Part shown: piece by piece, positions 1 through 44,426 of the stretch | How positions within the stretch are numbered: the first letter of the stretch is position 1 | Layout of the letters: each line of letters begins with the position of its first letter | Assembly (NCBI RefSeq): GCF_015690345.1 | Contig: NZ_JADPUN010000216.1 | Coordinates: 1-44,426, forward strand | Direction: 5' to 3' | From: Plantactinospora alkalitolerans | Lineage (GTDB): Bacteria; Actinomycetota; Actinomycetes; Mycobacteriales; Micromonosporaceae | DNA length: 44,426 bases | Notes under the pieces: generated by a model | What the model was told of the DNA's origin: nothing | The model's database searches: none | What the model saw: only the letters and a program-made list of their open reading frames with translations | Made by a program: the position numbers and the translations under genes

Positions 1-2694
1 GCCCGGGGCCCGGCGCCCAGCGGTGGCAGCGGGTCTTCCGCCGGCGCTGGCGGCGACAACACCGGTACCGGCGGCGACCAGCACGGCGGTGGCCCGGCCG
101 ACGGCGGGGCACCCGGCAAGGGTGCCGCGGACGGCGTCGGGACGGCCGTGGACGGCGGCGGAGGCACCGGCGGTCAGCCGGCCGCCGGCAGCGACGTACG
201 CCCCGCCGGGAGCGACGGAGAGGCCAGTCGCGCCGGCTCCGGGGACACCTCGATCCAGACCAGCGACACACCGGCCACCACCGACAAGTCCGACACAGCT
301 CCACCCGGTGGCAGCGTCGGGGAACCAGCCCGGGACGCTGCCCGCGATGCCCCGGCACCCACCGGTACGCCCGGCGCCGTCACTCGAGGTTCGGATGCGG
401 CGCACCCGACAGCCGTGCCCGAGCCCGGCCGCGTCGAGACGCCACTGAATCCGGCCGCTGAGTTTCGTCCCGAGGCGGTCACCGCTGGCGCACCATCCAC
501 GAAGGACATCTCGGAGACGCGCGAGAGCGTGCCCGCCTCCGTCGCGGAGCAGCCGCCGCAGTCCATCCGGCCCGACCTCCCGGCTGCCGGTGAAGGATCG
601 GTGGACCAGACGGCGGAACCCGCGGCCACGCCGGACCAGACCGATCTCCAGACGGTGGAGTCCGTCGGCGGCGACGCGCCGACGGACTCCACCAGTCGAC
701 AGTCGCCGGCAGCGGCGGGTCCGGACGGTCCCGAGGAAACGCCCGGCACCAGGCGCGACACCGAACCGTCGCTGCCGGTGAACCGCGTGGCCGCTGCACC
801 GTCGACGATCCCGGCCGGCTCCGCCCCACCGAGCACCAGCACAGGTACGTCCACCGACCGCTTCGCCAACGCCTACCTCGCGGCCCAGGGCAGCGGCGCG
901 GTGAACTTCGCCATCCCTGTTCCCACGGACGTGATGGCGGCGAACGGGTCCGCTGCCGCGAAGCTCGACCAGACGTTCCGCGACGCCGGGCTGAAACCCC
1001 TGAGCGAGACGGGAAAGCCCGATATCGCGGCCGACCGCGCCACGACCGATCTCCGGACCGGTCTCAACCGCAAGGCCGACGACGTCGGGCTCAAACAGGG
1101 CATCTTCCCGGCAACGGACGAAGCGGCGGCGGCCCCGGCTCGCAGGACCGATGTCAGCACGGCGGGTGCCCCGGACCGCTTCACGCCGCCGGGCTTCCAT
1201 TCCGTGGAACGGGCGAACTCGCCGGTGATGCGACTGGAGGACGCCCTGACCGCGCAGGGCTGCACTCCCAGGGAGATCCAGGGTTTGCGCGAGGCGATCC
1301 GCCAGGATCCCGCGCTCGCCGACCGGTTGGGCGGCAAGCAGGGCGCCGAGTTGTGGCGCGACTTCGCGAAGGTGGGCCAGGTGCCGTGGGATCGCCTCCG
1401 CCCACCGTCGGAGCGGGTCGACGCCCTGTTGCACCGGGCACTCGGCCTCGACGCCGACGGGTACGTGTCGCAGAAGAACCTCGACCAGCTCACCCACCGC
1501 GCCTGGCACGACGAGAAGTCGCTGCTCGGCCGCGGGCTGTCCCAGAGCGACATGCAGGCGCTCCGCGGCTACCTGCGCGAAACGGGTCGATCCCCGAAAC
1601 CGGCTGCGGAGGACCGACTCGTTCTGGCCGGCGACGGGCAGACGATGCGCGAAAGCGAGTACGTGCAGCACGAGCGCACGAAACAGATCCACGCCACCGT
1701 GGAAGCGCCGATCGCGGTGGGCGTCGCCCGGGCCGCCGGCGCGTCCCCCGAGACGGCCGCGAAGATCGGCCAGGCCTCGAACCTCGTGGTCGACATGGTG
1801 AGCGCCGCCGTACCGCACATTGCCGCCCAGCGTGACCTGCACACGTCGACCAACCTGCCGAACCAGGAGCGGGCGGCCGTCGTCCGGCCGCAGTCGCCGG
1901 CCGTGGACACGAAGCCTCCGGCCACCGACATCCCGGCCGAAGCACCGCAACCGGGCCGGAGCACCGCCCGGGACGGCGGCGTCAGGCTCAGCGGGGATAC
2001 CGGCTGCGCCGCCACCCGAACGCCCGTCGACCGGACACCCACCACCCGTCCGTCGACCGCCGCACCCGCCGACCGCACCGCACCGACCGGCCAGAGCCCC
2101 GGCCGAGCCCCCGACCTGAAACTGAACACCCCACCCCTGGACACCAGGGCCACGACCACCGGCGGCATCGAGAAGATCAGCACGGCGGTGGACCACTTCG
2201 GCGCCCGCACCGTGGTCATCGAGGGCAAGGTCCTCGAAGGTATCAAGGACCGTGCCCTCAACGCGCCGAACTACAACCGGGAGTCACACTGGCGGGATCT
2301 CCGTGCCGAGCTCAACGTTCCGAACTACGAAGCGGCGCACCTGTGGGGACCGGGCTTCGGCGACGAGGCCGCGGCGGGAATCATGCTCGCCCCGAGGGAT
2401 GTGAACCAGATCTGGCAGAGCAAGGGTGTCGAGGCGTTCGTCCGCGACCTGGCCAACGAGGCGCGCGTACACGGCGGTGCGTTGCGGCTGACCGCCACCG
2501 CGACCAGCCACGGCTCGGAGGTTCGCGGCGGAGACGCCCTGCTTGCGCAGGTGACGTATCGATTCACGGTTGTCGACAGGACCGGAAACCCCGTCGACGC
2601 GAAGCAGGTCACTCTCTCGGTTGACCCGCCGCCGAGCGGTCGCGTCCACGACCTGGCCGTGTCAGACGTCCCACTCCGTCGTTCACGGCCGTGA
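1..2694 (+). CDS. Polymorphic-toxin-like protein, C-terminal part (5' end outside window)
   Basis: The frame is open from base 1, so the start lies upstream; 897 residues are visible. Residues 1-330 are low-complexity Gly/Pro/Ala/Thr/Ser-rich and probably disordered, which suits a delivered or surface-displayed effector. Residues about 395-620 form a helical middle region with no family I recognise. From about residue 720 the sequence becomes globular and ends in a compact domain with AHLWGPGFGDEAA near residue 779, followed by a VNQIWQ stretch. That pattern resembles the C-terminal domain annotated as polymorphic toxin type 4 (Ntox4-like). The architecture of a long variable region with a toxin-like tip fits polymorphic toxins, but activity and export route cannot be read from the sequence. 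No obvious cognate immunity gene follows: the next gene is an AraC-type regulator. The family assignment is from memory of the motif, so it is moderate. Confidence 0.7.
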   Translation, partial: ARGPAPSGGSGSSAGAGGDNTGTGGDQHGGGPADGGAPGKGAADGVGTAVDGGGGTGGQPAAGSDVRPAGSDGEASRAGSGDTSIQTSDTPATTDKSDTAPPGGSVGEPARDAARDAPAPTGTPGAVTRGSDAAHPTAVPEPGRVETPLNPAAEFRPEAVTAGAPSTKDISETRESVPASVAEQPPQSIRPDLPAAGEGSVDQTAEPAATPDQTDLQTVESVGGDAPTDSTSRQSPAAAGPDGPEETPGTRRDTEPSLPVNRVAAAPSTIPAGSAPPSTSTGTSTDRFANAYLAAQGSGAVNFAIPVPTDVMAANGSAAAKLDQTFRDAGLKPLSETGKPDIAADRATTDLRTGLNRKADDVGLKQGIFPATDEAAAAPARRTDVSTAGAPDRFTPPGFHSVERANSPVMRLEDALTAQGCTPREIQGLREAIRQDPALADRLGGKQGAELWRDFAKVGQVPWDRLRPPSERVDALLHRALGLDADGYVSQKNLDQLTHRAWHDEKSLLGRGLSQSDMQALRGYLRETGRSPKPAAEDRLVLAGDGQTMRESEYVQHERTKQIHATVEAPIAVGVARAAGASPETAAKIGQASNLVVDMVSAAVPHIAAQRDLHTSTNLPNQERAAVVRPQSPAVDTKPPATDIPAEAPQPGRSTARDGGVRLSGDTGCAATRTPVDRTPTTRPSTAAPADRTAPTGQSPGRAPDLKLNTPPLDTRATTTGGIEKISTAVDHFGARTVVIEGKVLEGIKDRALNAPNYNRESHWRDLRAELNVPNYEAAHLWGPGFGDEAAAGIMLAPRDVNQIWQSKGVEAFVRDLANEARVHGGALRLTATATSHGSEVRGGDALLAQVTYRFTVVDRTGNPVDAKQVTLSVDPPPSGRVHDLAVSDVPLRRSRP

Positions 2695-2730
2695 ACAGGG
2701 CGAGAGCGATGCACCGCGTATCCTTTCCCC

Positions 2731-3441
2731 GTGATGCTGCGGTTCGAGTCGCGCGCCTCCGACTCGCCCTGGATCGATACCGTCTGGACCTGTAGGAGCG
2801 AGAAGGTCGCGGAGATGACCTCTGTCGCGTGGGTGTGCTGGGGTCTGGTGTTCTGGCAGCACGAGGGCAGGGCGTACGCGAGCATTTCCGGCCCCGAGAC
2901 CAGGACCGGCACCGCGCCGGTGCCGCAGGACGCGACCTTCGTCGGTATCGAGTTCGCCGTGGGCACGTCGCTGCGGGTCGTGCCGACGGCGGCCCTGGTC
3001 GACGGCGGCGTCGAACTTCCCGACGCCACGCGCAGGACCTTTCGGCTGGACGGCGCCCGCTGGGAGACCCCCGGCCCCGACGACGCCGAGGCCCTGGTCG
3101 ACCGGCTTGTCCGGGCCGGAACCGTGGTCCGTGACCCGCTCGTCACCGAGGTCCGCCGCGGCCACCGTCCGGAGGTGTCGGAACGCACCGTCGAACGCCG
3201 GTTCCGGGCGGCGACCGGGCTCACCCAAGGCGCTGTACGGCAGATCGAACGCGTACGCAGGGCGTCGATGCTCCTGACCGCCGGCGTCCCCGTCGCCGAT
3301 GTCCTCTCCGATCTCGGGTATTTCGACGAGCCGCATCTGGCCCGTGCGCTGCGCCGGTACGTCGGGCGTACGGTTCGACAACTCCACGAGGGCACGGGCG
3401 GTGCGCTCGCCCTGGACCTGACTCAGTCGACGACGTCGTAG
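2731..3441 (+). CDS. AraC-family transcriptional regulator
   Basis: A 236-residue protein. The C-terminal third (about residues 150-225) has the two helix-turn-helix units of AraC/XylS regulators: SERTVERRFRAATGLT and then a second unit containing VADVLSDLGYFDEPHLAR. The N-terminal half is a probable cupin-like sensor domain without a recognisable ligand motif. The start is GTG at 2731, with a TATCCT -10 element ending 6 bases upstream, so the transcript is probably leaderless; the next codon, ATG at 2734, is an alternative. The 3' end overlaps the convergent reductase gene by 19 bp, so transcription of one may interfere with the other. It plausibly controls that neighbour, which is inferred only from position. 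Confidence 0.88.
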   Translation: MMLRFESRASDSPWIDTVWTCRSEKVAEMTSVAWVCWGLVFWQHEGRAYASISGPETRTGTAPVPQDATFVGIEFAVGTSLRVVPTAALVDGGVELPDATRRTFRLDGARWETPGPDDAEALVDRLVRAGTVVRDPLVTEVRRGHRPEVSERTVERRFRAATGLTQGAVRQIERVRRASMLLTAGVPVADVLSDLGYFDEPHLARALRRYVGRTVRQLHEGTGGALALDLTQSTTS

Positions 3442-3995
3442 ATCAGTTTCAGAACACCGTTCGGGTAAGCGGTCGACTCCCGGAGGGTCAGTCGCTGCTT
3501 GTCCTTGTCCGCGTTGCTGAACAGCGTCTTGCCGGCGCCGAGCAGCACAGGGAAGACGAGAAGGTTGTACCGGTCGATCAGGCGCGCGTCCGACAGGCGC
3601 CGGGCCAGCTCCGCACTGCCATGGATGAAGATCGCGCCACCCGCGCTCTTCTTGAGTTCGGCGACGTCCCCGGTCGAGCGGAGGATGGTCGTCGGTCCCC
3701 ATCCCTCGACGAGGGCGTCGCCGGACAGCGTGCTCGAGACGACGTACTTGGGCAGTTCCTGGTAGGCGGCGTGGTCGTCCGACTCGCGCCAGACCGGCGC
3801 GAACAACTCGTAGCTCCGGCGGCCGAACATCAACGCGGTCGTATCCTCGAGTTCCTCACCCTTGAGCGAGAAGGCCTCGGGCACGAATTCGACGTCGCTG
3901 ACCCAGCCACCGCCTCGGTGCCCCTCGGCCGGGTCACCTGGGGAGTCCACGACGCCGTCGAGGGAACAGAAGCCGGTGTAGACCAGTTCACGCAT
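3423..3995 (-). CDS. Dihydrofolate reductase family protein (RibD C-terminal-like)
   Basis: A 190-residue protein of the RibD C-terminal/DHFR-like fold. It starts MRELVYTGFCSLDGVV, the usual strand-1 signature, and carries GRRSYELFAPVW, a GAIFIHGSAELARRL nucleotide-binding segment and the PVLLGAGKTLF motif near the C-terminus. Members are NAD(P)H-dependent reductases, mostly of unknown substrate, and are common in actinomycetes. The frame extends upstream to 4094, but I chose ATG at 3995 because AGGAGA lies about 8 bases upstream and the family begins there. The gene converges on the AraC gene with a 19-bp overlap. Confidence 0.9.
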   Translation of the reverse strand: MRELVYTGFCSLDGVVDSPGDPAEGHRGGGWVSDVEFVPEAFSLKGEELEDTTALMFGRRSYELFAPVWRESDDHAAYQELPKYVVSSTLSGDALVEGWGPTTILRSTGDVAELKKSAGGAIFIHGSAELARRLSDARLIDRYNLLVFPVLLGAGKTLFSNADKDKQRLTLRESTAYPNGVLKLIYDVVD

Positions 3996-4265
3996 GTGCT
4001 GTTTCTCCTGAGATCGAAGCGATGAGATCGCCAGGGGATCGGCAACCGGTCCCGGCGCCACGTGGACGCGTTCTGACGACGAACCGACGATCATGCTAGG
4101 AAGCGATCGGCATGGCGGTCTTGTACGGAACCGACGGCAGTGCCGACGACAGGACCGGCGCGGGCATGGTGATGAGGCAATCAGCGCGACCCCGGTGAGG
4201 AGGCTCTCGTCGCGGACCCTCGACCGTCGTTCACCGTCGCTTCTTCGGCCGGGGCGGGCTCGGGG

Positions 4266-4295
4266 TTGACTGGCATTCCATGCAGCGGCAAGAAT
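4266..4295 (+). promoter_or_regulatory. Candidate promoter of the secreted SGNH esterase
   Basis: TTGACT at 4266-4271 and AAGAAT at 4290-4295 with an 18-bp spacer make a plausible housekeeping-sigma promoter reading toward the gene starting at 4394. The operator at 4309-4322 would sit at about +7 to +20, where a bound repressor blocks elongation. The promoter is predicted by eye only. Confidence 0.4.
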
Positions 4296-4308
4296 ACATC
4301 GTGGTCGT

Positions 4309-4322
4309 TGTTAGCGCTAACA
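4309..4322. promoter_or_regulatory. Perfect 14-bp palindromic operator, LacI-family type
   Basis: TGTTAGCGCTAACA is a perfect palindrome with the central CG step typical of LacI/GalR-family operators. It lies 71 bp upstream of the SGNH esterase start and just downstream of the candidate promoter. LacI-family repressors commonly control secreted polysaccharide-degrading enzymes in actinomycetes. No LacI-family gene is in this window, so the regulator would act in trans. Confidence 0.6.
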
Positions 4323-4390
4323 TTCTGCTGTGCGACGCGACCTCGTGATCCTGACGCGGTGACCGCCGCCACGCGAATCTCTGGGAGTAG

Positions 4391-5509
<1,119 letters not shown>

Positions 5510-5865
5510 CCGTACCCGGGGCCTGGCCGATCGGCCCGCGAACCTGCCGCGATGCGTCTTGACGTGCCGTCGGCGACGCCCCGGAGCCAGCACCGGATGA
5601 CGGGCTCTGTCGCTGATTGTCTCGGATGGCCCTGCCAGATGAGACGCTCTCCGCAGAGGACAGCCGTAACCGGCCCCGCCACGAGTTGACTCTCGCTGCC
5701 TTCGTTCACCGATTGTCGTTGACACCGTGCCTATCGCACGGCTACCGGTGTGCCGGTCCGCGTGTTGTCTGCGGCCCGACCGGACGTACGACAGGCAGCA
5801 GCGCAGGGCACGTCGCTGCGGAATCGAAGCGTGCGCCAACCGCAATCGCCGTTAGCCTGACAGGC
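5510..5865. other. Intergenic region, no gene seen
   Basis: About 356 bp after the esterase. A weak GGGCC/GGCCC hairpin directly after the stop could act as a terminator, but there is no T-run. A TAGCCT element at 5853-5858 sits 7 bases before the next start and is a likely leaderless promoter for the VOC gene. No convincing coding sequence on either strand. Confidence 0.5.
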
Positions 5866-6222
5866 ATGGCCATCGCTCGCTTGCCCGTCATCGCTATCGA
5901 CTGTCCAGATCCTGGTGCGCTCGCAAGGTTCTACGGCGCGATGCTGGATTGGAAGATCGACGTCTTCGTGGACCGGGCTTCGGTTTGCTCTCAGGACGGC
6001 CAGTGCATCATCTTCCATCGGGTGGCTGATTACACGCCGCCGACGTGGCCGACCCAGGAGCGGCCCAAGCAGATGCACCTCGACATGGTCGTTGACAACC
6101 TCGACGCAGCCGAGGCGGCAGTGGTCGATCTCGGTGCGACCAGACATCCGGACCAGCCAGGTACGGCCTACAGGGTCTTCCTGGACCCTGCGGGTCACCC
6201 ATTCTGCCTATGTCTGGAATGA
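5866..6222 (+). CDS. VOC (glyoxalase/bleomycin-resistance-like) family protein
   Basis: A 118-residue single VOC module. It starts MAIARLPVIAIDCPDPGALARFY, the first beta-alpha-beta unit, and has PKQMHLDMVVDNLDAAEAAV in the middle and a terminal PAGHPFCLCLE strand. The family includes glyoxalases, dioxygenases and antibiotic-binding proteins; a metal site is possible with His at the HLDM position and the terminal Glu, but the activity is unknown. The frame is open upstream, but ATG at 5866 is chosen because the family starts there and TAGCCT ends 7 bases before it, giving a probable leaderless transcript. A degraded IS630-type element follows. Confidence 0.88.
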   Translation: MAIARLPVIAIDCPDPGALARFYGAMLDWKIDVFVDRASVCSQDGQCIIFHRVADYTPPTWPTQERPKQMHLDMVVDNLDAAEAAVVDLGATRHPDQPGTAYRVFLDPAGHPFCLCLE

Positions 6223-6510
6223 TCCGGACGGGAGCTCGGCATAGCGTTCGCACTCATCGGTAGTCCCGCACGTCGACCGACACGGAACGTCGATCACGGA
6301 GCGTCTCGCCTACGGGTTCATGCCCTCGCAGGATACGAGCACCGGATCGGCACAGTAACCCACGACGGGCCCAGCACGTTGGACATTCCTAATGCCATCG
6401 TGCTCACTGCGCGAGCTGTCCTCGGCGATGCTCCGGCTGCTGCTTCTCACGGTGCTTGCGGCCGCATCCGTGGCACTCCTGATCACCACGACCGCCAGTA
6501 TCCATCCAGG

Positions 6511-7058
6511 ATGGCGGGTCAGACGCTGCGCCCCCCGAAGGCCCGCACCTGGGGCCGCCGCGGCCACACGCCGGTGACCCGGTGTCGGGCAGGGGCTCCG
6601 GGCGGATCTCGATTGCTGGTCTGGTCTGCGTCAAGCCCGGGCAGCGCAGCCGGCTCATCTACCGCACGATCGTCCACCGCGGCCGCAAGAACGAGTGGTG
6701 CAGCTTCGCCGAAGCCGACTACATCGCCCTGCTCGACGCCGCCCACCAGCAACTCAGCGGCCCGATCGTGCTGGTCTGGGACAATTTGAACGCCCACGTC
6801 AGCGCCGCTATGCGCGAGCTGATCGCCGCACGGGACTGGCTGCACGTCATCCGGCTGCCCGCCTACGCGCCCGGCCTCAACCCCACCGAGGGCGTGTGGT
6901 CACACCTCAAACGCAGCATCGGCGACCTCGCCGTCCGCGGCGTTGACCACCTCCAGGCGGTCATCAAGAACCGGCTCAAGCGAATCCAGTACCGCACCGA
7001 TCTGCTCGACGGCTTCCTCGCCCACACCGGCCTTACCCTCGAACCCGACTCAACCTAG
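6511..7058 (+). pseudogene. IS630-family transposase remnant, truncated and frameshifted
   Basis: The 3' part of an IS630/Tc1-mariner-type DDE transposase. Up to about 6580 the frame reads GQTLRPPKARTWGRRGHTPV. It then continues one frame over as VSGRGSGRISIAGLVCVKPG and onward through LVWDNLNAH (second catalytic Asp) and GLNPTEGVWSHLK (catalytic Glu) to the stop at 7058. A single-base deletion near 6580 explains the shift. The helix-turn-helix N-terminus and the first catalytic Asp are missing, so it cannot make active transposase. Just upstream, at 6428, a short hydrophobic N-terminus (MLRLLLLTVLAAASVALL) runs into the junction and may be a gene cut by the element. I saw no clear terminal inverted repeats. 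Confidence 0.85.
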
Positions 7059-7143
7059 CCATTCAAGGTCTGTAGCGGTCCATCCTCGGCTGCCTTCAGT
7101 GCTACGACGACGTTAGTTACCGTCTGGCTGCGTGCCGGAGTAA

Positions 7144-7563
7144 CTAATGGCAGAGCAGAAGCAGCTTGACGCCTGCGCCGCAGGAGGCGGTTAGGGCAAG
7201 CGTGACGGCGAGGAGGGCACGGGCGACGATCGGGCCTGCCTTACGGCCGTCCCAGGTAATCGGGAGCAGCTGTTCCACAACGACCGCAAGCAGCCAGACG
7301 AGCAGCAGCAGCGGGTAATTCAGGTCCCAAATCTCGTTGGAGAAGGCGCTGCCGTTGCCGCTGCCGCCGTAGTTCGAGCAGCCGCGCACGTCGGTGGCCG
7401 GCTGGAGCGCCACCGTCAGCATCGTAAGCAGGACACCGCCCACCAGCAGCGCCCAGAAGCCGGCTAGCGGGGACCGCGGCTTCGTCAGCCCAGCACGCTC
7501 GCCTTCGAACAAGAAGATCGTCGGCTCCCTGGGTTGCGGTGTAGGAGCTGCCGATGAAAGCAC
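7144..7563 (-). CDS. Small multi-pass membrane protein, unknown function
   Basis: A 139-residue protein with three clear hydrophobic segments: about 33-53 (SPLAGFWALLVGGVLLTMLTVAL), 83-100 (YPLLLLVWLLAVVVEQLL) and 112-130. A Gly/Ser-rich loop with one Cys lies between the first two, and a C-terminal tail has two Cys. Hydrophobicity and codon bias support a real protein, but I recognise no family. The start is GTG at 7563; there is no clear Shine-Dalgarno, so it is uncertain. It lies beside the IS630 remnant on the opposite strand. Confidence 0.6.
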   Translation of the reverse strand: MLSSAAPTPQPREPTIFLFEGERAGLTKPRSPLAGFWALLVGGVLLTMLTVALQPATDVRGCSNYGGSGNGSAFSNEIWDLNYPLLLLVWLLAVVVEQLLPITWDGRKAGPIVARALLAVTLALTASCGAGVKLLLLCH

Positions 7564-7858
7564 ACCCGCTCACAATGATCAAATAAGCGGCCTTTCCGCT
7601 GGCTGACGTCCTCGCCGTCGTCCGAACTCACTAGGAATCGGCCGAACGGTGGTAAAGATGCGGGGAGGCGATCGGCTCATCCTGAATCCGCAGCTTAGAG
7701 GCCGTGCCGGGTATCCGCTCTTCGGCATGATCGTGTCCCACACGCCTTCCGGGCCGTCACCCTGCGTAGCTTCCAGGCAACCTAGCGACGTGCGTGCTCT
7801 GCGGCAGATGAGGACGTCGTGTCGTGGCTACTCGGAGCAATGCCCATACGATGCTCTT

Positions 7859-8212
7859 GTGAACGAGCCGAGCCCAAGATTCGCCGCTGCGTTCGTGCGT
7901 AGTGTCGCCGTTCTAGCGCTGGAGGCTGATGCGCAGGTGGCATGGACCAGCCAGCTCGCAAAGCACCACGTTCCACTGATCGACGAGCTAGCGCTAGAGT
8001 TCGATGAAGGTATTCGGCTCCTGCCAATTTTTGTGGAGCGTGGCTGGCTCAACGACGAGGCCCGACCTGTGTTGGCTCAGCTCGATGAACAGCTTGACGC
8101 AATGAGCGGCCAGCACAATGCCCACCTGTGGCATGCTGAGGCTCTGGTCAGCCGAGCGGAGTGGGATCGCGTCAGGACACTGGCGAGGATAGCCCTGACT
8201 CGGTTGGTCTAA
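7859..8212 (+). CDS. Hypothetical acidic helical protein
   Basis: A 117-residue, mostly helical, acidic protein (for example LALEFDEGIRLLPIFVERGW and ARPVLAQLDEQLDAMSG). No catalytic motif or membrane segment is visible and I do not recognise the family. Its size and acidity would suit an immunity protein, which is speculation. The frame is open upstream to 7649, but GTG at 7859 is preferred because TACGAT at 7847-7852 stands 6 bases before it in the usual leaderless arrangement. Upstream codon use is poor. Confidence 0.6.
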   Translation: MNEPSPRFAAAFVRSVAVLALEADAQVAWTSQLAKHHVPLIDELALEFDEGIRLLPIFVERGWLNDEARPVLAQLDEQLDAMSGQHNAHLWHAEALVSRAEWDRVRTLARIALTRLV

Positions 8213-8372
8213 TCGCAACTGCGCAGGCGCACTACTCTCGACACGACGGGACGGGACGCCCGCGCGGGGCCGGCTACAAGCGGTGATGGCCGGGCACGCG
8301 GTCGCCACCCACAGTGCGGCAGATGAGCGCAGTCTGGCGGTCGGCGCTGCCGGGCCGTTGCGCGGTGGCCGG

Positions 8373-9401
8373 TCAGGACTGAGCGGCGGATGCACCGGGC
8401 AGCAGGTCGGCGGCCGGTAACGCAAAGTCGATGAACTGGGCGACCTGCTGGGCGACCGGTGGGTCCAGGTTGGCCAGCACCACCGTGACGTGCTCCGATG
8501 CAGGGTGGATGGTCAGCACGGCGCTCGCGCCGGGGAACCCGCCAATGCCGCTGATCGACCGGATGCTGTGTACGGTCTGCTCGGCGAACCCGTAGGCTTG
8601 CCGCCCGTTGAAGCCCGCATTCACCTTGCCGGTGGTCAGCAGGTCGGTGTGTGTGGCGTCCAGTAGGTCGTGACGCAGGATCGCCAGCGCGAACTGGCGC
8701 AGGTCGCCGGCTGTGGCGTAGGCGCCGCCAGCCGGGTTGCCCAGTAGCGACCGGTAGTCGGTGTTCGGGGTGAGGTCGTCGCCGAGATAGCCGATGGCCA
8801 GGTCCGGGGCCGGTGGCTCGTCGGGGTTGTTGCCGGAGCGGGTCATGCCGGCCGGACGCAGCACGGCGGTGTCCAAGTCGGCCAGGTAGCCGTGGCCGGT
8901 GATGCGTTCGATGATCGCGCCGAGCAGGACGTAGCCGTAGTTGCTGTAGTCATACATACTGCCGGGCTCGAACGTCGGGGGTCGGCGGCCGAGCAGGGCG
9001 ATGAACTGGTCCGGGGTGCGGATCTCGTCGCGGCGGTCCCAGTGGGCGGAGGTGAAGATGTCGCCGGTGCCGCCGGTATGGGTGAGCAGGTGGTGCACAG
9101 TGGCCTTGGCGGCCAGTTCGGCGTTCGGGTAGTCCGGCAGGTGCCGGCCGATCGGGTCGGCCGCGGACAGCCGGCCGTCCTGGATCAGTCGCACGATCGA
9201 GGTGGCGGTGAACAGTTTGGTGATCGACCCTATCTGGAATCGGGTGTCCATGGTCACCGGGGTCTTCCGCTCCCGGTCGGCCAGGCCGTAAGCACCGGTG
9301 AACAGCGTTTCGTTGCGCCGGGTGACCAGGACCGTTCCGCTGAACCGGCCGGCCGCCGACTCCTCGTCCAGGATTGCGGTCAAGCGCCGCCGCCAGGCCA
9401 T
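8373..9401 (-). CDS. Serine hydrolase of the beta-lactamase/PBP-like family
   Basis: A 342-residue class C beta-lactamase-fold hydrolase without a signal peptide. The SxxK motif is SITK (Ser59, Lys62), and the YxN motif is YSN (152-154) in DYSNYGYVLLG. A GIGGFPGASA segment near the C-terminus is the likely KTG-equivalent strand. HHLLTHTGG and FEPGSMYDYSNYGY are typical of the EstB/AmpC-like esterases and D-peptidases in this family. The substrate may be an ester or D-peptide; true beta-lactamase activity is not implied. ATG at 9401 is chosen over an in-frame GTG at 9419 because GGAGGGGG lies just upstream of it. Confidence 0.92.
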   Translation of the reverse strand: MAWRRRLTAILDEESAAGRFSGTVLVTRRNETLFTGAYGLADRERKTPVTMDTRFQIGSITKLFTATSIVRLIQDGRLSAADPIGRHLPDYPNAELAAKATVHHLLTHTGGTGDIFTSAHWDRRDEIRTPDQFIALLGRRPPTFEPGSMYDYSNYGYVLLGAIIERITGHGYLADLDTAVLRPAGMTRSGNNPDEPPAPDLAIGYLGDDLTPNTDYRSLLGNPAGGAYATAGDLRQFALAILRHDLLDATHTDLLTTGKVNAGFNGRQAYGFAEQTVHSIRSISGIGGFPGASAVLTIHPASEHVTVVLANLDPPVAQQVAQFIDFALPAADLLPGASAAQS

Positions 9402-9977
9402 GATTCCCCCTCCGGGCACCTACGATGAGTGCACCCACTGGTTTAGCTGAACGTCCGCCAACCGGCCACCGAATTTCTGGCCGGCTCGGTACGGGCCCGC
9501 TCACGCCGACGGTGAGTGCCCGGCCGGGCTCCACCACGCTCGGATCACCCTGGGATGCAGGGTTGAGTTCTTCATGCCGCAAGTTTCAGCTCATGAATAG
9601 CCAGATTCCAATCCATACCGTCACACGTCGATAGCGACGGCATTTGCGGATGCGAAAAGCACACTGTCCTCGGCAGATCCGCTCATCCGTCTCTCCGGTG
9701 TATGCCTGCCCGACCTCACGGATAGTCAGGCCATCCGATGACGTCTTCGGTGTCAACTCCTCGTAGGACCGCTCCTTGCCTCAACGCAACAGTGACATCG
9801 GTACGGCCATACGAAGGATCGTGGGTGCGAACGCTGCTGAACCTCGCGTAGGACGGGTCCGCCGTAGGTCCGGCAACTAGCGCATGAACGAAGTCCCAGG
9901 CGGTGAACTGCAGGGTTCAGCCAAAGGCCGCGCACGAGCAGCGGCAGATCCCTGCTGTCCAATCCGACGATGCCTGG
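9402..9977. other. 576-bp region without a convincing gene
   Basis: Short open frames occur on both strands but none has actinomycete-like codon bias, a sensible start or a recognisable domain. A minus-strand stretch around 9625-9760 reads GLTIREVGQAYTGETDERI before degenerating, which could be the tail of a decayed gene. It is flanked by the hydrolase and an immunity-like gene inside the accessory zone. Confidence 0.4.
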
Positions 9978-10370
9978 TTAGAGCGGTGACACCACCATCT
10001 CGACGTGTTGCGCTTCCGCTGCTTTGTCCACGTTGAACTGCAGCAACCAGCGACCCGGCTGAAGCGCGACTTCGTCGCTCTCGTCGGCATCACCGATATA
10101 GAGCCGTCCCGAGGGAACCTCGAAGGCGACCTCATACGGCAAACCGTCAACCCGCCCGGACGTCACCCGGACATCAAGGGTGACGTCACCCCCCTCGTCG
10201 ACCGTGCCGGCATGAACGACCAGAACAGCGACATGGGAAGCCGTTGAGAGCACTGGGCCCTCGCTGTTGTGGAAATCGATATCAACGTCGGCCTCGCAAT
10301 CGGCGTCGCTGATGTAGATGGCACCCCAGTAGTACGGACGGACCCGAAGTACGTGTTGATCTTCTGCCAT
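9978..10370 (-). CDS. Hypothetical beta-rich protein
   Basis: A 130-residue acidic protein, beginning MAEDQHVLRVRPYYWGAIYI, with alternating hydrophobic strands (HVAVLVVHAG, DVTLDVRVTSG, YEVAFEVPSGRLYIGD, GRWLLQFNVD). It looks like a small beta-sandwich, similar in feel to stand-alone immunity proteins of actinomycete toxin loci. I do not recognise a specific family. An upstream extension of the frame to 10565 is Arg-rich and out of character, so ATG at 10370 is preferred. The next feature, on the opposite strand, is an SMI1/KNR4 pseudogene. Confidence 0.65.
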   Translation of the reverse strand: MAEDQHVLRVRPYYWGAIYISDADCEADVDIDFHNSEGPVLSTASHVAVLVVHAGTVDEGGDVTLDVRVTSGRVDGLPYEVAFEVPSGRLYIGDADESDEVALQPGRWLLQFNVDKAAEAQHVEMVVSPL

Positions 10371-10655
10371 GACGCCGGACCTTACCCCTTCCCAGGATCC
10401 CGACCCCGCCGGAACGAAGTGCCGACGACATCGCCTCCACGGACGAATAACGTCCGCTTCTCTACGGCTGCGGATGTCGACCGACGCGGAAGGCTGCTCA
10501 CGAGGCGTGACGGCTCCGGCTGGTCGTGGCGCGCACGGTCGGAGCCAGATGAGTACGTCGAGCATTTGGTCTGCTCACCCGGTGATCCTGGCTTCTCGCC
10601 GTGGTCTCCGGCTCGTCCCATCTGAAGCAGGCGCTGCATGCCTGATAATCGATCG

Positions 10656-11611
10656 ATGTCCTCGATCTACGACGTCACCACGTGGGAACTGCTGGTCCAG
10701 CTGGTGCGAGCTGGCAACGGCGCCGACGGCCCGGCGAGCGGCCACGTCAGCCCGGGCGGGTGGAGCGTTCCGGGGCCCCACCGTGACTGGAGGCCGAGCG
10801 CGCGGCTGTCGAGCGCGTGCTCGGTGCCCTGACCGAGGACGGCCGGGAGGACATCTCCTTCGTGCTGGACGGGTCTGCGCTGTACCTGATCGAGACCAGT
10901 CCTGCCGTGGACGGCCTCGGGGTCATCGCGGGGTCGCTCCTGTTGGTCGAGGGCGCGGTCGCGGAGCCTTGGCGTCGCCTGCCGTCGCCGACACCCTGGG
11001 CTGCGGCGTCCCCGTCGGCCGATCCGGCACTGCTGGAGCGGCACCTCCGCGAGCGGCTGCCGACGGTCCGGGGGTGCCACCGAGGCGGAGATCGCCGCAG
11101 CCGACGCGACTCGGCGTCGCTCTGCCCGAGGAACTCAAGGTGCTCTACCGCGTGGTCCGGGCTGGCCGGGAGGATCCCCTCGACGGCCTGTTCGAGGCGC
11201 TCGGCTTCGAGTTGCTGGGGCCGGACAGCGTCTTCGTCGCCGACGCCGCGTCCCGGCCGTGCCCGTGGGAGTTCGCGGCCATGGAAGCTGTGATCACCCG
11301 GCCGGGCGCCCTGGTGCAGGGCGTGGTCGGCTCACCCGGCTGGATCGCGTTCGCCGGCAACGGTGGTGGCGACCAGTACGCCATCGACCTCACCCCGGGC
11401 CCGCGCGGCTACCGGGTTGGAATACCTGGAACTCGACCTGGACGATTGGCGGGTGCTCCTGGACGCCGACGCCGTTCCGAGGGGTCTGTCCGCCGCCGGG
11501 GTCCGGGCGAGGAATCGGGACCTGCTCGCGGTCGCGGATCTGTCGAACGAGTTGCTGGCCCGGTGGAACCGTCCGCTGATCACCCGGACCACTCTCAGCG
11601 TCCGGTCGTGA
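10656..11611 (+). pseudogene. SMI1/KNR4 (SUKH) family pseudogene with several frameshifts
   Basis: Coding signal jumps between frames. It starts in frame 3 (MSSIYDVTTWELLVQLVRAGN, ATG at 10656), moves to frame 2 by about 10817 (LGALTEDGREDISFVLDGSALYLIE), then to frame 1 from about 11101 (LGVALPEELKVLYRVVRAGRE, then GSPGWIAFAGNGGGDQYAIDLTPG), and ends in frame 2 (LEYLELDLDDWRVLLDADAVPR). The frame-1 part carries the SUKH signatures PEELKxLYR and the aromatic/GGG-D..DLTPG region. SUKH proteins are widespread immunity proteins against nuclease and other toxins. At least three indels are needed, and an internal segment also seems missing between 11400 and 11430, so the gene is dead. A near-consensus GATAAT -10 6 bases before the ATG survives. 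Confidence 0.82.
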
Positions 11612-11765
11612 GTCCGGTCGTGTTCGACGGCAGGAGGTCGGGGTGCGTGCTACTACCGGGTCCCTTACCCGGATCACTTCAGAGCAGAAGAGTGCACCGA
11701 CTCGCCAGGAGCGAGCAGCGGGAGCGCTGTTCGGGCGCGGTTGGTGCTGCGGGCAGAATGATGGC

Positions 11766-12644
11766 GTGCCAGTCATCACCGCCGTTCTCGGCGACATCAC
11801 GACCGAGGTCGTTGACGCCGTGGTCAACGCGGCCAACGAGGCTATGCGCGGAGGCGGTGGTGTGGATGGCGCGATCCATCGCAGCGGAGGCCCAGCAGTC
11901 CTGCATGACTGCATCGTCCGGTTTCCGAACGGCCTCGCTACTGGCGATGCGGGATGGACGACGGCGGGCGACCTGCCCGCCCGGTGGGTCATCCACACGA
12001 TCGGCCCGAACTACCATGCGGGGCAGCGTGACCGCTCCCTGCTGGTGTCGTGTTACCGGCGCGCGCTGGAGGTCGCCGATGAGATCGGCGCGCGTAGCGT
12101 CGCATTCCCGCTTATCAGTACGGGCGTCTTCGGTTGGCCAGGCGCCGATGCCATCGCGGCGGCGATCGAGACCCTCGCGGCTGCCAGGACCCGGGTCGAC
12201 GAGGTGCGGCTCGTCGCGGTCGAGGAAGCCGTGCACAAGCAGATCCGTGCGGCGCTGTGGCTTCGGTGCCCGCCGCCTGTCGGCCCAGGTACGGTCGGGT
12301 CCTTGTTCGAGCGTGAGCCGATCCAGTTCGGGCTGCGCGGCGATTCCTACCTGTGGCGAGAGCTTCGGGCGCGATTCGCCCGCACACCGTTGCCGGACCA
12401 CTGGCTCACCCTGCGGACGCTCCTCACGGACGCCATCGAGCAGGTCGTTGGTGAACCCCTCGCCAGCCGCGAGTCCACCCCGTGGCACGACAACAGCGCA
12501 GCGATACATGTCCCGGAGTTCGACCCTGGCCACGGCATGTCTGCCGGCGCGGTTCACCTTCCGTGGTGGGCCCACACGGGAGTGCCGATCCTGCTCGACC
12601 GCCACGCGGCGCAACGTGAACCCGACGCGCTCCGAGAGAATTGA
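11766..12644 (+). CDS. Macrodomain protein fused to a C-terminal accessory domain
   Basis: A 292-residue protein. Residues 1-165 are an ADP-ribose-binding macrodomain of the O-acetyl-ADP-ribose deacetylase type: VLGDITTEVVDAVVNAAN at the start, GGGGVDGAI, and PLISTGVFGWP for the phosphate loop. These proteins remove acetyl-ADP-ribose or ADP-ribose modifications. After a short linker, residues about 180-292 form a second domain (FGLRGDSYLWRELR, then GMSAGAVHLPWWAHTGVPILLDR) that I associate with small actinobacterial proteins of unknown function. Start GTG 11766 follows CAGAAT by 6 bases, so it is probably leaderless; the frame is open upstream. It sits between two immunity-type pseudogenes, so it may belong to a defence or toxin locus, which is inference. 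Confidence 0.85.
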   Translation: MPVITAVLGDITTEVVDAVVNAANEAMRGGGGVDGAIHRSGGPAVLHDCIVRFPNGLATGDAGWTTAGDLPARWVIHTIGPNYHAGQRDRSLLVSCYRRALEVADEIGARSVAFPLISTGVFGWPGADAIAAAIETLAAARTRVDEVRLVAVEEAVHKQIRAALWLRCPPPVGPGTVGSLFEREPIQFGLRGDSYLWRELRARFARTPLPDHWLTLRTLLTDAIEQVVGEPLASRESTPWHDNSAAIHVPEFDPGHGMSAGAVHLPWWAHTGVPILLDRHAAQREPDALREN

Positions 12645-12649
12645 TCTCC

Positions 12650-12960
12650 GTGCTCGCCGAGATCGCGTCGAACGGCCGCGAAGCCACGTTCGGCCCAGAT
12701 GTTTCGGGGCATCAGCGACGGTCGGTACTTCGCGTGCGCTGACGTATACGATGTGGTGCTCGTCGTGAAGCTGCCGCCCGCCGAGCACCAGGTTGGACAG
12801 CGGATACTCGCCGGCGTCCGGGTCGAGCTCGCCATCGGTCAAGCAACGATAAATGGCGTCCCAGGCCGCGCCGGTATCGACCTTCGACCGGCCATCGCTC
12901 CACGACTTCTCAGTCTCCTCGAGGAGTTCGCCCACTGTTCGAACCCTGGTGGGGCATGGG
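12650..12960 (-). pseudogene. DUF1877-like remnant, frameshifted
   Basis: On the minus strand one frame reads TGAAWDAIYRCLTDGELDPD and then YPLSNLVLGGRQLHDEHHI, the core of DUF1877-family proteins (YfbM-like). After WLRGR, near 12685, the sensible reading jumps one frame to FDAISASTEINSL, which looks like the family's next segment, so there is an indel. The N-terminus is not recognisable and there is no proper start. The remnant is convergent with the macrodomain gene. Function is lost; the exact limits are approximate. Confidence 0.6.
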
Positions 12961-13188
12961 AGACCAGTGCCCCCACGCACCTTCGAGTCGCCCGTGCCAG
13001 TCCGGCGTACGACTCCGTGTGCTGCAAAACCCGGCTCTGCCACCGGTCCTGACCGAGTATCGCGCCAGCCTGGCCGCCCGTGCAGTCGGGTTTCCGAGCG
13101 GACCCCAGGTCCGATGTCAGCGGTGGATGAGCAAGTCCGGACGAAGTATCTGGCGCTGTTCATACGCTTACAGTGGCAAGATCGTCGC

Positions 13189-13680
13189 GTGGGTATCGAC
13201 GATGAGCTCGCCTGCTTCGACTGGTCTCGGATCCAGACGTACCTGGGCTACGCCGAGATGGTGCCCCATGCCGTACGCGGGCTCGTAGCGGCTCCGGACC
13301 GGAAGGAAGCGGTCCGGCTCGGCGAGTGGATCGAGCATATTCTCCTGTCCGTGGCCGGCCCCTGCGAGGGCTGTACGCCAGTTGCCACCGTCCTGGTCGC
13401 GACGCTGCCCGAGATGACGCCGGCCGGTCGCAGCGTGGCCCTTGACCTCCTGTCGCTCATCGCTGCCGCCGAGATCACCGGACCAGTGCACGAACAGATC
13501 GGCGCGGTCGACGTCGACGAGATCCGGCAGGCGGTAGCGGGCGGCTTCCAGCACTACGTCGCGGTGCTCCGGGCGGAATCGTCCTCGGAAGCCGATCTCT
13601 ACTCCTGTATCGATCTCATGGACATCCTGGCGTTCGACAACCCCCGCCTGACGGCAATCGCCACCGCAGCGCTCAAGGCG
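13189..13680 (+). pseudogene. Helical-repeat hypothetical gene, 3' end replaced by foreign sequence
   Basis: GTG at 13189 follows CAAGAT by 6 bases, a typical leaderless start. The protein begins VGIDDELACFDWSRIQTYLGYA and continues as paired amphipathic helices ([39 protein letters not shown]), resembling the HEAT-like hypothetical proteins common in actinomycetes. At about 13680 the sequence switches within a few bases to the tail of a histidine kinase in another frame. The original frame stays open, but what follows there is out-of-frame kinase and intergenic sequence, so the natural C-terminus is lost. The product may still be made as a chimera. Confidence 0.55.
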
Positions 13681-13681
13681 G

Positions 13682-13855
13682 TTCTGGCGGGCCGACCAGT
13701 CGCGCAGCCGGGCCACCGGCGGCAGCGGCCTGGGGCTGGCGATCGCCCGCCAACTGGTCCAGGCACACGGCGGCACGCTCGAGGTGCAGAGCGAGCCCGA
13801 CCGCGGCACGCTCTTCACCATTCGCCTGCCGGGTCTTCACGCAACGCCTCCGTGA
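13682..13855 (+). pseudogene. Severed C-terminal tail of a sensor histidine kinase
   Basis: In frame 2 from 13682 the translation begins [20 protein letters not shown] and goes on to [17 protein letters not shown] and FTIRLPG, ending at TGA 13853-13855. This is the F-box/G2-box end of the HATPase_c domain of a two-component histidine kinase, about 57 residues. The rest of the kinase and its response regulator are absent; upstream is unrelated helical-repeat sequence. This is a recombination scar, with no start of its own. Confidence 0.8.
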
Positions 13856-14022
13856 ATACTAATCGGACAGGATCAACCAACCCGTCCAGCAGGCACAACC
13901 CGTCTCGGTTTCTTGACAACTATCGGTCCGCCGGTGTCCAGTCCTCGATAGGTATGGGATGCCTCCCACGTGTAGAAAAGTGGTCTTCAACCTCGCTGCC
14001 GCGGACAAGCCGGGAGATTCCG

Positions 14023-14415
14023 ATGAAGGCTGAGCACGTCTCGTCACCGGACTCGAGGTCTCGCCCAGCACTCTGGGCGTTCGCCTGGTGGGCCGTCGTG
14101 GGAGCCCTCCTCGGCCTCGGGTTCGCGTCGATTCTCACGATCGGACCTGTACTACTGTTTTTGAGTGGTGTGCTCGCTGTGGCGGGAATACTGCTCAGGG
14201 CTCTGCGGAACCAGTCGGCTGCTGCGGTTCCGGGTGGTCTCAGCGTGGCGGCGTTCTATCTGGCCTGGTTGAACCGTGGGGGGCCTGGGCGGGTGTGCGA
14301 GACCACGGACACGGACACGTCATGCATAGAGGCGTGGAGTCCATGGCCGTTCCTGGTAGTCGCGTCACTTCTCATCGCCGCCACGGTCTTCCTGGTCCGC
14401 CTCGCAAAGCGCTGA
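14023..14415 (+). CDS. Small four-helix membrane protein, unknown function
   Basis: A 130-residue protein with four predicted membrane segments: about 18-38 (ALWAFAWWAVVGALLGLGFA), 42-60, 68-83 and 108-125. One external loop contains two Cys (RVCETTDTDTSCIEAWSPWP), which could form a disulphide. ATG at 14023 has GGGAGA about 5 bases upstream. I recognise no family. The same reading frame is open far upstream across the scar, but the ribosome binding site and hydrophobic start make 14023 the sensible start. Confidence 0.65.
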   Translation: MKAEHVSSPDSRSRPALWAFAWWAVVGALLGLGFASILTIGPVLLFLSGVLAVAGILLRALRNQSAAAVPGGLSVAAFYLAWLNRGGPGRVCETTDTDTSCIEAWSPWPFLVVASLLIAATVFLVRLAKR

Positions 14416-14637
14416 TCTCCTGCCTGGACGGGGTCACGTCCGCTTGGTGGTGTAGGAGTCGACCTTCTGGTGCGACGCCGGGCCAAGCTGGTGGCCTGGC
14501 GCCCGCGTCCGACGTCGCCGACCGGCGGACCGGGATCTTCGAGGACCATCACCCGCGTCGGTCCGGAAGACGAGCCTCGGGAGGTGGCCCGCTCGATGCG
14601 GCAGAACGGCACCCGTAGCCGTCGGGATCGTGCGGCC

Positions 14638-15411
14638 TCACAGCCGGGATCTCAGCACAGCGACCTCGGGGAACTCGTCCGGGGAGCCGTAGCCGTGCTC
14701 GGCCAGCCAGCGAACGTTGGTCAGGCATCGCAACGACCACCATGCGTGGATGAGGTCGCGGTCGACGTCGGTGCCGTAGCCGGCGACGACGTCGCCAAGG
14801 TGCTCCTTGTGGCCGAGCGTGAGGGTGGCGAGGTCGAAGAGCGCGTCGCCCTGGGACGCCTCGGACCAGTCGACGACGCCGGTGACCTCGTCACCGGCGA
14901 CGAAGACGTGGTCGACCTGCAGGTCGCCGTGGATGAACACCGGTGTCCACGGCCGGAGCGCGGTCTCGGCGAGCCGACGGTTGCGTGTGACCACGTCAGC
15001 GGGAAGGACGTCGTTGGCGACGAGCCACTCGCACTCGTCGGCGAGGCGTGATGCGAGCTCGTCGAGGCTCGGACCGGGCGATGGTGGCAGCGGCGCGTCG
15101 TGCAGCGTCCGGGTGGCGGCACCCGCCGCGGCCCACGCCGCGGGCGACGCGGTCGATGGCTCGCCGAGGTGGCCGAGTGCCGTGCCGGGGAGGGCGGCGA
15201 GCGCGAGCACGGGCGGATTGCGCCACACGATCTCCGGAGTCGGGATCGGCGCCATAGCCATCGCCTCGACCTCGACGTCGGCGCGGGTCTGATCAGCGTC
15301 GATCTTCAGGAACACGTCACCGACGCGCAGGGTCGCGCGCTCGTTGTGGGCGACCACGACCTCGACCTCTTCCACGTCGCCCATTGTCGCGGGGATGATC
15401 ACCGATGGCAC
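14638..15411 (-). CDS. Aminoglycoside phosphotransferase (APH)-fold protein
   Basis: A 257-residue kinase-like protein. It has an N-lobe with VFLKIDADQTRADVEVEAMA (Lys in the ATP-binding strand), the catalytic loop FIHGDLQVDHVF (HGD at 161-163, catalytic Asp163) and the metal-binding segment GVVDWSEA (Asp181). These are hallmarks of the APH/choline-kinase fold; the real substrate may be an antibiotic, sugar or other small alcohol. Start GTG 15411 gives MPSVIIPATMGDVEEVEV; ATG 15384 is a possible alternative. Two copies of GGCGTACGGCTGCGC-like sequence lie immediately upstream (15423-15458). Confidence 0.85.
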   Translation of the reverse strand: MPSVIIPATMGDVEEVEVVVAHNERATLRVGDVFLKIDADQTRADVEVEAMAMAPIPTPEIVWRNPPVLALAALPGTALGHLGEPSTASPAAWAAAGAATRTLHDAPLPPSPGPSLDELASRLADECEWLVANDVLPADVVTRNRRLAETALRPWTPVFIHGDLQVDHVFVAGDEVTGVVDWSEASQGDALFDLATLTLGHKEHLGDVVAGYGTDVDRDLIHAWWSLRCLTNVRWLAEHGYGSPDEFPEVAVLRSRL

Positions 15412-15596
15412 CGGGTTTATCGCGTACGGCTGCGCGGTTGACGGCGTACGGCTGCGCAGCGGCCTCGTGCACGCCACCGGCCAGCTGGCGGGTCGAGTAC
15501 TGCCTCGGTCCGCTGGTCTTGATCGGTGCGCTGACGTTGAAGTGCGCCAGGTGGGCTGTCCGGCGTTGTACGGGTGGTGTCTGGCAGGATCGCGGC

Positions 15597-16349
15597 ATGG
15601 CATCACCACCGGGCTGGCTCAGCCGTTACGAGCGGGGGCAACGGGAGCTGGTCTGGCAGGAGTTGCGCCAGCTTGGCGGCGTGGTTCTGGAGCCCGAACA
15701 GGCGCAGGAGGCGCAGTTGGTCTGCGACGAGATGGCGCGCCGTGCCCGCCAGAACATCGAGGCGATCGTCGACCAGTTGTCCGATGACGGCTACCGATTC
15801 CACACCAACGACGATGACCAGACGCCCGTACGACCGCATACCCCGCCGACCGCGAACGCGGAGGCCTACGTCGATTGGCTGGGTCAACGGTTCGGCGCCG
15901 TCCCCATGACCCTGTCTTCCTGGGTGCGCATCGTCGGGGACGTCTGGTTGGTGGGCACTCATCCGGCGTGGGCCAGTTCGGCGAGCGCCGACCCGCTGGT
16001 GATCGAGCTGGAAGGAACCCGCTGTCCCGCCGGGGAGTTTCCTCGTGAATACATCGAGGACGAGTGGGCCGACTGGAACGAGCGGCAGGCCGACGACCCC
16101 GACAACGGCCTGTTCGTGCTCCCCGCCGCGCCCGACCGCTTCCACAAGGAGAACGTCAGCGGCGGTGAACCGTACGGGTTCGTCCTTCCGGACGGGTGTG
16201 TCGACGGGCTGTTCAGATGGGAGACGACCGTGCCGTTCGTCTCCTACCTGAACTGGGTCTTCAGCGAGGGCGGTTTTCCCTGGCCGTCCGGCGACGATGA
16301 CCAGTGGCAGGTGAGACACCGACTCGTCCGGGACCTGCTGCCGCTGTAG
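15597..16349 (+). CDS. Conserved actinobacterial hypothetical protein
   Basis: A 250-residue soluble protein starting MASPPGWLSRYERGQRELVW. It has an N-terminal helical part (LVCDEMARRARQNIEAIVDQL) and a mixed alpha/beta remainder with WVRIVGDVWLVGTHPAW, PLVIELEG and PYGFVLPDGCVDGLF. The layout recalls the SMI1/KNR4-like fold, but I cannot show it. Proteins of this general look are common and unnamed in actinomycetes. ATG 15597 has CAGGAT ending 6 bases before it, the local leaderless pattern; the upstream frame is Cys/Arg-rich and not coding-like. A strong bidirectional terminator follows. Confidence 0.75.
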   Translation: MASPPGWLSRYERGQRELVWQELRQLGGVVLEPEQAQEAQLVCDEMARRARQNIEAIVDQLSDDGYRFHTNDDDQTPVRPHTPPTANAEAYVDWLGQRFGAVPMTLSSWVRIVGDVWLVGTHPAWASSASADPLVIELEGTRCPAGEFPREYIEDEWADWNERQADDPDNGLFVLPAAPDRFHKENVSGGEPYGFVLPDGCVDGLFRWETTVPFVSYLNWVFSEGGFPWPSGDDDQWQVRHRLVRDLLPL

Positions 16350-16420
16350 CCCTTCACGGGGGCCCCAGCGCATCTGCCCGACCCGGCAGCCGCCCCGGTC
16401 CAGCAGGGGGACAGGTGCCG

Positions 16421-16448
16421 TTCCGGGGCGCCCGTCGGCGCCCCGGAA
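16421..16448. terminator. Bidirectional hairpin terminator
   Basis: TTCCGGGGCGCC at 16421-16432 and its exact complement at 16437-16448 form a perfect 12-bp stem with loop CGTC. It lies between the convergent genes ending at 16349 (+) and 16460 (-), so it can end both transcripts. The stem is flanked by AA/TT rather than a long T-run, as is usual in actinomycetes. Confidence 0.8.
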
Positions 16449-16459
16449 ATGTTGCCTCG

Positions 16460-18667
16460 TCAGGCACCGTCGGGCCGGAACAGCCGCGGCGCGAAGTCGA
16501 TGAGATTCTTCTGCCACGCGTCCCAGCCGTGCGGGCCTGCCGTCACGCCGGCGAATTCGTACCGGATTCCGAGGGTGTCGAAGGTCGCCATCGTCGACAA
16601 CACGATGGGGTAGACGAAGTCCGTCACGTTGCCGCTGTACATCCGCAGCAGTTTCGTGCCGTTGTTGACCGCCGCGACGTCGAAGCCCGTGGAGTTGAAC
16701 ACCCCCGCGGAGAACGTGCCGATGTACGCGAACTCACCGGGGTGCGTCCTGAGGATGTCGAGGGCCTGGAACCCACCCATCGACAGGCCGGCGAGTGCCT
16801 GCCGCGCCGGGTCGTGCGAGATGTGGTACGCCGCCCGGGCCGCTGGGACGATGTTGTCCAGCAACTCCTTTCCGAAGTCCGGCACGTTGCCGTTGCCCAT
16901 CACCACCACCATCGGCACAAGCTTCCCGTCGCGGAAGCCGTTGTCGAGGATCTGCTTGGCGCGGCCCATCTCCACCCAGTCGGTGTAGTTCTGGCCGCCG
17001 CCGTGTTGGAGGTACAGCACCGGATACGGTTCCGCGCGAGCGGGGTCGTAGCCGGGTGGTGTCCACACGTACGCGGTGCGTTCGGCCGCGACCACGGTGC
17101 TGGTGTAGGTCAGGGTCGCGAGCGTGCCGCCCCGACCGGCCGGGACATCGGTCAGCGGACGGGCGGCCCGGCCGGGGGCGAGGAACGTGCTCCAGGTCGG
17201 TTCCGTGGTGATGTGCGTCGGGTTCGCGGTGTCCTTCTTCGACACCAGGTCGACGATGAACTTGTAGTAGTAGAACCAGGGCCCCAGCGGACCCACGGTC
17301 CCCCGCCACCGGTCACCGGTACGGGTGAGCGGAACATTGACCCAGCTTCCGCCCGGCGCCCAGTTGCCCCAGAGGGTCACCCGGCCCGCGCTCGCGAACT
17401 CGCTGCCCGTCTCGACGGTGACGAAGGTGTCTCCGTTGGCGTCCTGGGTGAGCCACGGCGTCGGCGTGGTGCCCGGAGCCGGCGTCGTGAACTCCCGGAT
17501 CAACGGCAGGTGGCCGGCACTCGGACGGTGGTCGCGGACCGGCCGGAACAACCGCGGCAGGAAGTCCGCCAGATTCTCCCGCCAGGCGTTCCAGGTGTGG
17601 CCGTCATCCGGGTTCACCCCGTCGAAGTCGTGCCGGACTCCGGACCGGTCGAGCGTGCGCAGGGTCCGGTGGGTCGGGTTGTACGCGGGGTCGGTCATGT
17701 TCCCGGTGTACAGGCGGAGCAGCCGGGTTCCGGCGTTGACGGCCCGGCCGTCGATCCGGAGGTGTTCGTCGGTCAGCGGGCCGGCGAACGAGCCCACGTA
17801 GGCGAACTCCCCGGGATGGGTGAGGGCGGAGCGCAGCACCTGGGTTCCGCCGGCCGACGCGCCCGCGAGGGCCCGGTGCGCGGGGTCGTCGGCGATGTTG
17901 TACCCGCGCCGTACCGCCCGCGCGATGGCGCGTAGCTCCTGCTGGAGATCGGGGGTGTCGCCGTCGCCCAGCACGACCACCATGGGTTCGATCTGCCGCC
18001 GCACGGCGAGGTTGTCGAGGATCTGCCTGGCGCGTCCGAGGTCGAGCCAGTCGGTACGGCTGCCGTCCGCGCCCTGCTGGAGGTAAAGCACCGGGTACGG
18101 GTGGCGCCGGTGCGCGTCGTAGCCGGGTGGGGTCCACACGGTGGCGGACCGCGTCTGCTGCGGCCCGGCCCGGTAGCTGACGGTGCCGAGGGTACCGCCC
18201 TGACCGGCGGGCACGTCGGCGAGCAGGCTCGCGGAGTCACCCGGGACGAGGAACGTGCTCCAGGTCGGGTCGGAGGTGACCGTGGTGGCGTTGGTCGGGT
18301 CCTTGAGGAGCTTGGTGTCGTCGGCCCGGACCCGGTAGTGGTACAGGCCCGGCCGCAGCGGGCCGATCACCGAGGTCCAGGCGTCCCCGGAACGTCCGAG
18401 GCCCAGGTCCGCGATGGCGAAGGACGGGCCGAAGTCCGCTTCGACGACGACGCTCGACACCGTACCGAGCGCGCTCTCGAGGTCTGCGGCCGGAACCCGG
18501 AACGACGCGAAACCGTCGGACACGGTGAGCCACGGGGTCGCCGCCGCCGCCGGCTGGGCTCCGGTCAGCACGACCGTCGCCCCCAGGACGAGGGTGCCGA
18601 ACACCGCCAGGCAGCGGCGTACACCGGCGCGGCGTGTCCGCCACCACTGCTGGAATGTACCTGCCAT
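16460..18667 (-). CDS. Secreted tandem-duplicated CE1-type esterase
   Basis: A 735-residue secreted protein with a Sec signal (residues about 1-43, ending QPAAAA). It then has two copies of the same unit: an N-terminal beta-sandwich of the type preceding IroE/Fes-like and CE1 esterases (about 45-160 and 403-515), and an alpha/beta-hydrolase esterase D domain (about 160-375 and 515-735). Both hydrolase copies keep a complete-looking triad: Ser271 in GASAGG, Asp326 in NMTDPAY, His357 in DDGHTW; and Ser629 in GLSMGG, Asp683 in NVTDFVY, His713 in GPHGW. Each ends with a PRLFRP motif. CE1 members include feruloyl and acetylxylan esterases, so plant cell wall de-esterification is likely. Start ATG 18667 has AGGAG about 10 bases upstream. 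Two active units in one chain is unusual. Confidence 0.9.
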   Translation of the reverse strand: MAGTFQQWWRTRRAGVRRCLAVFGTLVLGATVVLTGAQPAAAATPWLTVSDGFASFRVPAADLESALGTVSSVVVEADFGPSFAIADLGLGRSGDAWTSVIGPLRPGLYHYRVRADDTKLLKDPTNATTVTSDPTWSTFLVPGDSASLLADVPAGQGGTLGTVSYRAGPQQTRSATVWTPPGYDAHRRHPYPVLYLQQGADGSRTDWLDLGRARQILDNLAVRRQIEPMVVVLGDGDTPDLQQELRAIARAVRRGYNIADDPAHRALAGASAGGTQVLRSALTHPGEFAYVGSFAGPLTDEHLRIDGRAVNAGTRLLRLYTGNMTDPAYNPTHRTLRTLDRSGVRHDFDGVNPDDGHTWNAWRENLADFLPRLFRPVRDHRPSAGHLPLIREFTTPAPGTTPTPWLTQDANGDTFVTVETGSEFASAGRVTLWGNWAPGGSWVNVPLTRTGDRWRGTVGPLGPWFYYYKFIVDLVSKKDTANPTHITTEPTWSTFLAPGRAARPLTDVPAGRGGTLATLTYTSTVVAAERTAYVWTPPGYDPARAEPYPVLYLQHGGGQNYTDWVEMGRAKQILDNGFRDGKLVPMVVVMGNGNVPDFGKELLDNIVPAARAAYHISHDPARQALAGLSMGGFQALDILRTHPGEFAYIGTFSAGVFNSTGFDVAAVNNGTKLLRMYSGNVTDFVYPIVLSTMATFDTLGIRYEFAGVTAGPHGWDAWQKNLIDFAPRLFRPDGA

Positions 18668-18995
18668 TGCCAAAACTCCTCGTGTTGTGATGGGTGGCAA
18701 CCCGAGGTCGGCATCGTGCTCGTGGCCCAGCGGAACGGCATGCCGGCTTTCGGCCGGGCAGGTCGGGTGCGACAAAATGTCATGCTCTTGCATGGTGATC
18801 CAGCCACTACGGAATGTTGTGGGCCGTTCTGAGCACCGCCACCCGGTTCGTTGTGATCGTCAACATACTTGACGCATTCAGCCGCGTCAATCAATGGCGG
18901 GGGCGGTCGACCCCACCGCGCGCATTCCACCGCGCGCCAGGAACTCTGCTACGCACGCCCCACTCCCGGTCCGGTCCGGCCGGCGCGGCGGCTGT
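18668..18995. other. Intergenic region holding the tandem esterase promoter
   Basis: About 328 bp with no coding signal. It contains the palindrome at 18858-18874, and further CGTCAA and ATTGA half-sites between 18880 and 18895. The 3' end of a minus-strand phosphotransferase gene lies beyond it. Confidence 0.5.
18858..18874. promoter_or_regulatory. CGTCAA-N5-TTGACG inverted repeat, candidate operator
   Basis: CGTCAACATACTTGACG has perfect 6-bp arms around a 5-bp centre, about 190 bp upstream of the tandem esterase start. A third CGTCAA half-site lies nearby around 18885. The TTGAC arms can also serve as -35 elements, so a bound regulator could occlude the promoter. The regulator is not identifiable from this window. 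Confidence 0.4.
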
Positions 18996-19934
18996 TCATG
19001 GCTTGGGTACGGCTACGGCGTCGATCGCGTACTCGGCGAAGATCCCACCGAGGACGCGCAGGGCACTCGCGGCTTCCTCGTCGGCGTTGCCCAAGGTGGA
19101 AGCACAGGTGACGAGGGTCTTCCAGAGGGCCCAGCCCCGTCCGCGCGCCCACGTCGCCTCATCGACGGACAGTCGCTCCCGCAACGCCTGCCGGCCGTCG
19201 GCGGTCAGTAACGTCCATGCGATTGCCAGGTCACATGCGGGATCGCCGACGCCGCACGTTCCGAAGTCGATGACGGCGGCCAGTTTTCCGTCGTCGAGCA
19301 GGAGATTTCCCTTGGCGACGTCGCCATGGAACCAGCTCTCCACACCGTCCCAGCGGGCGTCCAGTGCGTTCTGCCAGATCTCCCGGGCCAGGTCGACATC
19401 GATGCGGCCGTCCAGTGCGGTGAGCGCGCGCTCGGCTTTCCGGCCGTAGGTGCGCAGCGTGCCGCCCCGGAACCAGTTGTGCTGTCCGGGGCGGGGACCG
19501 GCGGCGGTATCGACGCCCTGCAAGGCCGCCAGGAATTCGGCCAGATCAGTGGCGAATCCGATCGGATCGGCGATGCGGTCCGGGCTCGCCGGTTCGCCGT
19601 CGAGCCAGGAGTAGATCGACCACGAGTAGGGATAGCCCGCGCCGGGTTTCCCTTTCGCGAGTGGAACGGGGATGGGCAGTGGGAGCCGAGGGGCGAGTTC
19701 CGGAAGCCAACGGTGTTCCTTGTCGACCGCCAAGGCGTACTCGGACGCGCTGGGCAGACGTACCGACCGTCGGGAGCCGAGGTGGAAGGTCCAGTTGTCC
19801 CAGCCGCCGTTGGCCACCGGCCGCACCGGCAGGTCGGCCCACTGAGGGAACTGGTCGGCGACGAGCCGACGCACCTGTTCCGCGTCGACGGCGATGCGCT
19901 GGGGTACAGGACCGAGATCCGGTGTGTCGCTCAC
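18996..19934 (-). CDS. APH-family phosphotransferase
   Basis: A 312-residue aminoglycoside phosphotransferase-family protein. Motifs are NGGWDNWTFHLG in the N-lobe, catalytic loop WFHGDVAKGNLLL (HGD 203-205) and AVIDFGTCGVGDPACDLA (metal-binding Asp in IDFG 222-225). The family phosphorylates aminoglycosides, macrolides or other small molecules; actinomycete genomes carry many such genes and most are not resistance determinants. Start GTG 19934 has CAGGAT 6 bases upstream on the minus strand, suggesting a leaderless transcript. It is divergent from the GNAT gene at 19999 with a 64-bp shared promoter region. Confidence 0.9.
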   Translation of the reverse strand: MSDTPDLGPVPQRIAVDAEQVRRLVADQFPQWADLPVRPVANGGWDNWTFHLGSRRSVRLPSASEYALAVDKEHRWLPELAPRLPLPIPVPLAKGKPGAGYPYSWSIYSWLDGEPASPDRIADPIGFATDLAEFLAALQGVDTAAGPRPGQHNWFRGGTLRTYGRKAERALTALDGRIDVDLAREIWQNALDARWDGVESWFHGDVAKGNLLLDDGKLAAVIDFGTCGVGDPACDLAIAWTLLTADGRQALRERLSVDEATWARGRGWALWKTLVTCASTLGNADEEAASALRVLGGIFAEYAIDAVAVPKP

Positions 19935-19998
19935 CGAGACATCCTGCCTGACACCGCCCAGTTGGTCCGCGAGTCGGGACCCGCGTAGCCTCGGGTGA

Positions 19999-20565
19999 GT
20001 GCGAGAGATCGTGACCTATCTGGAAATGACGGCCCGCGACCAGCTCAAGCCGGCCGATCCGGTGCGGGGCCTGGCGCTGGAGCCCTTGGGCCGAGACTCC
20101 CCGTTGGTTGTCGACTTACAGGTCAGGATCGGTGCTCCCTACGGCTGGCAGTGCGCGAGCCGGACCAGCGCGGACTGGGTTGCCTGGTTCGCCCGGTACC
20201 CGGATCGGATCTTCTGGCTGCTGTCGTTCGACGGTGAGCCCGCGGGCCTGGTCGCCTACGATCTCCATCCTGGCAACGAGGTGGAGATCGAAACCTTCGG
20301 GCTGGTACCGGAGTTCGTCGGCAGGGGCCTGGGCGGATACGCGTTGACCCTCGGGATCCAGCGGGCCTGGGACCTGACTCCTCCGGTGCGGAGGACCTGG
20401 CTGCACACGTCATCGCTGGACCATCCCCACGCCCTGCCCAACTATCGTCGCCGAGGTCTCCGCCCCTTCAGGACCGAAGAGGGCGAGCGTGTTGGAGAAC
20501 CGCGTCCGGTGTCGGCCGAGCGAACTGGCACCTCTCAGTCGTTCGACACCTCGACGATGAGGTGA
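19999..20565 (+). CDS. GNAT-family N-acetyltransferase
   Basis: A 188-residue protein with the GNAT acetyl-CoA signature: strand VEIETFGLVPEFVGRGLGGYALTL, with the pyrophosphate loop GRGLGG at 108-113. The later segment WLHTSSLDHPHALPNYRRRGL is the usual NYxxxGF-like end. The substrate cannot be predicted. GTG 19999 follows TAGCCT by 7 bases (leaderless). The 3' end overlaps the convergent SUFU gene by 31 bp. Confidence 0.9.
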   Translation: MREIVTYLEMTARDQLKPADPVRGLALEPLGRDSPLVVDLQVRIGAPYGWQCASRTSADWVAWFARYPDRIFWLLSFDGEPAGLVAYDLHPGNEVEIETFGLVPEFVGRGLGGYALTLGIQRAWDLTPPVRRTWLHTSSLDHPHALPNYRRRGLRPFRTEEGERVGEPRPVSAERTGTSQSFDTSTMR

Positions 20566-21527
20566 CTCGTGCCTGGCATTGGATGGATGCCAGGCACCAG
20601 CGCGTCGGGCAACGCGGCGACGGCCTCCGCTGGAAGATCCACTTCCAGTAGCCCGTCGCCTGGTTGCCGGACGGCGAAGACCCCCGCTCTCCGCAGTACG
20701 ACACGAGTGCCGTTGCCGTCGAGAAGCAGTTCGCGGCCGTGGGGCAGCCGGTCGCGTACCGCCTGGGCCACCGTGGCGGTCGTTACGTCCTTGAAGCGCA
20801 GCCGGATCGTGTCCTCCTCGGCGGTCCAGTGGAAGCCACCGACCATGAGCAGCCCGGTCGACGAGCCGTCGCGGGCCCGCCCGGCTTCGATCTCGGCCCG
20901 TACCGCTGGATCATCTGTCAACGACGGCCGGTCCAGGTCGGTGACCAGCATCGGTTGCCGTTCGGCGAGCAGGCCCAGCACACCGAGGGTGTCCCACTGC
21001 CGAGCCGCCGCGTACTCGTCGCCGGTCAGACCCACCACCTGCAGGAACTGCAGTCGGCCGTGCGGGGTGGCGATCGTTCCCAGCTCGGGGTCCTCGGCGA
21101 AGGCCAGAGCTGTCACCGCCGTCTCGTAGCCATGCCGGATGGGTCCGTTCGCGTTCATGTGATGGCCCGGCTCGAACCAGTTGCCGCTGGAGAACACGTA
21201 CCGGGCAAGGTTCTGCAACAGGTTCGCCGCCCAGATCGGAGGATCGGTGTCATCGGGCTGGCGGGCCACCCGGAAGGTGAACTCGAAGCCCCAGCCGGAC
21301 TCCTCGGGATTGTCGGTCTCCTTGGCATACAGTTCGCTCATGCCGTAGCCGACGATGTGCCAGTGCGGCACCGGCTCGCTCCGTGGATAGAAGCTGATGC
21401 CGTCGAGCGGGTCCGGGCCACCCAGAGCGAATCGGTGCAGCGTGCCGTAGTGCTTCGGCTCGACACCGGGGTACAACTCGACGAGGCGGGCGTCGATGGC
21501 GTCCCAGCCGAGGGCATCGGAGGTCAT
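20535..21527 (-). CDS. Suppressor-of-fused (SUFU) domain protein
   Basis: A 330-residue soluble protein. The N-terminal half is a SUFU domain: GTLHRFALGGPDPLDGISFY, WHIVGYGMSELYAKE, SGWGFEFTFRVARQ and NLLQNLARYVFSSGN are the usual conserved blocks. The C-terminal half (about 200-330) holds LLMVGGFHWTAEEDTIRLRFKDV and a second alpha/beta module, the extended form seen in actinomycetes. Bacterial SUFU proteins are frequently immunity or accessory proteins in toxin loci, but here no toxin is adjacent. ATG 21527 is the first in-frame start. It overlaps the convergent GNAT gene. Confidence 0.88.
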   Translation of the reverse strand: MTSDALGWDAIDARLVELYPGVEPKHYGTLHRFALGGPDPLDGISFYPRSEPVPHWHIVGYGMSELYAKETDNPEESGWGFEFTFRVARQPDDTDPPIWAANLLQNLARYVFSSGNWFEPGHHMNANGPIRHGYETAVTALAFAEDPELGTIATPHGRLQFLQVVGLTGDEYAAARQWDTLGVLGLLAERQPMLVTDLDRPSLTDDPAVRAEIEAGRARDGSSTGLLMVGGFHWTAEEDTIRLRFKDVTTATVAQAVRDRLPHGRELLLDGNGTRVVLRRAGVFAVRQPGDGLLEVDLPAEAVAALPDALVPGIHPMPGTSHLIVEVSND

Positions 21528-21620
21528 CCGAAGATCAGAACACAGAGCTCCGGACGCGACGCGCCAGGTGTACCAGCCACGGCACCGGAGAAGGGCCAGG
21601 ACGATCTCTGGCGCCGGACG

Positions 21621-23372
21621 TCAGCCGCCGAGAGTCACCTTGAGGATCTTCTCGTCGCTGTTGTTCGGGGTGCTGTCCTTGTCCCCGCCGGTGCTCGTGG
21701 TCAGCCACAGGTTCCCGTCCAGGGTCGGCTCGACCGTGCGCAGCCGGAGGTACGTGCCGACGAAGTACTGCTGGATGTCGGTGAGCGTGTTCCCGCTGAT
21801 CACGGCGCGGTACATCCGGTTGCCGCGCAGGCAGGCGGTGTAGAGAACGTCCTGCACGATCGCGATGCCGCTGCACGAGGCTTCGGCGACCGGGTACGTG
21901 TGGATCGGGGCCAGGAAGTCCGGGTTCGCGCAGTCGCCGATCGTGCCCTCGCAGGCGGGCCAGCCGTAGTTGCCACCCCGGACGATGATGTTGGTTTCGT
22001 CCATGGCGTTGTTGCCGAACTCCTGCTCGAAGAGCCGGCCCCGGGAGTCGAACGCCAACCCCTGCGGGTTGCGGTGGCCGTAGCTCCACACGTAGTTGCC
22101 GAAGGGGTTGTCCGGCGGCACGGTGCCGTCCGGACGCAGGCGCAGCACCTTGCCGCCCAGGTCGTTGACGTCCTGCGCCCGGTCTGGACTCTGCCCGTCC
22201 CCGGCGGCGGCGTAGAGCATGCCGTCGGGGCCGAAGCGCAGCCGGCCGCCGTTGTGGTACTTGTTGCGCGGGATGCCGGTGACGAGCACCTCTTCGGTCT
22301 CCGTGCGCAGCGTGGTGTCGTAGCGGATGCGGACGATCCGGTTGTCAGTCGTGGTGGTGTGGTAGATGTACAGCCACCGGTCGGTGGCGAAGTCGGGCGA
22401 CACGGCCAGCCCGAGAACGCCACCCTCGCCGTTGGTGCCGGCGATGTTCGGCACCGTGCCGATGCTGTGCTTGTCGGTGCCGTCGGGATTCATGGCGACG
22501 ATGTCGAACAGGTCGCGCCGCCCGTACAGCACGGTGCCGTCCGGCAGCTGCACCAGCCCCCAGGGCAGGTCCTGCTCCACGGTGATCACGGAGGTGCCGC
22601 AGACCGCGCTGGTGCAGGCCGGTCCGGTGCGCGCGGTCACCGCGGCACTCGCCGCCGAGCTGTTGCCCTGGGCGTCGCGGGCGACGACGGTGTACCGGAA
22701 GTCCGTGTCGACGGTCAGCCCGGTGTCGGTGAACGAGGTGCGTGGCGGGTTGGTGGCCGTGCCGGCGGTGGAGCCGACCGTCGCACCGTCGCGCAGGATG
22801 GTGTAGCCGGTGACCGCGATGTTGTCGCTGGCGGCCGACCAGGTGAGGGTCACGTCCGTGCCGTTCACGCTGGCGGCGAGGTCGGTCGGCGTGGTGGGCC
22901 GCTGCGTGTCGCGCTGGCAGAACGGTGGGGTGATGGTGAGCGTGGCGCTGGCCTGCGACACGTTGCCGGCTGCGTCGCGTGCGTTGACGTACCAGCCCCA
23001 GGTGCTGCCCTGTACGGCGGTGAGGGTGGCGGTCAGGGTGGTTCCGCTGACCTCGGTGACGTGCTGGCCGTCGTGGTAGATGTCGTAGAACGCGACGCCG
23101 ACGTCGTCCCGGGATGCGGACCAGACCAGTGTGACGGATTGGCAGGTTGTCCGGGTGCTGCGCAGGTTGGCCGGCGGGGTGGGCGCTGTGGTGTCGGCCG
23201 CGAGCCGGCCGCCCGCCCGGCCCGCCACCGACACCACGCCGGCCGGGGCCGCCGTTGTTCCGACGGCAGTCGGAACAACGGCGTTGGCGGGCGCGCCGGC
23301 CAGGATGCTGCCGGCGCACGTCACCAGGGCGAGCGAGGCGAGGTGTCTGGGGTGGCGAGGCCTGGTCGGCAC
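21621..23372 (-). CDS. Secreted PQQ-dependent sugar dehydrogenase with two fibronectin type III domains
   Basis: A 583-residue secreted quinoprotein. A signal peptide (1-30, APANA) is followed by a short linker and two fibronectin type III domains (about 64-155 and 160-250; DTTAPTPPANLRS and DTQRPTTPTDLAASVNG openings). The rest is a soluble glucose/sorbosone dehydrogenase beta-propeller from about 265, with LPDGTVLYGRRDLF, HNGGRLRFGPDGMLYAAAGDG, GGKVLRLRPDGTVPPDNPF and WSYGHRNPQGLAFD. Such enzymes oxidise aldoses to lactones with PQQ. GTG 23372 has AAGGGA about 9 bases upstream. Only 28 bp separate it from the gluconolactonase gene upstream, so the two form an operon making and opening the lactone. 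A 14-bp perfect hairpin lies in the coding region just after the signal peptide. Confidence 0.92.
   Translation of the reverse strand: MPTRPRHPRHLASLALVTCAGSILAGAPANAVVPTAVGTTAAPAGVVSVAGRAGGRLAADTTAPTPPANLRSTRTTCQSVTLVWSASRDDVGVAFYDIYHDGQHVTEVSGTTLTATLTAVQGSTWGWYVNARDAAGNVSQASATLTITPPFCQRDTQRPTTPTDLAASVNGTDVTLTWSAASDNIAVTGYTILRDGATVGSTAGTATNPPRTSFTDTGLTVDTDFRYTVVARDAQGNSSAASAAVTARTGPACTSAVCGTSVITVEQDLPWGLVQLPDGTVLYGRRDLFDIVAMNPDGTDKHSIGTVPNIAGTNGEGGVLGLAVSPDFATDRWLYIYHTTTTDNRIVRIRYDTTLRTETEEVLVTGIPRNKYHNGGRLRFGPDGMLYAAAGDGQSPDRAQDVNDLGGKVLRLRPDGTVPPDNPFGNYVWSYGHRNPQGLAFDSRGRLFEQEFGNNAMDETNIIVRGGNYGWPACEGTIGDCANPDFLAPIHTYPVAEASCSGIAIVQDVLYTACLRGNRMYRAVISGNTLTDIQQYFVGTYLRLRTVEPTLDGNLWLTTSTGGDKDSTPNNSDEKILKVTLGG
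23251..23282. repeat. Perfect 14-bp inverted repeat inside the sugar dehydrogenase gene
   Basis: GCCGTTGTTCCGAC at 23251-23264 and its exact complement at 23269-23282 flank a 4-base loop, GGCA. The repeat encodes AVVPTAVGTTA right after the signal peptide. In mRNA it would be a very stable stem about 90 bases into the second gene of the operon. Confidence 0.9.
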
Positions 23373-23400
23373 GGGGTACGTCCCTTTCCGAAGTTCTTGA

Positions 23401-24477
23401 TCAGTACGGGTATCCGGGGATGTTGAGCCGCACGCTGTACAGGCCGGAGTCGTTCCTCGGGCCCGAGGTGATGTAGAGGGTCTGCCGGTCGGCGCCGCCG
23501 AACGCCACGTTGGTCGTACCGGTGCCGCCGGCCCGGATCGTGCCGAGCTGGGCGCCCGTGGGGGAGTAGACGTGGACCAGACCGTCCGAGCCCGATGCCC
23601 AGTACACGTTGCCGGCGCAGTCGATCGTGCCGCCGTCCGGACCGCCGAGGTAGTTCACGAAGACGCTGCGGGTACCGGTGCTGCCGTCGGGCTGGACGGC
23701 GTACCTGTAAATCTTGTTCTCCGAGTAGGCGCCCACATAGAGCGTGGTTCCGTCCGGCGAGAGCGCGATGCCGTTGGGCTGGCGCAGCCGGTCGTCCACC
23801 AGCGACACCTGGCCGTTGGACACCCGGAAGACGCTGGTACGTCCGCTCATCTGGTCCGGACGGTTGCCGCGCTGGAAGTTGGGGTCGGTGAAGTAGACGA
23901 CGCCATCCGATCGGACCGTCACGTCGTTGGGCGAGTTGAACGCCCGGCCCTGATAGTTTGCTGCGACGGTGCTGCGGGCCAGGTCGTTCAGCCGGTACGC
24001 GGACACGCTCCGCTGGTCGTGGGTGGCCGCGATGATCTGCTGGCCGTCGGCGCTGAGCGCCAGGCCGTTGCTGCCGGCGTTGGCGATGAGCGTGTCGAAG
24101 GTCGCCGGCGGGGTGAACCGGCGGATCGTGGACGGTTGGACGTTGTCCGGCCAGGTGCCCGCGGCCATGTCGGACATCAGCAGATATCCGCCGTCGGCGA
24201 CCCAGACCGGTCCTTCGAGGAACGAGAAGCCACTCTGGATCTTCGGGGCCGTTACGGAACTGGCCGGCAGCGGTGGCCCGTATCCGGTCCCGGTCGGGCA
24301 GACCCCGGGTGGTGCGCCGGGCGGATCGGCGAGCGGGCCGGCGGCCGGGGCGCTGACCGCGTGAGCGCTAACATCGTCAGTGGCCGGGGGTGTGGCGGCG
24401 GCAGTGGCGGGGAACGTTGCGGTGTTGAGTGCGAGGCACAGACCAGCAAGCGCGGCGATGGTTGGACGCCAGGTCAT
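23401..24477 (-). CDS. Secreted SMP-30/gluconolactonase-family lactonase
   Basis: A 358-residue secreted six-bladed beta-propeller. The signal peptide covers about 1-27 (FPATAAA); a Pro/Ala-rich linker runs to about 70. The SMP-30/gluconolactonase domain contains FLEGPVWVADGGYLLMSDM (metal-ligand Glu in LEGP), NSPNDVTVRSDGVVYFTDP (Asn/Asp ligands), RQPNGIALSPDGTTLYVGAY and GGPDGGTIDCAGNVYWAS. The family hydrolyses aldonolactones in a metal-dependent way. ATG 24477 has GGAG about 8 bases upstream. The next gene on the same strand is a PQQ sugar dehydrogenase, giving a coherent extracellular aldose to lactone to aldonate route. Confidence 0.92.
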   Translation of the reverse strand: MTWRPTIAALAGLCLALNTATFPATAAATPPATDDVSAHAVSAPAAGPLADPPGAPPGVCPTGTGYGPPLPASSVTAPKIQSGFSFLEGPVWVADGGYLLMSDMAAGTWPDNVQPSTIRRFTPPATFDTLIANAGSNGLALSADGQQIIAATHDQRSVSAYRLNDLARSTVAANYQGRAFNSPNDVTVRSDGVVYFTDPNFQRGNRPDQMSGRTSVFRVSNGQVSLVDDRLRQPNGIALSPDGTTLYVGAYSENKIYRYAVQPDGSTGTRSVFVNYLGGPDGGTIDCAGNVYWASGSDGLVHVYSPTGAQLGTIRAGGTGTTNVAFGGADRQTLYITSGPRNDSGLYSVRLNIPGYPY

Positions 24478-25337
24478 CGATTACTCCAATCGGTGTCGAC
24501 GGTTGCGAAGACCGGCGGTCGACGGCGTGCGTGGTCGCGGGGGCCGGCACGGCGTGGGTGCGGGCCGTCGATGTAGGTATGAGGCAGCATAAGTTATGAA
24601 CTAGCGGGCCGCATCGGTTTTACGTCGGTGATTTAGCCAAAGATCGGTATAACACACAAAGACGCTGGTCAATGCATGAAGGTCAACGAGAATAGATTGT
24701 GCTGTCCGGCCACAGTGGATGGACCGGCGTGGGTGGCCCGGGCTCGGGGCGCCGGAGGGATGCGGCTCCCTCGGGCCCCCGAAGATCCCGGCGGAACAGG
24801 TCCCCCGTCGCCGGGCTCCCGTTCTCCAGCTCACCAGGCGGCCGCGAGACCCGGCACCCGGGTGTGCCGGCCCCCGTCGGACGGAATGTCCGTCGGGGCG
24901 AACCGCAGCGCCTTCAGACTTCCCGGCGGTACGACCGGATGCTGACCGATCAGTCGTGGCCGCGGCCGGAGCCGTCGATCCTGTCCGTATCCGGCGCTGC
25001 CGCTCGAGACGAAACGGCGGACCGTCGAGCAGACCTCGGCGTCGCCGCCGCCCCAGCCGCCTACGCATTCGATCCGAACACCGGGCCGCCACGCACCAAG
25101 GACGTTCGGCCCTGCCCCGCGGCACAATCTGTCTGTGAAATCTGGGAGCCGCCCCTGAACGGATTTCCTAGTCAGTTTCCTAATGCATGCGTTTCCGCGA
25201 CTGGTGGGCAAAGCCGTCGGCGCGTCGCTTGTCGTGCGTCGCTTTCCACCGGAAAGCACGCGGCACGGTGTGTGCTTCCATGAATTCCAAACGTTCGGGT
25301 GAGGTACCGTACACAGGCGCAGGTTATCGTCAGGGCC
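24478..25337. other. 860-bp divergent intergenic region, no gene supported
   Basis: Open frames of up to about 190 codons exist here on both strands but have poor codon bias, no ribosome binding site and no family resemblance. The part next to the lactonase (24590-24700) is AT-richer and holds the candidate promoter given separately. The part next to the GGDEF/EAL gene includes a GTGGGCAAAGCC stretch near 25204, discussed and rejected as a riboswitch. Confidence 0.5.
24646..24672 (-). promoter_or_regulatory. Candidate promoter of the lactonase-dehydrogenase operon
   Basis: Reading on the minus strand, TTGACC (24672-24667) and TATACC (24651-24646) are 15 bp apart in a conspicuously AT-rich patch about 170 bp upstream of the lactonase start. 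The spacing is short, so confidence is limited. Confidence 0.35.
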
Positions 25338-27704
25338 GTGACGCGAGAGGCGCTTCGGTCAACGGCGAGCCCCGCGGTCGATTTCGCTGGTACGAGGGAT
25401 TGCCAGGCTGCCCGGCGCTATCTGACGGCCACCATCGGAGTTGCCGTTCTCGGCACCGCCTGGTGCGTGGCGAACCTGACCGTCGGCGCCGGCACCGAGG
25501 CGATTGCGTACGTATTCGTTCCCGTCGGCGGCGTGCTCGCCACCGCGTCCGTCCTGCACATGCTGCGCAGCGGCAGCCTCGATTCCGTCGCCCGGCGATT
25601 CTGGCGCGCCGTGGCCGTCGCGGCGGCAGTGGTCACGATCGGTTACGGCTGGCTGGCGGTGGACATGCTGACGCACGCCGCCCAGGCCCGTACCCGCAGC
25701 ATGCCGGTACCGGCAGCGGCCTGTGTGGCGATCGGGTTCGGCATCGCCATCTGGGCCGTGGCCCGGGTGCCAGTTGTCGTGACCCGTGGTGCCGAGCGAT
25801 GGCGCATGGTGCTCGACCGTACGATCGCGTTTCTCGGCTGCGCGACCATCCTGTGGTACGTCGGGCTGGCCCCGATGCTGTCCGCCCACGAACCGTGGAG
25901 TCGGCAGGCGATGGCCCTGGTCGGACTGGCCTTCCTGGTCACGGTCGGCGCCGCGACGAAGGTGTCCTACGTCGCAGGCGGCCCCGTCGACCGCGCCGCG
26001 ATCCGGCTCATCGCGGCCAGTGGTGGCGGAATCGCCGGGATCGTGGCCGTGCTCGCGGTGTGGTTCGGGTATGCCGCGGGAATCCCGGCCCAGGCGGTCG
26101 TGATGCCGCTGACCCCGGTGCTGGCCACGCTGGGCGTCGCGGCACAGTGGCGCGCCACTGCCGGGCTTCGCCGCGATACGGCTCGCAGCGGCGCGTTGTT
26201 GCCCTACCTGGCCGTGGCGGCGGTCGACGTGCCACTGATCGCGGTCGCGTTCGGCGCACCGCTGACCTGGCCGGTTCGGGTGGTCCTCGTCGCCGCCGTG
26301 CTGGTGACCGCACTGGTCGGGGCTCGGCAGTTCATCGCGTTCCGGGAGAACGCCCGGCTGCTTCGGAACACGCGTGTCCAGGAGGAGCGGCTGCAGTACG
26401 AGGTCAGCCATGACGGTCTCACCGGGTTGGCCAACCGGGCGCTGTTTCGGGACCGGCTCACGACCGTTCTGGCCACGCGGGTACGGGCATCGGTGCTCCT
26501 CGTGGACCTGGACGACTTCAAGACCGTCAACGATCTGCTGGGCCATGGCGTCGGCGACCGGTTGCTCGTCTCGGTCGCGCAGTTGTTGCGCGTCGAGGTC
26601 GGAGATGACGGCCTGCCGGTGCGGGTCGCGGGCGACGAGTTCGCGGTGCTGCTCACCGGCGCCGACGCGGACCCCGAAGAGTTGGCCGGCCGGTTGCTGG
26701 CCGCGCTCAACCGTCCGATCAGCGAGCACCGCCTGCTGGTGCAGGCCAGTATCGGCATCGCCACCGCCGCGCCAGGCGGGACCGTCGACTCGGTGCTGCG
26801 GGACGCCGACGTCGCGATGTACACAGCCAAACAGCGCGGCAAGGCGGGTTTCGCGCGGTATGTGGAGGGCATGGGGGAGCCCGTACTGGCCCACATGCAG
26901 CTCGGCGGCGAGCTGTGGCGGGCCCTGGGCGACAATGAGTTCCGAGTGGTCTATCAACCGATTCTGCGGCTGGACGACAACTGGGTGGTCGGCGTCGAGG
27001 CGTTGGTCCGCTGGCATCACCCGAACCGTGGCGTCGTCCTCCCGGCCGAGTTCATTCCGGCGGCCGAACGAACCGGTCTGATCGTGCCACTGGGCCGATT
27101 CGTGTTGCGCGAGACCTGCCGCCAGGCGGCCGCGTGGTCATCCGAATTCGGTGCCGACGCGCTCCAGGAAGCGGCCCTGAACGTATCCGCGCGGCAATTG
27201 CACGATCCCGACTTCGTGTCGGATGTGACCGCCGCGCTCGTCGACAGTGGGCTGCCCTGTGAGCAGTTGGTGGTCGAGGTGACCGAGTCGGCGGTACTTC
27301 GTGGTCAGCAGGTCTCGCGGACACTGTTTGAACTCGACGGTATGGGAATCCGCCTGTCGCTGGACGACTTCGGTACCGGCGAATCATCGCTGAGCCTGCT
27401 GCGCGCGTTCCCCGCCGCGATCGTGAAACTCGACAAGTCGTTCGTCGACGGTATCGAGATCGACGACGGTCAGGCGGCCGCTGCCGACGCCCGCCAGGCG
27501 GTGGCCCGCGCGGTGATCCAACTCGCCCGCGCGTTCGGCCTGGATACCATTGCGGAGGGGATCGAGAGCGCCGAGCAGGCGGCCGTGCTCCGCGAACTCG
27601 GCTACACCCGCGGCCAGGGCTACCATCTGGCCCGGCCGATGGACGCCGACGGCGTCTCACGGCTACTGGCGCGCCAGCAGACCATGGCGGCCGTGGACCG
27701 TTGA
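25338..27704 (+). CDS. Membrane-anchored GGDEF-EAL cyclic-di-GMP turnover protein
   Basis: A 788-residue protein from GTG 25338 (upstream GTG 25299 would add 13 residues). About residues 30-335 hold roughly eight hydrophobic segments, a MASE-like membrane sensor region. A short coiled link (about 340-365) leads to the GGDEF domain (DGLTGLANRALFRDRL; active-site motif AGDEF at 431-435). The EAL domain follows: EAL at 554-556 in GVEALVRWHHP, and the metal and loop-6 motif DDFGTGESSL at about 676. EAL signatures look complete, so phosphodiesterase activity is likely; the cyclase motif has Ala for the first Gly, which is tolerated in some active enzymes. I prefer 25338 because TTATCG lies about 10 bases upstream and the first 13 codons look non-coding. 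Confidence 0.9.
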   Translation: MTREALRSTASPAVDFAGTRDCQAARRYLTATIGVAVLGTAWCVANLTVGAGTEAIAYVFVPVGGVLATASVLHMLRSGSLDSVARRFWRAVAVAAAVVTIGYGWLAVDMLTHAAQARTRSMPVPAAACVAIGFGIAIWAVARVPVVVTRGAERWRMVLDRTIAFLGCATILWYVGLAPMLSAHEPWSRQAMALVGLAFLVTVGAATKVSYVAGGPVDRAAIRLIAASGGGIAGIVAVLAVWFGYAAGIPAQAVVMPLTPVLATLGVAAQWRATAGLRRDTARSGALLPYLAVAAVDVPLIAVAFGAPLTWPVRVVLVAAVLVTALVGARQFIAFRENARLLRNTRVQEERLQYEVSHDGLTGLANRALFRDRLTTVLATRVRASVLLVDLDDFKTVNDLLGHGVGDRLLVSVAQLLRVEVGDDGLPVRVAGDEFAVLLTGADADPEELAGRLLAALNRPISEHRLLVQASIGIATAAPGGTVDSVLRDADVAMYTAKQRGKAGFARYVEGMGEPVLAHMQLGGELWRALGDNEFRVVYQPILRLDDNWVVGVEALVRWHHPNRGVVLPAEFIPAAERTGLIVPLGRFVLRETCRQAAAWSSEFGADALQEAALNVSARQLHDPDFVSDVTAALVDSGLPCEQLVVEVTESAVLRGQQVSRTLFELDGMGIRLSLDDFGTGESSLSLLRAFPAAIVKLDKSFVDGIEIDDGQAAAADARQAVARAVIQLARAFGLDTIAEGIESAEQAAVLRELGYTRGQGYHLARPMDADGVSRLLARQQTMAAVDR

Positions 27705-27780
27705 GGTGAGCCGAGGATGTGGCAGGGAAGGCCACGTCGAAGGTCTTGATCGCTGGAGCAGATACCAATCAGGGGGAATC

Positions 27781-28365
27781 ATGAGGGTGTTTCTTGCCGG
27801 GGCGTCCGGTGTGATCGGGCAGCGGCTGATCCCCCGCCTGGTTCAGGCGGGGCACGTGGTCGGTGGCATGACGCGCTCGCCCAGCAAGACGGCGTTGCTG
27901 GCGCGGCTCGGTGCCGAGCCGATCCTGTGCGACGTCTTCGACCGGGACGCCTTGATCCAAGCGGTTCGTGACTTCGAGCCGGACATCATCCTGAACGAGC
28001 TGACCGATCTGCCCGATGAGATGGAGAGGATCGCCGAGTACGCGGAGTTGAACGCTCGGATCCGGACCGAGGGCAACCAGAACCTGATCGAGGCGGCGCG
28101 GCAGAGCGGATCGCCGAGGATTCTGACCCAGACCGTCGCCTGGCAGTTGCCGGCCGGACCAGGCGCCCTGGCTGTCGCCGAGCTGGAGCGCGCCGTCCTC
28201 GCCGAGTCCGGCGTCGTGCTGAGCTATGGACAGTTCTACGGGCCCGGCACCTACCACGAACAGCAGGTCCCCGCCGAGCCCCGGGTCCACATCGACCGGG
28301 CCGCCGACCGCACGGTGGAACTGCTGGATTCGCCGTCGGGCATCGTCGTCATCACCGACCGGTAG
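27781..28365 (+). CDS. NAD(P)-binding epimerase/reductase-like protein, short form
   Basis: A 194-residue Rossmann protein. It begins MRVFLAGASGVIGQRLIPRL, the GxxGxxG NAD(P) site, and has GAEPILCDVFDRDALIQAV and PRILTQTVAWQLPAG. It resembles the NAD-dependent epimerase/NmrA-like group, but at 194 residues it is shorter than typical 280-320-residue members, and the central catalytic region after GNQNLIEAARQSG is reduced. It may be an internally shortened gene that is still in frame. ATG 27781 has AGGGGGA about 4 bases upstream. Confidence 0.8.
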   Translation: MRVFLAGASGVIGQRLIPRLVQAGHVVGGMTRSPSKTALLARLGAEPILCDVFDRDALIQAVRDFEPDIILNELTDLPDEMERIAEYAELNARIRTEGNQNLIEAARQSGSPRILTQTVAWQLPAGPGALAVAELERAVLAESGVVLSYGQFYGPGTYHEQQVPAEPRVHIDRAADRTVELLDSPSGIVVITDR

Positions 28366-28412
28366 TGCATTGTTCTTGCGTTGGTCCCGGTCTTCCGTGG
28401 AATCATGTGCCG

Positions 28413-28727
28413 GTGAAGCGCAGCCGACCCGTCACGATGCAGGTGTACTGCCGCCTGGAGGTCGTCGTCCACGACCCTGAGGCTGTGACGAGCCTTGCTG
28501 GGCAGCAGTTGCGCGCGGCCGACATCGACTGGTCGGAAGAGGACGACGACGTGGATACGGCGGTCAGCGAATTGACGGCCGACCTCGTGGAGTCACTCGC
28601 CGGCGTCGTGGACCCCGACCGCATGTTGGACGGCGTGACCGGAGTGGAAGCCAGGGGCGGTCGGATCTGGGCCGAGATCGGCGAGGCGCATCAACGTTTC
28701 CAGCCCGGCTTCCAGGATCCCGAGTAG
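28413..28727 (+). CDS. Small hypothetical acidic protein
   Basis: A 104-residue protein (VKRSRPVTMQVYCRLEVVVHD...) with an N-terminal beta strand pair and acidic helices (DWSEEDDDVDTAVSELTADL). It is soluble, with no known motif. GTG 28413 is chosen; GTG 28407 is equally possible. A hairpin terminator follows directly, which supports a real transcription unit. Confidence 0.65.
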   Translation: MKRSRPVTMQVYCRLEVVVHDPEAVTSLAGQQLRAADIDWSEEDDDVDTAVSELTADLVESLAGVVDPDRMLDGVTGVEARGGRIWAEIGEAHQRFQPGFQDPE

Positions 28728-28773
28728 CCAGTGCGTCCGGCGTGGAACGCGCCGGATCGATCTTGATCTGACG

Positions 28774-28802
28774 GCCGCCTGCTCTCCTGAAGGAGTGGCG
28801 GC
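28774..28802 (+). terminator. Hairpin terminator after the small hypothetical gene
   Basis: GCCGCC (28774-28779) pairs with GGCGGC (28797-28802); within it CTCC-TGAA-GGAG forms an inner stem-loop. It stands about 47 bp after the stop at 28727 and has no T-run. Confidence 0.6.
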
Positions 28803-28857
28803 GGGGTGCGGGACCGGGTGGTCCGACCGGGGGCGGTGCCGGAAGTTCGGCGGAACA

Positions 28858-28893
28858 CTCCGGCCCAGGACGCCAATTCGTCCTGGGCCGGAG
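28858..28893 (-). terminator. Strong hairpin terminator of the LPMO gene
   Basis: CTCCGGCCCAGGACG (28858-28872) and its exact complement (28879-28893) form a perfect 15-bp stem with a 6-base loop, CCAATT. It lies 31 bp beyond the stop codon of the minus-strand LPMO gene. Being symmetrical, it could also stop plus-strand read-through. Confidence 0.8.
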
Positions 28894-28924
28894 CAGCGCT
28901 ACGGCTGTCGGGTCAGACCCGCGA

Positions 28925-29605
28925 TCAGGAGATGTTGATGTCGCTGCACCACATGTAGGCCTGGTCGAGGTGTGATGCCTGCCAGATCACGAAGAGGACG
29001 TGCGGGCCGGTGCGTCCGGAGGTCGAGACGTTGAACGAGATGTTCTGCGCCGGCGCGTAGCGTCCGGTCGTCGTGATCAGGTCGAGGTTCCCCCAACCGA
29101 CGGTCTGGGTGGCCGGGTTGAACCCCTGCTTGGTGACGTAGACTCGGAAGAAGTCAGCACCGTGGCTGGCCTGGTCGTACAGCTGGACCGTGAAGCTGCG
29201 GCCGACGTTGCTCCGCCGCCAGTTCCCAGCCCTGTTCACGCTGTTGTTCCGGGAGAGACCGTTGCTGCACAGCTGCCCGTCGGGCGTACGGGCTTGGAAT
29301 TGCCCACCGAGGCCGTCACGCAGCGCGCTCATCCAGTTCCACATGGTGTCCGGGTTGGACTGGAATGCCTGGTAACACATGGGGTCCTGCTGCTGCATGG
29401 CAGGGTTCGTGTGGTTGTTGCCCCAGTCTTGCCAGCACTGGTAGGCGCGAGACCTTGGGTTGATAATGGTGCCGTGGGCTTGGGCTACGCCGGCCCAGGG
29501 CAGTATGCCGACCATCATGGTGAGTACCAGGGCAAGCACCCGGATGGGCTGGCGGACGGCTGACCGGGTCCGCCCGCCGGTGTGATCGGCCTTGCGTGAA
29601 CGCAT
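28925..29605 (-). CDS. Lytic polysaccharide monooxygenase, AA10 family
   Basis: A 226-residue secreted copper enzyme. The signal peptide is residues 1-43, with cleavage at AQA|HGTI that leaves His44 as the mature N-terminus. The second histidine-brace residue is His148 in YDQASHGADFF. Mature length is about 183 residues, a bare catalytic domain without carbohydrate-binding module. Conserved Cys pairs (QCWQDW, MCYQ, LCSNG, WCSD) fit the disulphides of cellulose- or chitin-active AA10 enzymes. It oxidatively cleaves crystalline polysaccharide; substrate and C1/C4 specificity cannot be read safely. Start ATG 29605 has GGAGG 7 bases upstream. The promoter carries a CebR/CelR-like box and the gene ends at a strong terminator, so it is monocistronic. 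Confidence 0.95.
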   Translation of the reverse strand: MRSRKADHTGGRTRSAVRQPIRVLALVLTMMVGILPWAGVAQAHGTIINPRSRAYQCWQDWGNNHTNPAMQQQDPMCYQAFQSNPDTMWNWMSALRDGLGGQFQARTPDGQLCSNGLSRNNSVNRAGNWRRSNVGRSFTVQLYDQASHGADFFRVYVTKQGFNPATQTVGWGNLDLITTTGRYAPAQNISFNVSTSGRTGPHVLFVIWQASHLDQAYMWCSDINIS

Positions 29606-29640
29606 GGCACATCCTCCGTTCGTCGACGCTAAGGGTCGGA

Positions 29641-29654
29641 TGGGAGCGCTTCCG
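29641..29654. promoter_or_regulatory. CebR/CelR-like operator in the LPMO promoter
   Basis: TGGGAGCGCTTCCG matches the CebR/CelR box of actinomycete cellulase genes (TGGGAGCGCTCCCA) at 12 of 14 positions. It spans the predicted transcription start, 36 bp before the LPMO start codon. This implies derepression by cello-oligosaccharides, which is inference. Confidence 0.6.
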
Positions 29655-29656
29655 GC

Positions 29657-29685
29657 AGTATTGCATCGACGGACATTAATATCAA
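29657..29685 (-). promoter_or_regulatory. LPMO promoter
   Basis: On the minus strand TTGATA (29685-29680) and AATACT (29662-29657) are separated by exactly 17 bp in an AT-rich patch, a good match to a housekeeping promoter. The predicted start of transcription, near 29650, lies inside the CebR/CelR-like box. Confidence 0.6.
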
Positions 29686-29990
29686 CAATGATCTGGTTTG
29701 GTGTGAGTGTGTCGGGTTGGCCGGAGTCGCCGTCGGGCGCGAGGAAAGGCCCGAATCGGCTCGATCACACCGGTGGCCGCGTCCGGAGTTGGGCGACCAC
29801 CGCCGCTACGGCGGGGAGGGCGCCGAGCTGAGCAAGCGCGACGTCGCGGTGGAGATGGCCAGCAGAGTTTGCGTGGAACGACACGTCGGGCGGCGGTCGG
29901 CGACGGTCGGTCGGAGGGTGCCGCTGTTCGGAGCGGTCGGGTTGGCCGTCGCCGCCCGGCAACTGGCGGCCGTCGGCGAGGACCGAGTGG

Positions 29991-30776
29991 TCAGCGGCGG
30001 GCCAGCCAGACCGTCCGCTCGGTGCGGACGCTGAGGTCGTCGCGGCCGACCAGGCCCGAAGCGATCCTCTCCAGGGCGGCGAGATCGGACGGGGACAGCC
30101 GCCCTTCCAGGCCGTGACGCATCCGGCCAAGGGAGACCTCGGCATACCGCGCGGTGGGTGCCGGCAGCGGCGGCCGCAGGTCGATCTCGAAATGCCGCTC
30201 CGTCACCGACGTGAATCCGGCCTGGGTCATCCGGTCACCCCAGTTCTCGTGCATGTGCAAGCCCGTCTCGTGCCGGCGCTTCGCCAATTCGGCGTGACCG
30301 CGCAGCTCCAGGTCCTCGTCCGGAGTGCCGGCGAGGAAGCGCGGAAACGAATCCAGCTCGGCGATCACCAGAAGCCCGCCCGGCCGCAGCGCACCGAACG
30401 CCGAGGCGAGCGCCGCGCCGGGGTCGGCCATGTGGTGCATCGAGTAGGCGGCCCAGATCACATCTGTCGGCCCGAGGTCGGGCCAGGGCTGGTCGAGGTC
30501 TGCCTCGACGGTACGGATCCGGTCGCCCAGCCCGGCGGCGTCGGCGCGATCGCGCAGGTGGACCAGCATGTCCGGGGACACGTCGACTGCGGTGACCGTG
30601 GAGTTGGGCAGTTCCCGGGCGAGGGCGAATGATCCGGTGCCGCTGCCGGCCCCGAGGTCGACGACGCGGGGCAGGGCGACGGCCTCGCGGCCGACCCAGC
30701 TGATCAGGTCGCCGAAGTAGTCGTGCAGGACCTCGGCGTCCAGGTCGAGCATCTCGATCAGGTGATCATGTGTCAT
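29991..30776 (-). CDS. Class I SAM-dependent methyltransferase
   Basis: A 261-residue methyltransferase. Motif I VVDLGAGSGTGSFAL (38-52) binds SAM, VTAVDVSPDML is the acidic loop after strand 2, WPDLGPTDVIWAAYSMHHM is motif II, and LRPGGLLVIAELDSF is motif III. This is the ubiE-like small-molecule type; the substrate is unknown. It is divergent from the XRE-cupin regulator, with 47 bp between start codons, so the regulator probably controls it. TACCGT 6 bases before the start suggests a leaderless mRNA. Confidence 0.92.
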   Translation of the reverse strand: MTHDHLIEMLDLDAEVLHDYFGDLISWVGREAVALPRVVDLGAGSGTGSFALARELPNSTVTAVDVSPDMLVHLRDRADAAGLGDRIRTVEADLDQPWPDLGPTDVIWAAYSMHHMADPGAALASAFGALRPGGLLVIAELDSFPRFLAGTPDEDLELRGHAELAKRRHETGLHMHENWGDRMTQAGFTSVTERHFEIDLRPPLPAPTARYAEVSLGRMRHGLEGRLSPSDLAALERIASGLVGRDDLSVRTERTVWLARR

Positions 30777-30798
30777 GCGTCAACGGTAGCCAGTCTTT

Positions 30799-30815
30799 GC
30801 CTGTATAGCATAGGC
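30799..30815. promoter_or_regulatory. Imperfect palindromic operator between methyltransferase and XRE gene
   Basis: GCCTGTATAGCATAGGC has arms GCCTrT/AyAGGC around 5 bp and overlaps the TAGGCT -10 (30811-30816) of the regulator gene. Position and symmetry suit autoregulation by the XRE-cupin protein. Confidence 0.45.
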
Positions 30816-30823
30816 TCTTGCGT

Positions 30824-31381
30824 ATGAAGCAAGACAAGGACCTGGAGGCGCTGGTCCGGCAGCGGATCCGTGGCCTTCGGGTCGCCCGCGGTTGGTCGCT
30901 GGACGAGCTGGCCGGCCGCTGCCTGATCAGTGCCTCGACGCTCAGCCGGATCGAGACCGGCCACCGGCGCATCGCCCTGGACCAGATGGCCACGATCGCC
31001 CGGGTGCTGGGCACCACGCTCGACCAGTTGGTCGAGTCCGACGCCGACGACGACGTGGTGATCCGCCCCCACTGCAACGAGGAACGCGGCATCACCACCT
31101 GGTTGCTGTCCCGCGACAGCAACCAGACCGTCACCAAGATGCGGGTCACCCGCCAGGTGCCGGAAGACCTCCGGGTGCATCCGGGTCGCGACTGGTTCAC
31201 CGTGCTTTCCGGCACGATCGAGCTGCGCCTCGGCGAGCGCACGATCCTGGTCGACGCCAACGAGGCAGCCGAGTTCTCCACCATGGTCCCGCACGCGTTC
31301 GGTGCACACGGCGGCCCGGCCGAGATCCTCTGCATCCTCGACCACGAAGGCGAGCGTAGCCACCTGGGCCCGGAGCACTGA
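30824..31381 (+). CDS. XRE-family regulator with C-terminal cupin domain
   Basis: A 185-residue protein. Residues about 10-66 are an XRE/Cro helix-turn-helix (RQRIRGLRVARGWSLDELAG then SASTLSRIETGHRRI). Residues about 100-180 form a cupin 2 barrel (VHPGRDWFTVLSGTIELRLGERTILVDANE). This is the SutR/PuuR-like class of small-molecule-sensing repressors. ATG 30824 has TAGGCT ending 7 bases upstream, so it is probably leaderless; TTG 30818 is unlikely. It likely represses itself and the divergent methyltransferase through the palindrome between them. Confidence 0.92.
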   Translation: MKQDKDLEALVRQRIRGLRVARGWSLDELAGRCLISASTLSRIETGHRRIALDQMATIARVLGTTLDQLVESDADDDVVIRPHCNEERGITTWLLSRDSNQTVTKMRVTRQVPEDLRVHPGRDWFTVLSGTIELRLGERTILVDANEAAEFSTMVPHAFGAHGGPAEILCILDHEGERSHLGPEH

Positions 31382-31475
31382 TCGGGTGCGCCGCTCGGCG
31401 CGGGCGCGGAGCTTCCGCGTAACCGACGCCCGCCCGGTCTGGGCGCGTCCAGCCGGTGTGACGAGGTGGAACGCC

Positions 31476-31520
31476 GTGTCAGGGGCGTGACAGGGGCGTG
31501 TCAGGCGGCCCGCCGATAGT
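31476..31520 (+). promoter_or_regulatory. SARP-like triple 11-bp direct repeat and -10 upstream of DrrAB-type exporter
   Basis: GTGTCAGGGGC (31476-31486), GTGACAGGGGC (31487-31497) and GTGTCAGGCGG (31498-31508) are head-to-tail repeats with exact 11-bp pitch. They occupy the place of a -35 box ahead of GATAGT (31515-31520). The ATG at 31527 comes 6 bases later. SARP activators bind heptamer direct repeats of 11- or 22-bp pitch about 8 bp from the -10, and this arrangement matches closely. Confidence 0.55.
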
Positions 31521-31526
31521 GATCAC

Positions 31527-32468
31527 ATGACAAGGACGGCAATTGAGGTTTCAGGGCTGAGAAAAGCTTTCGGGAACAAGGTCGTGCTCGATGGCATCGA
31601 TCTGGATGTACGCGCCGGCACGGTTTTCTCCCTACTCGGCCCGAACGGGGCGGGTAAGACAACGACGGTTAACGTGCTGACCACCTTGATGAAGGCAGAC
31701 GGTGGAACGGCACGGGTAGCCGGCCACGATATCGCGACCGAGACCAGAGCAGTACGCGCGGCAATCGGAGTCACCGGTCAGTTCGCGGCGGTCGACGAAC
31801 TGCTGTCGGGGCAGGAGAACCTGCAACTGATGGCGGACCTGAAGCGCGTGGGCTCCAGCAACGGCAAACGGATCGTCACCGAACTGCTGGAACGCTTCGA
31901 CCTGGTGGAGTCGGCACAGAAACCCGCGTCGACCTACTCCGGAGGCATGCGCCGCAAACTCGACCTGGCGATGACCCTCGTCGGCAACCCGAAGATCATC
32001 TTCCTGGACGAACCGACCACGGGACTCGACCCACGCAGCCGCCGGACCATGTGGGACATCGTCCGCGACCTGGTGGCCGACGGCGTGACGATCTTCCTCA
32101 CCACCCAGTACCTGGAGGAGGCCGACCAACTCGCCGACCGGATCGCCGTCCTCGACCAGGGCCGCCTGGTCGCCCACGGCACCCCCGACGACCTCAAACG
32201 CCAGATCCCCGGAACCCACGTCCGGCTCAGGTTCACCACCGCCACCGAACTCGACACCGCCGCGCCTCTCTTCACCAACTCCACCCGGGACACCGAAGCC
32301 CTCGCCCTGCGGATACCCGGCGACGGCGGCACGGCATCCCTACGGGCCCTGCTGGACCGGCTCGACGAGCACGCGCTCAGCGCCGAAGAGATCTCCGTCC
32401 ACACGCCCGACCTCGACGACGTTTTCCTCGCCCTCACCGGCCACACCACGAAGGTGGACGCGAAATGA
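31527..32468 (+). CDS. DrrA-type ABC transporter ATP-binding protein
   Basis: A 313-residue ATPase of the daunorubicin-resistance exporter family. Walker A is GPNGAGKTT (38-46), the signature is YSGGM (137-141), and Walker B is IIFLDEPTTGLD (from 157). A C-terminal extension after about residue 230 is typical of DrrA proteins. It pairs with the ABC-2 permease whose start overlaps this stop by 4 bp (ATGA). The pair likely exports a drug or lipid; the substrate is unknown. The promoter has three 11-bp direct repeats, and ATG 31527 is probably leaderless. Confidence 0.94.
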   Translation: MTRTAIEVSGLRKAFGNKVVLDGIDLDVRAGTVFSLLGPNGAGKTTTVNVLTTLMKADGGTARVAGHDIATETRAVRAAIGVTGQFAAVDELLSGQENLQLMADLKRVGSSNGKRIVTELLERFDLVESAQKPASTYSGGMRRKLDLAMTLVGNPKIIFLDEPTTGLDPRSRRTMWDIVRDLVADGVTIFLTTQYLEEADQLADRIAVLDQGRLVAHGTPDDLKRQIPGTHVRLRFTTATELDTAAPLFTNSTRDTEALALRIPGDGGTASLRALLDRLDEHALSAEEISVHTPDLDDVFLALTGHTTKVDAK

Positions 32469-33214
32469 GCACCAGATCCCACTCGACGGTCATGCTGCGC
32501 CGCAACTTCACACACATCGCCCGGAACCCGACCTCGGTCTTCAACGCGGTCCTCATGCCGATCGTGATCATGCTGATGTTCGTGTACATGTTCGGAGACG
32601 CCTTCAACGTCGGCGTCGACTACATCGACTACGCCACACCCGGACTGATCCTGCTGGCCGTCTGCTACGGACTCGGCGCCACCGCGACATCGGTGAACTC
32701 CGACATGACCAAGGGCATCATCAACCGGTTCAAGGTCATGGACGTCTCCCGTGCCGCGGTGCTGACCGCACACGTCGCCGCCAGTCTGCTGACCAACCTG
32801 ATCGCCATCGGAGCCCTCATCGGAGTGGCCTTCCTACTGGGATTCGACCCGTCGGCAAGTTCCCTCGACTGGCTCGGCGTGCTCGGCATCGTCATCCTGC
32901 TCGGCTTCGCGGCCGGCTGGCTCACCGTCGCCCTCGGGCTGGCGGCCAAGTCTCCGGAAACGGCAGGACTGGCCGCCGTACCACTGGTCATGCTCCCGTT
33001 CTTCAGCAGTGCGATCGTACCGGCCGAGAAGATGGGGCCGGGGCTGCGACAGTTCGCCGAGTACCAGCCCTTCACCCCGATCATCGAAACCCTCCGCGGG
33101 CTGATCAACGGCGCACCGGACACCAGCGACGCGATCACCGCCATCGCCTGGTGCACGGGCATCGCCCTCGTCGGATACCTCTGGGCCTCCTCGACCTTCA
33201 ACAAGCGCGCCTGA
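32465..33214 (+). CDS. DrrB-type ABC-2 transporter permease
   Basis: A 249-residue membrane protein with six hydrophobic segments (for example VFNAVLMPIVIMLMFVYMFG, LILLAVCYGLGATATSV and LGVLGIVILLGFAAGWLTVALGL). It has the ABC-2 family hallmarks NDMTKGIINRFKVMD-like (here SDMTKGIINRFKVMD) and EYQPFTPIIETLRGL near the end. ATG 32465 overlaps the ATPase stop, indicating translational coupling. With DrrA it forms a half-transporter exporter. Confidence 0.93.
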   Translation: MSTRSHSTVMLRRNFTHIARNPTSVFNAVLMPIVIMLMFVYMFGDAFNVGVDYIDYATPGLILLAVCYGLGATATSVNSDMTKGIINRFKVMDVSRAAVLTAHVAASLLTNLIAIGALIGVAFLLGFDPSASSLDWLGVLGIVILLGFAAGWLTVALGLAAKSPETAGLAAVPLVMLPFFSSAIVPAEKMGPGLRQFAEYQPFTPIIETLRGLINGAPDTSDAITAIAWCTGIALVGYLWASSTFNKRA

Positions 33215-33395
33215 CCTTCCCGGCGATGGCACCCGCGGCCCTCGACCGGACTGATCTCCAACCCGCCGGCAGCCAACCGGTACGGCGCGCGCTCACCGAC
33301 GGGCGCGCGCCGCGGGCGTGGGGACCGATGTCTCACCGGCTGGGGCGGCTGGGCCGCTCACCAGAAGATCAGGTAAGAGACGAGAGGAAGGTGTC

Positions 33396-34232
33396 ATGCC
33401 CACATTCGCCACGCCGGGACCCATCGTCGCCACCGTTGTCGTCGCCGGCGGCCAGGTTCGGGTCACCGCGAGCGATCGGACCGACACCGTGGTGCTGGTC
33501 GAACCCATCGACGGGGCGAGCCAGTCGGACGTCAGGGTGGCCGACAGGACAAGAGTCGACTTCGCCCACGGCCAGCTGTCGGTCAAGACGACCGCCTCCG
33601 GAGACAAGGGCGGTTCGGTCGCCATCACGATCGGCCTGCCCGTGGGATCCAGCCTGGTCTCGTACCTGGCGCACTCGGACGTTCACGCTGACGGCTCATT
33701 TGGCGAGTGCGAGCTGCACATGGCCTCGGGGCGGGTCCGGATCGATCGCATCAACGCGCTGGAGGCGAACATCGCGACCGGTGAGGTCACGATCGGCTAC
33801 ATCGCCGAGCGCGCCGACATCGACGGTGGGGCGTTCGCAATGCGGATCAGCGAGGTCAGGGACGCCGTCAGGCTCTCGAGTTCAGGCGGCCGGCTGTGGA
33901 TCGGCCACGCATCCGCCGACCTTGAACTCAGCAGTGTCAGCGGCCGGTTCGACATCGACCGAGCCGACGGCAGCGTCACCGCCGAGACCGGCGCCGGCGC
34001 CATTCGGATCGGCCGGTTGACACGCGGTCGGGCGGTGTTGTCGAACAGTTCGGGAAACATCGAGGTCGGCGTCAGCGAGGGCACCGCAGCCAGGGTGGAC
34101 GCCGACAGCAAGCGTGGGTCGGTGCGCAATGCCGTCCCGTCCCGGGACAGTCCCGACAGATCCGGCAACGACCTCACGATCGACGCCCGTACGCGGCACG
34201 GGGACATCACCATCGCCCGCGTGGCGCGGTGA
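33396..34232 (+). CDS. DUF4097-family beta-helix-like protein
   Basis: A 278-residue protein made of repeated short beta strands, with HMASGRVRIDRINALEANIATGE and VSGRFDIDRADGSVTAETGAGAI repeats typical of the DUF4097/DUF4098 adhesin-like fold. There is no signal peptide or membrane segment, as is usual for the actinomycete version. GAGAGGAAGG precedes ATG 33396, which is preferred over an upstream in-frame start at 33318. It follows the exporter by 181 bp and meets the SARP gene end-to-end with a 6-bp gap. Function unknown; similar proteins often neighbour DrrAB or BTAD regulators. Confidence 0.85.
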   Translation: MPTFATPGPIVATVVVAGGQVRVTASDRTDTVVLVEPIDGASQSDVRVADRTRVDFAHGQLSVKTTASGDKGGSVAITIGLPVGSSLVSYLAHSDVHADGSFGECELHMASGRVRIDRINALEANIATGEVTIGYIAERADIDGGAFAMRISEVRDAVRLSSSGGRLWIGHASADLELSSVSGRFDIDRADGSVTAETGAGAIRIGRLTRGRAVLSNSSGNIEVGVSEGTAARVDADSKRGSVRNAVPSRDSPDRSGNDLTIDARTRHGDITIARVAR

Positions 34233-34238
34233 CCGGGC

Positions 34239-37200
34239 TCAGGAGGCGAGCGTGACCGTGACCAGCTGACGCCAGCTCGTCTGCGTGCCGTCCCGAGTCG
34301 CCTCGGCGAACCGTGTGTCACCGAGGCGGCGCCGTGCGGCCTGCTCGATCCGGGCCGCATCCGGATGGGAACGATCCGGCAGTCCCCGCACGGCGGCGCT
34401 TGCCGCGAGCAGCCGCGCGGCCTGCTCGTACTGGTCCTGGCGCAGTGCCAGGTCGGCGACCCCGACGAGTACCTGCGCGATCAGCGGCGCATGCCCCGCC
34501 TCGGACGCCGCCTGACAGGCCGCCGCGTGGTGCTTCCGGGCCTCGCTGAGATCATCGGCGAGGTAGCCGAGCAGATCCTGTGTCGCCGCCCGGACGTTCG
34601 TCTCGTCCGCCTCGTCGCCCAGCACGGCTGCCGCGACGCCGAGCTGCTGGTACGCCTCCTCGGCGTTGCCGCCCCAACGGGCGAGTTCCGCCTTCGAGAG
34701 CGCCAGTTCGGCCAGCGCATCCAGCCAGGTGACCCGTGCCGCGCACCGTTGCGCCTCGGCTATCGCCGCCGCGCTGGACTCCGCGTCGCCCCGGAGCCAG
34801 TGCAGCCGCGCCTGCCGCGACCGCATCCGGATGACATCCTCGACAGCACCGAGTTCGGTGACGACCGCGACCGCCTCTTCGTAGTGCTCGCAGGCGACGG
34901 CGAGTTCACCGCGCACGGCGACCCGGTCCGCCAGCTCAGACAGGGCGAACCAGATCCCGAACCGTTCGCCGAGTGCCCGGAACTCGGCGAGTGCCGTCTC
35001 GAGATACGTGTCCGCGTCCCGCCCCTCCTGGCCGAGCATGATCCGCATCTTGCCGAGGTGCAGCCGGGCCAGTGCGCGTACCCACGGATCCTCGTGGTCC
35101 AGCAATTGTTCGAACGCGGGCAGGAACGCATCCGGCGCCTGCAGCATGCGGTCCAGCGCGGCGGCGAACGCGATCGCCGGATGGCGGCTCTGACTGCGCT
35201 GGCCGAACCGGTGCGCCTTGCGGATCCACTCCGCCGCCAGGTGTTCGTCACCCCGCCCGGAGCTCACGAACTGCACGACGAGCGCGTACACCGTGGCCCG
35301 GATCTCATCGGTCACCTCGCCGGGCGTCTCCGTGGCCGCGGTGATCAGCTCCAGGCCTTCAGCTTTGTACCCGCCGAGCCACCAGTACCAGCCGGCGCCC
35401 GCCGCGAGCCGCATCGCCGCGTACGCCTCGCCGGCCGCGAGCGCGCCACGCATCGCGGAGCCGATGTTGTCGTGCTCGACACCGAGCGTGGCGAGCCATT
35501 CCAGTTGCTCGACACGGCGGAGATGCGGCTCCGCCGTCTCGACGAGTTCGGTGAAGTAGTCGAGGTGCGCATGCCGGGCCAGGTCCGATTCCCCCGCCTC
35601 CGCGAGCCGGTGCCCGGCGTACTCCTTGATCGTGCCGAGCATCCGGTAGCGCGGTGCGCTGTCGCCCTGGCTGACCAGCAGCGATTTCTCGGCCAGCGAG
35701 GTGAGCAGTTCGAGCACCTGCTCCTGCTCGACCCCGTCGCCGACGCAAACCCGTTCGGCCGCCTCCAGGCCCGCTCCGCCCGCGAACACCGCGAGCCGGC
35801 GCAGGACCATCCGCTCGGCGTCGGTGAGCAACTCCCAGCTCCAGTCGACCACCGCGCGCAGGGTCCTGTGCCGTGGCAACGCGATGCGGCTACCGCTGGT
35901 CAGCAGGCGGAACCGGTCGTCGAGCCGGGAGGCGAGCTGATCGATGGACATGGTGCGCAACCTGGCCGCGGCCAGCTCGATCGCCAGCGGCATCCCGTCC
36001 AGGGCCCGGCAGACGCGCACCATCGTCGACAACGTGCGGGCGTCGACCACGAGATCCTTGCGTACGGCGCCCGCCCGGTCCCGGAGCAACTGGACGGCCG
36101 GCGAGGACGTGATCTCACCGGGGCCGGCATCCCTTCCCGGCACGGCCAGCGGCTCGACGAGCCACAGCGCCTCACCGGTGATGCCGAGCGGCTCCCTGCT
36201 CGTCGCCAGGATCCGCAGCCGCCGGCACTCCCCGAGCACTCGATGGGCGAACGCCGCGGCCGACTCGATCACGTGCTCGCAGTTGTCCAGGATCAGCAGC
36301 GCCTCCCGATCGCGGATCGCGGCGATGAGCCGGTCCGTCAGGTCCGCGTGCGGTGCCCCGCCGAGCAGCGCGTCCCGAAGGCCGAGCCCGGCGAGCGTCG
36401 ACTGCGCCACGTCACCATCCGCGCCGATGGCGGCGAGCTCGACCAGCCAGGCGCCGTCCGGCAGGTCGCCGAGCAGCGTGCGCGCGGTTTCCGTGGCCAG
36501 CCGGGTCTTCCCCGAGCCGCCCGGACCGATCAGGGTGGTGAGCCGATGTTCGGCGAGAAGTTCGCCGACCGCGGCGACGTCGGCGTCCTTGCCCACGAAG
36601 CTGGTCAGCTCGGCACGGAGGTTGGTCCTACGGTTCTCCTCCCGCCGCCCCAACTCGCCGCGCAGCAGTGCGACGTGCAACGCGGACAGCTCCGGTGAGG
36701 GGTCGACCCCCAGCGTGTCGGCCAGGGCTTCTCTCGTGCGCTGGTAGACGAGCAGTGCCTCGTTGCCGCGACCCACCATGACGAGGACCCGCATCAGCGC
36801 CGCGACCAGCCGTTCTCGCAGCGGATGCGCGGCCACCAGATCCGTCAGTTCCGTGACCAGTTCCGCACCCTGGCCGAGGCTGATCTCGGCGTCGAACCGA
36901 TCCTCCATGGCAGTCAGGCGTAGCCCGTCGAGCCGGGTGACCGCCGCGTCGAACGCGGCACTGTCCGGCAGGCCGACGCCCTGCATGGCCGTACCGCGCC
37001 ACAACGCGAGGGCCTCGCGCAGCAGCCGTACCCGCCGTGGGTCCTCGTCGTTGTGGGCCTGGGCGACGAGGCGTTCGAACCGTACGGCGTCGACAGCCTC
37101 GGGTTCCACCGTCAGGCGGTAACCATCCGTCTGCCCCTCGACCGACCCTTCGGGCAAGGCCTTCCGCAGCCGGGAGACCAGGCGTTGCAGGGCGTTCGCC

Positions 37201-37376
37201 GCGTCGGCGGGCGGCTGCTCACCCCAGATCCAGTCGACGAGCGTCGCCTTCGGGACCACGCGACCAGGTTCGAGCGCGAGAGCGATCAGGAGCCCGCGCA
37301 GCCGCGCGCCCGGCACGTCGGCCACGACGCCGTCGTCCGTGCGTACCTCGAACGATCCGAGCATCCCGACCTGCAC
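34239..37376 (-). CDS. AfsR/SARP-family regulator with NB-ARC ATPase and TPR domains
   Basis: A 1045-residue regulator. Residues about 1-80 are a winged-helix OmpR-type DNA-binding domain (LGSFEVRTDDG, LRGLLIALALEPGRVV, LVSRLRKAL). About 90-235 is the BTAD domain (LWRGTAMQGVG, HPLRERLVAALMRVLVMVGR). The NB-ARC/STAND ATPase starts near 275: Walker A GPGGSGKTR (284-292), Walker B LLILDNCEH (from 360) and GMPLAIELAAARLR. From about 600 to the end are TPR-like helical repeats that sense a signal. Such proteins activate secondary metabolism or export genes. GTG 37376 follows CAAGAT by 7 bases (leaderless); the frame is open further upstream. The exporter at 31.5 kb has SARP-like repeats and is a candidate target. 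Confidence 0.93.
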   Translation of the reverse strand: MQVGMLGSFEVRTDDGVVADVPGARLRGLLIALALEPGRVVPKATLVDWIWGEQPPADAANALQRLVSRLRKALPEGSVEGQTDGYRLTVEPEAVDAVRFERLVAQAHNDEDPRRVRLLREALALWRGTAMQGVGLPDSAAFDAAVTRLDGLRLTAMEDRFDAEISLGQGAELVTELTDLVAAHPLRERLVAALMRVLVMVGRGNEALLVYQRTREALADTLGVDPSPELSALHVALLRGELGRREENRRTNLRAELTSFVGKDADVAAVGELLAEHRLTTLIGPGGSGKTRLATETARTLLGDLPDGAWLVELAAIGADGDVAQSTLAGLGLRDALLGGAPHADLTDRLIAAIRDREALLILDNCEHVIESAAAFAHRVLGECRRLRILATSREPLGITGEALWLVEPLAVPGRDAGPGEITSSPAVQLLRDRAGAVRKDLVVDARTLSTMVRVCRALDGMPLAIELAAARLRTMSIDQLASRLDDRFRLLTSGSRIALPRHRTLRAVVDWSWELLTDAERMVLRRLAVFAGGAGLEAAERVCVGDGVEQEQVLELLTSLAEKSLLVSQGDSAPRYRMLGTIKEYAGHRLAEAGESDLARHAHLDYFTELVETAEPHLRRVEQLEWLATLGVEHDNIGSAMRGALAAGEAYAAMRLAAGAGWYWWLGGYKAEGLELITAATETPGEVTDEIRATVYALVVQFVSSGRGDEHLAAEWIRKAHRFGQRSQSRHPAIAFAAALDRMLQAPDAFLPAFEQLLDHEDPWVRALARLHLGKMRIMLGQEGRDADTYLETALAEFRALGERFGIWFALSELADRVAVRGELAVACEHYEEAVAVVTELGAVEDVIRMRSRQARLHWLRGDAESSAAAIAEAQRCAARVTWLDALAELALSKAELARWGGNAEEAYQQLGVAAAVLGDEADETNVRAATQDLLGYLADDLSEARKHHAAACQAASEAGHAPLIAQVLVGVADLALRQDQYEQAARLLAASAAVRGLPDRSHPDAARIEQAARRRLGDTRFAEATRDGTQTSWRQLVTVTLAS

Positions 37377-37410
37377 CCGGCAGATCTTGCCATGGGCGAC
37401 TGGCAGGCCT

Positions 37411-37740
37411 TCAACCGCCGACGCGGCGCCGAGGACCGGGGTAAGGGGAATCACCCTGGACAGGTACGGCGCGGCTGTCGGCGGGCTCGAGACGAATGCT
37501 CAGTTGTGAACCCAGTTCGCTGAAGCCGAGCGCGCGGGCCACTCGTCGTGACGCTTCTGGGCGTGCCCGCCACTGGGGTAACAGGTCGGCTTCCAGCGCG
37601 GCGGTGACGGCTGCGGTGGCTACGGCGCGTGCGAGCCCTCGTCCACGTTCGGCCGGGGCCGTGAGGCCGGACTCGTCGGCATCCTCGGCCGGCACCCGGG
37701 CGAGCAACGCTCTCATGTCGGGGTGGTCGGCCGGGATCAT
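37411..37740 (-). pseudogene. GNAT acetyltransferase fragment with internal deletion
   Basis: A 109-codon open stretch containing TAPAERGRGLARAVATAAV and PQWRARPEASRRVARALGF. This is the acetyl-CoA-binding and C-terminal part of a GNAT protein. The preceding segment MRALLARVPAEDADESGL looks like an N-terminal piece of the same family joined directly to it, so about 40 residues in between appear deleted, and the true N-terminus is missing. It is unlikely to be functional. It lies just upstream of the SARP gene on the same strand. Confidence 0.55.
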
Positions 37741-38019
37741 TTCGACGACGGCGCTGGACTCGACCGGGCATCGTCGGTCACGGTCGCATGGTCGCAGTCA
37801 ACCGTGCCGGCACACCACCGGGAAACCATGACTGGTGTGGTCGTGGCCGAGACCCGGCTACCGGCGGTAGCCGGATTCGTGCCGGCCGACCTCGGTGGTG
37901 CGGGCCAGCGGCATGAGCCTGTGCCTGTGCAGCCCGAACCGGGGTAGCTCATGTCGTCGACCTGGCCGCCACCGACGTGTCAGCGGTCCAGGCCGACGAC
38001 ATGGCATCGAACCTTTGGG

Positions 38020-39246
38020 TCAGCCCGGAAGAGTCACCTGCGCCGGGGTCGACCGCAGGGCGGTGGTGCCGTCGCCCAGCTGTCCCACGCCGTTGTTGCC
38101 CCAGCACCAGAGGCTGGCGTCGGTGCGGAGCGCGCAGCTGTGATAGCCGGGTGCGAAGCCGCTGGCCCAGGTGGTGGCGGTGCCGACCCGGACGGGGGCG
38201 AACCGGTGAGTCGTGGTGCCGTCGCCCAACTGTCCGGTGTTGTTGTTGCCCCAACACCAGAGGCTGCCGTCGGTGCGGGTCGCACACGACGAGTCGTCGC
38301 GCGCGTTGACCCTGGTCCAGGTGGTGCCACTGACCTGGACCGGTGAGGTCTGGTAGATGCCGCTGACACCCAGCTGTCCGTACCCGTTCTCACCCCAGCA
38401 CCACAGGGTCCTGTCGGTGCGGACCGCGCAGGTGTGGGCGTACCCGGCCGTTACGCCGGTCCACGTGGTGGCGGTACCGACCTGCGCCGGACTTGTCCGG
38501 TAGCTCTGGATACCGAGACCGAGCTGTCCGTTCGAGCTGTCACCCCAGCACCACAGGGTGCCGTCGGTACGGGCGGCGCAGCTGTGCGCGAAGCCGGTCG
38601 TGACGCTCGCCCAGTTGGTCGCCGTGCCCACCTGTACCGGAGTGGCCGCGTTCTCGAGGGCGGCACCGGTGCCCAGCTGCCCGTTGCGGTTGGAGCCCCA
38701 GCACCACAGGGTGCCGTCGCTCCGGATGGCACAGGTGTGACTGTCGGCGGCGCTGACGCTTGCCCAGGTGGTGGCGCTGCCGATACGCACCGGGGTGTTC
38801 CGGTTCGTGGCGGTGCCGTCACCAAGCTGGCTCCGGGAGTTGCGGCCCCAGCACCACAGCGTCCCGTCGGTCTGTATCGCACAGGTGAAGCCGCCGCCGG
38901 CGTCGATACCGGCCCAGGTGGTGGCGTTGCCGATACGCACCGGGGCGATCCGGTTCGTGGCGGTGCCGTCACCAAGCTGGCCGCTGGAGTTACTGCCCCA
39001 GCACCAGAGTGTTCCGTCGGTACCGATCGCGCAGGTGTGTGCGTTGCCCGCGGTGATGCTGGAAACCGCCGGGGCGGCGACCGAGACGTTCAGGGAGCCA
39101 CGCTCGGCGGGACTGACGCCTGCTGCCGCCGGGCCCGCTGAAAGGCCAATGGCGAGCACGACGATTCCGGCCGATGCCGCCGAGGCGAGGATGGTTCTCG
39201 TCGAACGCCGCCATTGAGCCCGCAGCCAACCGTCCTGATTTTCCAT
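38020..39246 (-). CDS. Secreted RCC1-repeat protein
   Basis: A 408-residue secreted protein. A signal peptide covers about 1-43 (ILASAASAGIVVLAIGLSAGPAAA). The rest is seven RCC1-like blades of about 50 residues, each with CAxxTDGTLWCWGxN followed by GQLGDGT and P..VGxATTWA. Seven blades make one complete beta-propeller. Each blade has two Cys, suggesting disulphide-stabilised extracellular repeats. The family mediates binding; no enzymatic motif is present. ATG 39246 is chosen because GGGGAGAA lies 7 bases upstream and the signal peptide starts there. The repeats are also clear at DNA level, about 150 bp per unit. Confidence 0.92.
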   Translation of the reverse strand: MENQDGWLRAQWRRSTRTILASAASAGIVVLAIGLSAGPAAAGVSPAERGSLNVSVAAPAVSSITAGNAHTCAIGTDGTLWCWGSNSSGQLGDGTATNRIAPVRIGNATTWAGIDAGGGFTCAIQTDGTLWCWGRNSRSQLGDGTATNRNTPVRIGSATTWASVSAADSHTCAIRSDGTLWCWGSNRNGQLGTGAALENAATPVQVGTATNWASVTTGFAHSCAARTDGTLWCWGDSSNGQLGLGIQSYRTSPAQVGTATTWTGVTAGYAHTCAVRTDRTLWCWGENGYGQLGVSGIYQTSPVQVSGTTWTRVNARDDSSCATRTDGSLWCWGNNNTGQLGDGTTTHRFAPVRVGTATTWASGFAPGYHSCALRTDASLWCWGNNGVGQLGDGTTALRSTPAQVTLPG

Positions 39247-39984
39247 GTAATGTTCTCCCCAAATGACGTCGATACCTAGACGGTGGAGGCGGCATTGCCC
39301 TGGTGAGGTCGCCAGCGACCCCACCAATTCATAGCATCGATCTTCGCCATTGACTAGGGGCAATGCAAGACCTCGGTCCAGTCGTCGGCCGTACGCTCAG
39401 GTCGGCTGCCGTCGACCCCGAGTCGTCGCGTACCGATGCGGCCAGGTCGACGCGCCTGGACGGTCTCGCGCCAGGAGGCGCCTCCATGGTGGCTACCGGG
39501 AGTGACAGCGTCGGCACCACTGCGCTCCGCACGGCGGATCCGGATGACTGGGGCGGTCACGGGACCGCCTAGGTCAGGACAACTCGGGATTTGGGTAGAG
39601 AATCGGATTGCCTCTGGTTCCGCCGCATAGGCTCGTGCGCTGCCAGGTCGACGTGCATTTGATTGGGAATGGACCATTGGGCCGGGAAGGTGGCTGGTAT
39701 TGCCGTGGAAAATCCAGTCGAGGAGGTGACCGTATTCAGTTCGGCGCCGGCCCGGCGACGCCGCGCCCCAGGGCCGCAAACTGCGCCGAATGTTCGGATA
39801 CACCAACCACGCATCACGTTACTTCAGTATCGGCGCCGGCCTTTCTGACGCTATCCGAACCACCCGCTGTACTCGATGGGACGGCGTACCGTTCTCGTCG
39901 CGGTCGTGCTCGCTCGGCGTTCGTCCCATCCGCCAGCACGTCTCGGGGCAGGCGCGGGTGATGCACGACATCACCGTCACGGCC
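39247..39984. other. 738-bp region without a supported gene
   Basis: It lies between the RCC1 start and the end of the sigma factor gene, so it must hold the RCC1 promoter. GC content is lower than in flanking genes around 39600-39730. Several short open frames exist on both strands but none shows codon bias, a ribosome binding site with a hydrophobic or domain-like start, or a known family. I see no clear operator. Confidence 0.45.
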
Positions 39985-40920
39985 TCAGCCGTTCGTCCAG
40001 GGGCGGAGCTTGTCAGGGTTTCGTACTGCCCAGACGTGCTTGATCCGGTCGCCTGCGACGTCGAACGCCATCACCGTCACGGTGCGGCCGTCCAGCTCTG
40101 CCACCAGGCCGGGCTGGCCGTTGACCGTACGCTCCAGGAGCGTCAGTCCGGGTGCCCTGCCCGTGATGTCGACGAGGACGCGCGCGATCTGCTCGCCGCC
40201 TTCGACCGGGCGGAGTTCGGCGCTGGCGAGACCGCCGCCGTCGCCGACGGCCGTGGCGTCGGGGTCGAGGAGGCCGATGAGGGCGTCGATGTCGTTAGCC
40301 TCCCAAGCCTGCTTGAAGGCCCTCACGATGCTGGCCTGCTGGGCTGTCGGAGTGGCGAGGGCCTGCACCGCATGGATGCGGCGGCGGGCTGAGGAGGCCA
40401 ACTGGCGGCAGGCGGCCGGGGTACGGCCGACGATCTCGGCCACCTCGGCGAAGGAGTAGCGGAAGACGTCGTGCAGGACGAACGCGACGCGCTCGGCCGG
40501 GGTCATCGATTCGAGCACGACGAGGAAGGCCATGCTGACCGATTCGTCGAGGGTGACCCGGTCGGCCGGGTCGACGATGGCGGCGCCCGGCCGACCGCTG
40601 ATCCATTCCGTCCGATCGGGCAGCGGCTCCGGAATCCATTCGCCGACGTAGCGCTCCCGCCGGGCCCGGGCCGAACCGAGCAGGTCGAGACAGATGCGCC
40701 CGGCGACCTTCGTCAGCCAGGCGCCGGGGGATTCGATGACTTCCTGTTGCTGCCGGGACATGCCGTACCAGCGGGCGTAGGTCTCCTGTACGACATCCTC
40801 GGCGTCGGCCAGCGAACCCAGCAGCCGGTACGCGAGATTGATCAACTGACGCCGCTCGCTCATGATCGCGCCCAGGTTCGGATCGGACCGGCCGGACTCT
40901 GGCTCGGATCGCCTGCTCAT
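39985..40920 (-). CDS. ECF41-family RNA polymerase sigma factor (SigJ-like)
   Basis: A 311-residue sigma factor. Sigma-2 spans about 22-90 (NLAYRLLGSLADAEDVVQETYARW); the linker carries WIPEPL (95-100). Sigma-4 is about 120-182 (LESMTPAERVAFVLHDVFRYSF and a helix-turn-helix). A SnoaL-like C-terminal extension (about 185-311) carries the ECF41 hallmarks DGGG (227-230) and NPDKL (301-305). In this group the extension replaces an anti-sigma factor and tunes activity. ATG 40920 is chosen, with GGGAG about 13 bases upstream. It is divergent from a WrbA-like reductase, and both have ECF41-type promoter motifs, so it probably drives itself and that gene. ECF41 genes are typically paired with an oxidoreductase, carboxymuconolactone decarboxylase or epimerase. 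Confidence 0.94.
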   Translation of the reverse strand: MSRRSEPESGRSDPNLGAIMSERRQLINLAYRLLGSLADAEDVVQETYARWYGMSRQQQEVIESPGAWLTKVAGRICLDLLGSARARRERYVGEWIPEPLPDRTEWISGRPGAAIVDPADRVTLDESVSMAFLVVLESMTPAERVAFVLHDVFRYSFAEVAEIVGRTPAACRQLASSARRRIHAVQALATPTAQQASIVRAFKQAWEANDIDALIGLLDPDATAVGDGGGLASAELRPVEGGEQIARVLVDITGRAPGLTLLERTVNGQPGLVAELDGRTVTVMAFDVAGDRIKHVWAVRNPDKLRPWTNG

Positions 40921-40965
40921 GGTGTCGCCGACTCCCTTGCTCGCAGTTGTTGCTCCCACCGGTTC

Positions 40966-40992
40966 GACGAGGCAACGCACCCAACTGTGAGG
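40966..40992 (-). promoter_or_regulatory. ECF41-type promoter of the sigma factor gene
   Basis: On the minus strand CCTCACA (40992-40986), 16 bp and CGTC (40969-40966). This matches the published ECF41 target pattern TGTCACA-16-CGTC at 5 of 7 and 4 of 4 positions. It lies 45 bp before the sigma factor start. Confidence 0.65.
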
Positions 40993-41003
40993 TTGGCAGC
41001 CCG

Positions 41004-41030
41004 CCTGACATTCCGACGGGTTGTGTCGTC
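41004..41030 (+). promoter_or_regulatory. ECF41-type promoter of the WrbA-like gene
   Basis: CCTGACA (41004-41010), 16 bp and CGTC (41027-41030), the mirror partner of the sigma promoter, at 4 of 7 and 4 of 4 positions to the ECF41 pattern. It lies 33 bp before the reductase start. Confidence 0.6.
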
Positions 41031-41063
41031 GTACCACTGGGACAAGCAAGGGAGAGACCGATC

Positions 41064-41672
41064 ATGGAACCCGTGAACGTCGCGATCATCTACTACAGTG
41101 CCACCGGCACCGTGCACGCCCTGGCGCAGGCCGCCGTCGAGGGTGCGGTGAAGGCCGGCGCACACGTACGACTGCGTAAGGTCGCCGAAACGGCCCCGCC
41201 GGAGGCGATCAGTGCCAGGCCGGAATGGGCCCGACACCTCCAGGACACCGCCGACGTCGCCGAGGCCGGCCACGACGACCTGGACTGGGCCGATGCGGTG
41301 CTGTTCGGCACACCCACCCGTTTCGGCAACCCGGCCAGCCAGCTCAGGACGTTCATCGACACCACCGGCGGCCTGTGGTACCAAGGCAGGCTCGCGGACA
41401 AGGTGTACTCGGCCTTCACCGCCTCCAACACCGCGCACGGCGGGCAGGAATCCACCCTCCTCGCGCTTGGGAACACCTTCTACCACTGGGGTGGCATCAT
41501 CGTGCCCCCCGGCTACACCGACCCCGTCCAGTTCCAGTCGGGCAACCCCTACGGCACCTCCCACGTGGCCGGGGACGGCCCGCCCGGCGAGGTGGCCCTG
41601 CGGGCGGCCCGTCACCAGGCCCGCCGCGTCGTCGAGGCGGCGGGCGCACTCAAGGCGGGCCGCGCCGCCTGA
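41064..41672 (+). CDS. WrbA-like NAD(P)H:quinone oxidoreductase, type IV
   Basis: A 202-residue flavodoxin-fold protein. It has the FMN phosphate loop IIYYSATGTVHALA, DAVLFGTPTRFGNPASQLRTFID, and FTASNTAHGGQESTLLALGNTFYHWGGIIVPPGY, all WrbA-family landmarks. It reduces quinones by two electrons and protects against oxidative or quinone stress. ATG 41064 has GGGAGAG about 8 bases upstream. The divergent ECF41 sigma factor and shared mirror-image promoters make it the sigma factor's partner oxidoreductase. Confidence 0.94.
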   Translation: MEPVNVAIIYYSATGTVHALAQAAVEGAVKAGAHVRLRKVAETAPPEAISARPEWARHLQDTADVAEAGHDDLDWADAVLFGTPTRFGNPASQLRTFIDTTGGLWYQGRLADKVYSAFTASNTAHGGQESTLLALGNTFYHWGGIIVPPGYTDPVQFQSGNPYGTSHVAGDGPPGEVALRAARHQARRVVEAAGALKAGRAA

Positions 41673-41735
41673 CCCAGCACGGCTCTGTACCTCACCCTCA
41701 CCACCGCCGGCTCCTGGCGGTACGACGCGCAGCAC

Positions 41736-42146
41736 GTGGAGCGGAACCGGATCCCGGATCGGATCGTCTATCGGGTGACCACCGCCAACTCGGTACGGAT
41801 CACCATCCGGTACGCCGACAACGGCGGATTCCCCTGGGCGAAGGAGCAGAGGTTCGGATGGCGCCCCTGGCAGACATATTCATGGAACGACACGTCCCGG
41901 TTCGTGGCGACGCCGAAGGAGCGCGAGGAGTGGGTGACCACCGGCGACTCGGTCCGGCAGCACCGGGTGCGTCACGTGTGGCCGTGGAACGACTTCCGCG
42001 CACCGGCGACCGGGATGACCGAGCGGCCAACCAGCTACGGTGCCGGTAGGGCCGAGGAGACCTGGCTCGCCGCGGTGACCCGCCCGGCGTTCCCACCGGG
42101 CGGGTCGCCGGCCGACGCCGAGCTGGATCGCGGTTCCGCAGACTGA
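41736..42146 (+). CDS. Hypothetical protein, possibly truncated at the N-terminus
   Basis: GTG 41736 opens a 136-residue frame (MERNRIPDRIVYRVTTANSV...) rich in Trp and Tyr (FGWRPWQTYSWNDTSRF, RHVWPWNDFR), protein-like in composition. The sensible reading continues upstream in frame to just after the reductase stop (ALYLTLTTAGSWRYDAQHV) without any start codon, so this may be a decapitated gene. No family recognised and no ribosome binding site. Confidence 0.35.
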   Translation: MERNRIPDRIVYRVTTANSVRITIRYADNGGFPWAKEQRFGWRPWQTYSWNDTSRFVATPKEREEWVTTGDSVRQHRVRHVWPWNDFRAPATGMTERPTSYGAGRAEETWLAAVTRPAFPPGGSPADAELDRGSAD

Positions 42147-42185
42147 TCGCGTGGTCCCGGTAGGTTGACCATCGGTCGGCGTCGT

Positions 42186-43253
42186 CTACCGGTTGATGTC
42201 CTTGGTGAGGCAGATGCTTCCGTCCGCCGAGGCCGGTGGCGCCGGCTGGTATCCCTCGCTGCGGTAGAGGCCGATGGTCCGCTGATTGTCGGCACCGGTG
42301 GACAACACGATGCGCTGGCACTCCGGCTCGACGGCGGCTTCGGCGGTGTGGAGCAGCCACCGGCCAAGCCCTCGACCCCGCAGGTCCGGTACGACGCCGA
42401 GGCGACCCACGTGCCAGTCAGTCTCGACGCGGCGGGTCCGTACCATGCCCAGAAGTCGACCGTCCCGCCAGAGACCCATGGTGTGCCAGGTCGCCAGCCA
42501 CTCCCGCACCTGCTCCGGCGACTCGTGCAGCGCCGGGATCGCCACGGTGTCGTTGGCGATGGCCTCGTCGACCCAGCAGCACCGCTGCAGCACGGTGACC
42601 TCGGGCGCGTCGTCGGGGACCAGTCGCCTCAGGTAGGACCCCGGCAGTGGCCCGGGTGACGCCCCGGTCCGGCCCCGCTCGCGCATCGGCCGGAGGGCGT
42701 GCGCAACCCGGACCAGTTCGTCCAGGACACCGACGGCCGCCGCGTCGAGGACCGCGTTCGGCCGTAGCCGCCCGTCCTCCGTCGCGTCGCCGAGCCGGAT
42801 CGCGACCGTGGCGCCCAACGGGACCAGACGTAGCGTGGTCACCACCTGCTTCGCGTGCTCGACGGCCCGGGTACCGGCCGAGGTGTTGCCGTAGCTGACA
42901 AAGCCGATCGGCTTCCACGCCCACTCGCGGCCCAGGTAGTCCAGTGCGTTCTTCAGGGTTGCCGGCATCCCGTGGTTGTATTCCGGCGTCACCACGACGA
43001 ATCCGTCCGCCGCGTCCACGATCGCGCTCCACCGGCGGGTGTGCGCGTGCCGGTAGACACCCGATGAGGGATGTTCCTCTTCGTCCAGGAACGGCAGGTC
43101 GAGATCGCTGAGGGCCACCGGTACGAGTTCGACGCCGAGTTCCGTGGCGCGAGGCCGGGCCGCCTCGACCCACCACTGTCCCACTGCGGGACCGAGGGCG
43201 CCCGGGCGGGTGCTGCAGATCAACACGAGGACACGTGGCAGGTTCGTTGACAT
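42186..43253 (-). CDS. NAD(P)H-dependent FMN reductase fused to GNAT acetyltransferase
   Basis: A 355-residue two-domain protein. Residues about 5-185 are a flavodoxin-like NADPH-dependent FMN reductase: VLVLICSTRPGALGPAVG at the FMN phosphate site and VVVTPEYNHGMPATLKNALDYL (PEYNHGMP 90-97). After a Pro/Gly-rich linker, residues about 205-355 are a GNAT domain with RLGVVPDLRGRGLGRWLL (acetyl-CoA loop GRGLGRW 293-299). Such bifunctional proteins are known from other actinomycetes; the link between the reactions is unclear. ATG 43253 is leaderless: TAGACT ends 7 bases before it. The start codon lies in the operator shared with the divergent MarR gene. Confidence 0.92.
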   Translation of the reverse strand: MSTNLPRVLVLICSTRPGALGPAVGQWWVEAARPRATELGVELVPVALSDLDLPFLDEEEHPSSGVYRHAHTRRWSAIVDAADGFVVVTPEYNHGMPATLKNALDYLGREWAWKPIGFVSYGNTSAGTRAVEHAKQVVTTLRLVPLGATVAIRLGDATEDGRLRPNAVLDAAAVGVLDELVRVAHALRPMRERGRTGASPGPLPGSYLRRLVPDDAPEVTVLQRCCWVDEAIANDTVAIPALHESPEQVREWLATWHTMGLWRDGRLLGMVRTRRVETDWHVGRLGVVPDLRGRGLGRWLLHTAEAAVEPECQRIVLSTGADNQRTIGLYRSEGYQPAPPASADGSICLTKDINR

Positions 43254-43290
43254 GTAAACGAGTCTAGGCGGTAGATTGATTACATGTCAA
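43247..43290. promoter_or_regulatory. MarR operator overlapping both start codons of divergent leaderless genes
   Basis: TTGACATGTAA (43247-43257) and TTACATGTCAA (43280-43290) are a perfect 11-bp inverted repeat. Each arm is also nearly self-palindromic (TTnACATGTnAA), so it may be two MarR-dimer sites. Each contains a start codon: 43253 (minus) and 43284 (plus). Between them the -10 boxes TAGACT (43266-43261, minus) and TAGATT (43272-43277, plus) lie 6-7 bases from their starts. Confidence 0.75.
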
Positions 43291-43754
43291 AGAAATCCTC
43301 GGCTCAGGCCGTGCGCTGGCTGACCCCGGACGAGGAACGGGCGTGGCGGGCGTTCCGCCGGGTGATGGTCGCCGTCCAGGCCGGCACGGCGCGTGACCTG
43401 GCGGAGATCGGACTGTCCGAGGCCGACTACGAGGTGCTCAGCACCCTCTCGGAGAGGCCCGACCGGACCAGCCCGCTGCACGAGCAGGCCGACAAGATGG
43501 GGTGGTCACGCAGCCGCCTGTCCAGGCATGCCACCCGGATGGAGGCACGCGGCCTCCTGCGTCGCGCGCCCGATCCGGCGGATGGCAGGGGCTGCCTCCT
43601 CATTCTCACCGAGCACGGCCTGGACACCCTCGACGGCGCCGCACCGACCCACGTCGAGTCGGTACGACGCCACTTCATCGAACGGCTCGCGGCGGAGGAC
43701 CTTGCTGCCATCGAACAGATCGCCCGAAGGGTGGAGGGACCGCCAGACCGGTGA
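43284..43754 (+). CDS. MarR-family transcriptional regulator
   Basis: A 156-residue winged-helix regulator: LSEADYEVLSTLSERPDRTSPLHE, the recognition helix region MGWSRSRLSRHATRMEARGLL, then the wing RRAPDPADGRGCLLILTEHG. It is typical of MarR proteins that repress a divergent oxidoreductase and are released by phenolic, quinone or oxidative signals. ATG 43284 has TAGATT ending 6 bases upstream (leaderless). It is divergent from the FMN-reductase/GNAT gene with only 30 bp between the start codons, in which the operator lies. Confidence 0.93.
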   Translation: MSKKSSAQAVRWLTPDEERAWRAFRRVMVAVQAGTARDLAEIGLSEADYEVLSTLSERPDRTSPLHEQADKMGWSRSRLSRHATRMEARGLLRRAPDPADGRGCLLILTEHGLDTLDGAAPTHVESVRRHFIERLAAEDLAAIEQIARRVEGPPDR

Positions 43755-43915
43755 CGCCCACGCCGCACGTACTTCTGACCTCTCGGCGCCGGGCCCGATC
43801 GGCGGCGCATGGGTACGCGCGCTCAACCACGCCGATGACGCTTCCGGCAAGCTGTCCACATGACAGGGCCAGCAACGTCGGGTGAGAGTTCCGGCGCGTC
43901 GGCGAGGTGGACGTG

Positions 43916-44353
43916 ATGCTCGCGGTAGCCGGGCTGGTCATCGCCGCTCCGGTGCTGACCTGGTGGCTGGTGGGGGACCGGTCGACCGTTCCCGCCGGCG
44001 CCGACCCCGACTACGCCTTCCAGCCCCTGGACGTCGGTCCCGGCCTGACCCGTGCCGCCGGCATCGGATCGGCAGTCGTGGCCGTCGTCGCGCTGCTGAC
44101 GCTGGTACGGGCCACCCGTCGGAACCGACTGGACCCACACTGGTGGGGAGTCGTCGTCCCGCTGCTGACAGCGGGCGTGCTCGTCGGCTCCGGATGGCGG
44201 CTGATGACCGCCGGAGTGATCGGAGCGAACATCGGTGCCGGCCTCACGGTCCTGCTCGGCGGGCCGGTGGTCGCGGCACTGCTGATCTGGGCGACCTGCT
44301 ACGCGACCTGTCTGTCGCGTCGCGGGCGTCGGGCAGGTCAGGGCCGCGCCTAG
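43916..44353 (+). CDS. Small multi-pass membrane protein
   Basis: A 145-residue protein from ATG 43916 (GTG 43907 or 43913 also possible; GAGG at 43904-43907 fits 43913 or 43916). It has four hydrophobic stretches: about 3-19 (AVAGLVIAAPVLTWWLVG), 45-65 (AAGIGSAVVAVVALLTLV), 77-98 and 101-127. A C-terminal basic tail (RRGRRAGQGRA) would stay in the cytoplasm. No recognised family or neighbour clue. Confidence 0.65.
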   Translation: MLAVAGLVIAAPVLTWWLVGDRSTVPAGADPDYAFQPLDVGPGLTRAAGIGSAVVAVVALLTLVRATRRNRLDPHWWGVVVPLLTAGVLVGSGWRLMTAGVIGANIGAGLTVLLGGPVVAALLIWATCYATCLSRRGRRAGQGRA

Positions 44354-44426
44354 CCGTATCCGGAATGCGGTCGGCGCGCCGGGGACGAACCCGGGCAGAC
44401 TGTCCGGGGCGGGGGTTGTCTGGGGG

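What the first reader, a model, noticed from the sequence alone, without database searches (positions are those of the whole stretch)
40932..41054. Mirror-image ECF41 promoters inside a quasi-palindromic regulatory island
Sequence: the sigma factor and the WrbA-like gene diverge over 143 bp. On each strand I find CCTSACA-16-CGTC (CCTCACA for the sigma gene, CCTGACA for wrbA). Both fit the ECF41 target pattern TGTCACA-16-CGTC with exact spacing. The whole region is an imperfect inverted repeat capped by a perfect 10-bp repeat that contains each Shine-Dalgarno. Knowledge: ECF41 factors autoregulate and drive an adjacent oxidoreductase. Inference: the second promoter arose by inverted duplication, giving matched output of sigma factor and enzyme, and the AGCAAGGGAG ends may also pair in long transcripts to couple translation.
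Basis: partly seen in the sequence, partly recalled or inferred. Interest (0 to 1): 0.75.

Follow-up and report, generated by a model that had tools for sequence, protein, structure and literature searches.

The report
Back-to-back sigma-factor promoters, fixed spacing
An actinobacterium carries two mirror-facing promoter-like sites with which a sigma factor probably switches on both itself and a neighbouring enzyme; this pairing is already known for the ECF41 sigma family, but in this branch the two sites sit a strikingly constant 11 base pairs apart around a conserved middle sequence.

Summary
The two promoter-like sites are real: CCTCACA-N16-CGTC faces the sigma gene, CCTGACA-N16-CGTC faces wrbA. 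They are the only such sites in the 44-kb window and two of three in the 9.2-Mb genome. The sigma factor is ECF41/SigJ-like. Divergent ECF41 loci with a motif before both genes were published in 2012 (PMC3426412), so the core claim is known biology.

In sampled actinobacterial genomes I found 86 twin sites with a free gap of 0-30 bp; 49 of 86 have exactly 11 bp between the -35 boxes, 70 of 86 have 9-12. The 11-bp gap has its own conserved sequence, YSGGCGCGTCR. The module is kept while the driven gene changes.

Other parts fail. The 10-bp 'cap' is two similar Shine-Dalgarno regions, not conserved. Symmetry mostly reflects one promoter consensus written twice, and the two sides differ systematically, against 'matched output'.

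Most likely: positive autoregulation plus cargo activation from back-to-back ECF41 promoters. Whether two polymerases compete there, and what reads the middle box, is untested.

The parts
39985..40920 (-). ECF41/SigJ-like sigma factor gene, 311 aa
40932..40941 (-). AGCAAGGGAG with the sigma gene's Shine-Dalgarno-like GGGAG; one arm of the 10-bp inverted repeat
   Evidence: not conserved
40966..40969 (-). -10 element CGTC of the sigma promoter
40986..40992 (-). -35 element CCTCACA of the sigma promoter
40993..41003 (.). 11-bp gap between the -35 boxes (TTGGCAGCCCG), a degenerate copy of the conserved centre box YSGGCGCGTCR
41004..41010 (+). -35 element CCTGACA of the wrbA promoter
41027..41030 (+). 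-10 element CGTC of the wrbA promoter
41045..41054 (+). AGCAAGGGAG with wrbA's Shine-Dalgarno-like GGGAG; other arm of the 10-bp repeat
41064..41672 (+). WrbA-type NAD(P)H:quinone oxidoreductase gene, 202 aa

Best explanation
A conserved divergent control module of an actinobacterial ECF41 sigma subclade. The sigma factor, when its C-terminal domain allows it, recruits RNA polymerase to two back-to-back promoters whose -35 boxes face each other across 11 bp. One raises sigma (positive feedback), the other raises the cargo enzyme (a WrbA-type quinone reductase here). Geometry and middle sequence are kept while the cargo gene is exchanged. Shown by computation: both motifs, their rarity, their conservation, the preferred 11-bp gap, the conserved gap sequence, cargo exchange. 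Inferred: that this sigma reads both promoters; that selection and not descent alone holds the gap; and that the closeness makes the two loading events interact, most likely by competition (clearest where the gap is 0-3 bp). The confidence below is for autoregulation plus cargo activation through a conserved module; for the interaction of the two polymerases I would say 0.4.
For: Only two such sites in the window, each before one of the two genes. All 8 relatives with a whole or nearly whole divergent wrbA, and one with a wrbA fragment, have a site on each side (two of the wrbA-side boxes end in G). 39 of 80 nearest sigma relatives have twins with 16-nt spacers, 5 more have looser twins. Protein-blind scans: 13 of 298, 19 of 394 and 59 of 200 genomes have twins (samples overlap), the reversed control none; an ECF41 homologue lies beside 53 of 55 fetched sites. 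Gap 11 in 49 of 86 sites, 9-12 in 70 of 86; gaps 31-61 in 3 of the 200 genomes. Gap sequence conserved. At least 41 cargo changes on the sigma tree. Published ECF41 work: motif before both genes in many divergent loci (PMC3426412).
Against: No transcript or binding data. 24 of 80 relatives have no motif within 400 bp upstream and 12 have one side only. The -35 departs from the published TGTCACA. The window's centre box is degenerate. TGTSACA twins of other ECF41s use gaps 6 and 20-24, and gaps 0-3 work without the box, so 11 bp is not a general need. The 86 sites are related by descent, and the gap statistics do not correct for it.
Confidence: 0.72

Rival explanations
1. Two independent ECF41 promoters that happen to lie close; the 11-bp gap and its sequence are inherited by descent from one ancestral locus and the polymerases do not affect each other.
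For: The gap class follows the sigma tree in part (runs of gap 3 and gap 0 in single clades); the sigma leader next to the module is conserved too (mean 0.49 bits, and 1.00 in the 10 bases next to the -10).
Against: The gap sequence (0.98 bits per column) is kept better than the middle of the spacers (0.57, 0.69) and the cargo leader (0.23) of the same loci, although cargo genes were exchanged often.
Confidence: 0.35
2. A third factor reads the centre box: a regulator bound at the nearly palindromic GRCGCGYC between the -35 boxes blocks or helps both promoters at once, and 11 bp is the room it needs.
For: Box within one mismatch in 28 of 38 gap-11 loci (13% of shuffled gaps), 3 of 9 with gap 9-10 and 4 of 11 with gap 12-14.
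Against: Loci with gap 0-3 have no room for the box; no such regulator is known to me; the window's copy is degenerate.
Confidence: 0.25
3. One reading: recent inverted duplication giving two equal promoters with matched output, ends pairing in RNA.
For: The window's arms agree at 29 of 55 non-motif pairs, tied second of 38 loci; spacers are slightly more alike within than across loci (0.547 and 0.515, p 0.001, 64 loci); L145 has a perfect 68-bp palindrome.
Against: Whole arms: within-locus mean 21.9, cross-locus 21.5. The window's two spacers are 50% identical; 23 of 63 foreign cargo spacers fit its sigma spacer, and 51 of 63 foreign sigma spacers its cargo spacer, as well or better. Direction-specific bases: fourth -35 base C (sigma) / G (cargo) in 22 loci, reversed in 2; CT|GT before the -10 in 46, reversed in 0, of 91 loci. 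The 10-bp ends are not conserved.
Confidence: 0.08
4. The sites are read by another sigma factor, one of the genome's further ECF sigmas, and the neighbour sigma is not autoregulated.
For: The genome encodes 22 matches to this sigma at E <= 0.001, five of them close; no experiment ties this sigma to these sites.
Against: The site pair travels with this sigma type (53 of 55 fetched sites); the five close paralogues have no exact copy upstream (one-mismatch matches in three of them) and differ at region 4.2 residue 177, and four of five at 181.
Confidence: 0.08

Closest known systems
Divergent ECF41 loci <ECF< >COE> (Wecke et al. 2012, PMC3426412; sections 20 and 25 read, other passages seen)
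   Same: ECF41 sigma, divergent oxidoreductase-type neighbour, bipartite motif with 16-bp spacer and CGTC before sigma and cargo genes (55 such loci, 36 with a sigma-side and 41 with a cargo-side motif)
   Different: -35 CCTSACA instead of TGTCACA; fixed 11-bp distance, centre box and direction-specific bases, which the sections and passages I saw do not mention
M. tuberculosis SigJ (solved structure 5xe7)
   Same: Sequence match over residues 22-305 of 311, E 2.3e-49
   Different: Its target promoters were not compared here; the paper on it is not held
Bidirectional promoters of E. coli (PMC12825309; abstract and introduction read)
   Same: Pseudo-symmetric DNA with divergent transcription and possible polymerase competition
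   Different: Those share one -10 element with start sites most often 18 bp apart; here the -35 boxes are central and 57 bp lie between the two -10 elements

Membership tests
ECF41 sigma factors | Sigma regions 2 and 4 (ECF core) | tested here: met
   Pfam Sigma70_r2 and Sigma70_r4_2 above cut-off; NCBIfam SigJ subfamily 306.9 bits, cut-off 271. The related model TIGR02957 is below its cut-off (286.9 of 323.25)
ECF41 sigma factors | Large C-terminal extension (SnoaL-like) | tested here: met
   Alignment with SigJ 5xe7 runs to residue 305 of 311; Pfam SnoaL_2 alone is weak (20.7 bits, cut-off 27)
ECF41 sigma factors | WLPEP motif in the linker between the two sigma domains | tested here: met
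   WIPEP, one conservative change (motif from PMC3426412)
ECF41 sigma factors | Neighbouring carboxymuconolactone decarboxylase, oxidoreductase or epimerase gene | tested here: met
   FMN_red and Flavodoxin_2 hits of the wrbA-like neighbour; both are on the paper's oxidoreductase list
ECF41 sigma factors | No anti-sigma gene next door | tested here: inconclusive
   Only ORFs of 38.5-43.5 kb were listed and four further ones scanned with Pfam; none is an anti-sigma factor
ECF41 target promoters | TGTCACA-N16-CGTC | tested here: inconclusive
   Spacing and CGTC exact, -35 at 5 of 7 and 4 of 7 positions; relatives share CCTSACA
ECF41 target promoters | Activation by the cognate sigma | not testable with these tools
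   Needs in vitro transcription or a sigma deletion
Bidirectional promoters in the sense of PMC12825309 | Divergent start sites on either side of, or within, one shared -10 element | tested here: not met
   Two separate -10 elements, 40966-40969 and 41027-41030

The most novel reading that the evidence does not exclude
The two promoters and the middle box act as one element: a -35-centred bidirectional ECF promoter whose spacing sets how sigma-holoenzyme is shared between sigma and cargo, so that self-activation is capped and the sigma-to-cargo ratio is set by DNA geometry, with cargo genes plugged in and out of a standing control module.
Probability: 0.3. Interest if true: 0.6.

Novelty: new variant of a known kind. 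Interest (0 to 1): 0.42.

Why it matters
ECF41 sigmas lack a neighbouring anti-sigma factor (PMC3426412), and positive autoregulation needs a brake. A conserved geometry in which the sigma's own promoter competes with its output promoter would be such a brake, readable from DNA alone. The twin pattern is also a good marker for this sigma subclade: an ECF41 homologue lies beside 53 of 55 fetched sites (of the other two, one contig was cut short and one site, L102, has no sigma homologue in its 3-kb locus), so it can point to ECF41 targets away from the sigma gene.

Tried and rejected
Regulon search: CCTSACA-N16-CGTC over the own genome gave one further match, antisense inside a long open frame, and no more matches than the reversed control; rejected as a target. 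RNA pairing of the 10-bp ends: the same sense sequence lies in both leaders; over 91 loci the longest shared k-mer is 10 in L001 and, with another sequence, in L127, median 6; rejected. Helical phasing of the gap (0, 11, 22): suggestive in this clade, but gap 3 is common (10 of 91) and TGTSACA twins use 6, 20, 23 and 24; not claimed. Centre box as a general upstream element of single promoters: 12 one-sided loci were too few, and several look like weakened twins; undecided. Co-variation of region 4.2 (S177/R181 here, R/H in the nine TGTSACA sigmas) with the -35: L087 and L088 do not fit; a lead only. First cargo calls by longest ORF picked wrong frames and were replaced by a GC3-based choice, which may still err (L126) and found none in L130.

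Literature: searched open-licence PubMed Central text; no listing I saw describes the fixed gap or centre box. The 2019 and 2021 ECF classification papers were not read, so I do not claim that it is absent from print.

Full report
The observation. The sigma gene (39985-40920, minus) and the wrbA-like gene (41064-41672, plus) diverge over 143 bp. CCTCACA-N16-CGTC points to the sigma gene (40992-40966), CCTGACA-N16-CGTC to wrbA (41004-41030), with 11 bp between the -35 boxes. There is no other match in the window. The 9.2-Mb genome holds three, the reversed control four; the third match lies antisense within a long open frame. The 10-bp repeat is real but centred about 5 bp away from the promoter symmetry.

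The proteins. The sigma factor passes the SigJ subfamily cut-off of NCBIfam, has Pfam regions 2 and 4, a WIPEP linker, and matches M. tuberculosis SigJ (5xe7) over residues 22-305. The neighbour passes the cut-offs of two WrbA-type NAD(P)H:quinone oxidoreductase models. Five close paralogues in the genome (L002-L006; 34-41% identical) have no exact copy of the motif in about 1.5 kb upstream; L002, L003 and L005 have one-mismatch matches 289 bp or more away.

What is already known. Wecke et al. 2012 (PMC3426412; sections 20 and 25 read, passages searched) defined TGTCACA-N16-CGTC, tested target promoters in two organisms, and listed 55 divergent loci, 36 with a sigma-side and 41 with a cargo-side motif, stating that often both genes have it. 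Two facing ECF41 promoters are therefore not new. The words palindrom, inverted and bidirectional do not occur in its main text. A review describes the C-terminal extension of ECF41 sigmas as inhibitory (PMC8999054, passage).

Conservation around the wrbA pair. Of the 88 loci held at that point, 8 relatives have a whole or nearly whole divergent wrbA and one a fragment; all 9 have a site on each side, two of them with CCTSACG on the wrbA side. Among the 80 nearest sigma relatives (a capped list), 39 have twins with 16-nt spacers and a gap up to 61; five more have a 17-nt spacer (L009) or gaps of -1, 89, 90 and 176; 12 have one side only; 24 have none within 400 bp by the pattern (one of them, L035, has CATCACA). 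The module is common but not universal.

The spacing. A pattern fixing both promoters (CCTSACA, N16, CGTC each) and leaving 0-30 bp between them was run over genomes without reference to any protein: 13 of 298 (order), 19 of 394 (class) and 59 of 200 genomes (family of G312) matched, the reversed control never (the samples overlap). From the printed matches, 86 distinct sites in 76 genomes have gaps 0 (7), 1 (1), 3 (3), 5 (1), 8 (1), 9 (4), 10 (12), 11 (49), 12 (5), 14 (1), 23 (2); two of the sites, in G740, have the same sequence. Gaps of 31-61 occur in 3 of the same 200 genomes. These sites are related and not independent. A quick tree of 91 sigmas, poorly resolved (15 of 88 inner branches starred), needs at least 34 gap-class changes, or 21 with gaps 9-14 pooled.

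The middle box. In 35 distinct oriented gap-11 sites the gap reads YSGGCGCGTCR. Its summed information is 10.8 bits, against 2.0 (maximum 2.7 of 2,000) when letters are shuffled within each gap; per column (0.98) it exceeds the middle of both spacers (0.57, 0.69), the sigma leader (0.49) and the cargo leader (0.23), and is like the spacer ends (1.04-1.57) and the ten bases past each -10 (1.00, 1.05). The shuffle does not correct for relatedness. The window's copy, TTGGCAGCCCG, is degenerate. Sites with gap 0-3 have no room for the box.

Cargo exchange. Outward genes of 91 twin loci fall into 13 rough similarity clusters, one locus (L130) yielding no ORF. Single members tested with Pfam are CMD (L013), FMN_red (L047), DoxX_2 (L034), SnoaL_4 (L027) and YceI (L024); L010 had no hit. 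At least 41 cargo changes are needed on the sigma tree, and gap 11 occurs in 12 of the 13 clusters. The control module stays, the cargo changes.

Symmetry and origin. The window's arms agree at 29 of 55 non-motif pairs (shuffles 15.0, sd 3.2), tied second of 38 gap-11 loci. Over the 38 loci the within-locus mean is 21.9 and the cross-locus mean 21.5; the window's arms against foreign arms give 21.7 and 23.4. So most of the symmetry is one consensus written twice, with some excess in the window. Spacers alone show a small within-locus excess (0.547 against 0.515, p 0.001, 64 loci; sigma with sigma 0.558, cargo with cargo 0.595). L145 has a perfect 68-bp palindrome across the module: inverted copying can happen. 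The two sides differ by direction: fourth -35 base C toward sigma and G toward cargo in 22 loci, reversed in 2 (56 have C on both sides, 11 G); CT before the sigma -10 and GT before the cargo -10 in 46 loci, reversed in 0, of 91 (not corrected for descent). The window follows both. This speaks for conserved, unequal tuning rather than matched output.

Other ECF41s. The same scan with TGTSACA boxes matched 9 of 246 genomes, reversed control none; gaps are 6 (five sites), 20, 23, 24 and 24. All 9 loci hold an ECF41-type homologue (39-50% identical), in L157 about 0.8 kb away. Twin promoters are thus wider than this clade; the 11-bp gap is not.

Mechanism. I commit to positive autoregulation plus cargo activation from back-to-back promoters, with the -35 boxes close enough that the two loading events probably interact. 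At gap 0-3 the two sigma-4 contacts abut and simultaneous loading looks unlikely (general knowledge of polymerase footprints, no call). At 11 bp it is open. Work on E. coli bidirectional promoters (PMC12825309, abstract and introduction) shows that polymerase competition at symmetric promoters occurs, and also that it is negligible at low basal activity; those share a -10 element and are another geometry.

Noticed in passing
window 42186-43253 (-) and 43284-43754 (+): An NADPH-dependent FMN reductase fused to a GNAT acetyltransferase domain, with a MarR-family gene diverging from it over only 30 bp.
   Followed up: partly
window 38020-39363 (-): A protein of RCC1-type repeats (7 matched stretches in Pfam) downstream of the sigma gene.
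   Followed up: no
   Followed up: no
L145 1499-1566: A perfect 68-bp palindrome spanning both promoters: the two sides are identical there, perhaps after inverted copying.
   Followed up: partly
L102 1501-1564: A twin promoter without a sigma homologue in its 3-kb locus, flanked on both sides by outward genes that resemble SnoaL-like cargo of other loci, one perhaps frame-shifted; the same genome has another twin next to an ECF41 sigma. Possibly a target in trans.
   Followed up: partly
L151-L159: TGTSACA twin promoters beside other ECF41-type sigmas, with gaps 6 or 20-24.
   Followed up: partly
P0001 residues 177 and 181: Region 4.2 has S and R here, R and H in the nine TGTSACA sigmas; two relatives do not fit.
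   Followed up: partly
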